This document shows, one piece after another, positions 1 to 64,000 of a stretch of DNA of 64,000 nt. The position numbers and the translations under genes are program-made. Where the stretch lies: contig NZ_CP070619.1 of the NCBI RefSeq assembly GCF_017068395.1, positions 1,736,001 to 1,800,000 on the forward strand, in the 5' to 3' direction. Source of the stretch: Rhodococcus pseudokoreensis. Its GTDB lineage: Bacteria > Actinomycetota > Actinomycetes > Mycobacteriales > Mycobacteriaceae. Position 1 is the stretch's first letter. The number at the start of each line of letters is the position of its first letter. The notes under the pieces were generated by a model. That model had not been told where the DNA came from. It worked only from the letters and a program-made list of their open reading frames with translations, and did not search any database.

Positions 1-134
1 CCACCCGGCAGCGGCACGAACGTGTCGGCATTGGCAGCGCCGGTGGACATCAAGCCGAGGACTACAGCCGCAGCGGCACCAAGGCCGGCAACGCGGGCCC
101 CACGGCGCAGGCCTGACTTACGGATCTCGCTCAT
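1..134 (-). CDS. MspA-family porin, N-terminal part only (first of three)
   Basis: The visible 44 codons encode a signal peptide (MSEIRKSGLRRGAR, then an Ala/Gly/Leu-rich stretch ending AANADTFVPLPGG) almost identical to that of the porin at 1146-1766. The gene runs off the left edge of the window, so the barrel domain is not seen. The family forms octameric outer-membrane channels in mycolic-acid bacteria for small hydrophilic solutes. The start ATG is at 132-134, with the same upstream bases (gaatgag / gggga) as the third copy, which points to recent tandem duplication. The assignment rests on the signal peptide and the neighbours only. Confidence 0.75.
   Translation of the reverse strand, partial: MSEIRKSGLRRGARVAGLGAAAAVVLGLMSTGAANADTFVPLPG
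78..93. promoter_or_regulatory. not supported as a site; see 278-293
   Basis: This stretch lies inside the signal-peptide codons of the first porin and holds no separate regulatory signal that I can support. It is listed only to direct the reader to the CRP/GlxR-like sequence at 278-293. Confidence 0.02.
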
Positions 135-277
135 TCTTTCCCCTCATCAGGTACCACCTACCCGGCGTTCGAGTAGGCAGTCTTTACCTATTGACGGGAT
201 AAAGTTAGCTGAAACAACGTCCAAATGTTATAGCTACGTGTCCGAATCGGCCTCCGGTCCCGGCTCCGTGTCCGAAC

Positions 278-293
278 TGTGACATGCGTAACA
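278..293. promoter_or_regulatory. possible CRP/GlxR-type site
   Basis: TGTGACATGCGTAACA differs from the actinobacterial CRP/GlxR consensus TGTGA-N6-TCACA at one base. It lies about 145 bp upstream of the first porin start, in the 250-bp gap between porins one and two. Inference from the motif only. Confidence 0.3.
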
Positions 294-308
294 GTGCATA
301 GAGCGAGG

Positions 309-341
309 TTGGGGGCGTACGGAAGTGCCGTACGCCCCCAA
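309..341 (-). terminator. hairpin downstream of second porin
   Basis: A perfect 14-bp stem (ttgggggcgtacgg / ccgtacgcccccaa) with a 5-base loop sits about 45 bp past the stop of the porin at 385-1080. No T-tract follows on the minus strand, so it is an actinobacterial I-shaped terminator candidate or an RNA-stabilising hairpin. Confidence 0.6.
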
Positions 342-384
342 TCCCGAGGTACTACATTGTTCAATTTTTTTTCGGCGTCATGCG

Positions 385-1080
385 TCAGCCGAGGCTGAAG
401 GGCTGTCCCCACAGGGTGACGGTGCCGTCGACCGACTCGGTCGAGACCGCAACCTTCGCGTAGGAGCGAGCCTGCGCGTAACCGGCGCAACCGGACACAC
501 CGAACGTCTCGTCCGAGTACGTGAAGCCACCGCTCTTGCCGGTGAACTTGAAGCTGCTCTTGTGAGCCTCGGCGCCGTAGTCGTCGGTGTACTCGATGTC
601 GAGGATCGGCACGTTGGTGGCCTGGCCCGGAGCGATAGAGATTCCACCGCCGACCTTGGTGCCGGTCTGGCTGACGGGATCGCCGACCGTACCGGCCTGG
701 ATGTCGTCCCACCCGGCGCTGGCAGAGGCGCCACCGCTTGCGCTACCGCCGAAGTCGAGCTGGCAGGCCACGATGTAACCGGCGTCGATGGTGCCACCCT
801 TGGCGGTACCACCCTCGATGGACACGTCGATCGTGCCGGACGCCCACACGTTGCGGTGCAGCGGAGTCGAACCCATCGACGGGCTGATGTTCGCGGAGTT
901 GCCGGTCGTACGCACAGTCACCACGGAGCCGTCGAGCAGCGTCTGGGTGATCGTGCCGTCCTGCAACGGGACGAAGGTGTCGGCGTTGGCCGCACCGGTG
1001 GAGAGAAGGCCGATCGCGACGGTGGCCGCGGCAACCACACCGGCAGCCTTGGCGCCGTGGCGCAGGGTCTTGCTGTTCAT
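385..1080 (-). CDS. MspA-family porin (second copy)
   Basis: 231 residues. There is a typical Sec signal peptide (MNSKTLRHGAKAAGVVAAAT, cleavage near AANADTF at about residue 33) and a mature part of about 198 residues, the usual size of an MspA monomer. The mature protein has the family's early block (FVPLQDGTITQTLLDGS), a central GYIVACQLDFGG block and a C-terminal GCAGYAQARSYAKV segment ending near the stop. The role is an outer-membrane diffusion channel. It is more diverged from copies one and three than they are from each other. The gap to the upstream porin is 65 bp, so the two may share a transcript, and a hairpin follows at 309-341. Confidence 0.9.
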   Translation of the reverse strand: MNSKTLRHGAKAAGVVAAATVAIGLLSTGAANADTFVPLQDGTITQTLLDGSVVTVRTTGNSANISPSMGSTPLHRNVWASGTIDVSIEGGTAKGGTIDAGYIVACQLDFGGSASGGASASAGWDDIQAGTVGDPVSQTGTKVGGGISIAPGQATNVPILDIEYTDDYGAEAHKSSFKFTGKSGGFTYSDETFGVSGCAGYAQARSYAKVAVSTESVDGTVTLWGQPFSLG

Positions 1081-1145
1081 TGTTCCCCTCTAGGGTGAAT
1101 GTCGCTTATGCGAGAAGTCGTGAAGTGAGATCTGCTTACGAGCGA

Positions 1146-1766
1146 TCAGCCGATGCTGAAGGGCTGCCCGTAGAGGGTGGTCTTGACGTAGTGGTTCCCC
1201 GGAACCTCCACGATCGTGTACGCGCGGGCCTGGGCGTAACCGCCGCAGCCCTGGACCTCGATCTGCTGATCGCGGTACTGGATCGCCGACACACCCGGCT
1301 TCAGGTCCGTCTTGGACTTGATCTTCGCGAACTTGACCTCACCCGGCGCGATCGGCAGGCTCAGCGAACCGCTGGCACTCGGACCGTCAAGCGACATACT
1401 GCCGCTGATGCCACCCTCGAGACCGGTGATGTCGAGCTGGCAACCCACGATGTAACCGGTGGTCAGCGTGGCGCCTTCCTCCGGGATCTCGCCACCGAGC
1501 TCGGCGAACACGTCACCCGAAACCCACGCAACGCGGCCCGCGCCGTTGGCGGCCAGCGACGGCGAAACCAGAGCGCTCTCCGCGTTGCGGGCGATCTTGG
1601 CCGTGACGCTTCCCGCGTTGACGACCTTTTCGCCACCCGGCAGCGGCACGAAGGTGTCGGCGTTGGCCGCACCCGTGGACATCAGGCCGAGGACTACAGC
1701 CGCAGCGGCACCAAGGCCGGCAATGCGGGCTCCACGGCGCAGGCCGGTCTTTCGGTTCTCGCTCAT
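1146..1766 (-). CDS. MspA-family porin (third copy)
   Basis: 206 residues with a signal peptide (MSENRKTGLRRGARIAGLG, cleavage near AANADTF) and an MspA-like mature domain: FVPLPGGEKVVNAGS at the N terminus, GYIVGCQLDITG in the middle and GCGGYAQARAYTIVEV near the end. It probably forms mycomembrane channels. Its first 45 residues are nearly the same as the truncated porin at 1-134. It heads the porin cluster and is preceded by a 584-bp gap that should hold its promoter. The RBS-like bases GAGGGGAACG lie just before the ATG. Confidence 0.9.
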   Translation of the reverse strand: MSENRKTGLRRGARIAGLGAAAAVVLGLMSTGAANADTFVPLPGGEKVVNAGSVTAKIARNAESALVSPSLAANGAGRVAWVSGDVFAELGGEIPEEGATLTTGYIVGCQLDITGLEGGISGSMSLDGPSASGSLSLPIAPGEVKFAKIKSKTDLKPGVSAIQYRDQQIEVQGCGGYAQARAYTIVEVPGNHYVKTTLYGQPFSIG

Positions 1767-2350
1767 TCGTTCCCCTCATCAGGATTCTGCTGGTTCCCAG
1801 TCACGACCTTCGAGACTGAGGAGTGGTCCATGTCGGGCCCAGCGCAGTATCCAGAGCTGTGATGTCCGCAGAGTGAACTACGGATGATCACAGCTCGATA
1901 ACCGCGCTGAAGACGAAATCACTGACGAAACGTCAGAGTTCCGACTGGGCAACGGCACATCGACCCTGCCCTCCATCTCCAGTACTGACTCGCCGAGGAC
2001 AGTAACCGGCGGGTGGTTGCCTATGCAATTAATTCCTGCCGAAACAGAATCGTGATGTATGCCACACCCCGAAACGTGTCCAACGTGTGGGATTTGAGAG
2101 AGAATTCCGACCACTCGACAACTCTGTGACCAGCAGGTTCACTGGCCGTTCACGTTAAGTTCGGTAACGTTTACATTCGGTTCACGAGCTCGAAGGATGT
2201 CTGTTCTGACCGAAATGTGACACCTGAAAGAACGCTGGGAACGGCTCCTCGCCCAGAAAAATTCCACTGGGTCATAGCACAAAAACTCACGCTGATCGCA
2301 ACCCACGACCGCAGATCACGATTTGCTTAAGGTGAGGGTTTCGAAGATAA
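1767..2350. other. 584-bp intergenic region upstream of the porin cluster
   Basis: No convincing gene. Composition is clearly less GC-rich than its surroundings, as expected for a regulatory region of a strongly expressed porin. One feature stands out: the inverted repeat CTGACG-aaa-CGTCAG at 1922-1936, about 155 bp before the porin start, which could be an operator. A 78-codon minus-strand ORF at 1878-2114 has no RBS, no recognisable motif and atypical composition, and I do not call it. Confidence 0.6.
1922..1936. promoter_or_regulatory. perfect inverted repeat, candidate operator
   Basis: CTGACGaaaCGTCAG is a perfect 6-bp inverted repeat with a 3-base centre in the AT-richer region upstream of the third porin. 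It is too short to be a terminator and has no T-tract. No regulator can be named. Confidence 0.3.
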
Positions 2351-2563
2351 CTACCCGTGATGTGGGGGGCGCTGGCGGCGCAGCCACTCGTCGCCGGCGG
2401 TGCCGGAGGAGGACCCTTCGCCGGGTTCGCGTTCGTCCGCGGTGGTGTCGGGGAAGACGTCCCCGAAGATGCGCTCGAGCCGGGCCCTGTCGATCGGGGC
2501 CCGGCTCGGAACTGCCTGCTCGTCGGGCTCGCTGCGCGAACCCGGCTCGTCGGAACGAGAAAT
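2351..2563 (-). CDS. small conserved-looking acidic/basic protein, probable ATT start
   Basis: A 70-residue reading frame directly after moaB. The frame is opened by an in-frame TGA inside moaB and contains no ATG, GTG or TTG before the coding-looking part. The codon ATT at 2561-2563 sits 8 bases after GGAAGG, a good Shine-Dalgarno sequence, so initiation at ATT is the simplest reading. The product begins (M)SRSDEPGSRSEPDEQ, has a core RARLERIFGDVFPDTTADER and ends EWLRRQRPPHHG. I have the impression that this core and the PPHHG tail recur in small proteins beside moaB in related genera, but I could not search. Third-position GC and residue bias look coding. Function unknown. A sequencing slip or an undetected frameshift from moaB is the alternative. 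Confidence 0.6.
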   Translation of the reverse strand: MSRSDEPGSRSEPDEQAVPSRAPIDRARLERIFGDVFPDTTADEREPGEGSSSGTAGDEWLRRQRPPHHG

Positions 2564-2567
2564 CGTC

Positions 2568-3128
2568 TCAGCCTTCCAGACCGGACAATTCGGAAATCAC
2601 GTGTGCCGCGAGCGGCGTCAGGGTGGCCATGCCGTCCCGGACCGCGGCGCGCGAGGACGCGAGGTTTACCACGAGTGTGCTGCCGGACACACCGGCGAGC
2701 CCGCGGGAGAGGCCGGCGTCCAGCGAACCGGCGGCGAGACCCGACGACCGGAGGGCCTCCGAGATTCCCGGAATCTCGCGGTCGAGGACCTCGGCGGTGA
2801 CGTCGGGGGCGACGTCGCGGGGCGACACGCCGGTGCCGCCGACGGAGACGACGAGGTCGACGCCGCCGATGACGGCGGTGTTGAGCGCGTTACGGATCTC
2901 CACCTCGTCGGCCGCCACCGCGACGATGGCGTCGACGATGAAGCCGGCCTCGTTCAGCAGTTCCGTCACCAGAGGCCCGATGGAGTCCTTGCCGTCACCG
3001 TGAGCGGTGCGGTCGTCGACGATTACCACCAGCGCGCGGCCGGCCAGCGAGGCTTCGATGTCCATGGTCCCTACCGTAGTGGCCCCGTTCAGAACGGACT
3101 CGACCTGCCCGAGAATCCCCGTGTTCAT
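2568..3128 (-). CDS. moaB: molybdopterin-binding protein, MoaB/Mog family
   Basis: 186 residues from the ATG that overlaps the pepD stop (TGATG). The MPT adenylyltransferase-type fold is clear: GRALVVIVDDR near the start, VDLVVSVGGTGVSPRDVAP in the middle (the GGTG and P-R-D motifs that bind molybdopterin) and LAGVSGSTLVVNLASS near the C terminus. The role is molybdenum cofactor assembly or a regulatory relative (M. tuberculosis MoaB2). Family members usually start at the position of Met22 (MDIEASLAGRALVV), which has a weak GGTAGGGA upstream, so the true start may be at 3065 instead. The position after pepD is conserved in mycobacteria. Confidence 0.9.
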   Translation of the reverse strand: MNTGILGQVESVLNGATTVGTMDIEASLAGRALVVIVDDRTAHGDGKDSIGPLVTELLNEAGFIVDAIVAVAADEVEIRNALNTAVIGGVDLVVSVGGTGVSPRDVAPDVTAEVLDREIPGISEALRSSGLAAGSLDAGLSRGLAGVSGSTLVVNLASSRAAVRDGMATLTPLAAHVISELSGLEG

Positions 3129-4621
3129 CAGCGGCCGCCCTGTTCGGCGGTTCCGAGCGTGACGTCGACGGTCTTGGAATTCGACCCGTTCCCGTCGGTG
3201 TAGGTGATGGACACGTTGTCTCCCGGTGCGTGCGATCGAATGGCGGCGATCAGCGCGTCGCCGCTGGTGATGACCCGGTCGTCGACCTTGGTGATCACCG
3301 AGCCCTTCGGAATTCCCGCCTTCTCCGCCGGGCTGCCCGACGTGACCTCGACGACGGTGGCACCGTTGGCGGCGTCCTGCGACGGGACCTGGATCCCGAT
3401 GACGGCCTGGGTGGCCTTGCCCGTCTTGACCAACTCGTCCGCAATGCGCCGCGCCTGGTCGACCGGGATCGCGAAGCCGAGACCGATGGAACCGCTCTGC
3501 TCGCCCGCGCCGGAACCGCCGATGCTCGCGATGGCGGTGTTGATGCCGATCAGCTGACCGTCCATGTTGACGAGGGCGCCGCCGGAGTTGCCCGGGTTGA
3601 TCGCCGCATCCGTCTGCAGGGCATCGATGACGGTGTTCTGGTTGCCGGACTCACCGCTGGTGGACACCGGGCGGTTGAGCGCCGAGATGATGCCCTCGGT
3701 GACGGTCCCGGCGAGCCCGAGAGGCGAACCGATCGCGACGACCTGCTGTCCGACCTGCACGTTGCCCGAAGTGCCCAGCTCGATCGGAGTGAGGTTCGTC
3801 TTGCCGTCCACCTTGATGACCGCGAGGTCGGATACCGGGTCGGCGCCGACCAGCTTGGCGTCGGCCGTGCTGCCGTCCGAGAACGCGACCGTCAGCTTGC
3901 CGCCCTTGGCGGCCGCGCCCGCGACGTGATTGTTGGTGAGGATCATGCCGTCGGACGAGATGACGATGCCGGATCCCTCGCCGCCGGAACCGCCTGCCGT
4001 CGCAACCTCGATCTGGACGACGCTCGGGACCACCTTGTTCGCGACCGCCTGCACCGACCCCGCCGGTGCATTCGCGGCCGGGGTCGCGGTGTTGTTCTTG
4101 GGGGCGTCGAGGGAGTTGGTCACCGCGGCGCCGCTGCCGTTGCGATCCGTCGCCAGGGAACCGACGACGCCGCCGATGCCGCCGCTCACGAGGGCGAGCG
4201 CCACGGCGCCCACCACGATCGCCGTGCGCGCGGGACGCTTCGTCGCGGTCACGGTCGATCCCGCTCCGGCCTGTCCGGGCCCCTGCAGGCCGGGGAACGG
4301 GCCCTGAGGCGTCCCGGGCTGCCCGGCCGCATGCTGGGCACCCGGATGTCCCTGAGCCCCGTGCTGGGGGTGCCCGAACTGCTGGGTGGGCTGGGGCGGC
4401 GGACCGTACGGATTGCCCTGGGGATACCCGGCGCCGTAGGCCTGCTGCCCCGCCGGACCGCCCGCCGGGTTGTGCGGAGTGGTCGGGAACTGCTCGGTCG
4501 GGTGGTACCCCTGTGTCGGCGGCTGCGGCTGTGGGTTGGCCGGCTGGTCGGGGCGCCCGCCCCGGTCGCCACCGGCGTTCTCGCGGCTGTCGCCGTCGTG
4601 GCTGTTTCGATCCTCGGTCAT
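3128..4621 (-). CDS. pepD: HtrA-type serine protease PepD
   Basis: 497 residues from an ATG with GGAAG eight bases upstream (an ATG 15 codons earlier is less likely). Residues 1-130 are cytoplasmic and rich in Pro, Gln and Gly. One membrane segment spans about 133-155. The trypsin-like domain has His232 (TNNHVAG), Asp265 (DPVSDLAVIKV) and Ser346 (NPGNSGGALVN). One PDZ domain covers about 400-490 (VVEVTSGSPAEKAGIPKGS). It degrades or refolds misfolded envelope proteins. It lies directly after mprAB, which in mycobacteria activates pepD under envelope stress, and overlaps moaB by one base. Confidence 0.95.
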   Translation of the reverse strand: MTEDRNSHDGDSRENAGGDRGGRPDQPANPQPQPPTQGYHPTEQFPTTPHNPAGGPAGQQAYGAGYPQGNPYGPPPQPTQQFGHPQHGAQGHPGAQHAAGQPGTPQGPFPGLQGPGQAGAGSTVTATKRPARTAIVVGAVALALVSGGIGGVVGSLATDRNGSGAAVTNSLDAPKNNTATPAANAPAGSVQAVANKVVPSVVQIEVATAGGSGGEGSGIVISSDGMILTNNHVAGAAAKGGKLTVAFSDGSTADAKLVGADPVSDLAVIKVDGKTNLTPIELGTSGNVQVGQQVVAIGSPLGLAGTVTEGIISALNRPVSTSGESGNQNTVIDALQTDAAINPGNSGGALVNMDGQLIGINTAIASIGGSGAGEQSGSIGLGFAIPVDQARRIADELVKTGKATQAVIGIQVPSQDAANGATVVEVTSGSPAEKAGIPKGSVITKVDDRVITSGDALIAAIRSHAPGDNVSITYTDGNGSNSKTVDVTLGTAEQGGR

Positions 4622-4750
4622 CGCATCACTTCCATCTCCCGCGACCACCCGCAGGGGCAGTCGCACCGTCTCTGTCTACGAGAGTGCCCGGTGGGACTGA
4701 GAGGGTCCTGAGACCGGCCTTTGAGTTAGCCGAGACCTCGAGCTTCGAGC

Positions 4751-6229
4751 CTATTCCGCTTCGGGTTCCCCCGGAAGGACGATGCGGATGAGCGCACCGC
4801 CCCGTTCGGAGACGTCCACCGCGATCGTGCCGCCGTGCTTGACCACCACCTGCCGGACGATCGCCAGGCCCAGCCCGGAGCCGGGCATCGAGCGTGACGC
4901 CGTGGACCGGTAGAAGCGGTCGAACACCAGCTCCCGGTCCTCCTCCGGAATGCCCGGGCCCGCGTCGTCGACCGTCAGCTCGAGAAGTCCGTCGCCTGCC
5001 GGTCTCATGGCCACCCGCACCTGCTCGCCGGTCGGACTCCACTTGGCCGCGTTGTCGAGGACGTTCAGCACCGCCCGCGACAATCCCGCGTGGTCGCCGT
5101 AGACGAACCAGGGAACGGTGACGGCGGTGAAGTCGATCTCGTTGCGCCTGCGTCGCGCGCGCTCGAGGCTGCGGTCCACCACTTCACTGAGATCGACTCT
5201 CTCGAAGACGGTTTCCGGTGCATCCTCGCGGGCCAGGTCGACGAGGTCGCCCACCAGCTGCGAGAGTTCCTCGATCTGCGCCACCACGTCGGTGCGCAGT
5301 TCGGCCATGTCCTCGTCCGGAATGTGCGGCGCACCAGGACGACTCGATGCGATCAGCAACTCCATGTTGGTGCGCAGCGACGTGAGCGGCGTCCGCAGTT
5401 CGTGTCCCGCGTCGGCAACGAGCCTGCTCTGCCGCTCCCGCGATTCCGCGAGCGCCCTCAGCATGGTGTTGAAACTTTCGGTGAGCCGTGCGAGTTCGTC
5501 GTTGCCCGTCACCGGCATCGGTGTCAGGTCGTCGGTGCGGGCCACCCGTTCCGTGGCGGCGGTGAGCCGGGCGATCGGACGCAGACCGGTGCGTCCCACC
5601 GTCGTTCCGGCGGCGGCCGCGAGGACCACCCCGCACCCGCCGACGATGAACAGCACCCAGGCCAGCCGGTCGAGCACCGCCCCCGTCGGCGCGAGCCGCT
5701 GGGCGATCACCAGCGTGCTGCCGTCCTGGGTCCGCTCGGCCAGCACCCGCTGATTGTCGGCGGTGCGCAGGGACGTCTCCTGCTCGCCGCGCGCCACCGA
5801 CAGCTCCGGCTCGCCGATCGGCACATTGGAACCCGGGGGCGTGTACGTGTCGAGGTCCGGAAAGACCAGCGCCACACTGATGTCCGTCGTGTACAGCGTC
5901 GCGCCCGCGATGTAGCGCGGATCGAACGTCACGAGGTTGCTGTCGATCAGCGCGGACGCGCGGTTCCGCAGCTGGTTGTCGACATCGGCGTACAGGGCCC
6001 GCGACACCACGGCGTACGCCGCGATCGCCATCACCGCCACCGCGATGGCCACCACGGACGCCGCGAGCAGCGTCACCCGCCACCGCAACGAGACCGACCG
6101 GGTCAACGGCATCGGCGGCCGCATCTCGGGCGGTAACGGGATCGGTCCTGTGGGGTGCCGGGAAATGTGGTGCGTGTCGTGCTTCGCCGCCCCCGACTTG
6201 GGGGCAGTTCTGTGGAACGGAACAGCCAT
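4751..6229 (-). CDS. mprB: sensor histidine kinase MprB
   Basis: 492 residues. The start ATG overlaps the mprA stop by one base (TGATG); the open frame continues upstream through mprA but that part is not coding. Membrane segments are at about 52-75 and 189-211 and enclose an extracytoplasmic sensor of about 110 residues. HAMP follows at about 212-265. The H-box ADAGHELRTPLTSLR contains phospho-acceptor His276. The ATPase has an N-box (NVLDNAAKW, 389-397), a G1 box (DDAGPGIPEED) and a G2 box (GSGLGLAIVRQ). It senses envelope stress and phosphorylates MprA. In the M. tuberculosis system, DnaK and PepD modulate the response. Confidence 0.95.
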   Translation of the reverse strand: MAVPFHRTAPKSGAAKHDTHHISRHPTGPIPLPPEMRPPMPLTRSVSLRWRVTLLAASVVAIAVAVMAIAAYAVVSRALYADVDNQLRNRASALIDSNLVTFDPRYIAGATLYTTDISVALVFPDLDTYTPPGSNVPIGEPELSVARGEQETSLRTADNQRVLAERTQDGSTLVIAQRLAPTGAVLDRLAWVLFIVGGCGVVLAAAAGTTVGRTGLRPIARLTAATERVARTDDLTPMPVTGNDELARLTESFNTMLRALAESRERQSRLVADAGHELRTPLTSLRTNMELLIASSRPGAPHIPDEDMAELRTDVVAQIEELSQLVGDLVDLAREDAPETVFERVDLSEVVDRSLERARRRRNEIDFTAVTVPWFVYGDHAGLSRAVLNVLDNAAKWSPTGEQVRVAMRPAGDGLLELTVDDAGPGIPEEDRELVFDRFYRSTASRSMPGSGLGLAIVRQVVVKHGGTIAVDVSERGGALIRIVLPGEPEAE

Positions 6230-6915
6230 CACGGAGGAGTCTCCCGCAGCACGTAGCCGACCCCGCGGACGGTATGCAACAGGCGGGTCTCGCCGTCCGC
6301 CTCCGTCTTGCGGCGCAGATACCCGATGTACACCTCGAGCGCGTTGCCGGACGTCGGGAAGTCGTAACCCCACACCTCCTCGAGGATGCGGCCGCGGGTC
6401 AGCACCCGGCGCGGGTTGGCCATCAGCATCTCGAGGAGCGAGAACTCGGTGCGGGTGAGGCTGATGGACCGCTCGCCGCGCGTCACCTCGCGGGTGACCG
6501 GGTCGAGCGTGAGGTCCTCGAACGTCATCTTCTCCGAATCGATGCCCGGCTCCGGGGCGGCGCGGCGCAGCAGCGCACGCAACCGGGCCAGCAGCTCCTC
6601 GAGGGCGAACGGTTTCGGCAGGTAATCGTCGGCTCCGGCGTCCAGGCCCGACACCCGCTCCGACACGGAGTCGCGCGCCGTCAGGACGAGAATCGGCAGG
6701 TCGTCGCCGGTGCTCCGCAACCGGCGGCACACCTCGAGACCGTCCAGTCGCGGCATCATCACATCGAGCACCAGCGCGTCGGGGCGCGCGTTCGCGACCT
6801 TCTCGAGAGCATCGATACCGTCGACGGCCAGTTCCACCGAGTACCCGTTGAAGCTGAGAGACCGCCGTAAGGACTCCCTCACGGCGCGATCGTCGTCGAC
6901 CACCAAAATGCGCAT
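6229..6915 (-). CDS. mprA: OmpR-family response regulator MprA
   Basis: 228 residues. The receiver domain (1-120) has the acidic pocket DDD at 7-9, phospho-acceptor Asp51 (LVLDVMMPR), Thr79 (LVLTARDS) and Lys101 (DDYLPKPF). The winged-helix DNA-binding domain covers about 130-225 ([16 protein letters not shown] ... [15 protein letters not shown] region, here [15 protein letters not shown]). It is the first gene of the mprA-mprB-pepD-moaB unit, in which every junction overlaps or is short. In mycobacteria MprA activates its own operon, pepD and sigma-factor genes under detergent or envelope stress. Confidence 0.95.
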
Positions 6916-6982
6916 ACCCGACAGTTTGGCCCGATCAACTGAGATATGTCTGAGAAGGGACCTCTAATGGGGATGTCGCCGG

Positions 6983-7591
6983 TCACTCGACGACGCGCGG
7001 ACCCGGCAGACCCCAGTTCCGCCACAGCGCCACCAGTCGCAGCGCGGACGCGAACACCGTCCCCACCACCAGCGCCACATCGGTCCCCGAACCCCACTCG
7101 CTCACCGCGACGACCAGCGCCGAACCAAGCAGCGCCGGCACCGCGTAGAAGTCCCGCTGCAGCAGCAACGGGACCTCGTTCACCAGCACGTCGCGCAGGA
7201 TGCCGCCGCCGATCGCCGCCGTGCCGCCGATGAGGCACGACGCCAGCGGACTGGCCCCGTGGTCGAGCGCGATCACCGCGCCCGTGCTCGCGAACAGGCC
7301 CATCCCCAGGGCGTCCAGCACCAGAATCTCCCGGCGGAGTTTTCCGACAGTCGAATGCAGGAAGAACACCAGCAACGACAGGCCGAACGACGTGCCGAGG
7401 TTCGGCCAGCTACCCAGCGACGTCGGCGGGTGGATGCCCAGCAGGACGTCGCGGACGATGCCGCCACCCAGGGCGGTGAAGACACCGACCACGCACACAC
7501 CGAAGATGTCGAGGCGCTTCGTCACCCCCACCAGGGCGCCCGACGCCGCGAACACCGCGATGCCCACCAGTTCCAGGATGTACAGCAGCAC
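6983..7591 (-). CDS. trimeric intracellular cation channel (TRIC/UPF0126) family membrane protein
   Basis: 202 residues and almost entirely hydrophobic. It contains two copies of the UPF0126 repeat, each carrying the glycine-rich signature: FTALGGGIVRDVLLGIHPP near residues 38-57 and GTAAIGGGILRDVLVNEVPL near 123-143. About seven membrane helices are predicted by eye. Relatives are prokaryotic TRIC potassium-permeable channels or, for some members, amino-acid transporters, so the substrate is not fixed. The C terminus is polar. It stands alone between mprA and the zinc locus, and the palindrome at 7621-7666 lies just upstream. Confidence 0.85.
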   Translation of the reverse strand: MLLYILELVGIAVFAASGALVGVTKRLDIFGVCVVGVFTALGGGIVRDVLLGIHPPTSLGSWPNLGTSFGLSLLVFFLHSTVGKLRREILVLDALGMGLFASTGAVIALDHGASPLASCLIGGTAAIGGGILRDVLVNEVPLLLQRDFYAVPALLGSALVVAVSEWGSGTDVALVVGTVFASALRLVALWRNWGLPGPRVVE

Positions 7592-7620
7592 CCGCCAAGG
7601 TTCGCACGGCGTGCCTTCGG

Positions 7621-7666
7621 CCCGTGAGTACTTATTAACGTGGGGCGGTTAACAAGTACTCACGGG
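7621..7666. repeat. dispersed 46-bp palindrome, family A copy 1
   Basis: Arms CCCGTGAGTACTTATTAACG and CGGTTAACAAGTACTCACGGG pair with one mismatch and one gap. Near-identical elements lie at 14323-14368 and 39663-39708. The rpmE2 stop codon (7660-7662) lies inside the right arm. It is probably a bidirectional terminator-like or REP-like repeat. This copy is the most decayed of the three. Confidence 0.85.
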
Positions 7667-7914
7667 CGCTGGCGCACTCCGTACCGGCGCTCGAACTTCT
7701 CGACGCGACCCGCGGTGTCCATCACACGCTGCGCCCCAGTCCAGAACGGGTGCGATTCGCTGGTCACGTCCACGACCACCAGCGGATAGGTGTTGCCGTC
7801 CTCCCACACGGCAGTGCGGTCGCTGGTCAGCGTCGACCGCGTGAGGAACGTGGTTCCGGTGCTCGCGTCCTGGAACACAACGGGGTGGTAGTCGGGATGG
7901 ATTCCTGGTTTCAT
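7660..7914 (-). CDS. rpmE2: 50S ribosomal protein L31 type B (zinc-independent)
   Basis: 84 residues starting [16 protein letters not shown], with the type-B hallmarks ([23 protein letters not shown]) and no CxxC zinc ribbon. It replaces the zinc-binding L31 when zinc is short. The start overlaps the stop of the CobW-like gene by four bases (ATGA), so the pair is one operon under the Zur-like box at 9161-9178. The stop codon falls inside the family A palindrome. Confidence 0.95.
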
Positions 7915-9149
7915 TCGTGTCCCTCTCTCGATTCGGGTTCTGCATAGGGTGATTCGCTGCTCTCGCAGGGGTCTTCGTGGAAGTGCCCGAACGGGTCGGG
8001 CCACGACTGCCATCCGGCCTCGTCCGCGAGTTCGTCGTCGGTGACGAGCGCCCACTGCAGCGTGCGGTCGATCTCGGTGGGGTCGGCGGCATGCACCAGC
8101 ACCACCATCGACGTGTGCCGGTCGCCGAAGCGTTCGTCCCAGCACAGCGCGGCCATCGCACGACGCGCGACCCCGACCTGTTCCTGTTCCTCCGGGGTCA
8201 TGGCGGCCAGCCAGCGGTCGGCGGCCGCCACCCGCAGTCCCCCACCGGCCGACTCGAGCCACAGCGCCTCGTCCGGCTGAGTCGCGACCCACACGCGTCC
8301 GCGCGCGGTGACGACGCCGTCGAGGAGGACGTCGACGGCCTCGTGCAGTCGCTCCGGGTGGAACGGCCGGGTGGCGGTGAACTCGACGAGCATCACGCCG
8401 CAGTCGTGGGACAGCGGCGGCTGCCCGCGCAGCAGCGGTGAGTGGGCATGGGACGGCTCACCGCGTCGCGCGCCGGCCGGAATGTCGAGGAGCAGTCGCT
8501 CGACGTCGGGGGTGTCCCCGCCCCAGCTGATCGGTGCGCCCGGTGCGAGCCGGGCCAGGACGGCGTGGAGCCTTGCCTGCTGCCAGCCGTCGCCCGCGCT
8601 GCCCGAGACGACGAGGGCGTCGGCGAAATCCACCTGCCCGACCGCGACCTGCGCCACGGTGCGGTCGTCGTCGAGCGCGTCGTCGCCGGTGGCGTCGGCC
8701 AGCCACGACCCCGCGTCGAGGCAGGTGATGACGCCGTCGACGCGCACGTCCCGCGACGCCGGACCGTCGATCTGCCCGACCACACCGGACACCGACACGT
8801 GCTCGACCGCCCAGCAGACGGCCTCGGGTCCGAGCCTGCGGTCGAGGTGCAACACGATGCGCTGCACCGAACTGCGGGTGTGCAGGCGGCGGATCAGCGG
8901 GAGGAGATCCTCGCGCAGCGTGCAGGAGATGCAGCCGTGTGCCAGTTCGAGGATGCGGAGTCGCTCGCGTGGCGCCCCCGACTCCATCGTGGTGACGGTG
9001 CGGCGCACGACGCCCTCGTGCACGAGGTCGAGGTCGTGATGCACGACGACGGTGCCGTCGCGGAGCAGCGAGCGCGCCGCGTCCTCGGTGGGGCCGTTCC
9101 AGCCGGATACCAGGATCAGCGGCGTCCGGCCGTCGAGTATCTCGTTCAC
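7911..9149 (-). CDS. CobW/COG0523-family GTP-binding protein (zinc homeostasis)
   Basis: About 412 residues from the GTG at 9149, which has GAAAGGG upstream. The first in-frame ATG (9176) lies inside the Zur-like box and lacks an RBS. The protein has the COG0523 cysteine motif as [10 protein letters not shown] and a CobW C-terminal domain ([16 protein letters not shown] ... [20 protein letters not shown]). The Walker A segment at the N terminus is degenerate ([14 protein letters not shown]), so GTPase activity is uncertain. Zur-controlled members are proposed zinc metallochaperones; the best counterpart I can name is mycobacterial Rv0106. It is co-transcribed with rpmE2 and divergent from the zinc-free ribosomal genes. 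Confidence 0.85.
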
Positions 9150-9160
9150 GAGCACCCTTT

Positions 9161-9178
9161 CGATAACGATTGTCATTA
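9161..9178. promoter_or_regulatory. Zur-like box 1
   Basis: CGATAACGATTGTCATTA contains the imperfect palindrome AT(a)AC-GATTG-TCAT that matches the actinobacterial Zur core TGATAATGATTATCA-like. It lies directly upstream of the CobW-rpmE2 operon, over the expected promoter. Confidence 0.7.
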
Positions 9179-9214
9179 TGTGGCCCGAACGCTACATTGG
9201 AATCTCGTCGTTGT

Positions 9215-9233
9215 CGAAAATGATTGTCATAAC
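9215..9233. promoter_or_regulatory. Zur-like box 2
   Basis: CGAAAATGATTGTCATAAC shares 13 of 16 core bases with the box at 9161-9178 and lies 41 bp before rpmB2. Two boxes 54 bp apart in a divergent gap fit independent repression of the two operons by zinc-loaded Zur. Confidence 0.75.
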
Positions 9234-9273
9234 CTTCTCGCGTAGTTATCGCAGAGGGCAGAGAGGAACGCCC

Positions 9274-9510
9274 ATGTCGGCGCACTGCCAGGTGACCGGA
9301 CGCCAGCCAGGATTCGGCAAGTCCGTGTCCCACTCCCACAAGCGCACCAACCGGCGCTGGGATCCGAACATCCAGAAGAAGACGTATCTCCTGCCCAGCG
9401 AGGGCAGGCGGATCACCCTCACGCTCTCCGCGAAGGGCATCAAGACCGTCGACCGGGACGGCATCGAAGCCGTCGTCGCCCGGATCCGGGCCCGCGGGGA
9501 GAAGGTCTGA
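9274..9510 (+). CDS. rpmB2: 50S ribosomal protein L28, zinc-independent paralogue
   Basis: 78 residues ([20 protein letters not shown]). It keeps the L28 signature and lacks the second half of the CxxC zinc site, having only Cys5. The start ATG follows GAGAGGAAC. It is the first gene of a four-gene operon of alternative ribosomal proteins (L28, L33, S14, S18) just after Zur-like box 2. The role is to free zinc by replacing zinc-binding ribosomal proteins. Its stop overlaps rpmG2 by one base. Confidence 0.95.
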
Positions 9511-9677
9511 TGGCCGCCCGCAACGAGATCCGCCCGATCGTGAAACTGAAGTCGACGGCGGGCACCGGATACACGTACGTGACCCGCAAGAACCGCCGCA
9601 ACGACCCGGACCGTCTGGTGATGAAGAAGTACGACCCGGTTGTGCGGAAGCACGTCGATTTCCGAGAAGAGAAGTAG
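9510..9677 (+). CDS. rpmG2: 50S ribosomal protein L33, zinc-independent paralogue
   Basis: 55 residues ([20 protein letters not shown] ... [20 protein letters not shown]). It has no cysteine at all, so the two CxxC pairs of zinc-binding L33 are missing. The ATG overlaps the rpmB2 stop (TGATG). Second gene of the Zur-type ribosomal operon. Confidence 0.95.
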
Positions 9678-9689
9678 AAGACACCGCCC

Positions 9690-9995
9690 ATGGCAAAGAA
9701 GTCGAAGATCGCGAAGAACGAGCAACGCAAGATCGTCGTGGCGCGCTGGGCCGAGCGCCGCGCGGAGCTGAAGGAGACCATCCGCCGTCCGTCGAGCAGC
9801 GCAGACGAGCGCGCGGAAGCCCGGGCGGCACTGCAGCGTCTGCCCCGCGACGCGAGTCCGGTACGATTGCGCAATCGAGACGCTGCGGATGGACGTCCGC
9901 GCGGCCACCTGAGGAAGTTCGGGCTCTCTCGCGTGCGTGTTCGCGAGATGGCGCACCGCGGGGAGCTGCCAGGCGTCCACAAGTCGAGCTGGTAA
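9690..9995 (+). CDS. rpsN2: 30S ribosomal protein S14, zinc-independent paralogue
   Basis: 101 residues, the long C-minus S14 form with no CxxC pairs. It has the family blocks [20 protein letters not shown] at the start and [20 protein letters not shown] followed by [17 protein letters not shown] at the end. It is third in the operon, with a 12-bp gap after rpmG2. It replaces the housekeeping zinc-binding S14 in zinc-poor conditions. Confidence 0.97.
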
Positions 9996-10004
9996 AGGAA
10001 GAAG

Positions 10005-10259
10005 ATGGCAGTCAAGAGAGCACCGTCGAAGAAGCCGCGTCCCGTCGAGGGCCGCAAGCCCAAGAAGAACCCGTTGTTCGCGGCCAAGATCGAGTACGTC
10101 GATTACAAGGACATCAACCTCCTCCGCACGTTCATCTCGGACCGCGGCAAGATCCGCAGCCGCCGCGTCACGGGCCTGACCCCGCAGCAGCAGCGTCAGG
10201 TTGCCGTCGCCGTGAAGAACGCTCGCGAGATGGCTCTGCTGCCCTTCACGAGCCGGTAA
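10005..10259 (+). CDS. rpsR2: 30S ribosomal protein S18, zinc-independent paralogue
   Basis: 84 residues with the S18 core [20 protein letters not shown] and the conserved C-terminal half [20 protein letters not shown]. No cysteines. It has AAAGGAAGA as RBS and is the last gene of the operon, followed by a strong terminator at 10275-10308. Confidence 0.97.
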
Positions 10260-10274
10260 CTCGCAAGGCACCGA

Positions 10275-10308
10275 AAAGGCCCCGTAATCCTCGGATTACG
10301 GGGCCTTT
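10275..10308 (+). terminator. terminator of the ribosomal-paralogue operon
   Basis: A 16-bp perfect stem (aaaggccccgtaatcc / ggattacggggccttt) with a 2-base loop, 15 bp after the rpsR2 stop and ending in TTT. Confidence 0.9.
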
Positions 10309-10572
10309 CGTCATTCACGCCATTGCCGGTCGAATTCGGTGCCCACCACAGCAGCATCGCCGACGTCAACGACGGCGATCAGCAGCGCGGCACGCGCCAC
10401 GACTGTGCGCCTCCGTCCGGTCGCCGTCTCCACGGCCCCGCTGTAACCGGACATACCCGGCGGGGGTACTTGCGCACGTGAGTGGCAATGCGTGCCCAAG
10501 GACACTTTGTCACTCACGTGGGGGGACGTCGGGCAGGTGAGTGACAAAGTGTGCCGGGGGACGCTTTCGCAC
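10309..10572. other. gap between rpsR2 terminator and the serine hydrolase gene
   Basis: No gene is called. A 47-codon minus-strand frame (10311-10454) reads like a protein end (TVVARAALLIAVVDVGDAA) but has no RBS or recognisable family and may be a remnant. The right half holds the tandem family C palindromes. Confidence 0.5.
10475..10520. repeat. dispersed palindrome, family C copy 1
   Basis: The ends CACGTGAGTG and CACTCACGTG are perfect inverted repeats around a partly symmetric centre. Read on the minus strand, the element starts GTGAGTGACAAAGTGT, the same as copy 2 on the plus strand. Confidence 0.8.
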
Positions 10573-10576
10573 TCAC
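10537..10576. repeat. dispersed palindrome, family C copy 2
   Basis: GTGAGTGACAAAGTGT begins the unit and CACTCAC ends it. It is in opposite orientation to the copy at 10475-10520. The stop codon of the serine hydrolase gene (10573-10575) is inside its right end. Confidence 0.8.
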
Positions 10577-11625
10577 ATGGGGGTGTGCGCGAGAATCTCC
10601 AGACCCTGCTGCTCGAGGCCGCCGATCGTATTGGTCAAGATGACGAGCCCGCGGTCGTTCGCCCTGTCGAGTACGACGGTGCACTGGAAACCGCCTGTCG
10701 CGCCGCCGTGCAGGGTGTAGTCCCGACCTTCGAACGGGACGATCGACCACGTCAGCGCCCGGTAGCTGTCGCCGACCCAGCGCGGGTCCATGGCGGTGCC
10801 GCCCGGGACCGTGCCGTCGAGCAGAGCCCGGACATACGTCGACATGTCGTTCGCCGTGGACCGCAACCCGCCGGCCGGGGCGTACGCGTCCAGCGGCCAC
10901 GGGTCCTGCGACCGGTGCAGGACGTCGAATCCGCGGGTGACGTCCACGGGCAGGTCGGCGGCGGTGAGCGGCATCCACGACTGCGACAGTCCGAGCGGGA
11001 CGAGCATGCGCTCGCGGAGGAGCGACGGGTAGTCGGTGTGCGCGGCCGCGGCCAGCGCCTGGCCGAGCAGCGCGAAGCCGACGGTCGAGTAGGAGTAGCT
11101 GCCGCGGGTGGTGAGCGGCGCCGACCGCAGTTGCTCCAGCAGCGTGTCCGGGTCGTACGTGAACGGGTTGGACGCGACCACCCAGTTGCCGACGGCGACC
11201 ACGGTGTCGGTGCTCATCGGGAACTGCGCCAGCCCGGACGTGTGGGACGCCAGTTCGAGCAGTGTCACGTCGCCGACCGGCGCGCCCTGCAGCGGCAGCA
11301 CGTCCGCGACCTTCGTGTCCTCCCGCACCTCACCCCGGGCGACGGCGTCGACGAACAGCGCCGCGGTGAACGTCTTGGTGACGGAACCGATCTCATAGTC
11401 GGTGTCCTCGGTTGCCCCGAAGTTCGCGAACCGGGTGCCGGAGGCGTCGATGTACGCGACGCTCGCGTTCTCGCGGTAACTGCGCCCGAGGACCTGCCCG
11501 GCGAGCGCGATCAGCGCCGGATCCCCGCTCGACGGCGGGGCCAGCGCCGACGCCACGGGAGCGGCACCCCACGCGAGGGTCCACGCGCAGAACAGCGCGC
11601 AGAGAACGGTCGTACGACGCAGCAT
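10573..11625 (-). CDS. secreted serine hydrolase, beta-lactamase/DD-peptidase (class C-like) family
   Basis: 350 residues from the ATG at 11625, which follows GAGGAG. An N-terminal signal peptide (MLRRTTVLCALFCAWTLAWG, cleavage near AASA-like VASALA) exports it. The active-site SxxK is SVTK in YEIGSVTKTFTAALF. The second motif is in GSYSYSTVGFALLGQAL (Tyr-Ser-Thr in place of YxN). The third is HGG in YTLHGGATGG (KTG equivalent). The family includes beta-lactamases, D-aminopeptidases and esterases, and the sequence does not decide between them. It is monocistronic, and its stop codon lies in the family C palindrome. Confidence 0.85.
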   Translation of the reverse strand: MLRRTTVLCALFCAWTLAWGAAPVASALAPPSSGDPALIALAGQVLGRSYRENASVAYIDASGTRFANFGATEDTDYEIGSVTKTFTAALFVDAVARGEVREDTKVADVLPLQGAPVGDVTLLELASHTSGLAQFPMSTDTVVAVGNWVVASNPFTYDPDTLLEQLRSAPLTTRGSYSYSTVGFALLGQALAAAAHTDYPSLLRERMLVPLGLSQSWMPLTAADLPVDVTRGFDVLHRSQDPWPLDAYAPAGGLRSTANDMSTYVRALLDGTVPGGTAMDPRWVGDSYRALTWSIVPFEGRDYTLHGGATGGFQCTVVLDRANDRGLVILTNTIGGLEQQGLEILAHTPM

Positions 11626-11766
11626 TGCGACTCCTCGAGCGCGACGGAACGCGCACACAGACGATGTCCCCGACCGGACGCTATTGTCACTCACCCGAAC
11701 CCCTGGCACTAGACTTCGGAAGGTTTGCCGACAGGAGGCATCCCTGTCGAGGAGGTGCCCCGCAGC

Positions 11767-12696
11767 GTGTCGGGAGTTGTTGCGGGATTCACCGTCATAT
11801 TCGTGATCATCGCGATCGGCTACATTCTCGGCCGGCGCGGGACGCTGGGCGCGGAGGGCGAATCCGTCCTGGGCAGGCTGGTGTTCTTCGTTGCCACACC
11901 GGCGCTGCTGTTCGAATCGCTCGCATCGTCCGACCTCTCCGTGATCTTCTCGCCCACACTGGCCGTCGCGGCTGTCACGGCATTGACGGTCGGCGCACTG
12001 TACATGGTCGTCGCGAGGGTGTGGCTACGCAGGTCCCTTCCCGAACTCACCATCGGCGCGTTGTCGTCCTCGTATGTGAACTCCGCGAATCTGGGCATTC
12101 CCATCGCGGTGTTCGTCCTCGGGGACGCCTCGTTCGTGGCGCCGCTGCTGCTGTTCCAGATCATCGCGTACTCCCCCATCGCCCTCACCATCCTCGACGT
12201 CACCACGCTCCGGCGGGGCGCGTCGCGACTCGACACGATCACCGCGCCGTTCAAGAACCCGATCGTCGTGGCGGGCGCGGCGGGACTGCTGATCGCACTG
12301 CTCGGCTGGACCCCGCCGGAGGCGCTGATGCAGCCGTTCCGGCTCATGGGTGGCGCGTCGGTGCCGGGTGCGCTGCTCGCGTTCGGCATTTCGCTGTACG
12401 GGGTGCGGGTGCTGGAGAAGGGGACGAGTCCGCGTCGCGACGTCGCGCTGGCGTCGGTGCTCAAGATTGTCGTGCAACCGGTGCTGGCCTACGTGATGGC
12501 GCGCTATCTGCTCGGGCTGGACGGCCACGAACTGTTCGCCATCGTGGTGGTGGCGACGCTGCCGACGGCGCAGAACGTCTTCGTCTACGCCAGCCGGTAC
12601 GGGGTGGGAACGGTCCTGGCCCGGGACACCGCGTTCGTCACGACACTGGCTGCGATTCCGGGGATTGCGCTGGTCTCCGGCCTGCTTGCGGGATGA
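11767..12696 (+). CDS. AEC (auxin efflux carrier) family permease
   Basis: 309 residues from GTG at 11767, which has GAGGAGG eleven bases upstream; an ATG 14 codons earlier lacks an RBS. About ten hydrophobic helices are arranged as two halves, beginning VSGVVAGFTVIFVIIAIGYI. AEC signatures are seen in LRSSYVNSANLGIP-like LSSSYVNSANLGIPIAVFVL and in the C-terminal TLPTAQNVFVYASRYGVG. Bacterial members export or import dicarboxylates or other organic acids. The downstream lipoprotein start overlaps its stop by four bases. Confidence 0.85.
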   Translation: MSGVVAGFTVIFVIIAIGYILGRRGTLGAEGESVLGRLVFFVATPALLFESLASSDLSVIFSPTLAVAAVTALTVGALYMVVARVWLRRSLPELTIGALSSSYVNSANLGIPIAVFVLGDASFVAPLLLFQIIAYSPIALTILDVTTLRRGASRLDTITAPFKNPIVVAGAAGLLIALLGWTPPEALMQPFRLMGGASVPGALLAFGISLYGVRVLEKGTSPRRDVALASVLKIVVQPVLAYVMARYLLGLDGHELFAIVVVATLPTAQNVFVYASRYGVGTVLARDTAFVTTLAAIPGIALVSGLLAG

Positions 12697-13175
12697 GGTT
12701 ACCGTGGCTTATGCGCGTAATCGCCCTCGCAGTGCTGGCCTGCCTCGCCGTCGCCGGATGCGGGTCCGGTTCGAGCACCGACGAACCGACGATTCCCCCG
12801 GAGATCGCGTCCGCAGTGGATCCCAGCCCGACCAATCCGTCGTCGGGGATGCCCATTCCCTCCGAAGTGCCCGGCGAGGACTTCGGCACCGTCTTCGAAC
12901 CGCGGCCCGACATCGTCCGCGCGAATCCGACCCCGTTCGAGTCGTGGTCCCGCGCGGACGGCAACAAGGTGGCGATCCACTTCGTCACCGGAACCCCGGA
13001 GTGTTACGGCGCCGACGCGGCAGTCACGGAGACCGACACCACCGTCACGATCTCGCTGCGCACCGGCACCCTCCCGGAGGCGGCCGACAAGATGTGCATC
13101 CTCGTCGCCGTGTTCGGCACCCTCGAGGTCCAGTTGCAGGCGCCGCTCGGCAATCGTCGGGTGATCAACGGATGA
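12693..13175 (+). CDS. small lipoprotein of unknown function
   Basis: 160 residues if started at the ATG overlapping the permease stop (ATGA); a second ATG at 12711 is possible. The signal peptide MRLPWLMRVIALAVLACLAV ends in the lipobox VAGC. A Pro/Ser/Thr-rich linker follows, then a domain with two cysteines (GTPECYGADAAV and ADKMCILVAVF) that probably form a disulphide. It is likely to be anchored at the outer face of the plasma membrane. It lies four bases upstream of the MFS gene and overlaps the permease gene, so the three are probably one transcript. Confidence 0.75.
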   Translation: MRLPWLMRVIALAVLACLAVAGCGSGSSTDEPTIPPEIASAVDPSPTNPSSGMPIPSEVPGEDFGTVFEPRPDIVRANPTPFESWSRADGNKVAIHFVTGTPECYGADAAVTETDTTVTISLRTGTLPEAADKMCILVAVFGTLEVQLQAPLGNRRVING

Positions 13176-13179
13176 CCTG

Positions 13180-14340
13180 GTGAAGCACTGGTTCGTCAAC
13201 GTCTGCGTTGCCACTGCTCTCCTCCAGGCCGTCTATCACGCCGTCCGCGTCCTCGTCTCCTACCGCGTCCTCGCTCTCGGCGGCGACGCCGTCACGATCG
13301 GCGTCGTCACCGCCCTGTTCTCGCTGGCGCCGCTGCTCGTGGCCGTCCGGATCGGACGCGCCGTGGACCGGCGGCACGCGGCCGCGGTCCTGCGGACCGG
13401 TGTGCTGCTGACCTCCCTCGGTGTCCTGGTGATCGCCGTCAGCGGCGACCTGATCGTCCTCGGGCTCGGGAACGTGATCCTCGGGTTCGGGCAGATCCTC
13501 GTGACCGTCGCCGGGCAGGGATTCATCACGCTCCTCTCCCCACCGGGTGAACTGGACCGCGGTTTCGCCGGACTGACGCTCGGCGTCTCGGTCGGCCAGG
13601 CCGTCGGGGTACCGCTGGTCGGTGTGATCGCGGCGGGAAGCTCGGGCGACGGCGTCGTCGAGACCACCCTGGCGTTGACGGTGATGGGTGTGGTGGCGCT
13701 TTCCGCAGTCCCGTTCGCCTGGCCGATTCGCGAACGCCCACAGCCGGCGGGACCACCGTCGCCCGGCGACCGGCAGTCCGTGTTCAGCATGATCTCGACG
13801 ACGGGGATGCGGCCGGCCGTGTTCAGCAGCCTGATCGTGCTGGCGTCCGTCGACGTCGTCGTCGCCTACCTCCCCGTCCTCGGGCACGAGTTCGGTTTCA
13901 GCGTGCTGTTGGTGACGTTGCTGCTGACCGCGCGCACCGCGGCGTCGATCGTGTCGCGCGCGTTCCTGCCGTGGCTGCTCACCCGGGTACCGCGGTCGAG
14001 GCTGCTGGTCTCCGCGACGCTGTGCTCGGCGCTGCCCACCGCCCTGCTGCCGTTCGTCCCCGACCCGGCCGTGATGGCACTGCTGCTCGTCGTCGCCGGA
14101 TTCTTCTGGGGCATCGGCCAACCCCTGACCATGACGTGGGTGGCCGGGCTCGTCACCGCCGCCAACCGAGCCGCCGCGCTGTCGCTGCGGCTGACCGGCA
14201 ACCGGCTCGGGCAGGTCCTGATCCCGCTGGCCGCGGGCGCCGCAGCAGGGGTCGCGGGCACGTCGTCGATCTTCGTGATCACCGGCGGCCTGCTCGGCAC
14301 CGCCGCGGTGTCGACGTGGCGAGCCGTGAGTACTTCTTAA
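13180..14340 (+). CDS. MFS transporter
   Basis: 386 residues from GTG at 13180. Twelve membrane helices fit the length. The loop between helices 2 and 3 carries a degenerate MFS motif A (VRIGRAVDRRHAAAVL). The second half begins near residue 210 (MRPAVFSSLIVLASVDVVVA). No substrate can be named. The last five codons and the TAA stop come from the left arm of the family A palindrome (14323-14368), so the C terminus ...VSTS may be insertion-derived. Confidence 0.85.
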   Translation: MKHWFVNVCVATALLQAVYHAVRVLVSYRVLALGGDAVTIGVVTALFSLAPLLVAVRIGRAVDRRHAAAVLRTGVLLTSLGVLVIAVSGDLIVLGLGNVILGFGQILVTVAGQGFITLLSPPGELDRGFAGLTLGVSVGQAVGVPLVGVIAAGSSGDGVVETTLALTVMGVVALSAVPFAWPIRERPQPAGPPSPGDRQSVFSMISTTGMRPAVFSSLIVLASVDVVVAYLPVLGHEFGFSVLLVTLLLTARTAASIVSRAFLPWLLTRVPRSRLLVSATLCSALPTALLPFVPDPAVMALLLVVAGFFWGIGQPLTMTWVAGLVTAANRAAALSLRLTGNRLGQVLIPLAAGAAAGVAGTSSIFVITGGLLGTAAVSTWRAVSTS

Positions 14341-14368
14341 CCGCCGGCGGTTAACAAGTACTCACGGG
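14323..14368. repeat. dispersed 46-bp palindrome, family A copy 2
   Basis: The left arm GTGAGTACTTCTTAACCGCC pairs with GGCGGTTAACAAGTACTCAC with a single mismatch (C opposite C). It is the exact reverse complement, over its core, of the copy at 39663-39708. It provides the stop codon of the MFS gene. Confidence 0.9.
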
Positions 14369-14489
14369 TGCCGAAACGTCGCGCCCACCGACACACGACG
14401 CTCCACTTCGTCGGATGTGGCGTGCGTCTCTCGTCGACACACTGGTTCCCAGTCACGCGTTTGTCGGATCAGGGGTCAGGAGCCACACG

Positions 14490-17400
14490 ATGAGCTATAC
14501 CGGTGTCATTCCGAGCACGACCGACACACCCGGTCCACGCCGGGACGAGGCCGCCGTGTCGAGCGCGGTCCTGGCGTCCGGAGGTACCACCCCGCGGCTG
14601 CGTTTCGTCGACACCGCGGATGCACGGCCCGAGCCGGCCGCCGTCATGGTGTGGCCGCAGGGCACCCCGCTGCTCGCGGAGCTGGTCGCGTTGTTCGCCG
14701 ACCTCGGGTTGCGGGTGGCGTCCCACGAGCAGCTGCCCGACGGCGAGCCCGGCAGCCCGCTGGTCCACCGGTTCGACTTCAGCACCGGCGACTTCGCCTG
14801 GGACGCCGCAACTCCCGGTCTGCTCTCCGACGCGTTCGAGGCCGCGGCCGCCGGACATCTGGAGGTCGACGGGTTCACCCGCCTCGTCGCCGCGGCGAAC
14901 CTGACGTGGACGGACGCCGTCCTGGTCCGGGCGGCGTGCCGGTACCTCCGGCAGGTGGGGCTGGGACTGTCGGAACCCAACATCGTCGCGATCCTGTTGC
15001 GGCACACCGATTTCGTGCGCGGATTCCGCGACCTGTTCACCGCCCGATTCGATCCCGCGGTTTCCGCCTCCGACCGTGCGAGCGCCGCGGCGGACGCCGA
15101 GCGGGTGCTGCTCGCCGCGATCGACCGCACCGCGACAATGGACGAGGACCGGCTGCTCCGCGGACTGCTGTCGTTCACCTCGGCGGTGTTGCGCACCAAC
15201 TGGTTCCGCCACGACCGCACGATCAGCGCCGCCCCCGCGGCCTTCAAGATCGACCCGTCGATGCTGTCGCTGTCCGCGGCCGTGACGCCGTACCGTGAGA
15301 TCTTCGTGCACTCGCCGATCGTCGAGGGCAGCCACGTCCGTAGCGGTCCGGTGTCCCGCGGCGGCCTGCGCTGGTCGGACCGCAAGGACGACTTCCGCAC
15401 CGAAGTGCTGGGTCTGATGAAGACGCAGCACGTGAAGAACTCACTGATCGTCCCGATGGGTGCGAAGGGCGCGTTCGTGGTGCGCACCGAGACGACCCCG
15501 GACGCGGTCCGAGCGGCGTACACGAGTTTCATCGACGGACTGCTCGACGTCACCGACGACATCGTCGACGGCGAGGTCGTGCACCCCCGCGACACGGTGA
15601 TCTACGACGAGTCCGACCCGTATCTGGTGGTGGCGGCCGACAAGGGCACGGCCCGGTTCTCCGATCTGGCCAACAGCATCGCGACGCGACGCGGGTTCTG
15701 GCTGGGTGACGCGTTCGCGTCCGGCGGGTCCGCCGGCTACGACCACAAGGCGATGGGCATCACGGCGCGCGGCGGATGGGTTTCGGTGCGCAGGCATTTC
15801 GCGGAGATGGGCAAGAACGTCGACACGGACGCGTTCACCGTGGTCGGCATCGGCGACATGTCCGGGGACGTGTTCGGCAACGGCATGCTGCTCAGCCGCG
15901 CCATCCGGTTGGTCGGCGCATTCGACCACCGGCACATCTTCCTCGATCCGGAACCGGATTCCGAGGCGTCCTACCGCGAGCGCGAGCGCCTCGCAGCGAT
16001 GCCCGGCAGCAGCTGGGACGACTACGACCGCAGCCTCGTCTCGGCGGGCGGCGGTGTGTGGCCGCGGACCGCGAAGAAGGTCCCGCTGTCGCCGCAGGTG
16101 CGGGAACGGCTCGGCGTGACCGCGACCGAACTCCCCCCGCACGAGGTGGTGAAGGCGCTGCTCACCGCGGACGTGGACCTGTTGTGGAACGGCGGAATCG
16201 GCACGTACGTGAAGGCGTCCACCGAGGGGCAAGCGGACGCGGCCGACCCGGCCAACGACGCCGTCCGCGTGGAGGCGAGCGATGTGCGCGCCGCGGTGAT
16301 CGGCGAGGGCGGCAACCTCGGTCTCACCCAGCGCGCCCGGATCGAGTACGCGCTGAACGGCGGCCGGATCAACGCCGACTTCATCGACAACGCCACCGGC
16401 GTCGCCACGTCGGATCGGGAGGTGAACCTGAAGGTCGCGCTGGATGCCGCCGTCGCGGTCGGCGAACTCCCCGCGGCGGAACGGAACACGCTGCTCGCCC
16501 GGGTCCAGGACGAGATCGGCGAATCGGTGCTCGCCGACGCCGCCTCCCAGACCCTCGCCATCAGCCTCGCCGAGGTCCACGCCCCGTTCCTGCTCGGACG
16601 CCACGAGCGGCTGATCGAGAACCTCGAGCGGGACGCCGGCATCAGCCGGGCCGCGGAGGTCCTGCCGTCCGCGGCGGAACTGTCGGCGCGGCACCGCGCA
16701 GGCAACGGACTGGTCCGGCCGGAGATCGCCGTCCTGCTCGCGCAGTCGAAGAACCTCGTCGTCACCGAACTGCTCGCCTCCCCCGTGCTCGACTTCGCGG
16801 TGTTCGACGGTGTGCTCGCCGACTACTTCCCGGCACCCATCCGCGAACGCGTCCCCCGCCAGATCAGCGGGCACCGGCTCGCCCGGGAGATCGTGGCCGT
16901 CATCGTGGCGGGCGACATGATCGACCGTGTCGGACCGGGCCTGATCCACCGGCTGGAGGAGCGACTCGGCGTCGGCACCCCCGAGATCACCGTCGCGTAC
17001 GCCGTCGTCCGGCAGGTATTCGACATCGACCGCCTGTGGAACGAGGTCCTCACGCTGCCCGGCGCGTCGCACCGGACCCGGCTGAACCTGCACTTCGGCA
17101 TCCAGGACCTGATCGAGCGCACCACGTCGTGGCTGCTGCGGCACCGTGGCACGGATGCGCAGGAGCTGATCGAGCGTTTCGCGAAGCCGGTCCAGGAACT
17201 CGCGGCCGCGCTGCCCCGCCTCACCGGTGCGCCCGCGCAGGACCTGGGCACGCTGCGGATCCTGGCGCAGGCCTTCGCGCTGGAGACCACCGCGCAGTCG
17301 CTGGACGTGCCGATCACCCAGGTGGCCGAGACGTACCGCGAATTCGGCCGCGTGGTGGGCCTCGACTGGCTGTCGGAACGGTTCTCCGTCGGCGAGACCG

Positions 17401-17666
17401 GCACCGCCTACTGGGAGGCGATGGCGGGAGCCGTCCTCGTCGACAACCTCCAGGAGCACTGGCACGGCCTGATCGGGCTCGTCCTGCGCGGCGCCTCGCC
17501 CGCGACGACCGCCGCCGACGCCGTCGCCCACTGGCTCACCGAACACACCACCGCCGCGGACCGCCTGGCACAGATGCTCGGCGAACTGCGCAGCCTCGAC
17601 CGCGTGGACAACTCGAGCATCTGCGTCATCGACGCCGAACTGTCGCTCGCGCTCACCCGCTGCTAG
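14490..17666 (+). CDS. gdh: NAD-specific glutamate dehydrogenase, short form of the large class
   Basis: 1058 residues from ATG 14490 (GGAGCCACACG upstream). The protein matches the catalytic and C-terminal parts of the large bacterial NAD-GDH. The Glu/Leu/Phe/Val dehydrogenase signature lies in GPVSRGGLRWSDRKDDFRTE and QHVKNSLIVPMGAKGAFVV (about residues 285-335). The Rossmann part is near VVGIGDMSGDVFGNGMLLSR, and a long helical C-terminal region ends EHTTAADRLAQMLGEL. The usual class is 1500-1650 residues, so roughly 500 N-terminal regulatory residues (ACT-like) are absent or reduced. It converts glutamate to 2-oxoglutarate and ammonium. The TAG stop is formed by the TA target plus the first base of the element at 17666-17827. 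Confidence 0.9.
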   Translation: MSYTGVIPSTTDTPGPRRDEAAVSSAVLASGGTTPRLRFVDTADARPEPAAVMVWPQGTPLLAELVALFADLGLRVASHEQLPDGEPGSPLVHRFDFSTGDFAWDAATPGLLSDAFEAAAAGHLEVDGFTRLVAAANLTWTDAVLVRAACRYLRQVGLGLSEPNIVAILLRHTDFVRGFRDLFTARFDPAVSASDRASAAADAERVLLAAIDRTATMDEDRLLRGLLSFTSAVLRTNWFRHDRTISAAPAAFKIDPSMLSLSAAVTPYREIFVHSPIVEGSHVRSGPVSRGGLRWSDRKDDFRTEVLGLMKTQHVKNSLIVPMGAKGAFVVRTETTPDAVRAAYTSFIDGLLDVTDDIVDGEVVHPRDTVIYDESDPYLVVAADKGTARFSDLANSIATRRGFWLGDAFASGGSAGYDHKAMGITARGGWVSVRRHFAEMGKNVDTDAFTVVGIGDMSGDVFGNGMLLSRAIRLVGAFDHRHIFLDPEPDSEASYRERERLAAMPGSSWDDYDRSLVSAGGGVWPRTAKKVPLSPQVRERLGVTATELPPHEVVKALLTADVDLLWNGGIGTYVKASTEGQADAADPANDAVRVEASDVRAAVIGEGGNLGLTQRARIEYALNGGRINADFIDNATGVATSDREVNLKVALDAAVAVGELPAAERNTLLARVQDEIGESVLADAASQTLAISLAEVHAPFLLGRHERLIENLERDAGISRAAEVLPSAAELSARHRAGNGLVRPEIAVLLAQSKNLVVTELLASPVLDFAVFDGVLADYFPAPIRERVPRQISGHRLAREIVAVIVAGDMIDRVGPGLIHRLEERLGVGTPEITVAYAVVRQVFDIDRLWNEVLTLPGASHRTRLNLHFGIQDLIERTTSWLLRHRGTDAQELIERFAKPVQELAAALPRLTGAPAQDLGTLRILAQAFALETTAQSLDVPITQVAETYREFGRVVGLDWLSERFSVGETGTAYWEAMAGAVLVDNLQEHWHGLIGLVLRGASPATTAADAVAHWLTEHTTAADRLAQMLGELRSLDRVDNSSICVIDAELSLALTRC

Positions 17667-17827
17667 GGCGTGTCTCCCAATCCCTCTCGGATGCACCTGG
17701 CGAAACAATCGTCGTCCGGCAAGGCGGAGGAGAAGCCGATACCGCTGTTGTATCGGCGCCGACGACAACGCAGCGGGGCGGCGGTTGGGCGCCAGGGGCG
17801 CCGAAACGGGGATTGGGAGACATGCCC
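17666..17827. mobile_element. 162-bp MITE-like element with TA flanks
   Basis: The outer 19 bases (gggcgtgtctcccaatccc) are repeated inverted at the other end with one mismatch (gggattgggagacatgccc). Both ends are flanked directly by TA, the target duplication typical of IS630/Tc1-type elements. There is no transposase frame inside; the centre contains smaller hairpins such as ccgatac...gtatcgg. It sits exactly at the gdh stop codon, 53 bp before putrescine oxidase. A non-autonomous element moved in trans is the simplest reading. A bidirectional terminator is the alternative. Confidence 0.7.
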
Positions 17828-17880
17828 TACCGAACCACCTTTCAAGAACCGATCAGCACTTCAACCAAAGGAGCTCGAAA

Positions 17881-19242
17881 GTGCCTACTCTCCAACGTGA
17901 TGTCGCCATCGTCGGCGCGGGCCCGTCCGGCCTGGCCGCAGCGACGGCGCTGCGTAAGGCGGGGTTGTCCGTCGCCGTCCTGGAGGCGCGCGACCGCGTC
18001 GGAGGCCGCACCTGGACCGACACCATCGACGGCGCGATGCTGGAGATCGGCGGCCAGTGGGTGTCCCCCGACCAGACGGCGCTGATCTCGCTGCTCGACG
18101 AACTCGGACTCGAGACGTTCGACCGGTACCGCGAGGGCGAATCCGTCTACATCTCGGCCGCAGGCGACCGCACCCGCTACACCGGGGAGTCGTTCCCTGT
18201 CGACGAGACCACCCGCAAGGAGATGGACCGCCTGGTTCAGATCCTCGACGACCTCGCCGCGCAGATCGGGGCCGAGGAGCCGTGGGCGCATCCGCTGGCC
18301 CGCGAACTGGACACGATCTCGTTCAAGCACTGGCTGATCGAGCAGTCCGACGACGCCGAGGCCCGCGACAACATCGGCCTGTTCATCGCCGGCGGCATGC
18401 TGACCAAGCCCGCGCACGCGTTCTCCGCGCTGCAGGCGGTGCTGATGGCCGCGTCCGCCGGATCGTTCTCGCACCTGGTGGACGAGGACTTCATCCTCGA
18501 CAAGCGGGTCATCGGCGGCATGCAGCAGGTGTCGATCCGGATGGCGGCCGCCCTCGGCGACGACGTCTTCCTCAACGCCCCCGTGCGCACCGTCCGGTGG
18601 AGCGAGGACGGCGCGGTGGTGCTGGCGGACGGGGACATTCGCGTGGAGGCCTCCCGCGTGATCCTCGCCGTCCCGCCGAACCTGTACTCCCGCATCTCCT
18701 ACGACCCGCCGCTGCCGCGCCGCCAGCACCAGATGCACCAGCATCAGTCGCTGGGACTGGTCATCAAGGTGCACGCCGTGTACGAGACCCCGTTCTGGCG
18801 CGCGGACGGCCTGTCCGGCACCGGATTCGGCGCCTCCGAGGTCGTGCAGGAGGTGTACGACAACACGAACCACGAGGACACCCGCGGCACCCTCGTCGCG
18901 TTCGTGTCGGACGAGAAGGCCGACGCGATGTTCGCACTGAGCGAGGAGGAGCGCCGCGCCACCATCGTCGGTTCCCTCGCCCGCTACCTCGGACCGAAGG
19001 CCGCCGAACCGGTCGTGTACTACGAGTCCGACTGGGGCTCCGAGGAATGGACCCGGGGCGCGTACGCCGCGAGCTTCGATCTCGGCGGCCTGCACCGGTA
19101 CGGCAAGGACACGCGGACACCGGTCGGACCGTTCCACTTCTCGTGCTCGGACATCGCCGCCGAGGGCTACCAGCACGTGGACGGCGCCGTCCGGATGGGT
19201 CAGCGCACCGCCGCGGACATCGTCGCCCGCCTCGGAAAGTAA
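17881..19242 (+). CDS. puo: putrescine oxidase (FAD)
   Basis: 453 residues from GTG 17881 with AAAGGAGCTCGAAA upstream. The FAD-binding Rossmann motif is VAIVGAGPSGLAAATAL followed by EARDRVGGRTWT. The sequence agrees closely with the Rhodococcus putrescine oxidase as I remember it, including GGQWVSPDQTALISLLDELG, DTISFKHWL, FIAGGMLTKPAHAFSALQAV and the C-terminal GAVRMGQRTAADI. It oxidises putrescine to 4-aminobutanal with release of ammonia and H2O2 in the cytoplasm. It starts the polyamine island. A strong hairpin follows at 19253-19286. Confidence 0.95.
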   Translation: MPTLQRDVAIVGAGPSGLAAATALRKAGLSVAVLEARDRVGGRTWTDTIDGAMLEIGGQWVSPDQTALISLLDELGLETFDRYREGESVYISAAGDRTRYTGESFPVDETTRKEMDRLVQILDDLAAQIGAEEPWAHPLARELDTISFKHWLIEQSDDAEARDNIGLFIAGGMLTKPAHAFSALQAVLMAASAGSFSHLVDEDFILDKRVIGGMQQVSIRMAAALGDDVFLNAPVRTVRWSEDGAVVLADGDIRVEASRVILAVPPNLYSRISYDPPLPRRQHQMHQHQSLGLVIKVHAVYETPFWRADGLSGTGFGASEVVQEVYDNTNHEDTRGTLVAFVSDEKADAMFALSEEERRATIVGSLARYLGPKAAEPVVYYESDWGSEEWTRGAYAASFDLGGLHRYGKDTRTPVGPFHFSCSDIAAEGYQHVDGAVRMGQRTAADIVARLGK

Positions 19243-19252
19243 TCCCGTCCGG

Positions 19253-19286
19253 TCATCGCCCGGCAGTCACGACTGCCGGGCGATGA
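19253..19286. terminator. bidirectional terminator between puo and pucR-type gene
   Basis: A 16-bp perfect stem (tcatcgcccggcagtc / gactgccgggcgatga) with a 2-base loop. It lies 10 bp after the puo stop and contains the stop codon and last codons of the convergent regulator. Confidence 0.8.
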
Positions 19287-20793
19287 TCGCGAGCAGCAGT
19301 TCGGCGCGCACGCGCGCCACATCCAGCCTGCAGTCGATCAGCGATTCGATCCGCGCCATGCGACTGCGCAGCGTGTGCCGGTGCACGCCCATCGCCGCCG
19401 CCGCCGACTCCCAGTGCCCGTTCGCCTCGAGGAACGCCCGCAGCGACCCCAGCAGTTCGGTGCCGTTGGTGCGGTCGTAGTCGTCGATCGGCGAGATCAT
19501 CGTGTCCGCCAGCGAGTTCAGCACCTCCCGCGTCGAACTGAACGCGAGCAGCGCGCTGCCGGTCAGCGCCGCGAACTCCAGCGGATCCGCGCCCGCCTCG
19601 GCGGCCGACGCGGCCAGCTGGGACTGTTCGATGGCCGCGACGAGTCCGGCGACCTCCCGCCGCCCGCTCAGCCCGGCCCGGATCGCCTTCCGCTCCGGGG
19701 CGGACAGACTGCGCAGCATCGACCGCGCGAAGTCGACGTCGTCGGTTCCCCGCAGCAGAACCGTGACCCGCGCGTCGTGCCTGCGCGAGAACAGTTGCCG
19801 TCCGGCCTTGTTCATGGCCACCGCGACCGCCGACTCGGCCCGTTCCGCGAGCGCGGGCGTCTCGGCCACGACCGTGAGTCCGCGGATCATCCCGTCCGCG
19901 TCCGCGGCGTGCCGGATCTGCGACCACGCGGGCGCGAGGTCGCGGTCCTCGGTGAGCAGCAGGCCGAGGGCGTGCGAATTGAGCCGGTTCTGTGCCGTCC
20001 GGAGCCGCACCGGTTTCTCGAAATCCAACGCGAGCAACGAGTTCGCGTGACCGAGCAGGATCTGGTCCACATGGCTGAGCGCGGTGGGACTGATCACGGC
20101 GAGGTGGCCGTGCGGGGTGCTGCCGACGCTGATCTGCTGCACCGTGATCGACGCGCCCGACCGCGCGAGCGACACACTGCTCGACGCTCCGCCGGTGCCC
20201 GCCTCGAGCACGTCCCGCAGTTCCCCGAGGACGTCCTCCGCGGGCTGCGCCGGATGCGCCTCCAGCACCCGGCCGGACAGGTCGAGGAGCAGGACCGTGG
20301 ACGCCGTGGCGACGGCGAGTTCGCGGACGGTGGCGCCGGTGCCGCCCTGGATGACGGCGCGGGTCATCCGCGGTTGCGCCCGGGACGCGCGCAGCACCGC
20401 CTCGTACTCCTGCTCCGCGAGACGGTTCATGACCCTCTTGACCACAGCCGCGAACGGGGTGGGCAGCGGAATCTCGAGCAGCGGCAGCCCGATCTCGTCG
20501 GCGACGATCACCAGATCCTCGGGCACCTCCGGATGGGAGAGTCCGGTGCCGAACCCGACGGCCGCCACCCCGGCTTCGCCGAGTCCGCGCAGGTACCGCC
20601 CCCGGTCGGCGGCCGTCAGCGGCAGCCGGATACCGGTGGTGAGGAGCAGTTCACCGCCGGAGAGCCAGCGGAAGGGGTCCTGCAGTTCGGTGGTGTGGGC
20701 GAAGGTGATCTCGTTGCCGAGACCGGCGGCGCCACCCTTCAGTTCGAGAGCCAGGTCCGGCTGGGACAACATCCAGCGAACGGGAACGGTCAT
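19267..20793 (-). CDS. PucR-family transcriptional regulator
   Basis: 508 residues from the ATG at 20793 (GGAGCCGAC upstream), beginning MTVPVRWMLSQPDLALELKG. The N-terminal PUCR sensing domain contains ELQDPFRWLSGGELLLTTGI. The middle is a GGDEF-like region. The C-terminal helix-turn-helix is EANGHWESAAAAMGVHRHTL. Relatives activate purine, amino-acid or polyamine catabolism. It lies between puo and the MFS/amidohydrolase operon and is transcribed away from the latter, so either could be its target. The ligand is unknown. Confidence 0.85.
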   Translation of the reverse strand: MTVPVRWMLSQPDLALELKGGAAGLGNEITFAHTTELQDPFRWLSGGELLLTTGIRLPLTAADRGRYLRGLGEAGVAAVGFGTGLSHPEVPEDLVIVADEIGLPLLEIPLPTPFAAVVKRVMNRLAEQEYEAVLRASRAQPRMTRAVIQGGTGATVRELAVATASTVLLLDLSGRVLEAHPAQPAEDVLGELRDVLEAGTGGASSSVSLARSGASITVQQISVGSTPHGHLAVISPTALSHVDQILLGHANSLLALDFEKPVRLRTAQNRLNSHALGLLLTEDRDLAPAWSQIRHAADADGMIRGLTVVAETPALAERAESAVAVAMNKAGRQLFSRRHDARVTVLLRGTDDVDFARSMLRSLSAPERKAIRAGLSGRREVAGLVAAIEQSQLAASAAEAGADPLEFAALTGSALLAFSSTREVLNSLADTMISPIDDYDRTNGTELLGSLRAFLEANGHWESAAAAMGVHRHTLRSRMARIESLIDCRLDVARVRAELLLAIIARQS

Positions 20794-20939
20794 GTCGGCT
20801 CCTGCGCAGTGTGCGGTCGGGTCCGTGCCACCCTGACCTGTCGGAATCGGGATGGCGCTGGACAAGTTGGCCAGCTGAGCACGGACGACTACTCCATTGT
20901 GTCAGACGCCGACCTCGAACAACGCCGAAACGCAACATT

Positions 20940-20956
20940 AACGAATCAAGTTCGTT
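20940..20956. promoter_or_regulatory. AACGAA-N5-TTCGTT operator, site 1
   Basis: The perfect palindrome AACGAA-tcaag-TTCGTT in the gap between the PucR gene and the MFS gene. It has the same architecture as the sites at 20994 and 37599. Its centre is 54 bp upstream of site 2, which would allow cooperative or looped binding. Confidence 0.65.
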
Positions 20957-20963
20957 TGCCCCC

Positions 20964-20992
20964 TTGCGCCCGCGGCGCACCCTCCGCATACT
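20964..20992 (+). promoter_or_regulatory. candidate promoter of the MFS-amidohydrolase operon
   Basis: TTGCGC (20964-20969), 17 bp, then CATACT (20987-20992). The operator at 20994 follows directly, so a bound repressor would cover the start site. The aguB promoter at 37569-37597 has the same spacing and the same CATACT. Confidence 0.55.
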
Positions 20993-20993
20993 T

Positions 20994-21010
20994 AACGAAT
21001 CTCATTCGCT
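20994..21010. promoter_or_regulatory. AACGAA-N5-TTCGCT operator, site 2
   Basis: AACGAA-tctca-TTCGCT, one mismatch from a perfect palindrome, immediately downstream of the CATACT -10 element. The 14 bases CATACTTAACGAAT are identical to those at the aguB promoter. Confidence 0.7.
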
Positions 21011-21082
21011 AAGTGACCCACGTCTCACGCGGGCCGCCACCCGAGACCCGGAGTTGTCGTTGTCCCACCCCAGGAATCCCAC

Positions 21083-22330
21083 GTGACCGCCGCCGTCCGC
21101 GTCCCCCTGACCCTCGGCCGCGGTATCGCCACCTTCAGCGTCTTCGTCGTCGGCTACATCACGGCCAATCTCATCCCGCTCATGATCATCGCGATGGTCG
21201 ACGACCTCGGCGTCACCCAGACCGTCGCCGGCGCCGTCCTCACCGGTTCGCTGCTGGCCACCGCGCTCGTCTGCCTCGCGACCACCCGGTGGGCGGCCGG
21301 CCGCTCGCGCCACCTGCTCGGCCGCGTCAGCCTCGTCGTGATGGCCGCCGGTTTCGGCGTCGCCGCCCTGATCCACTCCGCGCCGATCGCGTGCGCCGCC
21401 ATCATCGTCGGCGGGATCGGCGCCGGCGGCGCGGTCGCGGTCGGCGGCGCCGCCCTGGCCGCGCTGAACAATCCGAACCGGGTGTCCGGGATCAACGGGC
21501 TCGTCAACCGCACCGCGGTCACGGGAGTCCTCGCGCTGATCCCGATCCTCGGCCTGCACATGACCAACGCCTTCGGGATCGTCGCGGTGCTGGCGCTGGC
21601 GACGGTGTTCACGATCACGTGGCTGCCGTCCGCTCCCGACGCCGTCAACGAGGACGACGACGAGCCGAGCGCGGCGCACACCCGAACCCCGTTGCCCGAG
21701 GGCGTCACCGAGAAGAAACTGGCCGTCGCCGGCTTCTCCCTCCTCGTGCTCTTCGCGATCTGGGCGATCGGCGAGGACTCGCTGTGGGCGGTGTCCGGCA
21801 TCATGGGCGCCGAACACGCGTCGCTGACCGAACAGCAGATGGGCCTGGCCCTCAGCCTGTCCACCGCGGGTGGCATCGGCGCCGCCCTCGTCCTCACGGC
21901 GCTCGGTTCGCGCCTCGGCCGCACCGTCCCCACCGCCGTCCTCCTCGGACTCGGCGCCGCCCTCAAACTGGGCTCGTGTCTGGCCACCGATTCGACGACG
22001 TACCTGGTGCTCATCATCGCCTGGAACACGGTGTACGCCGCGGCCTTCATCTACGTGGTGGCCATCGCCGCGGCGCTGGACCCGTCCGGCCGCTGGTCGG
22101 CCCCACTCCTCGGCACCTATCTGGTGGGGTCGGCGTTCGCCCCGCTCTTCGGCACGCTCGTGACCGGCGCCGTCGGGTACGTCGCGTTCGGCTTCGTCCT
22201 GGCGGGCATCAGCCTCGTCCTGCTCGTGCCGATCGTCTGGATCGCCCGCCTGTCGACGCGCACCGAGCAGGCCTCCGCGTTACCCGGACAGGATCACACC
22301 GACCGGTACACCACCTCGGTCGTCGTCTGA
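21083..22330 (+). CDS. MFS transporter (polyamine-island permease)
   Basis: 415 residues from GTG 21083. Twelve hydrophobic segments: the first half starts GRGIATFSVFVVGYITANLI, and a polar central loop (VNEDDDEPSAAHTRTPLPEG) precedes the second half. No substrate motif. It is the first gene of an operon with the amidohydrolase at 22348 and is controlled from a promoter whose operator matches that of the agmatine genes, so the substrate is probably agmatine, a polyamine or a derivative that the amidohydrolase acts on. Confidence 0.85.
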   Translation: MTAAVRVPLTLGRGIATFSVFVVGYITANLIPLMIIAMVDDLGVTQTVAGAVLTGSLLATALVCLATTRWAAGRSRHLLGRVSLVVMAAGFGVAALIHSAPIACAAIIVGGIGAGGAVAVGGAALAALNNPNRVSGINGLVNRTAVTGVLALIPILGLHMTNAFGIVAVLALATVFTITWLPSAPDAVNEDDDEPSAAHTRTPLPEGVTEKKLAVAGFSLLVLFAIWAIGEDSLWAVSGIMGAEHASLTEQQMGLALSLSTAGGIGAALVLTALGSRLGRTVPTAVLLGLGAALKLGSCLATDSTTYLVLIIAWNTVYAAAFIYVVAIAAALDPSGRWSAPLLGTYLVGSAFAPLFGTLVTGAVGYVAFGFVLAGISLVLLVPIVWIARLSTRTEQASALPGQDHTDRYTTSVVV

Positions 22331-22347
22331 CGGAAAGAGAGAACACC

Positions 22348-23994
22348 ATGAACACGGACACGACCCACTACCGCGGCGGCCGGATCTTCACCGCCGCCGA
22401 ACCGGCCTGGGCCGAGTCGATGATCGTCCGGGGCGACCGCCTGACGTACGTCGGCGACACCGCGACCGCCGACACGCTGTCCGGCGACGCCCGCGTCGTC
22501 GACCTCGGCGGGGCGTTCGTCCTGCCCGGCTTCATCGACGCCCACACCCACCTGCTGATGATGGGACAGGCCCTGCAGAAGGTGGACCTGCAGAGCGCCG
22601 CCGACCTGACCGACATCCAGGACCGCATCCGCCGGTTCGCCGCCGAGAACCCGGACGCGCCCCGGCTCCTCGGCCGCAGCTGGCTGTTCTCCGCACTCGA
22701 CGGGCACCCGCCGACGCGGCAGATGATCGACGCGGCCGAAGCCGACCGACCCGTCTACCTCGACTCCAACGACGTGCACTCGGCGTGGGTGAACACCGCC
22801 GCGCTGCGCGAACTCGGCATCGACGCGAACACCCCCGACCCGATCGGCGGCCGCATCGAGCGCGATCCCGTCACCGGCGAGGCCACCGGCATGCTGTTCG
22901 AGACGGCGGTGACCCAGATCGTGTGGCCCGCCCTCGCGAAGGTGATCAGCAACGACGAACGGGACACCGCCCTCGCGGCCGCATTCGAGCAGTATCTCGC
23001 CGACGGCGTCACCGGGGCGGTCGACATGGCGCTCGGCGCGGACGAGGTCGCGGCGCTCGAACGCGCACTGGCCGCGGGCGACGGCACCCTGCCGCTCCGC
23101 GTGGCCGGGCACTGGCTGATCGAACGAACCGATTCGGAAGAGGACAACGTCCGCCAGGTGCACGAGGCGGCGCAATTCCAGCAGCGCCTGCAGGGCCCCT
23201 GGCTGCGGATGGCCGGGATCAAGGTCATCATCGACGGCGTCATCGACAGCTGCACCGCCGCCATGAAGGAACCCTACTCGGACGGCACGAACGCCGAACC
23301 GATCTGGGACCTCGCCTCGCTGGCACCGGTGGTCGCCGCGGCGGACGCCGCCGGACTGCAGGTGGCGATGCACGCCATCGGCGACGAGGCGTCGGAGATC
23401 GCGCTCGACGCGCTCGAACACGCGGTCGCCGCCAACGGGATTCGCCCGCGCAGGCACCGGATGGAGCACCTCGAGACGATCACGGAGGACAACGTGCAGC
23501 GGCTCGCGCGGCTCGGCGTCGTCGCCTCGATGCAGCCGGTGCACGCCGATCCGGCGATCCAGGAGAACTGGCGGGCGATGCTGGGCGACCATCGGGTCGA
23601 GCGGGCGTTCCCGTGGCCCGAGATGACGGCGGCGGGCGCCGTCCTCGCGCTGGGGTCCGACGCCCCCACCGCACCGCATCCCCCGCTGCCCAACATGTAC
23701 ATCGCGACGACCCGCAAGTCCGCGATCGATCCGGCGCTCGCGCCGAACCTGCCGGAGTACGCGCTGCCGATGGCGGACGCGCTCGCGCACGCCACCCGCG
23801 ACGCCGCCTACTCGTGCCGCTGGGACGACCTCACCGGTCAGCTCGTCGAGGGCAAGGCCGCCGATTTCGTGGTCCTCGACGGGGATCCGTTCACCGCGGG
23901 CGCAGATTCCCTGCTCACCGCACGGGTGCAGCTGACCGTGGTGGCCGGTGCGGTGCGCCACGAAGCAGAGGTGGCCGGCAGCGTCCCGGCGTAG
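22348..23994 (+). CDS. YtcJ-type amidohydrolase (Amidohydro_3)
   Basis: 548 residues. ATG 22348 follows GGAAAGAGAG. The family layout is clear: an N-terminal beta-sandwich part (YRGGRIFTAAEPAWAESMIV), the metal-binding HxH in LPGFIDAHTHLLMMGQAL, further ligands in AMHAIGDEASEIALDAL and RMEHLETITEDN, and an aspartate near LGSDAPTAPHPPLPNMYIA. A C-terminal sandwich ends FVVLDGDPFTAGADSLL. The reaction is metal-dependent amide or imide hydrolysis; the substrate is unknown. It is paired with the MFS permease 17 bp upstream. A second member of the same family is at 26161. Confidence 0.85.
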   Translation: MNTDTTHYRGGRIFTAAEPAWAESMIVRGDRLTYVGDTATADTLSGDARVVDLGGAFVLPGFIDAHTHLLMMGQALQKVDLQSAADLTDIQDRIRRFAAENPDAPRLLGRSWLFSALDGHPPTRQMIDAAEADRPVYLDSNDVHSAWVNTAALRELGIDANTPDPIGGRIERDPVTGEATGMLFETAVTQIVWPALAKVISNDERDTALAAAFEQYLADGVTGAVDMALGADEVAALERALAAGDGTLPLRVAGHWLIERTDSEEDNVRQVHEAAQFQQRLQGPWLRMAGIKVIIDGVIDSCTAAMKEPYSDGTNAEPIWDLASLAPVVAAADAAGLQVAMHAIGDEASEIALDALEHAVAANGIRPRRHRMEHLETITEDNVQRLARLGVVASMQPVHADPAIQENWRAMLGDHRVERAFPWPEMTAAGAVLALGSDAPTAPHPPLPNMYIATTRKSAIDPALAPNLPEYALPMADALAHATRDAAYSCRWDDLTGQLVEGKAADFVVLDGDPFTAGADSLLTARVQLTVVAGAVRHEAEVAGSVPA

Positions 23995-24003
23995 CCGCTC
24001 CGG

Positions 24004-24627
24004 TCAGTCCCGTTCGGCTGCGGCGTCTTTCGCGACGCCGCAGCCGATCTGTTCGCAGAATCCCAGCATGGCCGTGCGCGCGGCGTCGACGGTGATGAGG
24101 CTGTTTCCCCCGACGATGTGCAGACCGTACGCGTCCTCGAGGGCCACCAGGTTCATGGCCGCCTGGTCGAGGTCGCCGCGCACGGCGAACTCCCCCGACG
24201 CGTGCCCGTCGCCGAGGATCGCGCGGTACGTCGCGAGCTGGCGCAGATACATCTTCCGGACCAGTTCGTCGTGCAGTTCCGAAGTGCCCGACATGAAGTC
24301 GAATTCGTAGAGCAGCCGCATCAGGGTGTCGTCGGGCCCGCTCGGCAGGCCCGCATCGATGGCCGTCCTCAGCTTGGCGGCGTACGACGTCTGGACGGCC
24401 ACCGCCTCGTCTCGCTGATCGCAGTAGCGCTCGGTGCCCGCCCGATGGGCCTCGACGAGAAGCGCATCCAGGTCGTCGAAATAGTAGAGCAGCGCACCGC
24501 GTGTCAGACCCGCCCGCTTCGCCACGTCGGTCAGGGACAAGGACCGCAGTCCGTGCGCGGATCCCGCCTGCAGCGTGGCCTCGACGAGTTCGGAACGCCG
24601 CTGCTTCTGAGTGTTCGGTCGTGCCAT
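24004..24627 (-). CDS. TetR-family regulator (BetI-like)
   Basis: 207 residues from ATG 24627 (MARPNTQKQRRSELVEATLQ). The helix-turn-helix is SLTDVAKRAGLTRGALLYYF (residues 31-50). The ligand domain ends near the C terminus with a TetR_C-type helix set. It is divergent from the APC permease at 24731, and the perfect 18-bp palindrome at 24673-24690 between the two is the natural operator. Likely a repressor of the permease-amidohydrolase operon and of itself. Confidence 0.85.
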   Translation of the reverse strand: MARPNTQKQRRSELVEATLQAGSAHGLRSLSLTDVAKRAGLTRGALLYYFDDLDALLVEAHRAGTERYCDQRDEAVAVQTSYAAKLRTAIDAGLPSGPDDTLMRLLYEFDFMSGTSELHDELVRKMYLRQLATYRAILGDGHASGEFAVRGDLDQAAMNLVALEDAYGLHIVGGNSLITVDAARTAMLGFCEQIGCGVAKDAAAERD

Positions 24628-24672
24628 GGCGTTGACAGTAGCCGACGTGATCTGTGACACTCGGCCCAGTTG

Positions 24673-24690
24673 TTTGACGGATCCGTCAAA
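24673..24690. promoter_or_regulatory. perfect 18-bp palindrome, candidate TetR operator
   Basis: TTTGACGGATCCGTCAAA is fully self-complementary. It lies 46 bp from the TetR start and 41 bp from the APC permease start. Its sequence is unrelated to the AACGAA-type operators, so it serves a different regulator. Confidence 0.75.
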
Positions 24691-24730
24691 AAACTATTTC
24701 ACCCCCTCACCCTCCCCGAACGGACAGCTC

Positions 24731-26161
24731 ATGGACCAGACCGCCCGGCCGCCCACGGCCACTCCCCCCGCCGCCCCGGGCGCCTACGAGGCCTCGCTCT
24801 CGCGGAGCATCGGCGTCGGCGGGAACATCCTGATCACCCTGTCGTCGATCTCACCGGCGTCGAGCGTCTTCATCCTCGGCGGCTCCGCCCTCGCTCTGTT
24901 CGGCACCGGCGTCTTCTGGGCATTCCTCATCGCCGGCATCGTGAGCATCCTCATCGCCTTCTGCTACGCCGAACTCGCCTCCGCGTATCCCGTTGCCGGC
25001 GGCGACTACTCGCTGGTGTCGCGGGCACTCGGACCGGCCTTCGGCGTCGCCACGTTCTTCATCAGTCTCATCTCGCTGCCGCTGATCATCGCGGTCTTCG
25101 CCCTCGGGGTCGCCGACTACCTGGGCGTCGCGATCCACGGACTGTCGCCGCAGCAGACCGCACTGGTCGTGGTCGTGATCACCACCGTGACCGCATGTTT
25201 CGACATCCGGACGAACGCGTGGCTCACCGGCGTCTTCCTGGGCGTCGAGATGGCGGCGCTGGCCCTGCTCACCGTCCTCGGTTTCGTCCACATGGAACGG
25301 CCGCTGTCGAGCCTGCTCAGCCCGGAGGTCCTCGACCCGTCCACCGGCCAGCTCGCACCCCTCGCGATCTCCGGACTGATGCTCGCCGTCACCCAGGGGA
25401 TCTTCGCGTACAACGGGTACGGCGGCGCCGTGTACTTCGCCGAGGAGACCAGGAACGCCGCCCGCTCGATCGCGAAGGCCGTGATCTGGAGCGCCGTCAT
25501 CACCGTCGCCACCGAACTCGTCCCGCTGATCGCCATCATGGTCGGCGCCCGCTCGCAGACCGAACTTTTCGGATCCGACCTCCCCGTCGAGGCCTTCCTC
25601 ACCGAACGCGCCGGTCACGCCGTCGCCATGGTGGTCATGCTCTCGATCGCCCTCGCCGTGATCAACGCGATCATCGCCATCACGCTGCAGGCCGGCCGGC
25701 TGCTCTACGCCGCCGCGCGCGATCGCGCCCTCCCTGAGACCGTCGCGGCGCCGCTGCAGGCCGTCAGCACCAAGGGCCGCGTCCCCGTGCTCGCCACCGT
25801 CGTGATGGGCGCCATCGCGTTCGCCTCGTGCTTCGTCCCGCTGGACGTCCTGCTCACCGCCACCGGGTCGACCCTGACGTTCACGTACCTGTTCATCGCG
25901 CTGGCCGCGATCAACCACCGCCGCGGCGGAACCACCCGATCCGGCTACCGCATGCCGCTGTGGCCGCTCGCCCCGGGAATCTGCATCGCCGCACTCGGTC
26001 TCGTCTTCGTCGTCACCCTGCTCGACCCGGCGCAGTGGCTCAGCCTCGGCATCTCCCTCGGACTCGTCGCCGCCGGCTTCGTCTACTTCGCCCTGTACCT
26101 GCGACCGCGCAGGAACACCCACCTGCTGCTGCTCGACGCCGCCCCCGAGGAGACCCGCTGA
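24731..26161 (+). CDS. APC-superfamily amino acid/polyamine permease
   Basis: 476 residues from ATG 24731. About twelve to fourteen membrane helices. Helix 1 has the unwound segment typical of APC carriers (NILITLSSISPASSVFILGG). Another conserved block is FCYAELASAYPVAGGDYSLV in helix 2. The C terminus is short and basic (LYLRPRRNTHLLL). It probably imports an amine or amino-acid derivative. Its stop overlaps the next amidohydrolase start by one base (TGATG), so the two form an operon under the palindrome at 24673. Confidence 0.85.
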   Translation: MDQTARPPTATPPAAPGAYEASLSRSIGVGGNILITLSSISPASSVFILGGSALALFGTGVFWAFLIAGIVSILIAFCYAELASAYPVAGGDYSLVSRALGPAFGVATFFISLISLPLIIAVFALGVADYLGVAIHGLSPQQTALVVVVITTVTACFDIRTNAWLTGVFLGVEMAALALLTVLGFVHMERPLSSLLSPEVLDPSTGQLAPLAISGLMLAVTQGIFAYNGYGGAVYFAEETRNAARSIAKAVIWSAVITVATELVPLIAIMVGARSQTELFGSDLPVEAFLTERAGHAVAMVVMLSIALAVINAIIAITLQAGRLLYAAARDRALPETVAAPLQAVSTKGRVPVLATVVMGAIAFASCFVPLDVLLTATGSTLTFTYLFIALAAINHRRGGTTRSGYRMPLWPLAPGICIAALGLVFVVTLLDPAQWLSLGISLGLVAAGFVYFALYLRPRRNTHLLLLDAAPEETR

Positions 26162-27834
26162 TGCTCGATCTGCTGCTGAACAACGGCGTCGTCCGCACGT
26201 TCGACGCGCCCGGCCGGGCCGAGGCCGTCGGCATCGCGGACGGCCGGATCCGGTACGTCGGGACCACCGAGGACGCTCCGGCGGCCCGGCGGACCATCGA
26301 CCTGCGCGGCCGGCTGGTGACCCCCGGCATCATCGACAGCCACAACCACCTGCTTCTCGGATTCGACCCCGACGCGGTGAGTCTCGAAGGCGCACAGGAC
26401 CTCACGGAGGTCCGGCGGCGGATCGGCGCGCACGCGGCCGCCCGCCCCGACCTCGACTGGATCTGCGCCGAGAACGCCGTCTACTCCGTGGTGACCGGGC
26501 GCAGACCGAACGCCGACGACCTCCGCGGCCTCACGGACCGCCCGGTCTTCATCACCACCTACGACCAGCACTCGGTGTGGCTGAACGACGCCGCGCTGCG
26601 GAAGCTCGGCATCGACCGCGGCACCAGGATCCCCTGGGGACGTCCGGAATTCGACGACCACGGCGCGCCGACCGGCTGGGTCACAGACTTCTACACCAGC
26701 GCGATGACGCGGGCCGGCCTGGCCGGTCTGCAGCGCGACATCCCGATGTACTCCCCCGACCGCCGGTACCGCCGCATCACCTCCAGCCTGGAGATGGCGA
26801 CCGCGTGCGGCATCACCACCGTCGTCGAACCGCAGGTCCCGCTGGCCGAACTCGACCTGATGTACCGTGCGCGCGCCGAGGGGCGGATGCAGTCGCGGGT
26901 GATCACCGCCCTGTTCCACCCGGTCGGCGCCGACGCCGCGTTCCGCCGGGACCTGCGGGAGGCCGTCGACGGCGCGCCGGTCGACGACATGCTCCGGCTC
27001 GGGCCGGTCAAGCTGTACGCCGACGACGTGATCGAGCCGCACACCGCCGCCATGCTCGCCGACTACGCGAACCGGCCGGGCCACCGCGGGGCGCCGAGCC
27101 TGCCGCCGCAGGAGTTCACCGCGATGCTCACCGAACTCGACCGCCTCGGCTTCCAGACGCACACGCACGCGACGGGCGACTGGGGCATCCGGCTGGCGCT
27201 CGACTCGATCGAGCACGCCGCCCGCGTCAACGGCACCACCGACCGGCGGCACGGCATCGTCCACGTCGAGTGCCTGCATCCCGAGGACCTTCCCCGGTTC
27301 CGGGACCTCGGGGTCGTCGCGGCGATGCAGCCGCGGCACTGCTCGCCCGACCTCGTTGCGGGAACGTGGATGGAGAACGTCGGCGAGGACCGGTGGGACC
27401 GGGCGTGGCGTTTCCGTTCGCTCGCCGAGTCGGGGGCGGCGCTGGCGTTCTCCAGCGACTGGCAGGTCGGGGAGATGGATCCGCTCGTCGGCCTCTACTC
27501 CGCCCTGACCCGCTCGGGTCTGGACGGCCGCACCGACTGGACTCCGCGCGAACGGATGGATCTGGATTCGGCGTTGCGGGCGTACACCCGCGGCGGCGCG
27601 TGGGCCTGGCACGCGGAGGACGACCTCGGGGTGATCCGTCCCGGCGCCCACGCCGACCTGGTCGTCTGGTCGGCGGACCTGTACACGCTCGAACCCGGCG
27701 ATCTGCTGGACCAGCGGGCCGACCTCACCCTCGTCGGCGGCGAGGTCGTGCACGACGCCGCCGTCGCGAGCGTCCCCGCGGACGTTCCGTTCGCCGGTTC
27801 CGGGGCGGACGGGCACACCTGCTCGCACGGGTGA
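26161..27834 (+). CDS. YtcJ-type amidohydrolase (second member)
   Basis: 557 residues (MLDLLLNNGVVRTFDAPGRA). Metal-binding motifs: HxH as SHNH in VTPGIIDSHNHLLLGFD, then THATGDWGIRLALDSIEHA and GIVHVECLHPEDL, and an aspartate in LAFSSDWQVGEMDPLVGLY. The C terminus has the sandwich strand ADLVVWSADLYTLEPGDLLD. It is diverged from the paralogue at 22348, so the substrate probably differs. It is translationally coupled to the APC permease upstream and is the last gene before the 185-bp gap preceding the aldehyde dehydrogenase. Confidence 0.85.
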   Translation: MLDLLLNNGVVRTFDAPGRAEAVGIADGRIRYVGTTEDAPAARRTIDLRGRLVTPGIIDSHNHLLLGFDPDAVSLEGAQDLTEVRRRIGAHAAARPDLDWICAENAVYSVVTGRRPNADDLRGLTDRPVFITTYDQHSVWLNDAALRKLGIDRGTRIPWGRPEFDDHGAPTGWVTDFYTSAMTRAGLAGLQRDIPMYSPDRRYRRITSSLEMATACGITTVVEPQVPLAELDLMYRARAEGRMQSRVITALFHPVGADAAFRRDLREAVDGAPVDDMLRLGPVKLYADDVIEPHTAAMLADYANRPGHRGAPSLPPQEFTAMLTELDRLGFQTHTHATGDWGIRLALDSIEHAARVNGTTDRRHGIVHVECLHPEDLPRFRDLGVVAAMQPRHCSPDLVAGTWMENVGEDRWDRAWRFRSLAESGAALAFSSDWQVGEMDPLVGLYSALTRSGLDGRTDWTPRERMDLDSALRAYTRGGAWAWHAEDDLGVIRPGAHADLVVWSADLYTLEPGDLLDQRADLTLVGGEVVHDAAVASVPADVPFAGSGADGHTCSHG

Positions 27835-27901
27835 CGCCGGAGTGGACAACTCGGCGCGGCGGGGGGCGCGTCTTTCACCATTTTGTCAGCTGCCTCTGGC
27901 T

Positions 27902-27917
27902 TGTGAGACAGCGCACA
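27902..27917. promoter_or_regulatory. possible CRP/GlxR site upstream of aldehyde dehydrogenase
   Basis: TGTGAGACAGCGCACA differs from TGTGA-N6-TCACA by one base and lies 103 bp before the dehydrogenase start, in the gap that should hold the promoter of the degradation operon. Confidence 0.4.
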
Positions 27918-28019
27918 CTTGTTTTCAGATGTTCTGCAACTCCGGGCCCCGGTCGGACCGTTCCACCGACGGACCGCTGCGGACCACGAGTTTCGACCCC
28001 ACGAGAGGAACCGGTACCG

Positions 28020-29450
28020 ATGTCGATCGACGTACTCGAGAACTACATCAACGGTGAGTTCGTCGCCTCATCCGCGACGGAGACGCTGGACTTGATCAAC
28101 CCTGTGGACGAGAACGTCGTCGGGCGGGCGCCCGTCTCCACCAAGGCCGATGTGGACGCGGCCGTCGAGGCTGCCGAGCGGGCGTTCGTCACGTGGGGCA
28201 AGACCACTCCGAGCGTGCGGCAGACCGCGTTGCTGAAGCTCGCCGACGCGATCGAGGCGCACAGCGACGAACTCGTCGAGGCCGAGTGCCGCAACACCGG
28301 ACAGCCCAAGCAGGTCATCGCCGACGAAGAGATCAAGGTGGGCGCCGACCAGCTCCGCTTCTTCGCGGGCGCAGCCCGCATGCTCGAAGGCAAGGCGGCC
28401 GGCGAATACATGGACGGCTTCACGTCCTACGTGCGCCGCGAGCCGATCGGCGTCGTCGGTCAGGTCACCCCGTGGAACTACCCGTTCATGATGGCCCTGT
28501 GGAAGATCGGCCCCGCGCTCGCGGCGGGCAACACGATCGTCCTCAAGCCCAGCGACACCACCCCGAACAGCACGCTCGTCCTCGCCCGGCTGACCAAGGG
28601 GATCCTCCCGGACGGTGTCTTCAACGTCGTCCTCGGCAACGGCGAGACCGGCGCCACCCTCGTGGAGAACCCCGCCCTCGGACTGGTGTCGATCACCGGC
28701 TCCGTGCGGGCGGGCATCGCCGTCGCCGTCTCCGCCGCACGCCAGCTCAAGCGCGCCCACCTCGAGCTCGGCGGCAAGGCGCCCGCGATCGTCTTCGGCG
28801 ACGTCGACATCGAGAAGACCGCGAGCGGCATCGCCGAGGCCGCCTTCTTCAACGGCGGTCAGGACTGCACCGCCGCCACCCGCGTCCTCGTCCACGAGTC
28901 CATCCACGACCAGCTCGTCGACGCCCTCGTCCGCAAGGCCGAGACGCTCGAGCCGGGCCTGCCCGACGACCCGGACACGTTCTACGGCCCGCTCAACAAC
29001 GTCAACCACTTCAACGCGGTCAGCTCCAAGATCGCCGAGCTCCCCGCGTCGGCGAAGATCGTCACCGGCGGAAAGCGTTCGGGAGAGCAGGGTTTCTTCT
29101 TCGAACCGACCGTGATCACCGGAGTCGACCAGCGCGACGACATCGTGCAGGAGGAGACGTTCGGTCCCATCCTCACCGTGCAGAGCTTCTCCGACGAGAA
29201 GGAGGCCGTGACCCTCGCCAACGACGTCCGGTACGGTCTGGCGTCGAGCGTGTGGACCAACGATCACGGCGTCACGCAACGACTCTCGGCCGCACTCGAT
29301 TTCGGTGCCGTCTGGATCAACTGCCACATCCCGCTGGTCGCCGAGATGCCGCACGGCGGATTCAAGTACTCCGGATACGGCAAGGACCTCTCCGGCTACG
29401 GCGTCGAGGACTACACCCGCATCAAGCACGTCATGAGCTCCAACGACTGA
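28020..29450 (+). CDS. gamma-aminobutyraldehyde dehydrogenase (ALDH family)
   Basis: 476 residues; ATG 28020 after GAGAGGAACC. Catalytic Cys283 (FNGGQDCTAATR) and Glu249 (HLELGGKAPAIVFG) are present, with NAD-binding QVTPWNYPFMMALWKIGPAL. The QDC context and length fit the PatD/Prr class that oxidises 4-aminobutanal to GABA, the step after putrescine oxidase. It is directly upstream of GABA transaminase and part of the main degradation operon. A general amine-derived aldehyde specificity cannot be excluded. Confidence 0.9.
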   Translation: MSIDVLENYINGEFVASSATETLDLINPVDENVVGRAPVSTKADVDAAVEAAERAFVTWGKTTPSVRQTALLKLADAIEAHSDELVEAECRNTGQPKQVIADEEIKVGADQLRFFAGAARMLEGKAAGEYMDGFTSYVRREPIGVVGQVTPWNYPFMMALWKIGPALAAGNTIVLKPSDTTPNSTLVLARLTKGILPDGVFNVVLGNGETGATLVENPALGLVSITGSVRAGIAVAVSAARQLKRAHLELGGKAPAIVFGDVDIEKTASGIAEAAFFNGGQDCTAATRVLVHESIHDQLVDALVRKAETLEPGLPDDPDTFYGPLNNVNHFNAVSSKIAELPASAKIVTGGKRSGEQGFFFEPTVITGVDQRDDIVQEETFGPILTVQSFSDEKEAVTLANDVRYGLASSVWTNDHGVTQRLSAALDFGAVWINCHIPLVAEMPHGGFKYSGYGKDLSGYGVEDYTRIKHVMSSND

Positions 29451-29502
29451 CGTCGCTCCCCCCCATCCCATCCACGTCACGACCTTTGAGGACTGCACCA
29501 TC

Positions 29503-30843
29503 ATGAACGACATCCAGTACCGGCTGCCGCAGAAGCGCGCCCTGGTCACCGAGCTCCCCGGCCCGAAGTCGGCGGCCCTCACCGCACGTCGCCGCGCCAC
29601 CGTGGCCGCGGGCGTCGGCTCCAGCGTCCCCGTGTACGCGGCGGATGCCGACGGTGGTGTGGTCGTCGACGTCGACGGCAACTCCCTGATCGACCTCGGC
29701 TCGGGCATTGCCGTCACCAGTGTGGGCGCGTCCGATCCGGCCGTCGCCGAGGCGGTCCGGGAGCAGGTCGGGCACTTCACCCACACCTGCTTCATGGTCA
29801 CCCCGTACGAGGGCTACGTCCGGGTGGCGGAGGAACTCGCCGCCCTCACCCCCGGCGACCACGAGAAGCGCACCGTCCTGTTCAACTCGGGCGCCGAGGC
29901 GGTGGAGAACGCGATCAAGGTTGCCCGCCTCGCCACCGGCCGCGACGCCGTCGTCGCATTCGACCACGCCTACCACGGTCGCACGAACCTGACGATGGCC
30001 CTCACCGCCAAGTCGATGCCCTACAAGGCCCACTTCGGCCCGTTCGCGCCCGAGGTGTACCGGCTCCCGATGTCCTACCCGTACCGGGACCAGGACGGAC
30101 TGACCGGCGAGCAGGCCGCTCAGCGCGCCATCAGCCAGATGGAGAAGCAGATCGGCGCCGATTCGCTCGCGGCGATCATCATCGAGCCGATCCAGGGCGA
30201 GGGCGGATTCATCGTTCCCGCCGAGGGATTCCTCCCCACCCTGGTGAACTGGGCCCGCGCCAACGGCGTCGTGTTCATCGCCGACGAGGTGCAGACCGGC
30301 TTCTCCCGCACCGGCGCCTGGTTCGCGTGCGAGCACGAGGAGATCGTCCCGGACATCATCACGATGGCCAAGGGCATGGCGGGCGGAATGCCGCTGTCCG
30401 CGATCACGGGCCGCGCCGAACTCCTCGACAAGGTGCACCCGGGCGGACTGGGTGGCACGTACGGCGGCAACCCCGTCGCGTGTGCCGCCGCGCTCGCCGC
30501 GATCGACAGCATGCGGAAGTTCGACCTGCCCGCTCGTGCACAGCACATCAGCGACCTGGCCCTGCCGCGGCTGCAGGCCCTCGCCGCCGAGGTCGGGGTC
30601 ATCGGTGACGTGCGTGGACGCGGCGCGATGCTCGCGATGGAGTTCGTCAAGCCCGGCACGACCGAGCCGGATGCGGAACTGACGAAGGCCATTGCCGCCC
30701 GTGCGCTCGAACAAGGTGTCATTCTGCTGACATGCGGTACGTACGGCAACGTCATCCGGCTGCTTCCGCCGCTGGTCATCGGCGACGACCTGCTCGACGA
30801 CGCCCTGACCGTGATCGAGCAGATCGTGCGCTCGCTCGTCTGA
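29503..30843 (+). CDS. gabT: 4-aminobutyrate transaminase
   Basis: 446 residues. A class III PLP aminotransferase with Asp261 (FIADEVQTGFSRTG) and Schiff-base Lys290 (IITMAKGMAGGMPLSAI). The phosphate-binding motif is VLFNSGAEAVENAIKVAR. It transfers the amino group of GABA to 2-oxoglutarate, giving succinate semialdehyde and glutamate; the glutamate can feed the NAD-GDH at 14490. It lies between the aminobutyraldehyde dehydrogenase and the copper amine oxidase. The family B palindrome follows its stop at once. Confidence 0.93.
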   Translation: MNDIQYRLPQKRALVTELPGPKSAALTARRRATVAAGVGSSVPVYAADADGGVVVDVDGNSLIDLGSGIAVTSVGASDPAVAEAVREQVGHFTHTCFMVTPYEGYVRVAEELAALTPGDHEKRTVLFNSGAEAVENAIKVARLATGRDAVVAFDHAYHGRTNLTMALTAKSMPYKAHFGPFAPEVYRLPMSYPYRDQDGLTGEQAAQRAISQMEKQIGADSLAAIIIEPIQGEGGFIVPAEGFLPTLVNWARANGVVFIADEVQTGFSRTGAWFACEHEEIVPDIITMAKGMAGGMPLSAITGRAELLDKVHPGGLGGTYGGNPVACAAALAAIDSMRKFDLPARAQHISDLALPRLQALAAEVGVIGDVRGRGAMLAMEFVKPGTTEPDAELTKAIAARALEQGVILLTCGTYGNVIRLLPPLVIGDDLLDDALTVIEQIVRSLV

Positions 30844-30845
30844 CC

Positions 30846-30887
30846 CGTGCGCCTTTCCGGTAGCCACCACTACCGGAAAGGCGCACG
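30846..30887. repeat. dispersed palindrome, family B copy 1
   Basis: The 18-bp perfect arms CGTGCGCCTTTCCGGTAG and CTACCGGAAAGGCGCACG flank a 6-base loop. It begins 3 bp after the gabT stop. A second copy is at 52283-52328. It may attenuate read-through from gabT into the copper amine oxidase gene. Confidence 0.85.
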
Positions 30888-30925
30888 AGCACGAACCCGC
30901 CCACCCATCGACCAGAGGAGACATC

Positions 30926-32884
30926 ATGACCCGGACGACCACCGGCACGTTCCATCCTCTGGACCCGTTGGGGGCGGACGAATTCGCGAAGGCCGCGGCC
31001 GTCCTCGCCCGGGAACACGGGGTCGGGGACGGCTGGCGGTTCGCGTCGATCGAACTCGCCGAACCGGACAAGGCCGCGGTGTCGGCGTTCGACACGTCGG
31101 GCACCGTCCCGGACCGCCGGGCGATCGTCGTGTGCTTCGACCGCGGCAGCGGAGACACCTACAAGGCGCTCGTCTCGCTGACCGGAGACAACGTGGTCTC
31201 CTGGCAGCACATCCCGGACGTCCAGGCCAATTTCACGGTCGACGAATGGGAAGAGGCCGACGCCTTCCTCCGCGGACACCCCGACGTGATCGCGGCGCTC
31301 GCGAAGCGCGGGATCACGGACATGAGCCTGGTGTTCATGGACGTGTGGACGTACGGCGACGCGGTGACCCCGGAGAAGTACAGGGGCCGCCGGCTCGGGT
31401 GGTCGGACACCTGGGTGCGGTCGGCCGAGGGCGCCAACCCGTATGCGGGCCCGGTCAACGGTTTCCACTGCGTGATCGACGTCAACAAGATGGAACTGCT
31501 CGAGATCGAGGACACGTTCAGCGTCGAACGTCCCGAGGTCATGGGCGAGTACGTGCCCCGGCACATCCCGGAGCGGATCCGGAACGCGAGCACCCGGCCG
31601 CCGTTGAAGCCGTTGGACATCGTCCAGCCGGAGGGACCGTCGTTCACCCTCGAGGGCAACAAACTCGAATGGCAGAACTGGTCGCTGCGGGTGGGATTCA
31701 ACTACCGCGAGGGCATGACCCTGCACGCGGTGACGTACAACGACAACGGCCGGGTGCGTTCGATCGCGAACCGGATGTCGTTCGCGGAGATGGCGGTGCC
31801 GTACCGCGACACCAGCACCGATCACTACCGCCGCACCGCCTTCGACATCGGTGAGTGGGGCATCGGGTTCATGACCACCTCACTCACCCTGGGCTGCGAC
31901 TGCCTCGGCGAGATCCGGTACCTCGACGCCGTCCTCCACGACAGCCACGGTGTGCCGTTCACGATCGAGAACGCGATCTGTATCCACGAGGAGGACAACG
32001 CCGTCCTCTGGAAGCACGTCGACCACGACGGCGCCGAGGTGCGCCGCATGCGGCGGCTGACGGTGTCGACGCACGTGACGGTCGCGAATTACGAGTACCT
32101 CGTCTACTGGCGGTTCTACCAGGACGGCAACATCGAGTGCGAGGTCCGCGCCACCGGGATCATGGTGGTCAGCCATTTCCCCGAAGGCGGTGAGCATCCG
32201 AGCGGCACGCTGGTCGACACCCGCACGTACGCGCCGTTCCACCAGCATTTCCTGGTCGCGCGGCTCGACCTCGACGTCGACGGCACCGAGAACACGGTGT
32301 ACGCGACCGAGACCGAGATCGTGCCGATGGGCCCGGACAATCCCCTGGGTCTGGCACTGCGCCAGAAGAACACCCCGCTGCGCACCGAACTCGAGGGCAG
32401 GCAGGACTTCGACTGGCAGAGCCAACGGGCGTGGAAGGTCGTCAACGACAACACGACCACCGGACTCGGCACCGCCCCCGCCTACAAACTCGTTCCCGGC
32501 GGTGCGATCCCGTCGATGTTCGACCCGGCGTCCCCGATCTTCCAGCGCACCGGCGCGATCGGCCACACCGTCTGGGTGACGCCCAACTCCCCCGACGAAC
32601 GCTGGCCCGCCGGGGAATTCGTGAACCAGAGCAAGGTCGATCACGGACTCCCCGCCTGGACCGCGGCCGACCGCCCGATCGAGAACACCGACGTGGTGCT
32701 CTGGTACACGTTCGGGATCCACCACATTCCGCGGCCGGAGGACTGGCCGATCATGCCTGCGGACACCGTGTCCTTCTGGCTGAAGCCGGCCGGATTCTTC
32801 GACCGCAACCCCGCCCTCGACGTCGCCCCCACCCCGGAGGCGTGCGATCACCACCATCCCCACCACGAGGACTCCGATGACTGA
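30926..32884 (+). CDS. copper-containing primary amine oxidase
   Basis: 652 residues; GAGGAGACATC precedes the ATG. The topaquinone precursor is Tyr389 in VANYEYLVYW. The catalytic base is Asp307 (TAFDIGEWG). Copper ligands are His439 and His441 (FHQHFLVARLD) and His600 (GIHHIPRPEDWPIMP). No signal peptide, so it is cytoplasmic like other actinobacterial CuAOs. It oxidises primary amines to aldehydes with H2O2 and ammonia. Its place between gabT and gabD suggests putrescine, cadaverine or an aromatic amine as substrate, in parallel with the FAD putrescine oxidase. The His/Asp-rich tail (CDHHHPHHEDSDD) may help load copper. Confidence 0.95.
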   Translation: MTRTTTGTFHPLDPLGADEFAKAAAVLAREHGVGDGWRFASIELAEPDKAAVSAFDTSGTVPDRRAIVVCFDRGSGDTYKALVSLTGDNVVSWQHIPDVQANFTVDEWEEADAFLRGHPDVIAALAKRGITDMSLVFMDVWTYGDAVTPEKYRGRRLGWSDTWVRSAEGANPYAGPVNGFHCVIDVNKMELLEIEDTFSVERPEVMGEYVPRHIPERIRNASTRPPLKPLDIVQPEGPSFTLEGNKLEWQNWSLRVGFNYREGMTLHAVTYNDNGRVRSIANRMSFAEMAVPYRDTSTDHYRRTAFDIGEWGIGFMTTSLTLGCDCLGEIRYLDAVLHDSHGVPFTIENAICIHEEDNAVLWKHVDHDGAEVRRMRRLTVSTHVTVANYEYLVYWRFYQDGNIECEVRATGIMVVSHFPEGGEHPSGTLVDTRTYAPFHQHFLVARLDLDVDGTENTVYATETEIVPMGPDNPLGLALRQKNTPLRTELEGRQDFDWQSQRAWKVVNDNTTTGLGTAPAYKLVPGGAIPSMFDPASPIFQRTGAIGHTVWVTPNSPDERWPAGEFVNQSKVDHGLPAWTAADRPIENTDVVLWYTFGIHHIPRPEDWPIMPADTVSFWLKPAGFFDRNPALDVAPTPEACDHHHPHHEDSDD

Positions 32885-34331
32885 TTTCGAACGGCTCCGC
32901 GCCACCCTGCCCACCGGTCTGTGGATCGACGGCGCCCAGACCGACCCGATCGACGGCGGCACCTTCCCGGTGTACGACCCGGCAACGGGCACCCTCATCG
33001 CCGACGTCGCGGATGCGGGTGGCAAGGACGCGATGCGCGCACTGGACTCCGCCGCGGCGGTCCAGGAGGAATGGGCGGCGACCGCACCCCGGCAGCGGTC
33101 GATCATCCTGCGGTCGGCGTGGGAGAAGGTCATCGAGCGCACCGACGACCTCGCGCTGCTCATGACGATGGAAATGGGCAAGGCCCTGCCGGAGAGCCGC
33201 GGCGAGGTGAATTACGGCGCCGAGTTCCTGCGCTGGTTCAGCGAGGAAGCCGTCCGCATCCAGGGTCGCTACACCACGTCGCCGTCGGGCAGCGGACGGA
33301 TCATGGTCACCAAGGTGCCCGTCGGACCCACCCTGGCCGTCACGCCGTGGAACTTCCCGCTCGCGATGGGCACCCGCAAGATCGGCCCCGCACTCGCCGC
33401 AGGCTGCACGATCATCGTCAAGCCCGCCGAGGACACCCCGCTCACCATGCTGCTGCTCGCCGAGATCTTCGCCGAGGCAGGGCTGCCCGCCGGTGTGCTG
33501 TCGGTGCTGCCTGCGTCGAACGCCGCCGCCGTCACCGAACCGCTGCTCGCCGACCCGCGGCTGCGGAAGGTGACGTTCACCGGATCCACCCGCGTCGGCA
33601 AGATCCTCATCGAGCAGTCCGCCCAGCAGGTTCTGCGCACATCGATGGAACTCGGCGGCAACGCGCCGTTCGTGGTGTTCGACGACGCGGACATCGACGC
33701 CGCGGTCGAGGGCGCGATGGCCGCGAAGATGCGCAACGGCGGCGAGGCGTGCACCGCCGCCAACCGCCTGATCGTCGCGAACTCGGTGCGCGAGGAGTTC
33801 ACCACCAAGCTCACCGGCCGGATCGCCGCGCTCACCGTCGGACCGGGCAGCGAGGACGGCACCAACGTCGGTCCCCTCGTCAACGAGAAGCAACGCCGCA
33901 ACGTGGCGTCCCTCGTCGACGACGCCGTCGCCGCGGGCGCCCGGGTCCGCACCGGCGGCAAGTCCGTCGACGGTCCCGGCTACTTCTTCCAGCCCACCGT
34001 CCTCGACGAGGTGCCCGCCAACGCGCGCATCGTCCGCGAGGAGATCTTCGGACCCGTCGCCGCGATCACCGGGTTCGACACCGAGGCCGAGGGCGTCGCC
34101 GCCGCGAACGACACCGAATACGGTCTCGCCGCATACATCTACACGCAGAACGTCGACCGCGCATTCCGCGTCGCCGACAAGCTCGAAAGCGGCATGGTCG
34201 GCGTCAACCGCGGAGTGATCTCCGACGTCGCCGCGCCGTTCGGTGGAGTCAAGCAGTCCGGACTCGGCAGCGAAGGCGGCACCGAAGGCATCGAGGAGTA
34301 CCTCGAGACCAAGTACGTCGGCTTCGCGTAA
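32877..34331 (+). CDS. gabD: succinate-semialdehyde dehydrogenase (first of two)
   Basis: 484 residues starting 8 bases inside the end of the amine oxidase gene. Catalytic Cys292 ([11 protein letters not shown]) and Glu258 ([15 protein letters not shown]), with the coenzyme-binding segment [20 protein letters not shown]. The [14 protein letters not shown] and [10 protein letters not shown] blocks are typical of GabD enzymes. It oxidises succinate semialdehyde to succinate for the TCA cycle. A close paralogue is at 61005-62459. Confidence 0.92.
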   Translation: MTDFERLRATLPTGLWIDGAQTDPIDGGTFPVYDPATGTLIADVADAGGKDAMRALDSAAAVQEEWAATAPRQRSIILRSAWEKVIERTDDLALLMTMEMGKALPESRGEVNYGAEFLRWFSEEAVRIQGRYTTSPSGSGRIMVTKVPVGPTLAVTPWNFPLAMGTRKIGPALAAGCTIIVKPAEDTPLTMLLLAEIFAEAGLPAGVLSVLPASNAAAVTEPLLADPRLRKVTFTGSTRVGKILIEQSAQQVLRTSMELGGNAPFVVFDDADIDAAVEGAMAAKMRNGGEACTAANRLIVANSVREEFTTKLTGRIAALTVGPGSEDGTNVGPLVNEKQRRNVASLVDDAVAAGARVRTGGKSVDGPGYFFQPTVLDEVPANARIVREEIFGPVAAITGFDTEAEGVAAANDTEYGLAAYIYTQNVDRAFRVADKLESGMVGVNRGVISDVAAPFGGVKQSGLGSEGGTEGIEEYLETKYVGFA

Positions 34332-34365
34332 ACCCCCCGCCCCGAGACAGAACGGAACCGTCACC

Positions 34366-35256
34366 ATGCGATTGGTCGTTGGATATCTCGCCACTCCCAG
34401 CGGGGAGGACGGTCTGGCCCTCGGGGCGCAGCTCGCCCGTAGTCTCGGGGCACAGCTCGACATCTGCATGGTTCTCCCGCCGGACCGCACGGTCCCGGCG
34501 AGAGTTCCGGCAGAGACCGGCTACGACGACATCCTCGCGTCCCGCGCGCAGCGCTGGCTGGACGAGGCGAAGTCGTCGGTGCCGAGCGACATCGACGTGG
34601 ACGTGCACCTGAGTTTCCACGACTCGTTCGCGCAGGGCCTCCTCGACGAGGTCACCCGCCTCGGCGCGCACGCGATCGTCGTCGGCGCCGCGGGTGACGG
34701 CCTGCTCGGCAGGCACTCGGTCGGATCCGTGTCGACGGAATTGCTGCACTCCGCGCACGTGCCCATCTGCCTCGCGCCTCGCGGCCATCGGCATTCCTCC
34801 GCCAAGAAGATCCGCGAGGTCACGTGCGCACTCGGGACGCGCGTCGGCGCGGACGTACTGCTGCGAACTGCCGTGCGGACCAGCAAGCGGATGGAGACCC
34901 CGCTCCGACTGGTGTCCCTCGTCGAACTGGACCCGCACCACCACCTTCGCGATCATCGGGACACCTCCGAGAGCGTCCGCGAGCGTGCGGTCGCCCATGC
35001 GCAGTCCACCCTGGACGAGGCGAAGTCCGCACTACCCGAGGACTTCCCCGTCTCCGTGACGATCGCCGACGGAGACGCCGTCGAATCGGCCGTCCGCAAA
35101 CTCGACTGGCAGGACGGCGACCTCGTCATGGTCGGCTCCAGCCGTCTCGCCCAACCTCGTCGACTGTTCCTGGGATCCACCGCGGCCAAGATGCTCCGCG
35201 TCCTGCCGGTGCCCATGGTCGTCGTCCCCAAGCAGGAGTTCCCCAACAGTGAGTAA
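34366..35256 (+). CDS. tandem universal stress protein (two USP domains)
   Basis: 296 residues. Two UspA-like domains: the first covers about 1-140 (RLVVGYLATPSGEDGLALGA ... IVVGAAGDGLLGRHSVGSVS), the second about 150-290 (ending DLVMVGSSRLAQPRRLFLGS with VPMVVVPK). The ATP-binding G-2x-G-9x-G-[ST] type motif is recognisable in both halves. It sits between gabD and the APC permease, so it may modulate amine transport or catabolism; similar USP-permease pairs exist in other actinobacteria. Confidence 0.85.
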   Translation: MRLVVGYLATPSGEDGLALGAQLARSLGAQLDICMVLPPDRTVPARVPAETGYDDILASRAQRWLDEAKSSVPSDIDVDVHLSFHDSFAQGLLDEVTRLGAHAIVVGAAGDGLLGRHSVGSVSTELLHSAHVPICLAPRGHRHSSAKKIREVTCALGTRVGADVLLRTAVRTSKRMETPLRLVSLVELDPHHHLRDHRDTSESVRERAVAHAQSTLDEAKSALPEDFPVSVTIADGDAVESAVRKLDWQDGDLVMVGSSRLAQPRRLFLGSTAAKMLRVLPVPMVVVPKQEFPNSE

Positions 35257-35311
35257 ACCGTCCGCGACACCCGCCCCGGATCCACGATCGTTCCCGACCG
35301 GAGGTTCAGAC

Positions 35312-36892
35312 ATGACGAAAAGCGAAGGCGCACCGGCGTCGGCCGGCGTTGCCGTGAGCACCAAAGGGCTGGCCACCGGTGCGGTCGGGACCTTTGCCGG
35401 GGCGATCCTCGGGATCTCTTCCGTGGCACCGGGTTACACGCTGACGGCCAGCATCGGGCTGATCGTCGCGGCGGTCGGGTTGAAGATGCCCGCCATCTTC
35501 ATCGCCGGCTTCATCCCCATGTTCCTCACGGCGTACGCCTACCGCGAGCTCAATTCCGAATCACCCGACTGCGGTGCGTCGTTCACGTGGTCGACGAAGG
35601 CGTTCGGACCGTACGTCGGCTGGATGTGCGGCTGGGGCATGGTGATCGCCACAATCATCGTGCTCTCGAACCTCGCGGCGATCGCCGTGCAGTTCTTCTA
35701 TCTGTTCATCGCGAAATTGTTCGACGCCCCCAGCATCGCAGACCTGCCCGGCAACAAATTCGTGAATGTGGGCACCACCCTGCTCTTCATCGCACTCGCC
35801 ACGTGGATCGCCAGTCGCGGCATCACCACCAGCGAGAAGCTGCAGTTTGCGCTCGTCGGCTTCCAGATGGTCCTGCTCATCGCGTTCGCGGTGGTGGCAC
35901 TGGTCCACGTCGGCAACGGGGACGCCCCCGCCGGTCTGTCGTTCGATCTGAGCTGGTTCAACCCGTTCACGGGACTGGCCGTCGGCGCGTTCGTGATCGG
36001 CCTGACGGGTTCGATCTTCGCGTTCTGGGGCTGGGACACGTGCCTGACACTGGGCGAGGAGTCGAAGAACCCGAAGAAGACCCCCGGTCGCGCCGGACTG
36101 CTGTGCGTGATCACGATTCTGCTGACCTACCTGCTCGTGTCGGTCGCCGCGATGATGTACGCCGGCGTCGGCGAGGACGGTCTCGGACTGGGCAACCCGG
36201 ACAACTCGGAGAACGTCTTCGGCGCCCTCGCCGATCCGGTGCTCGGCAACTGGGGCGGCATGCTGCTGTTCCTCGCGGTGTTCGTCTCCTCGGTCGCGAG
36301 CCTGCAGACCACGTTCCTGCCGGCCGCGCGGACCATGCTCGCCATGGGCGCCTACGGCGCCTTCCCCAAGAAGCTCGCCGACGTGAGTCCCCGGTTCCTG
36401 GTCCCGTCGTATGCCACGGTCGTCGCCGGTGTCGTCACCGCGGTGTTCTACACGGTGGTCACATTCCTGTCCGAGCGCACGCTGCTCGACACGATCGCCG
36501 CTCTGGGAATCATGATCTGCTGGTACTACGGCATCACGGCGTTCGCGTGCGTCTGGTATTTCCGGGACAGCCTGTTCACGAGTTTCCGCAACATCGTCTT
36601 CCGGTTCGCGTTCCCGCTCCTCGGCGGCCTCATGCTGCTCGCGGTGTTCGTGATCTCGATCGAGGAGAGCATGAACCCGGACAACGCGAGCGGCGCCTCC
36701 ATCGGCGGCATCGGGCTCGTCTTCTTCCTCGGCTTCGGCATCCTCCTGCTCGGCGCCGTGCTGATGATGATCATGCGCTTCCGCAGCCCCGCGTTCTTCG
36801 AGGGCAAGACGCTGAACCGCGACACCTCGGCGTTGCGGGACGAGGGCGATCTCACGGCTCGTTCGGAGCCTGCGCCACCAAGCCAGCGATAA
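35312..36892 (+). CDS. APC-family amino acid/polyamine permease
   Basis: 526 residues from ATG 35312 (GGAGGTTCAGAC upstream); a GTG at 35249 overlapping the USP gene is possible. Twelve or more membrane helices. Helix 1 is GTFAGAILGISSVAPGYTLT, followed by AYAYRELNSESPDCGASFTW, a hallmark of the YhdG/PuuP-type branch. A cytoplasmic loop carries LGEESKNPKKTPGRAGLL. It probably imports putrescine, agmatine or a related amine for the flanking enzymes. Its last 41 bases overlap the convergent TetR gene. Confidence 0.85.
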   Translation: MTKSEGAPASAGVAVSTKGLATGAVGTFAGAILGISSVAPGYTLTASIGLIVAAVGLKMPAIFIAGFIPMFLTAYAYRELNSESPDCGASFTWSTKAFGPYVGWMCGWGMVIATIIVLSNLAAIAVQFFYLFIAKLFDAPSIADLPGNKFVNVGTTLLFIALATWIASRGITTSEKLQFALVGFQMVLLIAFAVVALVHVGNGDAPAGLSFDLSWFNPFTGLAVGAFVIGLTGSIFAFWGWDTCLTLGEESKNPKKTPGRAGLLCVITILLTYLLVSVAAMMYAGVGEDGLGLGNPDNSENVFGALADPVLGNWGGMLLFLAVFVSSVASLQTTFLPAARTMLAMGAYGAFPKKLADVSPRFLVPSYATVVAGVVTAVFYTVVTFLSERTLLDTIAALGIMICWYYGITAFACVWYFRDSLFTSFRNIVFRFAFPLLGGLMLLAVFVISIEESMNPDNASGASIGGIGLVFFLGFGILLLGAVLMMIMRFRSPAFFEGKTLNRDTSALRDEGDLTARSEPAPPSQR

Positions 36893-37463
36893 GCGTCCGC
36901 AGCCCGAACTCGAATGCTGCATCCGCCCGTCCGGGGTTCGGCCCGGACGTGGCCAGGGCGGCCCGCATGGACTCGTTCGCCTCCGGGGCGGTCGCCCAGA
37001 CCACCTCGGGTGCGGCGAGGTCCAGCGCCGACCCCAGCACGAAACTGTCGACCGTCGTGATGGCGTGCAGAGTCTCCTCGGGCGTGAAGCCACCGTCCGA
37101 GAACGCCTGCGCCAGAGCGTTGTACAGAGCGAATGCCACACCGGACTGCACTGTGTGCGCGGTGAACAGAGGAATCAGCCGAGGATGCTCGGCGTAGTTG
37201 CGCCGATATTCGCGCGCCAGGCCGGCCACCGTCTCGCTCCACTTGCCGTCGGGGTCCGCCACCACGATGCCCGCCATCATTCGGGCACGCATCAGTTCGA
37301 TGATCTCCGCCCTCCCGGACACGTGGTTGTACAGCGAGGAGGGCCGGACCTTCAGCCGTTCGGCGAGACCCGGCATCGTGAAATCACCCGTGAGGTCCAC
37401 CATGCGCATCGCGGCTTCGGTGATGATCTCCGGCGACAGCAGTCGCTGTGATGGCCGTGGCAT
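36852..37463 (-). CDS. TetR-family regulator of the agmatine/polyamine genes (probable)
   Basis: 203 residues (MPRPSQRLLSPEIITEAAMR). The helix-turn-helix is FTMPGLAERLKVRPSSLYNH (residues 28-47), and a TetR_C-type ligand domain follows. It is divergent from the N-carbamoylputrescine amidohydrolase gene and lies beside the AACGAA operator at 37599. The same operator occurs at 20940 and 20994, so it probably controls both loci. The 3' end overlaps the convergent permease gene by 41 bp. Confidence 0.85.
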   Translation of the reverse strand: MPRPSQRLLSPEIITEAAMRMVDLTGDFTMPGLAERLKVRPSSLYNHVSGRAEIIELMRARMMAGIVVADPDGKWSETVAGLAREYRRNYAEHPRLIPLFTAHTVQSGVAFALYNALAQAFSDGGFTPEETLHAITTVDSFVLGSALDLAAPEVVWATAPEANESMRAALATSGPNPGRADAAFEFGLRTLIAGLVAQAPNEP

Positions 37464-37568
37464 GGGTGCCCTCCTGGTCGGTGTGTCACCGGCGACGCGC
37501 GCCTCGGCGCCGCCGTAGCGGCGACCAGGGCAGATACCGAAGGAATCGAAATCTTCGCTCCCCGCCCC

Positions 37569-37597
37569 TTGATCGCCGAGCGTTTACCCACCATACT
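37569..37597 (+). promoter_or_regulatory. candidate promoter of aguB-aguA
   Basis: TTGATC (37569-37574), 17 bp, CATACT (37592-37597), then the operator. The layout is the same as at 20964-21010. Confidence 0.6.
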
Positions 37598-37598
37598 T

Positions 37599-37615
37599 AA
37601 CGAATTCAATTCGTT
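37599..37615. promoter_or_regulatory. AACGAA-N5-TTCGTT operator, site 3
   Basis: The perfect palindrome AACGAA-ttcaa-TTCGTT immediately downstream of the -10 element and 38 bp before the aguB start, in the gap shared with the TetR gene. Confidence 0.75.
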
Positions 37616-37652
37616 TTAGGCGCTCGCCGAACCGAACATCCGAGGAATCACA

Positions 37653-38633
37653 ATGTTGACGATCACCGCCCTCACCCCTCCCGAGTCCCTGTCGAGGACG
37701 CGCGAGACCGGACGCACCCCGCTCCGCGTCGGCCTCGTCCAGCACCGCTGGCACGAGAACGAGCAGGATCTGCGGGCCGAACTCGACGAGGGCATCGCCG
37801 CGGCAGCCAAGCTCGGGGCGCGCGTGGTGTTCCTCCCCGAACTCACCCTCAGCCGGTACCCCGCCTTCGTCGAGGGCGGTGACAACCCCGGCCGCCAGGC
37901 CGAGGACCTCCTCACGGGACCCACATTCACATTCGCCGCCAAGGCCGCCGCCGAACACGGCGTCCTCGTCCATGCGTCCCTGTACGAGCGCAACGACTCC
38001 GAGAACGGCGTCCAGTACGAGGACGGACTCGGGTTCAATACCGCCATCCTCGTCGCACCGTCCGGAGAACTGCTCGCGCGCACCCGCAAGCTGCACATCC
38101 CCGTCACCGCCGGCTACTACGAGGACACCTACTTCCGCGGCGGTCCCGCCGAGAACCCGTACCCCGTCCATACCGCCGAGGCACTGGGCGGCGTCAAGCT
38201 CGGACTCCCCACCTGCTGGGACGAATGGTTCCCCGAGGTCGCCCGCGCCTATTCGCTCGGCGGCGCCGAAATCCTGGTGTACCCCACCGCGATCGGCTCC
38301 GAGCCCGACCACCCGCAGTTCGACACCCAGCCGCTGTGGCAGCAGGTGATCGTCGGCAACGGCATCGCGAACGGCACGTTCATGGTGGTGCCCAACCGCC
38401 ACGGCGGCGAAGGCCTCATCACGTTCTACGGCTCGTCGTTCATCTCCGACCCCTACGGCCGCATCCTCGCGCAGGCCCCGCGCGACGAATCCGCGGTGCT
38501 GGTCGCCGACCTCGACCTTCAGCAGCGCGAGGACTGGCTGGCGCTGTTCCCGTTCCTGGCCACCCGGCGCCCCGACACGTACGGCGTCCTCACCGAGCCC
38601 GTCGATCACGCGTCCCCGTTCGGGAGGAACTGA
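37653..38633 (+). CDS. aguB: N-carbamoylputrescine amidohydrolase (nitrilase superfamily)
   Basis: 326 residues. The nitrilase triad is Glu63 (VFLPELTLSRY), Lys146 (TRKLHIPVTAGYYEDTYF) and Cys188 (GLPTCWDEWFPEVARAY). The CWDEWFPE block and the KLHIP loop are the AguB-type form. It converts N-carbamoylputrescine to putrescine, CO2 and ammonia. The next gene, agmatine deiminase, overlaps its stop by one base and supplies the substrate, which strongly supports the assignment. The N-terminal 20 residues are longer than usual; an internal start is possible. Confidence 0.92.
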   Translation: MLTITALTPPESLSRTRETGRTPLRVGLVQHRWHENEQDLRAELDEGIAAAAKLGARVVFLPELTLSRYPAFVEGGDNPGRQAEDLLTGPTFTFAAKAAAEHGVLVHASLYERNDSENGVQYEDGLGFNTAILVAPSGELLARTRKLHIPVTAGYYEDTYFRGGPAENPYPVHTAEALGGVKLGLPTCWDEWFPEVARAYSLGGAEILVYPTAIGSEPDHPQFDTQPLWQQVIVGNGIANGTFMVVPNRHGGEGLITFYGSSFISDPYGRILAQAPRDESAVLVADLDLQQREDWLALFPFLATRRPDTYGVLTEPVDHASPFGRN

Positions 38634-39658
38634 TGACCTGGCGCATGCCCGCGGAAGGCGAACTGCACGAACGTACCTGGATGGCCTACCCCAGTGCGGG
38701 CTACTCCCTGGGCGACACCCCCGAGGAGCAGCACGAGGCGCGCACCACGTGGGCCGAGGTGGCGCACGCCGTCGCCCGATTCGAACCCGTCACCGTCGTC
38801 GTCGACCCCGGTGAGGTGCCCGCGGCCAAGGAGTACCTGTCCGCCGACATCGACATCGTCGAGGCACCGCTGAACGACGCCTGGATGCGCGACATCGGAC
38901 CCACGTTCGTGCTGTCCGAGGACGGACGCCTCGGCGGCGTCGACTGGATCTTCAACGGCTGGGGCGGCCAGGACTGGGCCCAGTGGGACAAGGACTCGAA
39001 GATCGGCGCCCTGGTGGTCGAGCGGTCCGGTGCCGAACTCGTCGACTCGCCGATCGTCAACGAGGGCGGCGGCATCCAGGTCGACGGCCTCGGCACCGTG
39101 CTGGTGACCGAGACCGTGCAACTCGACCCCGGCCGCAACCCGGACCTGTCGAAGGCCGACATCGAGGCGGAACTCGCCCGCACGATCGGTGCCACCAAGG
39201 TGATCTGGCTGCCGCGGGGGCTGACCCGTGACTCCGACACGTACGGCACCCGCGGGCACGTCGACATCGTCGCCGCCATCCCGTCGCCCGGCGTCGTCCT
39301 CGTGCACGATCAGCGCAATCCCGAGCACCCCGACTTCGAGGTCAGCAAGGCCGTCATCGACGTACTGAAGCAGACCACGGACGCTCGCGGTGAATCCTGG
39401 GAGATCATCACCGTCCCCGCGCCGCAGGTCCTGCGCGACGAGGAGGGCTTCGTCGACTACAGCTACATCAACCATTTCGTCGTCAACGGCGGCGTCATCG
39501 CGTGCAGCTTCGACGATCCCGCGGACGAGGAAGCGGTCGCGATCCTGTCGGCCGCCTACCCCGGACGCACCGTCGTGCCGGTCGACGCCCGCCCGCTCTT
39601 CGCGCGCGGCGGCGGCATCCACTGCATCACCCAGCACCAGCCCGCCGCCGTGCGCTGA
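38633..39658 (+). CDS. aguA: agmatine deiminase
   Basis: 341 residues of the PAD_porph family; ATG overlaps the aguB stop (TGATG) and follows GGGAGGAAC. Active-site features: NDAWMRDIGPTFVL, the histidine in GTRGHVDIVAA and nucleophilic Cys331 in ARGGGIHCITQ near the end. It hydrolyses agmatine to N-carbamoylputrescine and ammonia. No arginine decarboxylase is in the window, so agmatine is either imported or made elsewhere. The family A palindrome follows. Confidence 0.95.
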   Translation: MTWRMPAEGELHERTWMAYPSAGYSLGDTPEEQHEARTTWAEVAHAVARFEPVTVVVDPGEVPAAKEYLSADIDIVEAPLNDAWMRDIGPTFVLSEDGRLGGVDWIFNGWGGQDWAQWDKDSKIGALVVERSGAELVDSPIVNEGGGIQVDGLGTVLVTETVQLDPGRNPDLSKADIEAELARTIGATKVIWLPRGLTRDSDTYGTRGHVDIVAAIPSPGVVLVHDQRNPEHPDFEVSKAVIDVLKQTTDARGESWEIITVPAPQVLRDEEGFVDYSYINHFVVNGGVIACSFDDPADEEAVAILSAAYPGRTVVPVDARPLFARGGGIHCITQHQPAAVR

Positions 39659-39662
39659 CGCG

Positions 39663-39708
39663 CCCGTGAGTACTTGTTAACCGCCGGCGGTTAAGAAGTA
39701 CTCACGGG
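39663..39708. repeat. dispersed 46-bp palindrome, family A copy 3
   Basis: CCCGTGAGTACTTGTTAACC starts the left arm and AAGTACTCACGGG ends the right; one mismatch in 23 bp. It fills the 50-bp gap between the convergent aguA and VWA genes and is well placed as a bidirectional terminator. Confidence 0.9.
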
Positions 39709-41682
39709 TCAGCGCCTGCGACGCATGTAATCGCTGACGACGGCCGCGCCGAGACCGTCCAGACCGGGCGCCACGACGCGTCCGCCGACCCGTTCGGCCA
39801 TCCGGTCCACCACCCGCGCGAGACCGGGATCCTCACCGAGCCGGAAGAACGTGACATGGGCGCCGAGCCGGGCGAGCGTGTCGAGTTCCCGGACCGTCAG
39901 ACCGAGGGTCCGGGCGCTCGGCGGGTAGTCGAAATACGCGAAGCCGTCCGGCTCCAGATGCGCCGTCGGCTCCCCGTCGGTGACGATCAGGACCACCGGC
40001 TGCGCGTTGGGGTGCCTGCGCAGATGCCGGGCGGCCAGCAGCAGCGCGTGGTGCAGGTTGGTGCCCTGGTCCCAGGCGCCGTCCAGGCCTGCCAGCTCCG
40101 ACGGCGTCAGCACCTGCGCGTGCCTGCCGAACGAGATGAGCTGCAGTTCGTCGCTGCGGAACCGGGTGCTCACCAAGTGGTTCAGCGCGAGGGCGGTGCG
40201 TTTCATCGGCACCCACCGCCCCTCCATCACCATCGAGAACGACGTGTCGACCAGCAAAGCGACCGCCGCCTGCGACCGCTGCTCGGTCTCCATCACCTCT
40301 ACGTCCGCGACGGACAACCGGACCGGGACGCGACCGCGTTCGACCGGATCGGACGCCGCCCGCAGCACCGCGTTGGTGATGGTGCGCGTGACGTCCCACG
40401 GCTCGGTGTCGCCGAACGCCCACTCGCGGGACGCCCCCGTCGGCTCGCCCATCGACCCGGCGCGCCGCGTCTCCCGTTGCCCGCCACGCGAAGACAGTTG
40501 CTGCGCGACGTCCCGCAGGGCCGTCTGACCGAGTTGGCGCATCGCCTTCGGCGACAGCCGCCACTGACCGTCCGCCCCGCGGTCGAAGAATCCCTGGTCC
40601 CGCAGGGCCTTCTCGAGTTCGGCGAGGGTCTGCGCATCCGCCGCCGCCTCGTCGCCCAGTTGCCGGGCCAGGGCTTCGGCGTCGATGTCGTCGAGTTGCG
40701 CGCCCGCGTACTGCTGCGACAGTTGCTCGGCGAGCGACTCGAGTTCCGCGATGTCCTGCAACGCGCCGGTGCCCTCGCCGAGGCCCATGCCGTCGTCGCC
40801 GCGGAACCGCTGCGCGCCCTGCCAGTCCTCGCCCGGGCGCGCGGCCTGTAGGTGCTGGTCCAGGCGGTCCAGCTGTCCGATCAGCGACGGATCGCCGAAC
40901 GCCTGTTGCGCCAGCGCGTCGAGTTCGTCGCGCTGCTCCTGCGACAGCGAGTTCCGCAGCCGCTGCGCCGCCGCTGCGCGCTGGGCCAGCGAGTCGAGCA
41001 GTTCCTCGACGTTGCGCGGGTTCTCGGGGAAGTACTCCCCGTGTTTGTCCATGAACTCGTCGAACTGTTCCTGCGTGTCCTCGCCGCGGGAATGCTTGTC
41101 GAGCAGGTCGTTGAGATCGGCGAGCATCTCCCGGATGCGTTCGCGGTCTTCTTCCGTGGCGCCCTCGAGCGCCTGCTTCATGCCGGCGAACCGCTGGTCC
41201 AGCACCTCGCGGCCCAGCAGGTCGCGGATCTTCTCGTAGTCGGCGCGGGCTTCGGAACTACGCCAGTCGTAGTCGGCGAGTTCCTGCACGGCCTGCGCGG
41301 TGGACGGCGACAGTTCCTCGAGACGCATCTCGGAGAAGCGGGCGTCGTCGTCGAGCGCGCGGGCCAGCGTCTTGCGTTCCTCGAGGACCGCGCGGTCGAG
41401 GAGTTCCCGGACCTCTTCGAGGGTGCCGTTCAGGTTGTTCCGCTTCAGCAGCTCGCGGCGGCGCCGATTGGCCTCGGCCGCAAGCTCGTCCAGCCCGCGC
41501 ATGTCCCGGTTGCCGCGCCGCAGCATCTCGCGCAACGCCTGCCGCGGCGAACTACCCGCGAACACGTCGTCGCCGATCGCGGCGAGGGCCTCGCGCAGGT
41601 CCACCGGCGCCGCCAGCGGATCACCGCCCTCGTACGGCCCGTACCGCGCATTGTGCGGCCCGCGTTCCGCCTTGCGGGACAT
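39709..41682 (-). CDS. von Willebrand factor A domain protein (chelatase-D-like, Rv0959 type)
   Basis: 657 residues. The N-terminal two thirds are charged and mostly helical (EERKTLARALDDDARFSEMR, DYDWRSSEARADYEKIRDLL), with possible coiled coils. The VWA domain starts near residue 465 with the MIDAS motif DTSFS (VALLVDTSFSMVMEGRWVPM) and continues to VILIVTDGE-type VVLIVTDGEPTAHL. It starts one base inside the stop of the AAA ATPase gene (TAATG), and the two are probably a MoxR/VWA-style chaperone pair. The large chelatase subunit is absent. The substrate is unknown. Confidence 0.9.
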   Translation of the reverse strand: MSRKAERGPHNARYGPYEGGDPLAAPVDLREALAAIGDDVFAGSSPRQALREMLRRGNRDMRGLDELAAEANRRRRELLKRNNLNGTLEEVRELLDRAVLEERKTLARALDDDARFSEMRLEELSPSTAQAVQELADYDWRSSEARADYEKIRDLLGREVLDQRFAGMKQALEGATEEDRERIREMLADLNDLLDKHSRGEDTQEQFDEFMDKHGEYFPENPRNVEELLDSLAQRAAAAQRLRNSLSQEQRDELDALAQQAFGDPSLIGQLDRLDQHLQAARPGEDWQGAQRFRGDDGMGLGEGTGALQDIAELESLAEQLSQQYAGAQLDDIDAEALARQLGDEAAADAQTLAELEKALRDQGFFDRGADGQWRLSPKAMRQLGQTALRDVAQQLSSRGGQRETRRAGSMGEPTGASREWAFGDTEPWDVTRTITNAVLRAASDPVERGRVPVRLSVADVEVMETEQRSQAAVALLVDTSFSMVMEGRWVPMKRTALALNHLVSTRFRSDELQLISFGRHAQVLTPSELAGLDGAWDQGTNLHHALLLAARHLRRHPNAQPVVLIVTDGEPTAHLEPDGFAYFDYPPSARTLGLTVRELDTLARLGAHVTFFRLGEDPGLARVVDRMAERVGGRVVAPGLDGLGAAVVSDYMRRRR

Positions 41683-43070
41683 TACGAATACACCGTCTGC
41701 CCGTTGATGTCCGGGTTCTTGGAGATCCGCCGCGCCAGGTACAGCCCTTCGAGGGCGAACTCGGCCGCCGCGGCCCGCTCGCCGTCGGATTCCGCGCCCA
41801 GCCGCTCCGCGAGCACGTCGAGGACCTCGAGTTCGGGCAGCTCGTTCAGCAGCGCCTTCGCCGTGATCCGTTCGCCGGTGACCACCGGGTCGCCCTGTTC
41901 GACGGCGTCCACGAGTTCGGCGAGGTCGATGCCGCCGAGCCGGGTGCGGACCGTGTCGGCCGTCGCCCGCCGGAGCAGGTGCTCGAGGACCTCGATTTCG
42001 CGCCCCTCCTCACCGGATTCGAATTCCACCTTGCCCCGCAGCACGTCGACGACGGTCTCGAGGTCGACGGGCCGCGCGACCGGGTCGGCCTCACCGAGGA
42101 CGGCGCCGCGATGCACCGCGGCCGCGCTGACGGTTTCGGCGCCCGCCACCGCGAAGCGGGCGGACACCCCCGACCGCTGATCGACCGACGTCGACTCGCG
42201 GAGCAGACGGGTGAACCGGGCCAGGATCTCGAGAAGGTACTCGGGCACCTCGGCGGTGAGGTGCGCTTCCTGGAGGATGACCGCGACCTCGTCGTCGAGA
42301 CGGGTCGGGTAGTGCGTCCGGATCTCGGCGCCGAACCGGTCCTTCAGCGGGGTGATGATGCGACCGCGGTTCGTGTAGTCCTCCGGGTTCGCACTCGCCA
42401 CCATGAGGACGTCCAGCGGCAACCGGAGGGTGTACCCGCGGACCTGGATGTCGCGTTCCTCCATGACGTTGAGCAGCGACACCTGGATGCGTTCGGCGAG
42501 GTCGGGCAGCTCGTTGATGGCGACGATGCCCCGGTGCGCGCGGGGAACGAGACCGAAGTGGATGGTCTCCGGGTCGCCGAGACTGCGACCCTCCGCAACC
42601 TTCACCGGATCCACGTCGCCGACGAGGTCCGCCACCGACGTGTCGGGGGTCGCGAGCTTCTCCGAGTACCGCTCACTGCGGTGCCGCCACGCGACGGGGA
42701 GGCTGTCGCCCAGTTCCTGCGCCCGGCGGATCGACGCCGGGGTGATGGGCTCATAGGGATGCTCCCCGAGTTCGGAACCGGCGATCACCGGGGTCCATTC
42801 GTCGAGGAGCAGATTGAGGGTGCGGAGGAGGCGGGTCTTGCCCTGACCTCGTTCGCCGAGCAACACCACGTCGTGACCTGCGATGAGTGCCCGTTCGAGT
42901 TGCGGTTCCACCGTCTCCTCGAAACCGACGATGCCGGGCCACGGATCACGACCGTCGCGTAGGGCCGCGAGCAGATTCTCGCGGATCTCTTCCTTCACGG
43001 TGCGTTGAACGTGGCCCGACTCGCGGAGCTCGCCGACGGTGGAAGGTCTGTGTTCCGATGACGTCACCAC
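41682..43070 (-). CDS. AAA+ ATPase, magnesium-chelatase ChlI-like (Rv0958 type)
   Basis: 462 residues from GTG 43070. Walker A is LLGERGQGKTRLLRTLNLLL. The chelatase-type insert and Walker B region include GIVAINELPDLAERIQVSLL. Sensor 1 is MVASANPEDYTNRGRIITPL and the arginine-finger region is LKDRFGAEIRTHYP. It is translationally coupled to the VWA protein downstream, so it probably powers remodelling of a client protein rather than metal insertion. The pair keeps its place near purHN as in M. tuberculosis. Confidence 0.9.
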   Translation of the reverse strand: MVTSSEHRPSTVGELRESGHVQRTVKEEIRENLLAALRDGRDPWPGIVGFEETVEPQLERALIAGHDVVLLGERGQGKTRLLRTLNLLLDEWTPVIAGSELGEHPYEPITPASIRRAQELGDSLPVAWRHRSERYSEKLATPDTSVADLVGDVDPVKVAEGRSLGDPETIHFGLVPRAHRGIVAINELPDLAERIQVSLLNVMEERDIQVRGYTLRLPLDVLMVASANPEDYTNRGRIITPLKDRFGAEIRTHYPTRLDDEVAVILQEAHLTAEVPEYLLEILARFTRLLRESTSVDQRSGVSARFAVAGAETVSAAAVHRGAVLGEADPVARPVDLETVVDVLRGKVEFESGEEGREIEVLEHLLRRATADTVRTRLGGIDLAELVDAVEQGDPVVTGERITAKALLNELPELEVLDVLAERLGAESDGERAAAAEFALEGLYLARRISKNPDINGQTVYS

Positions 43071-43140
43071 TCCACGCTACGAGGGTTCGGGCGAATCGGC
43101 ACGCGGTTAATGCGCGCCGACCCGCCTGAGCACTGCGCGC

Positions 43141-43452
43141 CTACGCCGCAACCGCGTACGACGACACGGCGTCCAACTCGCTCCACGCGGCGCGGTACTG
43201 CTCGACCGTCACCGGGTCGGCCGCCGTCAGAAGCGAGTCCAGCAGGAGTCGCGGATCGGCTCGCCACGCCCGGACCACGTTCGCGACCGCGCGGTTGGAG
43301 AACAGACCCGACCCGGTGACCGCAGTCACCCACTCGTCGATCGCGCCCCGGTGGATCCGCTCGACGGCCTCCCGGAGGAACCCGCCGTCGACGAAGTCGA
43401 GGGAGAACATGGCGGCGACGAAATCACCGGTGGTCAGCTGTACGACGTTCAT
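43141..43452 (-). CDS. hypothetical protein, 103 residues
   Basis: Begins MNVVQLTTGDFVAAMFSLDF and ends SELDAVSSYAVAA. CCAGGAAGG lies upstream of the ATG. Helical by composition, with no membrane segment, signal or cysteine. Codon bias is that of real genes here. The gene faces away from the alpha/beta hydrolase at 43633, with a 180-bp shared gap. I do not recognise the family. Confidence 0.6.
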   Translation of the reverse strand: MNVVQLTTGDFVAAMFSLDFVDGGFLREAVERIHRGAIDEWVTAVTGSGLFSNRAVANVVRAWRADPRLLLDSLLTAADPVTVEQYRAAWSELDAVSSYAVAA

Positions 43453-43632
43453 GATGCGGCACCTTCCTGGAGTCGGGAGCTCTTCTCGGACGTAATCCGT
43501 TGGAACAACTGGTGATGCTGACGCTAATCGCCGAATTTGTGAGTTCTGTGATGCTTCTCTGAGATCTCGGCCGCGATGCCCGCGTGCCATGACCAGGCGA
43601 CTGCGCGCGACGGGAACTGGTAGACAGTCCCC

Positions 43633-44598
43633 ATGCCTGACACCGAGATCACCTTCGCCAGCGGTGCCGTCACCTACTACGGCAGCCTCCGCATCCCCGC
43701 CGACGTGAACGGGTCGGCGCCCGCCGCACTGCTGCTCGCCGGCAGCGGTCCGACCGATCGCAACGGCGACAGCGCCCTGCTCCCCGGTGACATCGGAACC
43801 CTGCGCCACCTCGCCGACGTGCTCGAACAGCACGGCATTGCGAGCCTGCGCTACGACAAGATCGGCAGCGGCGAAACCGCCCTCGGTCCGTACGAGGTGG
43901 AAGAGGTCGGCGGTCTCGGCTTCACCACCTTCGTCGACGCCGCGTCCGCCGGCCTCGACTTCCTGGCCGCCCAGCCCGGGGTCGACCCGTCGCAGCTGAT
44001 CGTCATCGGGCACAGCGACGGCGGACTCGTCGCCCTCGCGCTCGCCACCGCGGAGAACGAGTCGCGGGTCCGCGCCGTCGGACTGCTCGAACCGCTCAGC
44101 GTCCGGCTCCTCGACCTGCTCACCACGCAGATCCACGGACAGCTCGACGCCGTCGTCGGCGCCGGGCAGCTGCCGGTGGAACTGGCCGACGAACTGCGGC
44201 TCGCGCTCGCGGACACTGTCGAATCGCTCCGCACGTCGGGCACGATCCCCGACGACCTGCCGGAGCCCCTGCAGAACGCCGGGCTGGTCCATGCCAACGC
44301 CAAGGCGCTCGCGGAGGAGGACGCCCTCGACCCCCGCGCACTGGCCGGCCGGCTGCCCGCCGGTTTCCCGGTCCTCACGAGCTGCTCCGCGAAGGACATT
44401 CAGGTGCAACTCGCGGACGTCGACGGCCTGAACGACGCCCTCGCGCACACCGCGCTGACGCCGGTGCGGATGACGAACGCCAATCACGTCCTCAAGGACG
44501 TCGGCGACCGTCCGTCCACCGGACCGGATTACGTGGAACCGCTGCCCTACTCGGCGGAGTTCACCGAACCGTTCGGCAGGTGGATCGCGTCGCTGTGA
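43633..44598 (+). CDS. alpha/beta hydrolase
   Basis: 321 residues. The nucleophile elbow is GHSDGG (LIVIGHSDGGLVALALATAE), the oxyanion region is LLLAGSGPTDRNGD and the catalytic histidine is probably in TNANHVLKDVGDRP. The acid is likely the aspartate in SCSAKDIQVQLADVDG. No signal peptide. The GSGPTDRNGDS block is shared with a family of acyl-peptide-hydrolase-like enzymes of unknown substrate. It ends one base from the convergent amidase gene. Confidence 0.85.
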   Translation: MPDTEITFASGAVTYYGSLRIPADVNGSAPAALLLAGSGPTDRNGDSALLPGDIGTLRHLADVLEQHGIASLRYDKIGSGETALGPYEVEEVGGLGFTTFVDAASAGLDFLAAQPGVDPSQLIVIGHSDGGLVALALATAENESRVRAVGLLEPLSVRLLDLLTTQIHGQLDAVVGAGQLPVELADELRLALADTVESLRTSGTIPDDLPEPLQNAGLVHANAKALAEEDALDPRALAGRLPAGFPVLTSCSAKDIQVQLADVDGLNDALAHTALTPVRMTNANHVLKDVGDRPSTGPDYVEPLPYSAEFTEPFGRWIASL

Positions 44599-45696
44599 TC
44601 AGTTGCCCCCACCGGCCCCGGTGATCACGGCCAGCAACGTGCTCGCCAGGTCGGACACGAGCCCGAGGTTCTTGTCGTTGACGAGGTCCTGCAGCCCGTC
44701 CAGCCCCTGGACTTCGAGCAGCGGCGCGAGCATGTCCATCAGCTCGGACAGCTGCGTCGAGTCCGGCGCCGTCGACTTCGGGTTCGTGGATTTCGGGGTG
44801 GTCGCCTTCGGGGTCGTGGTGGTCGTCGACGACGCGCTGTCCTTGCTCGCCTCGGGTTCCGTGGTCGCGGCCGGAGCGGCCGCCAGCTCCTGGGCAGGCG
44901 CCGTCTCCGACCCCGTCAACAGGTAGGTGACGATGCCCGTCGTGATGGTGATGGCGTGCTTCAACTGGCCGTCGGAGCTCTCCAGCTGCGCGGAGTCCTC
45001 TTTGTTGGACCCGTTGCCCATCTCGACGAACACCAGCGGGACCTGGGTCAGTGCCGGGCCGGCCACGTCGGCGCGGGTCTGGAGGCCGTCGTTCACGCCG
45101 GCGTAGTTGGCGGGAACGAAGCCGTCGGACTTGTAGGCGTCGCGCATCATCTTCGACGCCTCGAGCCCGCCGCCGGACTGCGCCGCGTCCGCCTTCTCGT
45201 CGGGGATGGGCAGCGACGGGATGATCATATGGAACCCGTGCTTGCCCGCGTCCTCACCCTGCGCCGTCGAGTCCGCGTGAATGCTCACCGCCAGATCGGC
45301 GTTCGATTCGCTTGCCGCACGAGCCCTTTCGTCGATGCACCCGCCCCAGCCGGTGTCGTCCTGACGACTCAGGACGACCTTCGCGCCGAGGCTCTCGAGG
45401 CTGCTCTTCACCAGCTGGGTGACGTTCCAGTTGATGGTGTGCTCGGGCACCCCGCCCAGCGACGTCATGCCGCTCGTCTGGCAGTCCTTGGTGTTGCCGC
45501 GGCCGTCGTTCACCTGCTGCGCGAGGTCGTGGCCCTCGCTGGAACCCTGATGTCCGGGGTCGAGGAACACCGTCATCCCGGACAGTTCGGTGCCCGTCGC
45601 CGTCGCCGCGGGTTCCGCCGACACCTGAGCAGGGATGAGCACGGACGCACCCAGGACGCAGGCGCCGAGACCGGCCTTGATCGCAAAACGGTTCAT
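44599..45696 (-). CDS. N-acetylmuramoyl-L-alanine amidase (Amidase_3, Rv3717-like)
   Basis: 365 residues from ATG 45696. Signal peptide MNRFAIKAGLGACVLGASVL, cleavage near VSAEP. The Amidase_3 zinc ligands are His49 (FLDPGHQG), Glu85 (GGVPEHTINWN) and His140 (AVSIHADS); Glu225 (FVEMGN) is the catalytic acid. A region of about 100 residues at the C terminus, beyond the usual end, is Ala/Thr/Pro/Ser-rich and then amphipathic (LLEVQGLDGLQDLVNDKNLG). It cleaves the amide between MurNAc and the stem peptide in the periplasmic space and is needed for peptidoglycan turnover. Confidence 0.92.
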   Translation of the reverse strand: MNRFAIKAGLGACVLGASVLIPAQVSAEPAATATGTELSGMTVFLDPGHQGSSEGHDLAQQVNDGRGNTKDCQTSGMTSLGGVPEHTINWNVTQLVKSSLESLGAKVVLSRQDDTGWGGCIDERARAASESNADLAVSIHADSTAQGEDAGKHGFHMIIPSLPIPDEKADAAQSGGGLEASKMMRDAYKSDGFVPANYAGVNDGLQTRADVAGPALTQVPLVFVEMGNGSNKEDSAQLESSDGQLKHAITITTGIVTYLLTGSETAPAQELAAAPAATTEPEASKDSASSTTTTTPKATTPKSTNPKSTAPDSTQLSELMDMLAPLLEVQGLDGLQDLVNDKNLGLVSDLASTLLAVITGAGGGN

Positions 45697-46010
45697 AACG
45701 GGGATGGGCGCACCGTCGCAGTCCGGGCGCCACTCTCCTTCCACAGGTGCCACTCGAGTCACATCAGCCCCGAGTGAATCAGCTGCACCGCACGTTCGTG
45801 CTGCTCGAGTCCGGATCGAAAGCAACCTGTAACCAAAGTGGTGGGATTCGACGGACGAGGTGCGGATGTGAACGGGACGGCAACTCTGGGCGAAGACTCG
45901 CTGCTCAACCGTACATTCCTGCCCGGTGGCCGGATAATGGAGGTGCAAACCCTCAACCGGTGCTGTACGGTCATCTACCAACCAGCAACGACACGCAGAA
46001 AGGTACGGCC
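45697..46010. other. 314-bp divergent gap between amidase and leader ORF
   Basis: No gene is supported. It should hold promoters for the amidase (minus) and for the leader transcript (plus). GGATAAT near 45942 and TACGGT near 45966 are possible -10 elements, but no convincing -35 could be chosen. Confidence 0.4.
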
Positions 46011-46109
46011 ATGATGCAGCTTCACGCGCTCTTCGCGTCCGTACCCGCATGGCGTCGATGCTCCGCCGACAAGCACATCACCAAGTACGGCGCACCCCGA
46101 GAACGTTGA
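46011..46109 (+). CDS. 32-residue leader peptide
   Basis: ATG 46011 follows AGAAAGG at a good distance. The peptide begins MMQLHALFASVPAWRRCSAD and ends ITKYGAPRER. Its stop codon (46107-46109) lies inside the 5' arm region of the hairpin at 46096-46132. The position, size and coupling to two hairpins before a gene suggest an upstream regulatory ORF. No run of a single amino acid reveals the signal. Confidence 0.6.
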   Translation: MMQLHALFASVPAWRRCSADKHITKYGAPRER

Positions 46110-46132
46110 GACTCAACCAAGTCGTTCTCGGG
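46096..46132 (+). promoter_or_regulatory. leader hairpin overlapping the end of the leader ORF
   Basis: CCCGAGAACG (46096-46105) pairs with CGTTCTCGGG (46123-46132), a perfect 10-bp stem; an inner GTTGAG/CTCAAC pair is possible. A ribosome at the leader stop would cover the 5' arm. It shares two bases with the terminator hairpin that follows. Confidence 0.65.
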
Positions 46133-46167
46133 CACCCAGGGCAAACCCCTCGGGTGCCTTTTCTTTT
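46131..46167 (+). terminator. intrinsic terminator/attenuator ahead of the STAS-like gene
   Basis: GGCACCC-AGGG pairs with CCCT-(c)-GGGTGCC with one bulge, followed by TTTTCTTTT (46159-46167). It lies 25 bp before the start of the 77-residue protein, so transcription into that gene must pass it. Confidence 0.8.
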
Positions 46168-46191
46168 ACCTTTCACCTTCAGGAGCACCAC

Positions 46192-46425
46192 ATGAAACTT
46201 CGCATCAACCAACTGTCCACCTCTCCCCCGTATCTGGACCTGCCGGACGACCTCACCGGTTACGCCGTGACCCTCGACCTGTCGCACTGCGACGCCGCCC
46301 ACGAGGCCGGCCTGGGCGAACTGATCAGCGAGGTCCGCAGTCGCGGTGCCGCCCGTGTGGTCATCACCGGTTCGCCGCGTGAACTCGAGGGCACCGGCCG
46401 CGTGCACGGGGCCGCAGCCGCCTGA
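46192..46425 (+). CDS. 77-residue STAS-like protein
   Basis: ATG 46192 follows AGGAGCACC. The core VTLDLSHCDAAHEAGLGELI followed by SEVRSRGAARVVITGSP resembles the central strand-helix-strand of STAS domains (LDLS...GLG...RGG..V.V.G). The serine that anti-sigma-factor antagonists phosphorylate (usually DSSGLG) is absent: the sequence here is HEAGLG. The domain is also shorter than usual (about 100). The resemblance is by eye. It is expressed behind the leader and attenuator at 46011-46167 and is convergent with purH. Role unknown. Confidence 0.7.
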   Translation: MKLRINQLSTSPPYLDLPDDLTGYAVTLDLSHCDAAHEAGLGELISEVRSRGAARVVITGSPRELEGTGRVHGAAAA

Positions 46426-46432
46426 CAACGCA

Positions 46433-46465
46433 GAACGGGCCCCGGCGCGATGCCGAGACCCGTTC
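46433..46465. terminator. hairpin between STAS-like gene and purH
   Basis: GAACGGG (46433-46439) and CCCGTTC (46459-46465) form a stem 8 bp after the STAS-like stop and about 17 bp past the purH stop; probable bidirectional terminator. Confidence 0.55.
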
Positions 46466-46481
46466 GAGATAAAGCCGAACG

Positions 46482-48038
46482 CTAGTGCGCGAAGTGTCGC
46501 GCACCCGTCAGGTACATGGTGATGCCGGCTTCCTTGGCCGCATCGATCACCTCGTTGTCGCGGACGGAACCACCCGGCTGCACGACGGCCTTGACGCCGG
46601 CGTTCGCGAGCACCTGCAGTCCGTCGGGGAACGGGAAGAACGCGTCCGACGCGCCCACCGACCCGACCACCCGGTCACCGGCCCGCTGCACCGCGAGGTG
46701 CGCGGAGTCGACGCGGTTGACCTGGCCCATGCCGACGCCGACCGACGCACCGTCGGAGGCGAGCAGGATGGCGTTGGACTTCACCGAACGGCACGCGCGC
46801 CACGCGAACTCGAGATCCTTCAGGGTCTGCTCGTCGGCGGCGTCGCCGACGGCCAGGGTCCAGTTGGCGGGGTCGTCGCCCTCGGCGTCGAGCACGTCGC
46901 GCTCCTGGAGGAGTGCCCCACCGGACACGGGACGCAGTTCGATTCCCGTCGCGGTGGGCGCCTTCGCGAGGAGGACGCGGACGTTCTTCTTGCGCTGCAG
47001 CACACCGAGCGCGCCGTCCGCGTAGGACGGGGCGATGATCACCTCGGTGAAGATCTCGGCGACCTGCTCGGCCATCTCGACGGTGACCTCGCGGTTCGCG
47101 GCGATGACTCCGCCGTACGCGCTGACCGGGTCGCAGGCGTGTGCCTTGCGGTGCGCCTCGGCGATGTCGGCGCCGACCGCGATGCCGCAGGGGTTCGCGT
47201 GCTTGATGATCGCGACGGCCGGTTCACTGAAGTCGAACGCCGCACGCCACGCCGCGTCGCCGTCGGTGTAGTTGTTGTACGACATTTCCTTGCCGTGCAA
47301 CTGCTCGGCCTGCGCCAGACCGGCCGGGGCGGCGGAGTTCACGTAGAGTGCCGCGGCCTGGTGCGGGTTCTCGCCGTACCGCAGGACCGCCGAGCGGTCC
47401 CAGGTGGCGCCTGCCCACTCGGGGAACTGCGAGTCGCCGCTGTCCACCAGCGTGGACGTCATCCAGCTCGCGACCGCGACGTCGTACGACGCGGTGTGCT
47501 GGAACGCCTGCGCGGCGAGGGCGGTGCGCTCGGGCAGCGTGAAACCGCCGTCCGCGATCGCGGTGAGCACGTCGTCGTAGCGGGCGGGATCGACCACGAC
47601 GGCCACCGACGGGTGGTTCTTCGCGGCGGCGCGCACCATGGACGGACCGCCGATGTCGATCTGCTCGACGCATTCGTCGGGGGTCGCACCGGAGGCGACG
47701 GTCTGGGTGAACGGGTACAGGTTCACGACCACCAGCTGGAACGCCTCGATGCCGAGTTCCTCGAGCTGCGCCAAGTGCTCCGGCTTCCGGGTGTCTGCGA
47801 GGACGCCGGCGTGCACCCGCGGGTGCAGGGTCTTGACCCGGCCCTCGAGGCATTCGGGGAAGCCCGTCAGCGCCTCCACGGGGGTGACCGGGATGCCGGC
47901 GTCGGCGATCTTCGCTGCGGTCGACCCTGTCGACACCAGCTCGACGCCTGCCTTGTGCAGGCCCGTAGCCAGTTCGACCAGACCGGTCTTGTCGTAGACG
48001 CTGACGAGCGCTCGGCGTACTGCCTTGCGTTCACTCAC
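46482..48038 (-). CDS. purH: bifunctional AICAR transformylase / IMP cyclohydrolase
   Basis: 518 residues from GTG 48038. The N-terminal IMP cyclohydrolase (MGS-like) domain covers about 1-195 ([40 protein letters not shown]). The C-terminal AICAR transformylase carries [13 protein letters not shown] and the end [19 protein letters not shown]. It catalyses the last two steps of IMP synthesis. It starts eight bases inside the end of purN, so the two are co-translated. Confidence 0.97.
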
Positions 48039-48693
48039 TGGGGATCACGGCCTTTCGTCCATCGGAAACAACTCCACGGGTGGCGACAGCGGCGATGACG
48101 TCCGCCAACAACCGTCGCTCCACAGTCTTGATGCGCTCGTGCAGGGTCGACTCGTCGTCGCCGTCGAGCACCGGCACGGGCTCCTGCGCCAGGATCGGTC
48201 CGGTGTCGACGCCCGCGTCCACGAGGTGGACCGTCGATCCCGACACCTTGACGCCGTAGGCCAGCGCATCCGGGACCGCGTGCGCGCCGGGAAATGCGGG
48301 CAGCAACGCGGGGTGCGTGTTGATGATGCGACCGCCGAAGCGGTCCAGGAAGGCGGGGCCGAGGATCTTCATGAATCCGGCCGACACCACGAGCGACGGC
48401 TGGTGCGACGCGACGGCCTCCGTCAGCGCGACATCCCAGGCGGACCGGTCGGCGTGGTCGCGGAGCCCGACCCGGAAATGGGTGATGCCCGCGGACTCGG
48501 CGTGCCGGATGGCGTCGCAGTCGCGGTCGACGCCGACGGCGACGATCTCGGCGGGATACCCGTCGGTGTGGGTCGCGTCGATCAACGATCTCAGGAGGGT
48601 TCCCGCACCGGAGGCGAGTACGACGATCCGCGCCGGCGCGGACGCGACCGGCGAAGTGGTCGTGGGCCCCAGGTGGTCACGCGAGGAAGTCAG
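48031..48693 (-). CDS. purN: phosphoribosylglycinamide formyltransferase
   Basis: 220 residues if started at CTG 48693. GAR transformylase motifs: [20 protein letters not shown] at the N terminus, [10 protein letters not shown], the formyl-transfer motif INTHPALLP and [15 protein letters not shown] with the catalytic aspartate. No ATG or GTG lies between the AGGAG at about 48704 and the conserved core. A TTG at 48711 lacks an RBS, while CTG 48693 is seven bases after AGGAG. It transfers formyl from 10-formyl-THF in purine synthesis. Upstream gene: perM. Confidence 0.93.
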
Positions 48694-48754
48694 CGCTCTA
48701 CTCCTGAACAATCGAATCGAAAGGGGGCGGTCGCATCGTCGACCGACCAAGAGC

Positions 48755-50350
48755 CTAGTCGCTGGGCGTTGCGGGCCCGCGGGGCAGGTCGGCTTCCGGG
48801 GCCTCGCCCGCCTTCCCGGACCCCTCGGGTTCTGCCGTCGCCGCGTCCTCCTCGACCTCGGCATCCACCACGACCTCGGCCTCGGCGTCGGTGTCCTGCG
48901 GTGCGACGGGGGCCGCGGGCGCTTCGGTGTCGTCGACGAGTTCGGCCTCGATCACCCGGCCGGAAGCGGCTGCCGGGACCTCCGGCTCCTCCGTGATCGG
49001 GGCGGCGATCGCGGGAACCTCCTCAGCGCCGGGAAGGTGCGGTTCCTCGTCCTCCGTGTCGGCCTCGTCGTCTTCGCCCCGGCTCCGGTGCCAGGCGACG
49101 ACCACCGCCGTCACCGCGCCCGCGAGTCCGAGCCACGCGAACGTGAGCAGCCCGAACGCCCACCAGTTCAGCTCGACCGTTCCGAACGCGCCGAGCCTGC
49201 CTCCCGACACGAGTCCGAGTACCGCCGTCACCACACCGACGCCCGCGGCGGCGGTCAGCACGGTGAACAGCGCTTCCTGCCCGGCGACGCGACGTCCGCA
49301 GTCGCGTCCGAGCATCACACCGATCAGCAGCGGAACCACCAGCAACGCCGGCCAGGCGCCGCCCGACACCCCGTCGGGAACCGCGCCGAGCAGCGGCAAC
49401 GGCGGCAGCGAACCACCGACGTTCCCGAACACGCTGACCGAGACGTCCCCGATCTGCGCGGTCCCGCCCACGACGGCGGCCGCCGCGCCCACCACCACGT
49501 TCGGCAGGTACAGCACGGACAGGATCGTCAGTCCGAGCAGCCCGACGACGCCGTCGCCGCGTTCGAGCAGCGCCCCGACCGTGGACCACTCCAGCAGCAG
49601 CGAGATCGTGACCAGCACCGCACCGGCACCGACGATCGCCGCCAACGCGCGCAGTCCCGGCCGCACCGCGTCCCGGACCCACGACGGCACCTGCGCACCG
49701 AGCGTCGGCCACATCGCGACCGTCACCCCGATCCCCGCCGCGAGCAGGTGCACCACCAGCACCCACCCGAACGCGGCGAGCGCATTCGGGGAGGACAGCG
49801 GGATGACCGCCGACGCGTCCGCGATGACCGCGAGGGCGATAGCCGTCACGACCAGCGGTCCGGCCACCGCAGCGCCGATCACCTGCAGAGCGTGCCGCCG
49901 CGAGGACGCCGGATGCACCACCGCCGCGCACCCGCGGGCGACCACCCACATCATCCCTGCCGTCGGGATCAGCGGGAGCACACCGAGTGTCGTGCCGTCG
50001 ATCGTCAACGGCACCTGGTGAATCGCCAGCCACGACGCCGCGATGGCACCGAACGTTCCCGTGAGGTCGCTGTTCGCCGCCACCAGCGTGACGACGATGA
50101 GCGCGGACAGCAGGACGACCGTGACCCCCGCGGGCCGGAACGCGACCCCGAGCAGCGCCCGCATCTCGTCGGCGTCGGGCACCGGACGCTGTCGCGGGGC
50201 GCGCCGCGCATCATCACGTACGGTTCGCCGCCCGTCGTCGCGGACGGCTCGCCGCTCGTCATCGCGGACGGCTCGCCGCTCGTCATCACGGACGGCTCGC
50301 CGTCGTGCACCCTGTGCGACGCGCTGAGCACGATCAACCAAAGAACTCAT
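48755..50350 (-). CDS. perM: multi-pass membrane protein PerM (DUF6350)
   Basis: 531 residues. A basic N-terminal tail carries four copies of an eight-residue unit RRAVRDDE (residues 17-48). It is followed by about ten membrane helices (from GVTVVLLSALIVVTLVAANS to LLTFAWLGLAGAVTAVVVAW) and a long acidic, Ala/Glu-rich cytoplasmic tail of about 130 residues. The M. tuberculosis counterpart Rv0955 stabilises the divisome protein FtsB and is needed for persistence. The place before purN is conserved. The N-terminal repeats look like a local expansion. Confidence 0.85.
   Translation of the reverse strand: MSSLVDRAQRVAQGARRRAVRDDERRAVRDDERRAVRDDGRRTVRDDARRAPRQRPVPDADEMRALLGVAFRPAGVTVVLLSALIVVTLVAANSDLTGTFGAIAASWLAIHQVPLTIDGTTLGVLPLIPTAGMMWVVARGCAAVVHPASSRRHALQVIGAAVAGPLVVTAIALAVIADASAVIPLSSPNALAAFGWVLVVHLLAAGIGVTVAMWPTLGAQVPSWVRDAVRPGLRALAAIVGAGAVLVTISLLLEWSTVGALLERGDGVVGLLGLTILSVLYLPNVVVGAAAAVVGGTAQIGDVSVSVFGNVGGSLPPLPLLGAVPDGVSGGAWPALLVVPLLIGVMLGRDCGRRVAGQEALFTVLTAAAGVGVVTAVLGLVSGGRLGAFGTVELNWWAFGLLTFAWLGLAGAVTAVVVAWHRSRGEDDEADTEDEEPHLPGAEEVPAIAAPITEEPEVPAAASGRVIEAELVDDTEAPAAPVAPQDTDAEAEVVVDAEVEEDAATAEPEGSGKAGEAPEADLPRGPATPSD
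50207..50302 (-). repeat. four 24-bp imperfect tandem repeats inside perM
   Basis: They encode RRAVRDDE, RRAVRDDE, RRAVRDDG and RRTVRDDA. The units are similar at the DNA level (cgccgctcgtcatc-type blocks on the plus strand), consistent with slippage expansion. They are in frame and in the cytoplasmic tail. Confidence 0.85.
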
Positions 50351-50405
50351 CCCCTCGAGAGTGGCACTCCGACGCCGCGACAGCGGTCAGGCGCGCCGCA
50401 CAGAA

Positions 50406-50437
50406 GTGGCCTCCGACCAGGTTCGGTCAGAGGCCAC
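50406..50437 (-). terminator. terminator after the Rv0954-like gene
   Basis: GTGGCCTCCGACC pairs with GGTCAGAGGCCAC with one mismatch, 16 bp after the stop of the gene at 50453-51526. Confidence 0.7.
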
Positions 50438-50452
50438 CTGCTGGATGGACCG

Positions 50453-51526
50453 CTACTTGTCGTCCCTGTCGGCGCGCGTGTCGAACGCCTGCGTGGGCGC
50501 GCTGTACCCCTCCGATTCGGACTTCTCGGCCGACTCGGCCGGCTTCGCCTCGGTAGAGGGCTGCTCGCCGTACTCCAGCGTGCGCTCCACGGGCGAGGAT
50601 TCGGGCTGCGACCCGTACGCCGGCGCCGCGTGCTGCGCCGATCCGTAGCTGGTCCCGGCCGGGTACTGCGAGCTGGGCGTTCCGGTGGGCTGCGACGGCG
50701 TCGACGGCTGCGAGTACCCCTGGTACTGCGGCTGCTGGTAGGCGGTGGTCGGGGCGTCGAACGACGCGGAGCCGGCACCCGCACCCGCCGCTCCGTAGCC
50801 CGGCTGCTGGGGCTGCCCGTAGCCCTGGGAGTAGCCGGGCTGACTCTGCGAGGGCTGGCCCTGCTGGCCGTAACCCTGCTGGCCGTAACCGGGCTGGTTC
50901 TGCTGCCCGTAGCCGGGCTGCGACTGGCTCTGCTGCCCGTAGCCCTGCGAGGCGCTCTGGCCGTAGCCCTGCGGCTGCTGCTGTCCGTAGGACTGCTGCG
51001 GACCCTGCGCGTATCCCTGCGGTGCGCTCTGGCCGTACCCCTGCGGCGTCTGGCCGGGCTGACCGAAGCCCGCGGCCGCGGCGGGCCGGGGCGCCGGTTG
51101 CTTGAGGAGGCCGATGTCGAACAGCACGGCCGCGACGGCGACGGCCGACTGGATGAAACCGAGAACGAGGATGAGGATTGCGCCCCAACCGGAATCCGCG
51201 TCGACGTTCAGGAAGACGAACAACGCGACGACCCAGCCCGCGACGGACGCCGCCGCGGCCGCACCCGCGTAGGACTGCTTCGGCAGGAGGGACGCCGCGG
51301 CGAGCAGACCACCGAGGAACAGCAGTCCGAGCCCGTCCGTGTTGGCTTCGAACGAGTTCACGGATTCGCGCGCCAGCGTGGCGTACGGCGCGAATCCGAG
51401 CAGCAGGTTGAGGACACCGAGAACCGCGACACCGATCAGAAGGAAGAAGCCCAGGCCTTTCGATTCTCCCCCTGCAGTCGGTTGCGCGGGCGGACCGTAA
51501 TTCGGCCCGCCGGGCGTGAACGTCAT
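50453..51526 (-). CDS. Rv0954-like membrane protein (DUF5336) with Gln/Gly/Tyr-rich tail
   Basis: 357 residues. After a short Pro/Gly N terminus come four membrane helices ([57 protein letters not shown] and [20 protein letters not shown]). The C-terminal half (about 170-330) is low-complexity, built of QGYGQ/QPGYGQQ-type units, and then an acidic end. The M. tuberculosis counterpart belongs to the 34-kDa antigen group and is linked to PerM and cell division. Position next to perM is conserved. The tail is of the type that can form condensates; that is inference. Confidence 0.85.
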
Positions 51527-51651
51527 GACTTCTCCTAGTCGACAAGTGGTCGTCTGCGTGCGCTCTTCCGACGCTAGCCTACGGATACCCGTCGGTCACC
51601 GCTGTCGGTCACGTGTGCGGGGCCGGAAACTGCGCAGGAGACAATGGTCCG

Positions 51652-52278
51652 GTGCCGTACACCCTCGCTCCCCGCGCCGCCGATCTCACCCTCGAGACGG
51701 AGGTGAAGCACTCGCGCTTCATCGCGGCGCTGCGGCGCGTCGAGGACGCCGAGGCGGCGCAGGCTTTCGTCCAGGACCGACGCGGCGCGTATCCCGATGC
51801 GCGACATCACTGTTCGGCGTTCATCGTCGGCAACGGGCCGTCCGACCGGGTCGAGCGCGCGAACGACGACGGCGAACCCGGTGGCACCGCGGGCATTCCG
51901 ATGCTGCAGGTGCTCAAGGCCCGCGACCTCGTCGACGTCGCGGTCGTCGTGACCCGGTATTTCGGGGGAATCAAGCTGGGGGCGGGCGGACTGGTGCGCG
52001 CCTACTCGGGCGCGGTGGCGGCCGCAGTCGATGCCGCACCGCTCGTGCGGAGGGAACGCCGCCATCTGCACACTCTCGCCGTCGGTCATGCCGAGGCGGG
52101 ACGGGTCGAGTCGGAACTACGGGGGCGGGGCGTCGTCGTGGTGGACACGACGTACGCGGAATCCGCGGTCCTCACCCTCGCGGCGCGGGACTCTGCGGAG
52201 CTGGCCGATCTGGTCGCTGCCATCACGTCGGGGACGGGGACGCTCGATCCGGCCGGGGAGATGTGGGTCGACGCCTGA
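51652..52278 (+). CDS. YigZ/IMPACT-family protein
   Basis: 208 residues from GTG 51652, with GCAGGAG upstream. The family motif DDGEPGGTAGIPMLQVLKA and VTRYFGGIKLGAGGLVRAYS are unmistakable. A C-terminal ferredoxin-like domain (DUF1949 type) follows. Bacterial members bind nucleic acid or ribosomes; the biochemical role is not settled. It is convergent with sucD, separated by the family B palindrome. Confidence 0.92.
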   Translation: MPYTLAPRAADLTLETEVKHSRFIAALRRVEDAEAAQAFVQDRRGAYPDARHHCSAFIVGNGPSDRVERANDDGEPGGTAGIPMLQVLKARDLVDVAVVVTRYFGGIKLGAGGLVRAYSGAVAAAVDAAPLVRRERRHLHTLAVGHAEAGRVESELRGRGVVVVDTTYAESAVLTLAARDSAELADLVAAITSGTGTLDPAGEMWVDA

Positions 52279-52282
52279 ACGA

Positions 52283-52328
52283 CCCGTGCGCCTTTCTGGT
52301 AGCCGGAGCAACCAGAAAGGCGCACGGG
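52283..52328. repeat. dispersed palindrome, family B copy 2
   Basis: The 18-bp perfect arms CCCGTGCGCCTTTCTGGT and ACCAGAAAGGCGCACGGG flank a 10-base loop. Between the convergent yigZ-type and sucD genes. Compared with copy 1, a base change in one arm (CCGG to CTGG) is compensated in the other, so the structure is kept. Confidence 0.9.
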
Positions 52329-52339
52329 GCCCGGAGGGC

Positions 52340-53242
52340 CTAGGCCTGGACGGTCAGGCTCTGCAGGATCTCGCGAGCGAGCGCAGCGGTCTCGGACGGC
52401 GTCTTGCCGACCTTCACGCCGGCAGCCTCGAGGGCGTCCTTCTTGGCCTGCGCGGTGCCCGAGGAACCGGAGACGATGGCGCCTGCGTGGCCCATGGTCT
52501 TGCCCTCGGGGGCGGTGAAGCCCGCGACGTAGCCGACGACCGGCTTGGTGACGTTCGCCTTGATGTAGTCGGCGGCACGCTCCTCGGCGTCGCCGCCGAT
52601 CTCACCGATCATCACGATGACCTTGGTCTCGGGGTCCTTCTCGAACGCCTCGATGGCGTCGATGTGGGTGGTGCCGATGACCGGGTCGCCGCCGATGCCG
52701 ATGGCGGTGGAGAAGCCGAAGTCACGCAGTTCGAACATCATCTGGTAGGTCAGCGTGCCCGACTTCGACACGAGGCCGATCGGGCCGGTGCCTGCGATGT
52801 TGGCCGGGGTGATGCCGACCAGCGACTCGCCGGGGGTGATGATGCCGGGGCAGTTGGGTCCGATGATCCGGGTCTTGTTGCCCTTGGAGACGTTGTACGC
52901 CCAGGCGTACGCCGAGTCCTGCACGGGGATGCCCTCGGTGATGACCACGAGCAGCGGGATCTCCGCGTCGATGGCCTCGACGATGGCGTCCTTCGCGAAG
53001 GCCGGGGGAACGAACGCGATGGAGACGTCCGCGCCGGTCTTCTCGATGGCCTCGGCAACGGTGCCGAAGACGGGCAGCTCGACGCCGCCGTCGTGGGTCA
53101 CGGTGGTGCCGGCCTTACGGGCGTTGACACCGCCGACGACCTGGGTGCCGGCCTTGAGCATCAGCGCGGTGTGCTTCGTGCCCTCGCCACCGGTGATGCC
53201 CTGGACGATGACCTTGGAGTCCTTGGTCAGGAAGATAGCCAT
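52340..53242 (-). CDS. sucD: succinyl-CoA synthetase alpha subunit
   Basis: 300 residues. CoA-binding Rossmann part ([40 protein letters not shown]) and the phospho-histidine loop with His252 ([20 protein letters not shown]). With SucC it converts succinyl-CoA to succinate with NTP formation in the TCA cycle, which also receives the succinate produced by the GABA branch. 15 bp after sucC. Confidence 0.97.
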
Positions 53243-53257
53243 GTGATTTAAGTCCCT

Positions 53258-54427
53258 TTACTTTGCGGCGAAGGCCAGCTCGGCGGCCTTGTCGGCAGCC
53301 TCGTCCATGGTTCCGACGACCGTGACCAGCGGGTGGGCGGCCTCGGCGAGGATACGACGACCCTCTTCGACGTTGTTGCCGTCCAGGCGGACGACCAGCG
53401 GCTTGTTGGCCTCGTCACCCAGCGTCTTCAGGGCGCCGACGATGCCGTTGGCGACCGCGTCACACGCGGTGATGCCACCGAAAACGTTCACGAACACGCT
53501 CTTGACCTGCGCGTCGTTCAGGATGACGTCCAGGCCGTTCGCCATGACCTCTGCGGAGGCGCCGCCACCGATGTCGAGGAAGTTGGCGGGCTTCACGCCA
53601 CCGTGCTTCTCACCTGCGTAGGCGACGACGTCCAGGGTCGACATGACCAGGCCGGCGCCGTTACCGATGATGCCGACCTCGCCGTCGAGCTTGACGTAGT
53701 TGAGGTCGTTTTCCTTGGCCTTGAGCTCGAGCGGGTCGGTGGCGTCCCGGTCCTCGAACGCCTCGTGGCCGGGCTGACGGAACGAGGCGTTCTCGTCCAG
53801 CGTGACCTTGCCGTCGAGCGCGAGGATCTCGTCACCGGGCGTGCGGACGAGCGGGTTGACCTCGACGAGGAGAGCGTCTTCGTTGATGAAGACCTCCCAC
53901 AGCTTCTGGATCGTCACGGCCGCAGCGTCGAGCACCTCGGCGGGCAGCTTTCCTGCCTCGGCGATGCTGCGCGCGAACGCGAGGTCGACGCCCTTGACGG
54001 CGTCCACGGGGATCTTCGCGAGTGCGTCGGGGTTCTCCTCGGCGGTGACCTCGATCTCGACGCCACCCTCCACCGAGCACATGGCCAGGTAGGTGCGGTT
54101 GGTGCGGTCGAGCAGGAAGGAGATGTAGTACTCCTCGGCGATGTCACTCGCCTCTGCGACCAGCAGCTTCTTGACGACGTGACCCTTGATGTCGAGGCCC
54201 AGGATCGCCTCGGCGTTGGCCTGCGCTGCATCGACGTCGGCGGAGTACTTGACGCCACCCGCCTTGCCGCGGCCGCCGACCTTGACCTGCGCCTTGACCA
54301 TCACGGGCTTGCCGATTTCTTCGGCAATCTCGCGTGCGCCGGCCACCGTGTCGGTAACACGCCCAGCCGAAGTCGGCACCTCGTGCTTGGCGAAGAGTTC
54401 CTTCGCCTGGTATTCGAAGAGATCCAT
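53258..54427 (-). CDS. sucC: succinyl-CoA synthetase beta subunit
   Basis: 389 residues ([20 protein letters not shown]). An ATP-grasp domain covers the first 240 residues ([40 protein letters not shown]), and the CoA-ligase domain has [18 protein letters not shown] and [18 protein letters not shown]. First gene of the sucCD operon. The promoter should lie in 54428-54596, where the sequence TGTGGTCCACATCACG is a candidate CRP/GlxR site. Confidence 0.97.
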
Positions 54428-54532
54428 CTGCTCACCGTCTCGTCTGCGTTGACACCCGCTCGAGGGGTAGGAGCGGGTCTGTTTTGGACTTTAACCAGTT
54501 GCCGGGCCCGCTCTGCGCCCGCGTGTCTGCTA

Positions 54533-54548
54533 TGTGGTCCACATCACG
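54533..54548. promoter_or_regulatory. possible CRP/GlxR site upstream of sucC
   Basis: TGTGGTCCACATCACG has two mismatches to TGTGA-N6-TCACA and contains the perfect palindrome ATGTGG-T-CCACAT. It lies 106 bp before sucC. Confidence 0.35.
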
Positions 54549-54596
54549 CGATATCACGCACTGAGGCGGGCCTCACCGCTGCAAACGGGGCGGACC

Positions 54597-56546
54597 TCAC
54601 CGATTTCTGCGGCGTGCAGTGAGGGCCGCGGCAGCCGCAATCAACACTATGCCCACCGTTGCCGGGACGACACCGGCCCCCATTTCGGGGTCGGTGACCC
54701 GGGCGACGGTCAGCGGCCACGACACGAGGTATACGCCCACGGCAACGGCCGAACCGAGCAACAACGCGACCGCCCTGGCGGGCCGGGCACGTGAGGCAAC
54801 TATCACTGCGAGGACGACCGCGACGCCGAGCAGCACCCGCCCCCACACGTCGAGGTTCCACGGGACCTCCGCGAACGACGCCGGCGCGTACTCGTCGCCG
54901 CGTGCGTCGGTCCCGTGGAAGAGGGGCAGTCCCAGTCCGGCGAACGCGGCGACGGCACCGAGGCCGCCGACCGCGAGGACCGCGATCGAGGTGGACGGCT
55001 CCTCGGACGTGTCGATCTCCTCGCGTTCCGCCGAGCCCGCGAACCACGTCAGCACCCCGGTGACACCCGCGGTGACGGCTGCGCACCACAGCAGCACGGC
55101 ACCGATTCCGGCGCCGATGCCCGGCACGTCGGTGGCGAGCACCACGGACTGCGACACGGCGGCGACGGAGTAGGGGATCGTCACCCACAGCACACCGACC
55201 GCCGGCCGGACGGCCGACGCGAACTCCGACAGCAGCAGCCAGACGCAGCCGACGACGAGGACGAGGGCCGCGACGAGCACGACCCGGGTGGCGTAGACGT
55301 CGGGGCGTGCCGTGTCGCCGGGGATGTCGAGGACGGGGAGCAGCGCCCCGGCGGCGGCCAGTAGGGCGGTGACGATTCCGGTGACCCCGGCGGCGACGTG
55401 CCATCGCGCGATCCGGGCGCGCGCCGCGGCGGCCTCGGCTCGCAGCGCCGCCTTGGCGACGCCCTTCGCGGACGGGGTGACCGCCCCCGGCTTGGCCGGG
55501 CCGCCCTGCGCCGGCGCGGACGGCGAGGCGGCGAGCGTCTTCAGGATCCTGCCGTCGCGGGTCCGGTCGATCATCGGGATGCAGACGCCGACGAGCACCA
55601 GGAGCCCGGCGCCGACGGTCCCCCACACCGCGCCGGGACCGGGCTGGATCCGTTCGCCGGCGGCGAGTCCCGCGACCAGACGCGTCCCGACCACGCCGAG
55701 CGCGGCCAGGCCTGCCCCGACGAGCGCACCCGACGCGACGGGGGGCGAAATCGAGGCCAGCGCCGAGGCGACGACGATCAGGACGGACGCCGCCAGGATC
55801 CCGGCGCCCGCGGACGCGGCGAGGTCCGACTCGACGACGGTCGGGACGAGGATGACGGGGTCCTCGGACACGAAGGCGGGAGCAAACAGCGCGCCGACGA
55901 GGACGACGGCGGCGGCCACCGCGACGGCGGACGGCAGGAAGCCGATGCGGGCGCCCGTCGCGCGCCCGACCTGTTCGGCGCTGCGAGCGTCGCCGTACCC
56001 GTCCATCAGGGAAGCCCGGTGCACGGCGACCATGCCGAGCAGGCCCGCGAAGGCGATCAACGTGTGCCCGGCGAGGGCGGCGTAGGCGCCGGTCCCGGCG
56101 GCCAATTCGGCTGCCGTGTCGGGCCGGAACAGTTCGAGCCGGTTGGCGTCGATGGCATCCGACCACAGCTGCGTGTCGAGGACGGCGGCGCCGACGGACA
56201 CGGCGCCTGCACCGGCCAGCAATGCCCCGGCCACCGCGGTGCGGCGGGCGAGAACCGCGGGAACGGCCAGAACCGGTGCCGCGACGGCGAAGACGGCGGC
56301 CCACACCGCTGCCGCGCCGATCGCGGACGGCGCTGCCGCCCCGTCGACCGCGCGGACGGCCTGCAGGACGGGCGCCGACGCCACTCCCAAACCGCCGACG
56401 ATGCCCAGCACGACCGCGAGCACGGTCCCCCGGCGCGCGCGGACGGGATCGGGCTCGTCGACGGCCGTCAAGCCGGTGCCGCCGGACGAAGGAATGCGTT
56501 CGGGCTCGGCCCTGCGCCCGTCCGGGGATCGAGTTGATGACGCCAC
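54597..56546 (-). CDS. large polytopic membrane protein of unknown function
   Basis: 649 residues. A short polar N terminus (MASSTRSPDGRRAEPERIPS) is followed by roughly fourteen Ala/Val/Gly-rich membrane helices. A cytoplasmic loop in the middle is basic (AKGVAKAALRAEAAAARARI), and the C terminus is Arg-rich (ALTARRRNR). No transporter or enzyme motif is seen. It is separate from sucC by 169 bp and divergent from the M23 peptidase gene. I do not recognise it in the M. tuberculosis cluster, where sucC and the peptidase are adjacent, so it may be a lineage-specific insertion. Confidence 0.75.
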   Translation of the reverse strand: MASSTRSPDGRRAEPERIPSSGGTGLTAVDEPDPVRARRGTVLAVVLGIVGGLGVASAPVLQAVRAVDGAAAPSAIGAAAVWAAVFAVAAPVLAVPAVLARRTAVAGALLAGAGAVSVGAAVLDTQLWSDAIDANRLELFRPDTAAELAAGTGAYAALAGHTLIAFAGLLGMVAVHRASLMDGYGDARSAEQVGRATGARIGFLPSAVAVAAAVVLVGALFAPAFVSEDPVILVPTVVESDLAASAGAGILAASVLIVVASALASISPPVASGALVGAGLAALGVVGTRLVAGLAAGERIQPGPGAVWGTVGAGLLVLVGVCIPMIDRTRDGRILKTLAASPSAPAQGGPAKPGAVTPSAKGVAKAALRAEAAAARARIARWHVAAGVTGIVTALLAAAGALLPVLDIPGDTARPDVYATRVVLVAALVLVVGCVWLLLSEFASAVRPAVGVLWVTIPYSVAAVSQSVVLATDVPGIGAGIGAVLLWCAAVTAGVTGVLTWFAGSAEREEIDTSEEPSTSIAVLAVGGLGAVAAFAGLGLPLFHGTDARGDEYAPASFAEVPWNLDVWGRVLLGVAVVLAVIVASRARPARAVALLLGSAVAVGVYLVSWPLTVARVTDPEMGAGVVPATVGIVLIAAAAALTARRRNR

Positions 56547-56655
56547 AGGCCGACGCTAGCCCTTACCCACCACTTCCCCCGGGTTGTGACACGCGTGCGC
56601 ACGGGCGAGATTGAACCGAGACGAAAGGCGCGTTCGACGTTTCCCCAGCTCAGTT

Positions 56656-56671
56656 TGTGATGCCGGTCACA
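56656..56671. promoter_or_regulatory. CRP/GlxR-type site, perfect match
   Basis: TGTGATGCCGGTCACA matches TGTGA-N6-TCACA exactly. It lies 106 bp upstream of the M23 peptidase start and 109 bp upstream of the divergent membrane protein start. Confidence 0.65.
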
Positions 56672-56777
56672 TGTAGCCGTTCCTCTGCGTTACAGGTTGC
56701 GCGCATCGCAACCGTTTCGTTACCGTCGCCAAGGTCTTAGTCACAGGCAGGTCACGAGCAGGAGGACGGACGGGCGT

Positions 56778-57839
56778 ATGCACCATCGCAGCCAGTTCAC
56801 GGCCAGCCGTTTTGTGAGTCACCACGATGACGAGTTGCGGGGTCACAACGACGAAGTCGAGCCCACGTATCCCCCACAGTCGGTCGAGCATTATCCCGAG
56901 ACCGCTAGTTCTGAGATTTCCAGCATGTTCTTCCGCAATTCGCAGTCCACACGCTCCACCCACGACAGCGTCGACACCGGCAACGGCATCGAGACCGTCG
57001 ACACCGAGTCCGAGATCCCCGGCTTCATCCCCCGCAGCGGTTCCGAGTCCTTCGAGGGCGCACCCTCCCATTCCCGCCGCGGAGCCCACCGCATCCCGAC
57101 TCCCCCCTCAGCTCTCAAAGGCCGCGCCGCTGTCCTCGCAGTCGCAGCGGGCGCCGTAGTCGCCGCAGGCCAGGCCGCAGTCACCAGCGGATCGTCCAGC
57201 TCCTCCGATCACTCCGAGGTCGCCCTCGCCAGTGACGAGTCGAGCGCCATCGGAACCACCGCAGAGCCGCAGGCCGCGCAGTACTCCACGGTCGCCGACA
57301 CCGCCGCCGCCGATTCGAGCGCCCCGCAGGTCCTCAACATCGCGAACCCGACCGACCTGTCGCAGTTCAGCAACCTGCTCGCCAAGGGACAGCGTTTCAG
57401 CGAAGAGCGCGCCGCCCGCGAAGCCGCTGCCCGCCGCCCCCTGTTCCTCCTCCCCGCCGTGGGAACCTTCACCTCCAACTTCGGAACCCGCTGGGGCACC
57501 CTGCACGCGGGCGTCGACATCGCCGCCCCTATCGGGACCCCCATCGTGGCCGTCGCCGACGGCGAGGTCATCGACTCGGGTCCGGCTTCCGGGTTCGGCA
57601 TGTGGGTCCGCCTCAAGCACGCCGACGGCACCATCACCGTCTACGGCCACATCAACACCTCCACCGTCACCGTCGGCCAGAAGGTCATGGCGGGCGACCA
57701 GATCGCGACCGTCGGCAACCGCGGCTTCTCCACCGGCCCGCACCTGCACTTCGAGGTGCACCTCGCCGGCGAGAACAAGATCGATCCCCTGCCCTGGCTG
57801 GCCTCCCGCGGCATCAGCCTCGGCCCCGAAATGGACTGA
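56778..57839 (+). CDS. M23 (LytM-type) peptidase, membrane-anchored
   Basis: 353 residues from ATG 56778 (GCAGGAGG upstream). A long polar cytoplasmic-type N terminus (1-112) precedes a single hydrophobic segment (about 113-137). A linker and then the LytM domain follow, with zinc ligands His243 and Asp247 (LHAGVDIAAP) and His324 (PHLHFEVHL); His322 and His291 (VYGHI) are the catalytic histidines. It cleaves peptidoglycan cross-links or acts as an amidase activator. Rv0950c is the counterpart. A perfect CRP/GlxR site lies upstream and a strong bidirectional hairpin downstream. Confidence 0.92.
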   Translation: MHHRSQFTASRFVSHHDDELRGHNDEVEPTYPPQSVEHYPETASSEISSMFFRNSQSTRSTHDSVDTGNGIETVDTESEIPGFIPRSGSESFEGAPSHSRRGAHRIPTPPSALKGRAAVLAVAAGAVVAAGQAAVTSGSSSSSDHSEVALASDESSAIGTTAEPQAAQYSTVADTAAADSSAPQVLNIANPTDLSQFSNLLAKGQRFSEERAAREAAARRPLFLLPAVGTFTSNFGTRWGTLHAGVDIAAPIGTPIVAVADGEVIDSGPASGFGMWVRLKHADGTITVYGHINTSTVTVGQKVMAGDQIATVGNRGFSTGPHLHFEVHLAGENKIDPLPWLASRGISLGPEMD

Positions 57840-57861
57840 TCTCGGCACCACCCCCGAACAC

Positions 57862-57904
57862 AACACGACTGCGGCGCATGCATTGCATGCGCCGCAGTCG
57901 TGTT
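57862..57904. terminator. bidirectional terminator between M23 peptidase and uvrD
   Basis: Arms of 21 bp (starting AACACGACTGCGGCGCATGC) are perfectly complementary around one central base. It lies 22 bp after the peptidase stop and 8 bp after the convergent helicase stop. Confidence 0.9.
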
Positions 57905-57912
57905 TCGTGTCT

Positions 57913-60396
57913 CTACAGCTTGATCATCGGGACGCCACCGATCAGCATCAGCCGGACCTTGCCCGCGCTGCCGAAGTCGATGGTGACCGTCGCGGTCGGC
58001 CCGGCTCCCTTGGTCTCGAGGACCGTGCCGAGGCCGTACTTGTCGTGACTGACCCGGTCGCCGACCGCGAGGACCAGGTTGTTGTTGCGGGAGCGCGCGG
58101 CGCCGAAGCTCGGGGTGCTCGCCGACCCGCCGCCGTAACCGGAACCGCCGCCGAACCCCTGCCCGTATCCCGATCCGCGCGCGCGGCCACCGCCGATCGC
58201 ACCACCGGAACCCATGCGGGGGCCCGGGTCCTCGCGGCGCCAGTGCACGAGATCCGACGGGATCTCCTGCAGGAACCGCGACTCCGGGTTCTGGATGGGC
58301 TGACCCCACGCCGATCGCATGACGGCCCGCGTCAGGTACAGCCGCTGCCGGGCCCGGGTGATGCCCACATAGGCGAGCCGCCGCTCCTCCGACAGTTCCG
58401 CGGGGTCGCCGAGCGCCCGCATGTGCGGGAACTGGCCGTCTTCCCACCCGGTGACGAAGACGACGGGGAACTCGAGCCCCTTCGCGGTGTGCAGGGTCAT
58501 CAGCGTGACGACGCCCTCGTCGTTGTCGGGCAGCTGGTCGGAGTCCGCGACGAGGGACACCCGCTCGAGGAACGCGGCGAGGGAACCGGGGTCGGGTTCG
58601 CCGTCCCTGGCGTCGACGTCGCCGTCCTCCGTCGGCTCCACCAGCCCTGCGGCGTTCCGCGCGTCGGAGCTGAACTCCCGCGCCACGCTGACGAGTTCGT
58701 TGAGGTTGTCGAGGCGCGCCCCGTCCTGCGGGTCGCTGCTCGCCGCGAGTTCGGCGCGGTAGCCCGTCCGCTCCAAAACCGCCTCCACGACGTCGCCGAT
58801 GTCGCCGAGCTGGTCGGGGACGATGTCGTCGGCCGTGGTCTCGGGCGGCATCAGCACCCGCAGTCCGTCCATCAGCTCGAGGAACGACGCGATGGCCTTC
58901 TGGGAGCGGGTGTTGAGCAGCCGCACCCGGCCCTCCCCACCGTCCCGCAGCGCCTCGGCGAAGCTTATGCCCCGCTGTTCGGAGTGGACGGCCACACACG
59001 CCTCCGCGCGGTCGCCGATGCCGCGGCGCGGGGTGTTGAGGATCCGGCGCAGGCTGACGGTGTCGTCCTCGTTGGCGAGAACCCGCAGATACGCGACGAT
59101 GTCGCGCACCTCCTTGCGCTCGTAGAACCGCACCCCGCCGACGACCTTGTACGGAACGCCGAGCCGGATGAAGATCTCTTCGAGCGCGCGGGACGAGTTG
59201 TTGGTGCGGTAGAAGACGGCGACGTCACCGAACTTGGCATCGCCCGAATCGACGAGTTTGTCGATCTCGGACGCCACGAACGACGCCTCGTCGTGCTCGT
59301 TGTCCGCGACGTACCCGGTGATGAGCTCACCCTCGCCCGAATCCGTCCACAGCCGCTTCTCGCGCCGGCCGGTGTTCTTCGAGATCACCGAGTTGGCCGC
59401 CGACAGGATGTTCTGGGTGGAGCGGTAGTTCTGCTCCAGCAGGATGGTGCGGGCGTCCGGGTAGTCGCGCTCGAACTCCTCGATGTTGCGGATCGTGGCG
59501 CCGCGGAACGCGTAGATCGACTGATCCGCGTCGCCCACCACACACAGCTCGGCCGGGGTGACCCGATGGTCCGCGTCCTCGCCGTCCGCGATGCCGCCGA
59601 CCAGTTCCCGCACCAGCATGTACTGGGCGTGGTTCGTGTCCTGGTACTCGTCGACCAGCACGTGCCGGAACCGTCGGCGGTAGTACTCGGCCACCTGGGG
59701 GAACGCCTGCAGCATCGCGACCGTCTCGCCGATCAGGTCGTCGAAGTCCAGTGCGTTCGCCGACCGCAACCGCTGCTGGTAGTGGCCGTACACCTTGGCG
59801 ATCAGCCGCGGCAGTTCCGCCGGCTCCTTGTCGGCGTCGGCGCTCGCCTGCTCCGGGTCGATCAACTCGTTCTTGAGATTCGAGATGTGGGTGGCGAGCA
59901 GCCGCGCCGAGTAGCGCTTGGTGTCGATGTTCAGATCCTTGGCGATCATCGTCAGCAGTCGCCGCGAATCGTCCGCGTCGTAGATGGAGAAGTTCGAGTT
60001 GAGGCCCGGAAGCAGCGCCGCCTGGGCCCGGAGGATCCGCACACAGCTCGCGTGGAACGTGGACACCCACATGCTGTTCGCCCGGGGGCCGACGAGGTGG
60101 GCGACCCGCTCCCGCATCTCGGCGGCGGCCTTGTTGGTGAACGTGATGGCCAGGATCTGCCCGGGCATCACCCCCCGCTCGGCCAGCAGATAGGCGATGC
60201 GGCGGGTGAGCACAGCCGTCTTGCCCGAGCCCGCGCCGGCGACGATCAGCAGCGGAGATCCGGCGTGCACGACCGCTTCCCGTTGCGGTGGGTTGAGGCC
60301 CTGGAGGAGCGCGTCGGACCCCGTGCGCGCCGGCGCGGCGGCGGGCGGAGTCGACTCGGCGCTCAGGGGAGAAGCGGTGCCGGAGATAGTGTTCAT
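57913..60396 (-). CDS. uvrD1: UvrD/PcrA-type DNA helicase (UvrD1)
   Basis: 827 residues. SF1A helicase motifs: Q/I region LNPPQREAVVHAGSPLLIVA with Walker A AGAGSGKTAVLTRR, motif II VDEYQDTNHAQY, motif III VGDADQSIYAFRGA, motif IV LEQNYRSTQNIL, motif V TLHTAKGLEFPVVFVTGWED and motif VI EERRLAYVGITRAR. The C terminus has a Gly-rich linker and a Tudor-like end (DRVSHDKYGLGTVLE), which in mycobacterial UvrD1 contacts Ku or RNA polymerase. It acts in nucleotide excision repair and replication-fork processing. Confidence 0.96.
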   Translation of the reverse strand: MNTISGTASPLSAESTPPAAAPARTGSDALLQGLNPPQREAVVHAGSPLLIVAGAGSGKTAVLTRRIAYLLAERGVMPGQILAITFTNKAAAEMRERVAHLVGPRANSMWVSTFHASCVRILRAQAALLPGLNSNFSIYDADDSRRLLTMIAKDLNIDTKRYSARLLATHISNLKNELIDPEQASADADKEPAELPRLIAKVYGHYQQRLRSANALDFDDLIGETVAMLQAFPQVAEYYRRRFRHVLVDEYQDTNHAQYMLVRELVGGIADGEDADHRVTPAELCVVGDADQSIYAFRGATIRNIEEFERDYPDARTILLEQNYRSTQNILSAANSVISKNTGRREKRLWTDSGEGELITGYVADNEHDEASFVASEIDKLVDSGDAKFGDVAVFYRTNNSSRALEEIFIRLGVPYKVVGGVRFYERKEVRDIVAYLRVLANEDDTVSLRRILNTPRRGIGDRAEACVAVHSEQRGISFAEALRDGGEGRVRLLNTRSQKAIASFLELMDGLRVLMPPETTADDIVPDQLGDIGDVVEAVLERTGYRAELAASSDPQDGARLDNLNELVSVAREFSSDARNAAGLVEPTEDGDVDARDGEPDPGSLAAFLERVSLVADSDQLPDNDEGVVTLMTLHTAKGLEFPVVFVTGWEDGQFPHMRALGDPAELSEERRLAYVGITRARQRLYLTRAVMRSAWGQPIQNPESRFLQEIPSDLVHWRREDPGPRMGSGGAIGGGRARGSGYGQGFGGGSGYGGGSASTPSFGAARSRNNNLVLAVGDRVSHDKYGLGTVLETKGAGPTATVTIDFGSAGKVRLMLIGGVPMIKL

Positions 60397-60477
60397 CAGG
60401 TATCCAACTTACCGGCGTGTACCGACAGCGTCACAGCGGCTTGGCCTGCGCGGTGCCGCCATGGCAAACTGGTACGT

Positions 60478-60549
60478 ATGTTCAGTCCGCCGTCGCGCCC
60501 CCTGTGGCGATTTTTTTACGGGTACCGGCCTCCGGTGCCCGTGAACTGA
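60478..60549 (+). CDS. aromatic leader peptide of the chorismate mutase gene
   Basis: 23 codons: the peptide reads MFSPPSRP-LWRFFYGYRPP-VPVN. One Trp, two adjacent Phe and two Tyr lie within seven residues. The coding bases from TAC GGG TAC CGG form the first arm of an attenuator (60518-60542). It ends 10 bp before a terminator and 121 bp before chorismate mutase, the branch enzyme for Phe and Tyr. A stalled ribosome at low charged tRNA-Phe or -Tyr would be expected to prevent termination. Confidence 0.8.
   Translation: MFSPPSRPLWRFFYGYRPPVPVN
60518..60542 (+). promoter_or_regulatory. attenuator arms 1 and 2
   Basis: ACGGGTACCGG (60518-60528) pairs with CCGGTGCCCGT (60532-60542) with one G-U pair and a 3-base loop. 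Arm 2 can instead pair as TCCGGTGC (60531-60538) with GCACCGGA (60573-60580) inside the terminator, forming the anti-terminator. Confidence 0.75.
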
Positions 60550-60559
60550 ACAGCTCACG

Positions 60560-60594
60560 AGCCCCGAGGTCCGCACCGGATCCGGGGCTTTTTT
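60560..60594 (+). terminator. attenuator terminator upstream of chorismate mutase
   Basis: AGCCCCG (60560-60566) pairs with CGGGGCT (60583-60589); an inner TCCG/CGGA helix adds stability. Six T follow. It lies between the leader stop and the chorismate mutase gene. Confidence 0.85.
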
Positions 60595-60669
60595 CGTCAA
60601 ATGAGCCTGGATCGGTAACGACTCGAGCCAAAACAACGATCCAAGTTCTGACAAGAGGGAGACGAACCA

Positions 60670-60966
60670 ATGAGCACTCAGACCGTCGCTTCAGCCGCCA
60701 AGGAAACCGCTGTGCCCACCAGCGAGGCCGAGATCGAGGTTCTCCGCCAGGAGATCGACAAGCTCGACGCCGAGATTCTCGCCGCGATCAAGCGCCGTGC
60801 CGAGGTCTCGCAGCTCATCGGGCGCACCCGGATGGCGTCCGGCGGTCCCCGCCTCGTCCACAGCCGTGAGATGAAGGTGCTCGAGCGGTTCAACGAGCTG
60901 GGCCAGGAAGGCCACACGCTCGCCATGCTGCTGCTGCGCCTCGGGCGCGGCCGCCTCGGTCACTGA
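60670..60966 (+). CDS. chorismate mutase (AroQ delta type)
   Basis: 98 residues; AGAGGGAGACGAACC precedes ATG 60670. The AroQ helical fold is recognisable: LRQEIDKLDAEILAAIKRRA, EVSQLIGRTRMASGGPRLVH and SREMKVLERFNELGQEG. The C terminus LLRLGRGRLGH is the mycobacterial type that docks onto DAHP synthase and is activated by it. It turns chorismate into prephenate for Phe and Tyr. Expression is probably controlled by the attenuator at 60478-60594. Counterpart of Rv0948c. Confidence 0.95.
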   Translation: MSTQTVASAAKETAVPTSEAEIEVLRQEIDKLDAEILAAIKRRAEVSQLIGRTRMASGGPRLVHSREMKVLERFNELGQEGHTLAMLLLRLGRGRLGH

Positions 60967-61004
60967 GTTTCCCGAAACGGCTGCCCGTCCCCCGATGGCG
61001 GTCG

Positions 61005-62459
61005 TCACGGTTCGAGTGCCACGTACTTGGTCTCCAGGTACTCCTCGATGCCTTCACTGCCCCCTTCGCGCCCGAAGCCTGACGCTTTGACGCCGCCGAA
61101 GGGGGCAGCGGTGTCCGAGATGACCCCGCGGTTGACGCCGACCATGCCCGATTCTATGGCGTCGGCCACCCGGAGCGCACGATCCAGGTCGCGGGTGAAG
61201 ATGTACGCCGCCAGCCCGAACTCCGTGTCGTTGGCGGCGGCGATCCCCTCCTCCTCTGTGTCGAACCCGGCGATCGCGGCCACCGGCCCGAACACCTCCT
61301 CCTTCAGGATCCGCGCCTGGGCGGGAATCTCGTCCAGCACCGTCGCCGGGTAGAAGTAGCCGGGACCTTCCGGGGCGACGCCACCGAGCCGCACCCGGGC
61401 ACCCGCGCCGACGGCGTCCTGTACCAGTTCCCCGACCTTCTCGAGCTGGTCCGCGTTGATCAGCGGGCCGAGCGTCGTGTCGCTGTCCGTGCCGGGGCCC
61501 AGCTTGTACGAGGACAGCTTGTCGACGAGTTTGGCGGTGAATTCCTCCCGCACACTGTTCGCGACGTGGAACCGATTGGCCGCGGTGCAGGCCTCGCCAC
61601 CGTTGCGCATCTTGGCGAGGAGGGCGCCCGCCACCGCCTTGTCGACGTCCGCGTCGTCGAATACCACGAAGGGCGCGTTCCCGCCGAGTTCCATCGAGGT
61701 GCGCAGCAGCCCCTTCGCCGACTTCTCGACGAGCATCCGCCCCACCCCGGTCGAGCCCGTGAACGTGAGCTTCCGCAGTCGCGGGTCGTCGATCAGCGGA
61801 CCGGTCACCTCGCCCGACTTCGACGTCGGCAGCACGGACAGGACGCCCTTCGGCAGTCCCGCGTCGGCCATGACCTCGGCGAGCAGCAGCATCGTCAGCG
61901 GCGTCTCGGAGGCAGGTTTGACGATCATCGTGCAGCCGGCGGCCAGGGCGGGCCCGATCTTGCGGGTGCCCATCGCGAGCGGGAAGTTCCACGGCGTGAT
62001 CGCCAGACACGGCCCGACGGGCTGCTTGGTCACCAGGATGCGCCCGTTGCCCGCTGGGGCCGGGGTGTAGCGGCCGGCGATGCGCACCGCTTCCTCGCTG
62101 AACCACCGGAAGAACTCGGCGCCGTACTTGACCTCCGCCGCGCTCTCCGGCAGCGCCTTGCCCATCTCCAGCGTCATCAGCAGCGCGAAGTCGTCGGCCC
62201 GGGCGGTGATCTTCTCGAACACCGCGCGCAGCAGTTCCCCGCGCTCCCGTGCCGGGGTGGCCGCCCACTCCCGCTGCACCGCCACCGCGGCGTCGAGCGC
62301 CTTCATCGCGTCGCCCGGACTGGCATCCGCCACCTCGGTGAGGGCGTCGCCGGTGGCCGGGTCGAAAACGGTGAACGTGGCACCGTTCTCGGCGTCGCGC
62401 TTCTCGCCACCGAGGAAGAGGGTCGTGGGAACGGTTCGCATGAGTTCGACAGCATCCAT
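61005..62459 (-). CDS. gabD2: succinate-semialdehyde dehydrogenase (second copy)
   Basis: 484 residues from ATG 62459 (several upstream ATGs leave the start uncertain). Catalytic Cys in [20 protein letters not shown] and Glu in [17 protein letters not shown], with [20 protein letters not shown] for the coenzyme. It is closely similar to the enzyme at 32877 along its whole length but stands alone beside pgi, away from the polyamine genes. Either a housekeeping copy or one with a different aldehyde range. Confidence 0.88.
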
Positions 62460-62528
62460 GACGTCCATCATGCGCCGCACCGAAGTTCGCACGGAAGTTT
62501 CGACGCGCGGGCATTAAGCTCGAATCTC

Positions 62529-64000
62529 GTGAGCTCAGACATCACCGGAACCGCGGCCTGGCAGAAATTGCGTGATCATCACGCCCAGATTCAGACCGTC
62601 CATCTTCGAGAGCTCTTCGAGAAGGACCCGGCACGCGGACAGGAACTCACCGTCTCGGCCGGCGACCTGTACATCGACTACAGCAAGCACCGCATCGACC
62701 GCGACACGATCGGGTTGCTGCTCGAGTTGGCGCGCAGCGTCGACCTGGAGGCCCGCCGTGACGCGATGTTCGCGGGCGAGCACATCAATACGTCCGAGGA
62801 CCGCGCCGTCCTCCACACCGCGCTGAGGCTGCCTGCCGACGCGTCTCTCGTCGTCGACGGTCAGGACGTCGTTGCCGACGTCCACGACGTCCTCGATCGC
62901 ATGGGCGATTTCACCGATCGGGTGCGCTCCGGCGAATGGCGCGGCGCGACGGGCGAGCGAATCAAGACCGTCGTCAACATCGGCATCGGCGGATCGGATC
63001 TGGGTCCGGTGATGGTGTACCGCGCGCTGCGGCACTACGCCGACGCCGGCATCAGCGTCCGGTTCATCTCCAACGTCGATCCCGCCGACCTGGTGCGCAG
63101 CCTGAACGGCCTCGACCCGGCCACCACCCTGTTCATCGTGGCGTCCAAGACGTTCTCGACCCTCGAGACGCTCACCAACGCCACGGCCGCCCGGCGGTGG
63201 CTGCTCGGCGGCCTGGGCCTCGGAAACGAAGCGGTCGCAAAGCATTTCGTCGCAGTCTCGACCCACGCGGACCGGGTGGCGGAGTTCGGCATCGACACGG
63301 CCAACATGTTCGGATTCTGGGATTGGGTCGGCGGCCGGTACTCGGTCGATTCCGCCATCGGACTGTCGGTGATGGCGGCGATCGGCAAGGAACGGTTCGC
63401 AGAGTTCCTTGCCGGATTCCACGCCGTGGACGAGCATTTCCGGACGGCGCCGCTCGAGGAGAACGCGCCGGTCCTGCTCGGCCTGATCGGACTCTGGTAC
63501 TCGAACTTCTTCGGCGCCGAATCCCGTGCCGTGCTGCCGTATTCCAACGACCTCGTGCGGTTCGCGGCCTATCTGCAGCAGTTGACGATGGAATCGAACG
63601 GCAAGTCGGTCCGCGCCGACGGCTCCCCCGTCCCCGCGTCCACCGGCGAGATCTTCTGGGGCGAACCCGGAACCAACGGTCAGCACGCCTTCTACCAGCT
63701 CCTGCACCAGGGCACGCGGCTCGTGCCTGCCGATTTCATCGGTTTCGGCGAGCCCACCGACGACCTGCCCACCGCCGACGGCACGGGCAGCATGCACGAC
63801 CTGCTGATGAGCAACTTCTTCGCGCAGACGAAGGTCCTGGCGTTCGGCAAGACGGCCGAGGAGATCGCGGCCGAAGGCACCCCGGAAGAGCTGGTGCCAC
63901 ACAAGGTCATGCCCGGCAACCGGCCGTCCACGACGATCCTCGCGCCGAAGCTCACGCCGTCGGTGATCGGGCAGCTGATCGCCCTGTACGAGCACCAGGT
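62529..64000 (+). CDS. pgi: glucose-6-phosphate isomerase (C-terminal end beyond window)
   Basis: The first 490 codons of pgi, from GTG 62529 ([20 protein letters not shown]). No stop before the window edge, so the last ~60 residues are missing. PGI signatures are [40 protein letters not shown] and [20 protein letters not shown], with [20 protein letters not shown] near the end. Interconverts glucose-6-phosphate and fructose-6-phosphate. The place beside the chorismate mutase/uvrD1 block matches M. tuberculosis. Confidence 0.97.

What the first reader, a model, noticed from the sequence alone, without database searches (positions are those of the whole stretch)
60478..60669. Complete aromatic-residue attenuator ahead of chorismate mutase
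A 23-codon ORF with a good position contains Trp, Phe-Phe and two Tyr within seven residues. Arm 1 (60518-60528) covers the Tyr codons and pairs with arm 2 (60532-60542). Arm 2 can also pair over eight bases with 60573-60580, which lies in the loop region of a T6-tailed terminator (60560-60594). This is full ribosome-mediated attenuation geometry for a gene at the Phe/Tyr branch point. I know of no description of it for an Rv0948c-type chorismate mutase.
Basis: partly seen in the sequence, partly recalled or inferred. Interest (0 to 1): 0.82.

Follow-up and report, generated by a model that had tools for sequence, protein, structure and literature searches.

The report
Phe/Tyr attenuator of chorismate mutase
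A short leader gene rich in phenylalanine and tyrosine codons, followed by competing RNA hairpins and a transcription stop signal, sits in front of the chorismate mutase gene and most likely lets these bacteria make the enzyme only when phenylalanine or tyrosine runs short; similar switches precede the same gene in many other actinobacteria.

Summary
The best reading is classical ribosome-mediated transcription attenuation sensing Phe and Tyr. The leader ORF starts 7 nt after a conserved -10 box, so it is probably leaderless. The pause hairpin 1:2 covaries strongly (9 of 13 pairs changed on both sides in an order-wide set of 37).

One correction: the antiterminator supported by covariation pairs arm 2 with the terminator's 5' strand (60555-60570). 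Trp is not conserved; R-F-F-Y-G is.

The element is in 25 of 28 genomes of the genus and, by a model partly trained there, in 225 of 248 genomes of a second genus, one of whose chorismate mutases closely matches M. tuberculosis Rv0948c. Outside the family it preceded chorismate mutase in 19 of 20 order-level hits and 13 of 27 class-level hits that I read; 7 more preceded DAHP synthase. Nocardia and several other genera lack it.

Ten literature searches showed no description of a chorismate mutase attenuator, but some likely sources were unreadable. Start site, translation, termination and the Phe/Tyr response are inferred, not shown.

The parts
60465..60470 (+). -10 box CAAACT; in relatives mostly CAAACT, CAAAAT, CACACT or CAGACT, its first base 12-13 nt before the leader start codon
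   Evidence: sequence; relatives (the script looked for starts 10-16 nt away)
60441..60446 (+). candidate -35 box TTGGCC, 18-nt spacer (by eye only)
   Evidence: sequence; the consensus scan found no sigma-70-type site
60478..60549 (+). leader ORF MFSPPSRPLWRFFYGYRPPVPVN*, probably leaderless
60508..60525 (+). core codons R11-F12-F13-Y14-G15-Y16 (CGA TTT TTT TAC GGG TAC); the codon-12 position is Phe or Tyr in 80 of 82 elements
60518..60528 (+). arm 1 of the pause hairpin (fold extends to 60515)
60532..60542 (+). arm 2 of the pause hairpin (fold extends to 60545)
60528..60544 (+). 5' strand of the antiterminator (arm 2 re-used)
60555..60570 (+). 3' strand of the antiterminator, TCACGAGCCCCGAGGT, overlapping the terminator's 5' strand
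   Evidence: possible here, not supported by double changes
60560..60594 (+). intrinsic terminator: stem 60560-60573/60577-60589, T6 60589-60594
60608..60643 (+). post-terminator stem TGGATCG (60608-60614)/CGATCCA (60637-60643); conserved, role unknown
60653..60662 (+). Shine-Dalgarno region AAGAGGGAGA of chorismate mutase
   Evidence: sequence
60670..60966 (+). chorismate mutase (AroQ, Rv0948c type), 98 aa

Best explanation
A ribosome-mediated (leader-peptide) transcription attenuator of chorismate mutase that senses charged tRNA-Phe and tRNA-Tyr. Transcription starts at or next to the leader's start codon, so ribosomes load without a Shine-Dalgarno sequence. If Phe and Tyr are plentiful the ribosome runs through CGA-UUU-UUU-UAC to the stop codon (60547-60549) and covers arm 2 and the start of arm 3; the terminator 60560-60594 forms and transcription stops before the gene. 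If charged tRNA-Phe or tRNA-Tyr is short, the ribosome stalls with codon 12, 13 or 14 in its A site, covers arm 1 (60515-60528) and leaves arm 2 free; arm 2 pairs with 60555-60570, which holds the terminator's 5' strand, and transcription reads on. With no ribosome, hairpin 1:2 and the terminator form together (basal termination). Shown here: the parts, their conservation and covariation. Inferred: start site, translation, stalling, termination and the response to Phe/Tyr.
For: Control codons, counted at fixed positions without a residue filter in all 82 elements that I read at family and order level: codon 12 Phe 75 and Tyr 5; codon 13 Phe 63; codon 14 Tyr 63; codon 16 Tyr 61; the five codons before the core region are aromatic in 0-7 of 82. 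Hairpin 1:2: 9 of 13 pairs with double changes, 31 cells, 0 of 500 shuffles on cells. Terminator: 6 of 12 pairs, 18 cells, 0 of 500 on cells. Antiterminator: 4 pairs and 8 cells in Rhodococcus-type sequences (0 of 500 on cells, 18 of 500 on pairs); 5 of 10 pairs and 12 cells in a common register over 58 sequences (0 of 500 on cells, 4 of 500 on pairs); arm 2 reaches the terminator's 5' strand with at least 4 bp in 71 of 77. Distance from -10 box to start kept. Position upstream of chorismate mutase: 40 of 40 loci fetched from the family by model hit, 19 of 20 from other families of the order.
Against: No expression, start-site, 3'-end or ribosome data. The 82 elements were found by models that include sequence, so their codon conservation is partly conditioned on the search. 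In genus g29 only 3 of 33 terminators have a run of four T, so intrinsic termination there is uncertain. Once the terminator is complete, the stalled-state fold of the whole segment still shows the terminator, so the switch must be kinetic; the energy gain of arm 2 over shuffled arm 2 is modest (median z -1.2, 71 of 77 negative). The antiterminator is imperfect: 84% and 89% of cells paired, and several pairs fail in many sequences; its register shifts between genera. The terminator's double changes do not exceed shuffles in the two smaller sets. Genera that keep the gene without the leader show that it is dispensable.
Confidence: 0.88

Rival explanations
1. The leader acts as a nascent-chain arrest peptide: RFFYG(Y)R and perhaps the C-terminal PVPV stall the ribosome in response to free Phe/Tyr or another ligand, rather than by lack of charged tRNA.
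For: R11 is conserved (75 of 82) although it is no control residue and lies outside hairpin 1:2; G15 in 74, R17 in 72.
Against: G15, R17 and the PVPV codons lie in the covarying hairpin and can be explained by RNA pairing; codons 13 and 14 change to P, S, T or L in some lineages.
Confidence: 0.06
2. Constitutive premature terminator with an accidental ORF; no sensing.
For: The terminator's inner G-C pairs are nearly invariant.
Against: Codon 12 is Phe or Tyr in 80 of 82 elements, hairpin 1:2 covaries, the start distance is kept. The upstream neighbour is divergent (helicase, minus strand), so this is not that gene's terminator.
Confidence: 0.03
3. Control mainly at translation of chorismate mutase, through the post-terminator stem near the Shine-Dalgarno region, the leader being secondary.
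For: Stem 60608-60614/60637-60643 has 2 of 7 pairs with double changes (11 of 500 shuffles) and a similar stem is seen in Nocardia, where I found no attenuator.
Against: It does not cover the Shine-Dalgarno region; its GTAACG loop motif is absent downstream of the element in the 34 g29 loci, where the leader is kept.
Confidence: 0.03

Closest known systems
AroR-aroF attenuator of Corynebacterium glutamicum (Neshat 2014, not read; seen through passages of PMC11802643 and PMC4046766)
   Same: Actinobacterial ribosome-mediated attenuator with Phe-Tyr-Phe leader, shikimate-pathway gene
   Different: Controls DAHP synthase, not chorismate mutase.
pheL-pheA attenuator of enteric bacteria (named in a passage of PMC11802643; details recalled)
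   Same: Attenuator of a chorismate-mutase-bearing enzyme; the 1:2, 2:3, 3:4 hairpin logic
   Different: Phe codons only, bifunctional enzyme, leader with a Shine-Dalgarno sequence (recalled); no Rfam match here
trpL, ilvL and leuL leaders of Streptomyces, Corynebacterium and Mycobacterium (PMC1262725 part 1 of 3; PMC8079986 passages; PMC13236596 sections 11 and 32 and passages)
   Same: Short ORFs with control codons in actinobacteria, often leaderless, several with intrinsic terminators
   Different: Other amino acids and genes; the parts that I saw do not name chorismate mutase

Membership tests
ribosome-mediated (leader-peptide) transcription attenuators | short ORF with codons for the end product of the controlled gene | tested here: met
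   FFY core; codon 12 Phe or Tyr in 80 of 82
ribosome-mediated (leader-peptide) transcription attenuators | hairpin 1:2 overlapping the control codons | tested here: met
ribosome-mediated (leader-peptide) transcription attenuators | 2:3 antiterminator exclusive with the terminator | tested here: met
   energy support modest; register varies by genus
ribosome-mediated (leader-peptide) transcription attenuators | intrinsic terminator with U-tract before the gene | tested here: met
   T6 here; at least 5 T in 9 nt in 23 of 26, 30 of 33 and 13 of 18 sequences by group, but a run of four T in only 16, 3 and 8
ribosome-mediated (leader-peptide) transcription attenuators | leader is transcribed and translated | tested here: inconclusive
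   kept distance from -10 box to start codon; no RNA or ribosome data
ribosome-mediated (leader-peptide) transcription attenuators | read-through rises on Phe/Tyr limitation | not testable with these tools
   needs a reporter
Rfam leader families | match to a covariance model | tested here: not met
   (60400-60700, E up to 5): four chance-level matches, none a leader family

The most novel reading that the evidence does not exclude
One ancient attenuator, present in a common ancestor of much of the actinobacteria, ties chorismate mutase to Phe and Tyr, and uses a conserved slow-codon pair, CGA-UUU, to hold the ribosome at the decision point: codon 11 is CGA in 70 and codon 12 is UUU in 73 of 82 leaders, although three genes of this locus use UUU in 0 of 46 Phe codons and CGA in 6 of 115 Arg codons. 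The rare pair would synchronise a leaderless ribosome with RNA polymerase or sharpen the response.
Probability: 0.25. Interest if true: 0.75.

Novelty: new member of a known kind. Interest (0 to 1): 0.64.

Why it matters
Chorismate mutase sits where Phe/Tyr synthesis leaves the Trp branch. For the Rv0948c type, the abstracts that I saw in a search listing (PMC7762937 and PMC4281200) speak of activation by complex formation with DAHP synthase; a transcriptional switch would add a layer. Its spread offers a case in which leader peptide, hairpins, absence in some genera and a similar leader at another gene (DAHP synthase) can be traced over a whole class, and it can be tested in harmless laboratory strains.

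Tried and rejected
Rfam: no relevant match. Second copies in the same genome: of the weaker R1/R3 hits, the three that I looked at (C6:1519547, 7985389, 7437845) have no leader of this type and look like ordinary terminators; others were not followed. Class level: of 27 non-family loci read, 13 precede chorismate mutase, 7 precede DAHP synthase, 7 neither (two of the seven DAHP synthases were run against HMMs, the other five judged by likeness). Order level: L223 is a terminator without chorismate mutase. Trp sensing: codon 10 is Trp in 28 of 82. Weak hits in other genera of the family (E about 1e-4 to 0.1) were mostly not followed; two loci, L248 (g24) and L259 (g29), have weak matches before the gene that may be decayed copies.

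Literature: (all ten searches; listings capped at 20 where more matched) showed no chorismate mutase attenuator. Not readable: D'Halluin 2023, Neshat 2014, Lopatovskaya 2010, all supplements, and the genes drawn in Extended Data Fig. 5 of PMC13236596, so prior mention there cannot be excluded.

Codon usage used reading frames 61054-62514 and 62535-63995, which had no Pfam or NCBIfam match; the first is the wrong frame of an aldehyde dehydrogenase; one search replaces it.

Rows dropped: A2 has 19 of the 22 sequences of A1 (L002, L088, L095 left out); A4 has 59 of the 63 loci (L001, L004 as near copies, L093 decayed, L194 without a full terminator); A5 has 37 (19 chosen from the family, 18 of 20 order loci; L222, L223 left out). 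A3 was made but not used.

Full report
Setting. The window lies in a 9.87 Mb genome (G000:C6:1736001-1800000) whose chorismate mutase is identical to those of Rhodococcus wratislaviensis, koreensis, opacus and jostii. The gene (60670-60966, +) is an AroQ enzyme of the Rv0948c type. It stands alone: a PcrA/UvrD-type helicase runs away from it upstream (57913-60396, -) and an aldehyde dehydrogenase (61005-62492, -) faces it downstream.

Observation. I see no Shine-Dalgarno sequence before the leader; its ATG lies 7 nt after the box CAAACT, where transcription would start, so translation is probably leaderless. In 63 related elements a script looked for start codons 10-16 nt from the start of such a box. 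It found none in L173; in the others the start that opens the leader lies at 12-13 nt (in L094 and L165 a second candidate lies closer; L093's ORF is decayed).

Relatives. One search gave 80 named loci (the best of 222) and thirty more. The leader occurs in R. wratislaviensis, koreensis, opacus, jostii, tibetensis, marinonascens, erythropolis, globerulus, triatomae, some unnamed Rhodococcus and Prescottella defluvii, in forms such as WRFFYGYR..PV, WRYFTC.GPR, WHYFTSAGPR or HWRFPSGYRP. One genome (L093) has a decayed copy. In others, such as the R. fascians loci L022 and L025, the scan found no leader of this type. In 42 Nocardia loci R3 matched nothing before the gene; its matches there lie after the gene. 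Of these 42, 32 have a leaderless 22-24-codon ORF at the same distance from the -10 box, without FFY.

Covariance. Alignment A2 (19 sequences, 17 distinct): hairpin 1:2 has double changes in 5 of 14 pairs, 15 cells (0 of 500 shuffles on cells, 29 of 500 on pairs). Folding the RNA that is free when the ribosome covers arm 1, cut before the terminator's 3' strand, gave for the window an antiterminator that joins arm 2 to 60555-60570; other sequences gave the same or shifted pairings. The inner helix reads CGTGA/TCACG, CGTGG/CCACG or CGCGG/CCGCG in different species; the whole has 4 pairs with double changes, 8 cells (0 of 500 on cells, 18 of 500 on pairs), with 84% of cells paired. The terminator shows no excess of double changes at this depth.

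Search with models. R1, built from A2, was run on 401 genomes of the family: 159 had a hit at E <= 0.1; hits below 1e-5 fell in genera g1, g10, g12, g18, g22 and g29. I fetched 40 such loci (down to E 1.7e-5); all 40 lie upstream of chorismate mutase (37 by a motif script, L158, L161 and L193 by eye). In g29 the leader reads, for example, VLNAQWRFFYGYRPAVPVV*, starting with GTG. One g29 enzyme (L178) aligns end to end with Rv0948c in the PDB, so g29 is probably Mycobacterium. Alignment A4 (59 elements, 58 distinct): hairpin 1:2 has 7 of 12 pairs with double changes, 28 cells; a common antiterminator register has 5 of 10 pairs, 12 cells, 89% of cells paired; 0 of 500 shuffles reach either cell count. 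The terminator again shows no excess. R2, built from A4 and so partly trained on g29, hits 225 of 248 g29 genomes at E <= 0.001; by my count of the list 219 are below 1e-6.

Wider. R2 on 298 genomes of the order, the family included: 179 at E <= 0.001. Of 20 non-family hits fetched, 19 precede chorismate mutase, with leaders ending such as RFFYGNRAPAPVDA*, RFFYGYRSSVPVVAG* and RQFYYGYRPPVPVSG*. On A5 (37 sequences) hairpin 1:2 has 9 of 13 pairs with double changes, 31 cells, and the terminator 6 of 12, 18 cells. R3, built from A5, on 256 genomes of the class: 65 at E <= 1e-4. Of 27 non-family hits read, 13 precede chorismate mutase, among them a 6-11 Mb genus with MLTQTTFLFTYGNRPTGCHGRAA*; 7 precede a DAHP synthase, with leaders such as MQRKFWRFYGYRPSG...; 7 have neither. 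R3 in the window's genus: 25 of 28 genomes below 1e-11; the other three have only weak hits or none.

Absence. In 27 genomes chosen mostly from genera with weak or no hits, 24 upstream regions could be read (23, L257; the three g3 loci could not). By eye, in 15 of the 24 the gene itself follows the promoter directly. R3 found nothing below E 0.5 in the three g3 loci.

Mechanism. Counts at fixed codon positions in 82 elements put the constraint at R11 (75), F12 (Phe 75, Tyr 5), F13 (Phe 63), Y14 (Tyr 63) and Y16 (Tyr 61), while the five codons at positions 5-9 are aromatic in 0-7. A ribosome with codon 12-14 in its A site would cover arm 1 and free arm 2 (footprint size recalled); at the stop codon it would cover arm 2 and the start of arm 3. 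This is the textbook arrangement, and the covariation is what it predicts. The steps from stalling to read-through are inference.

Known or not. Part 1 of 3 of Seliverstov 2005 (PMC1262725) reports Trp, Cys, Leu and ileS elements in actinobacteria and no structures for other pathways. Passages of PMC8079986 list eight leaders in S. lividans, none for chorismate mutase. Shell 2015 section 12 (PMC4633059) describes Cys uORFs. PMC13236596 sections 11 and 32 describe an ilvB1 attenuator in M. tuberculosis. The string FFYGYR is in no held main text. Papers that I could not read are named under Tried and rejected.

Noticed in passing
60608-60643: A stem TGGATCG/CGATCCA with a conserved GGTAACG and mostly 14 nt between motif and 3' strand precedes the Shine-Dalgarno region in Rhodococcus; similar sequences occur in Nocardia, where I found no attenuator. 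It may be an independent element.
   Followed up: partly
60508-60513 and related leaders: The rare codon pair CGA-TTT is kept in most leaders (CGA 70 and TTT 73 of 82) although three genes of this locus use TTT in 0 of 46 Phe codons.
   Followed up: partly
L269-L274, L282: A leader with Phe, Trp or Tyr codons and a terminator precedes DAHP synthase in families f31 and f28.
   Followed up: partly
Nocardia loci such as L023, L053, L080: A leaderless 22-24-codon ORF at the leader's position in 32 of 42 loci, some with a GYR remnant, but no attenuator match: perhaps a decayed or re-purposed leader.
   Followed up: partly
L243, L244, L247, L250, L251, L253, L256-L258, L260, L262 and others: Chorismate mutase starts directly after the promoter with no leader: the attenuator is absent, perhaps lost more than once.
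   Followed up: partly
60479-60486 / 60545-60552: The start region of the leader can pair over 8 bases with the stop region, enclosing the whole pause hairpin in the ribosome-free fold.
   Followed up: no
60491-60509: A second terminator-like hairpin followed by seven T lies inside the leader ORF of this species.
   Followed up: no
G000:C6:8496064-8496306: A second, divergent chorismate mutase match (43% identity) in the same genome.
   Followed up: no
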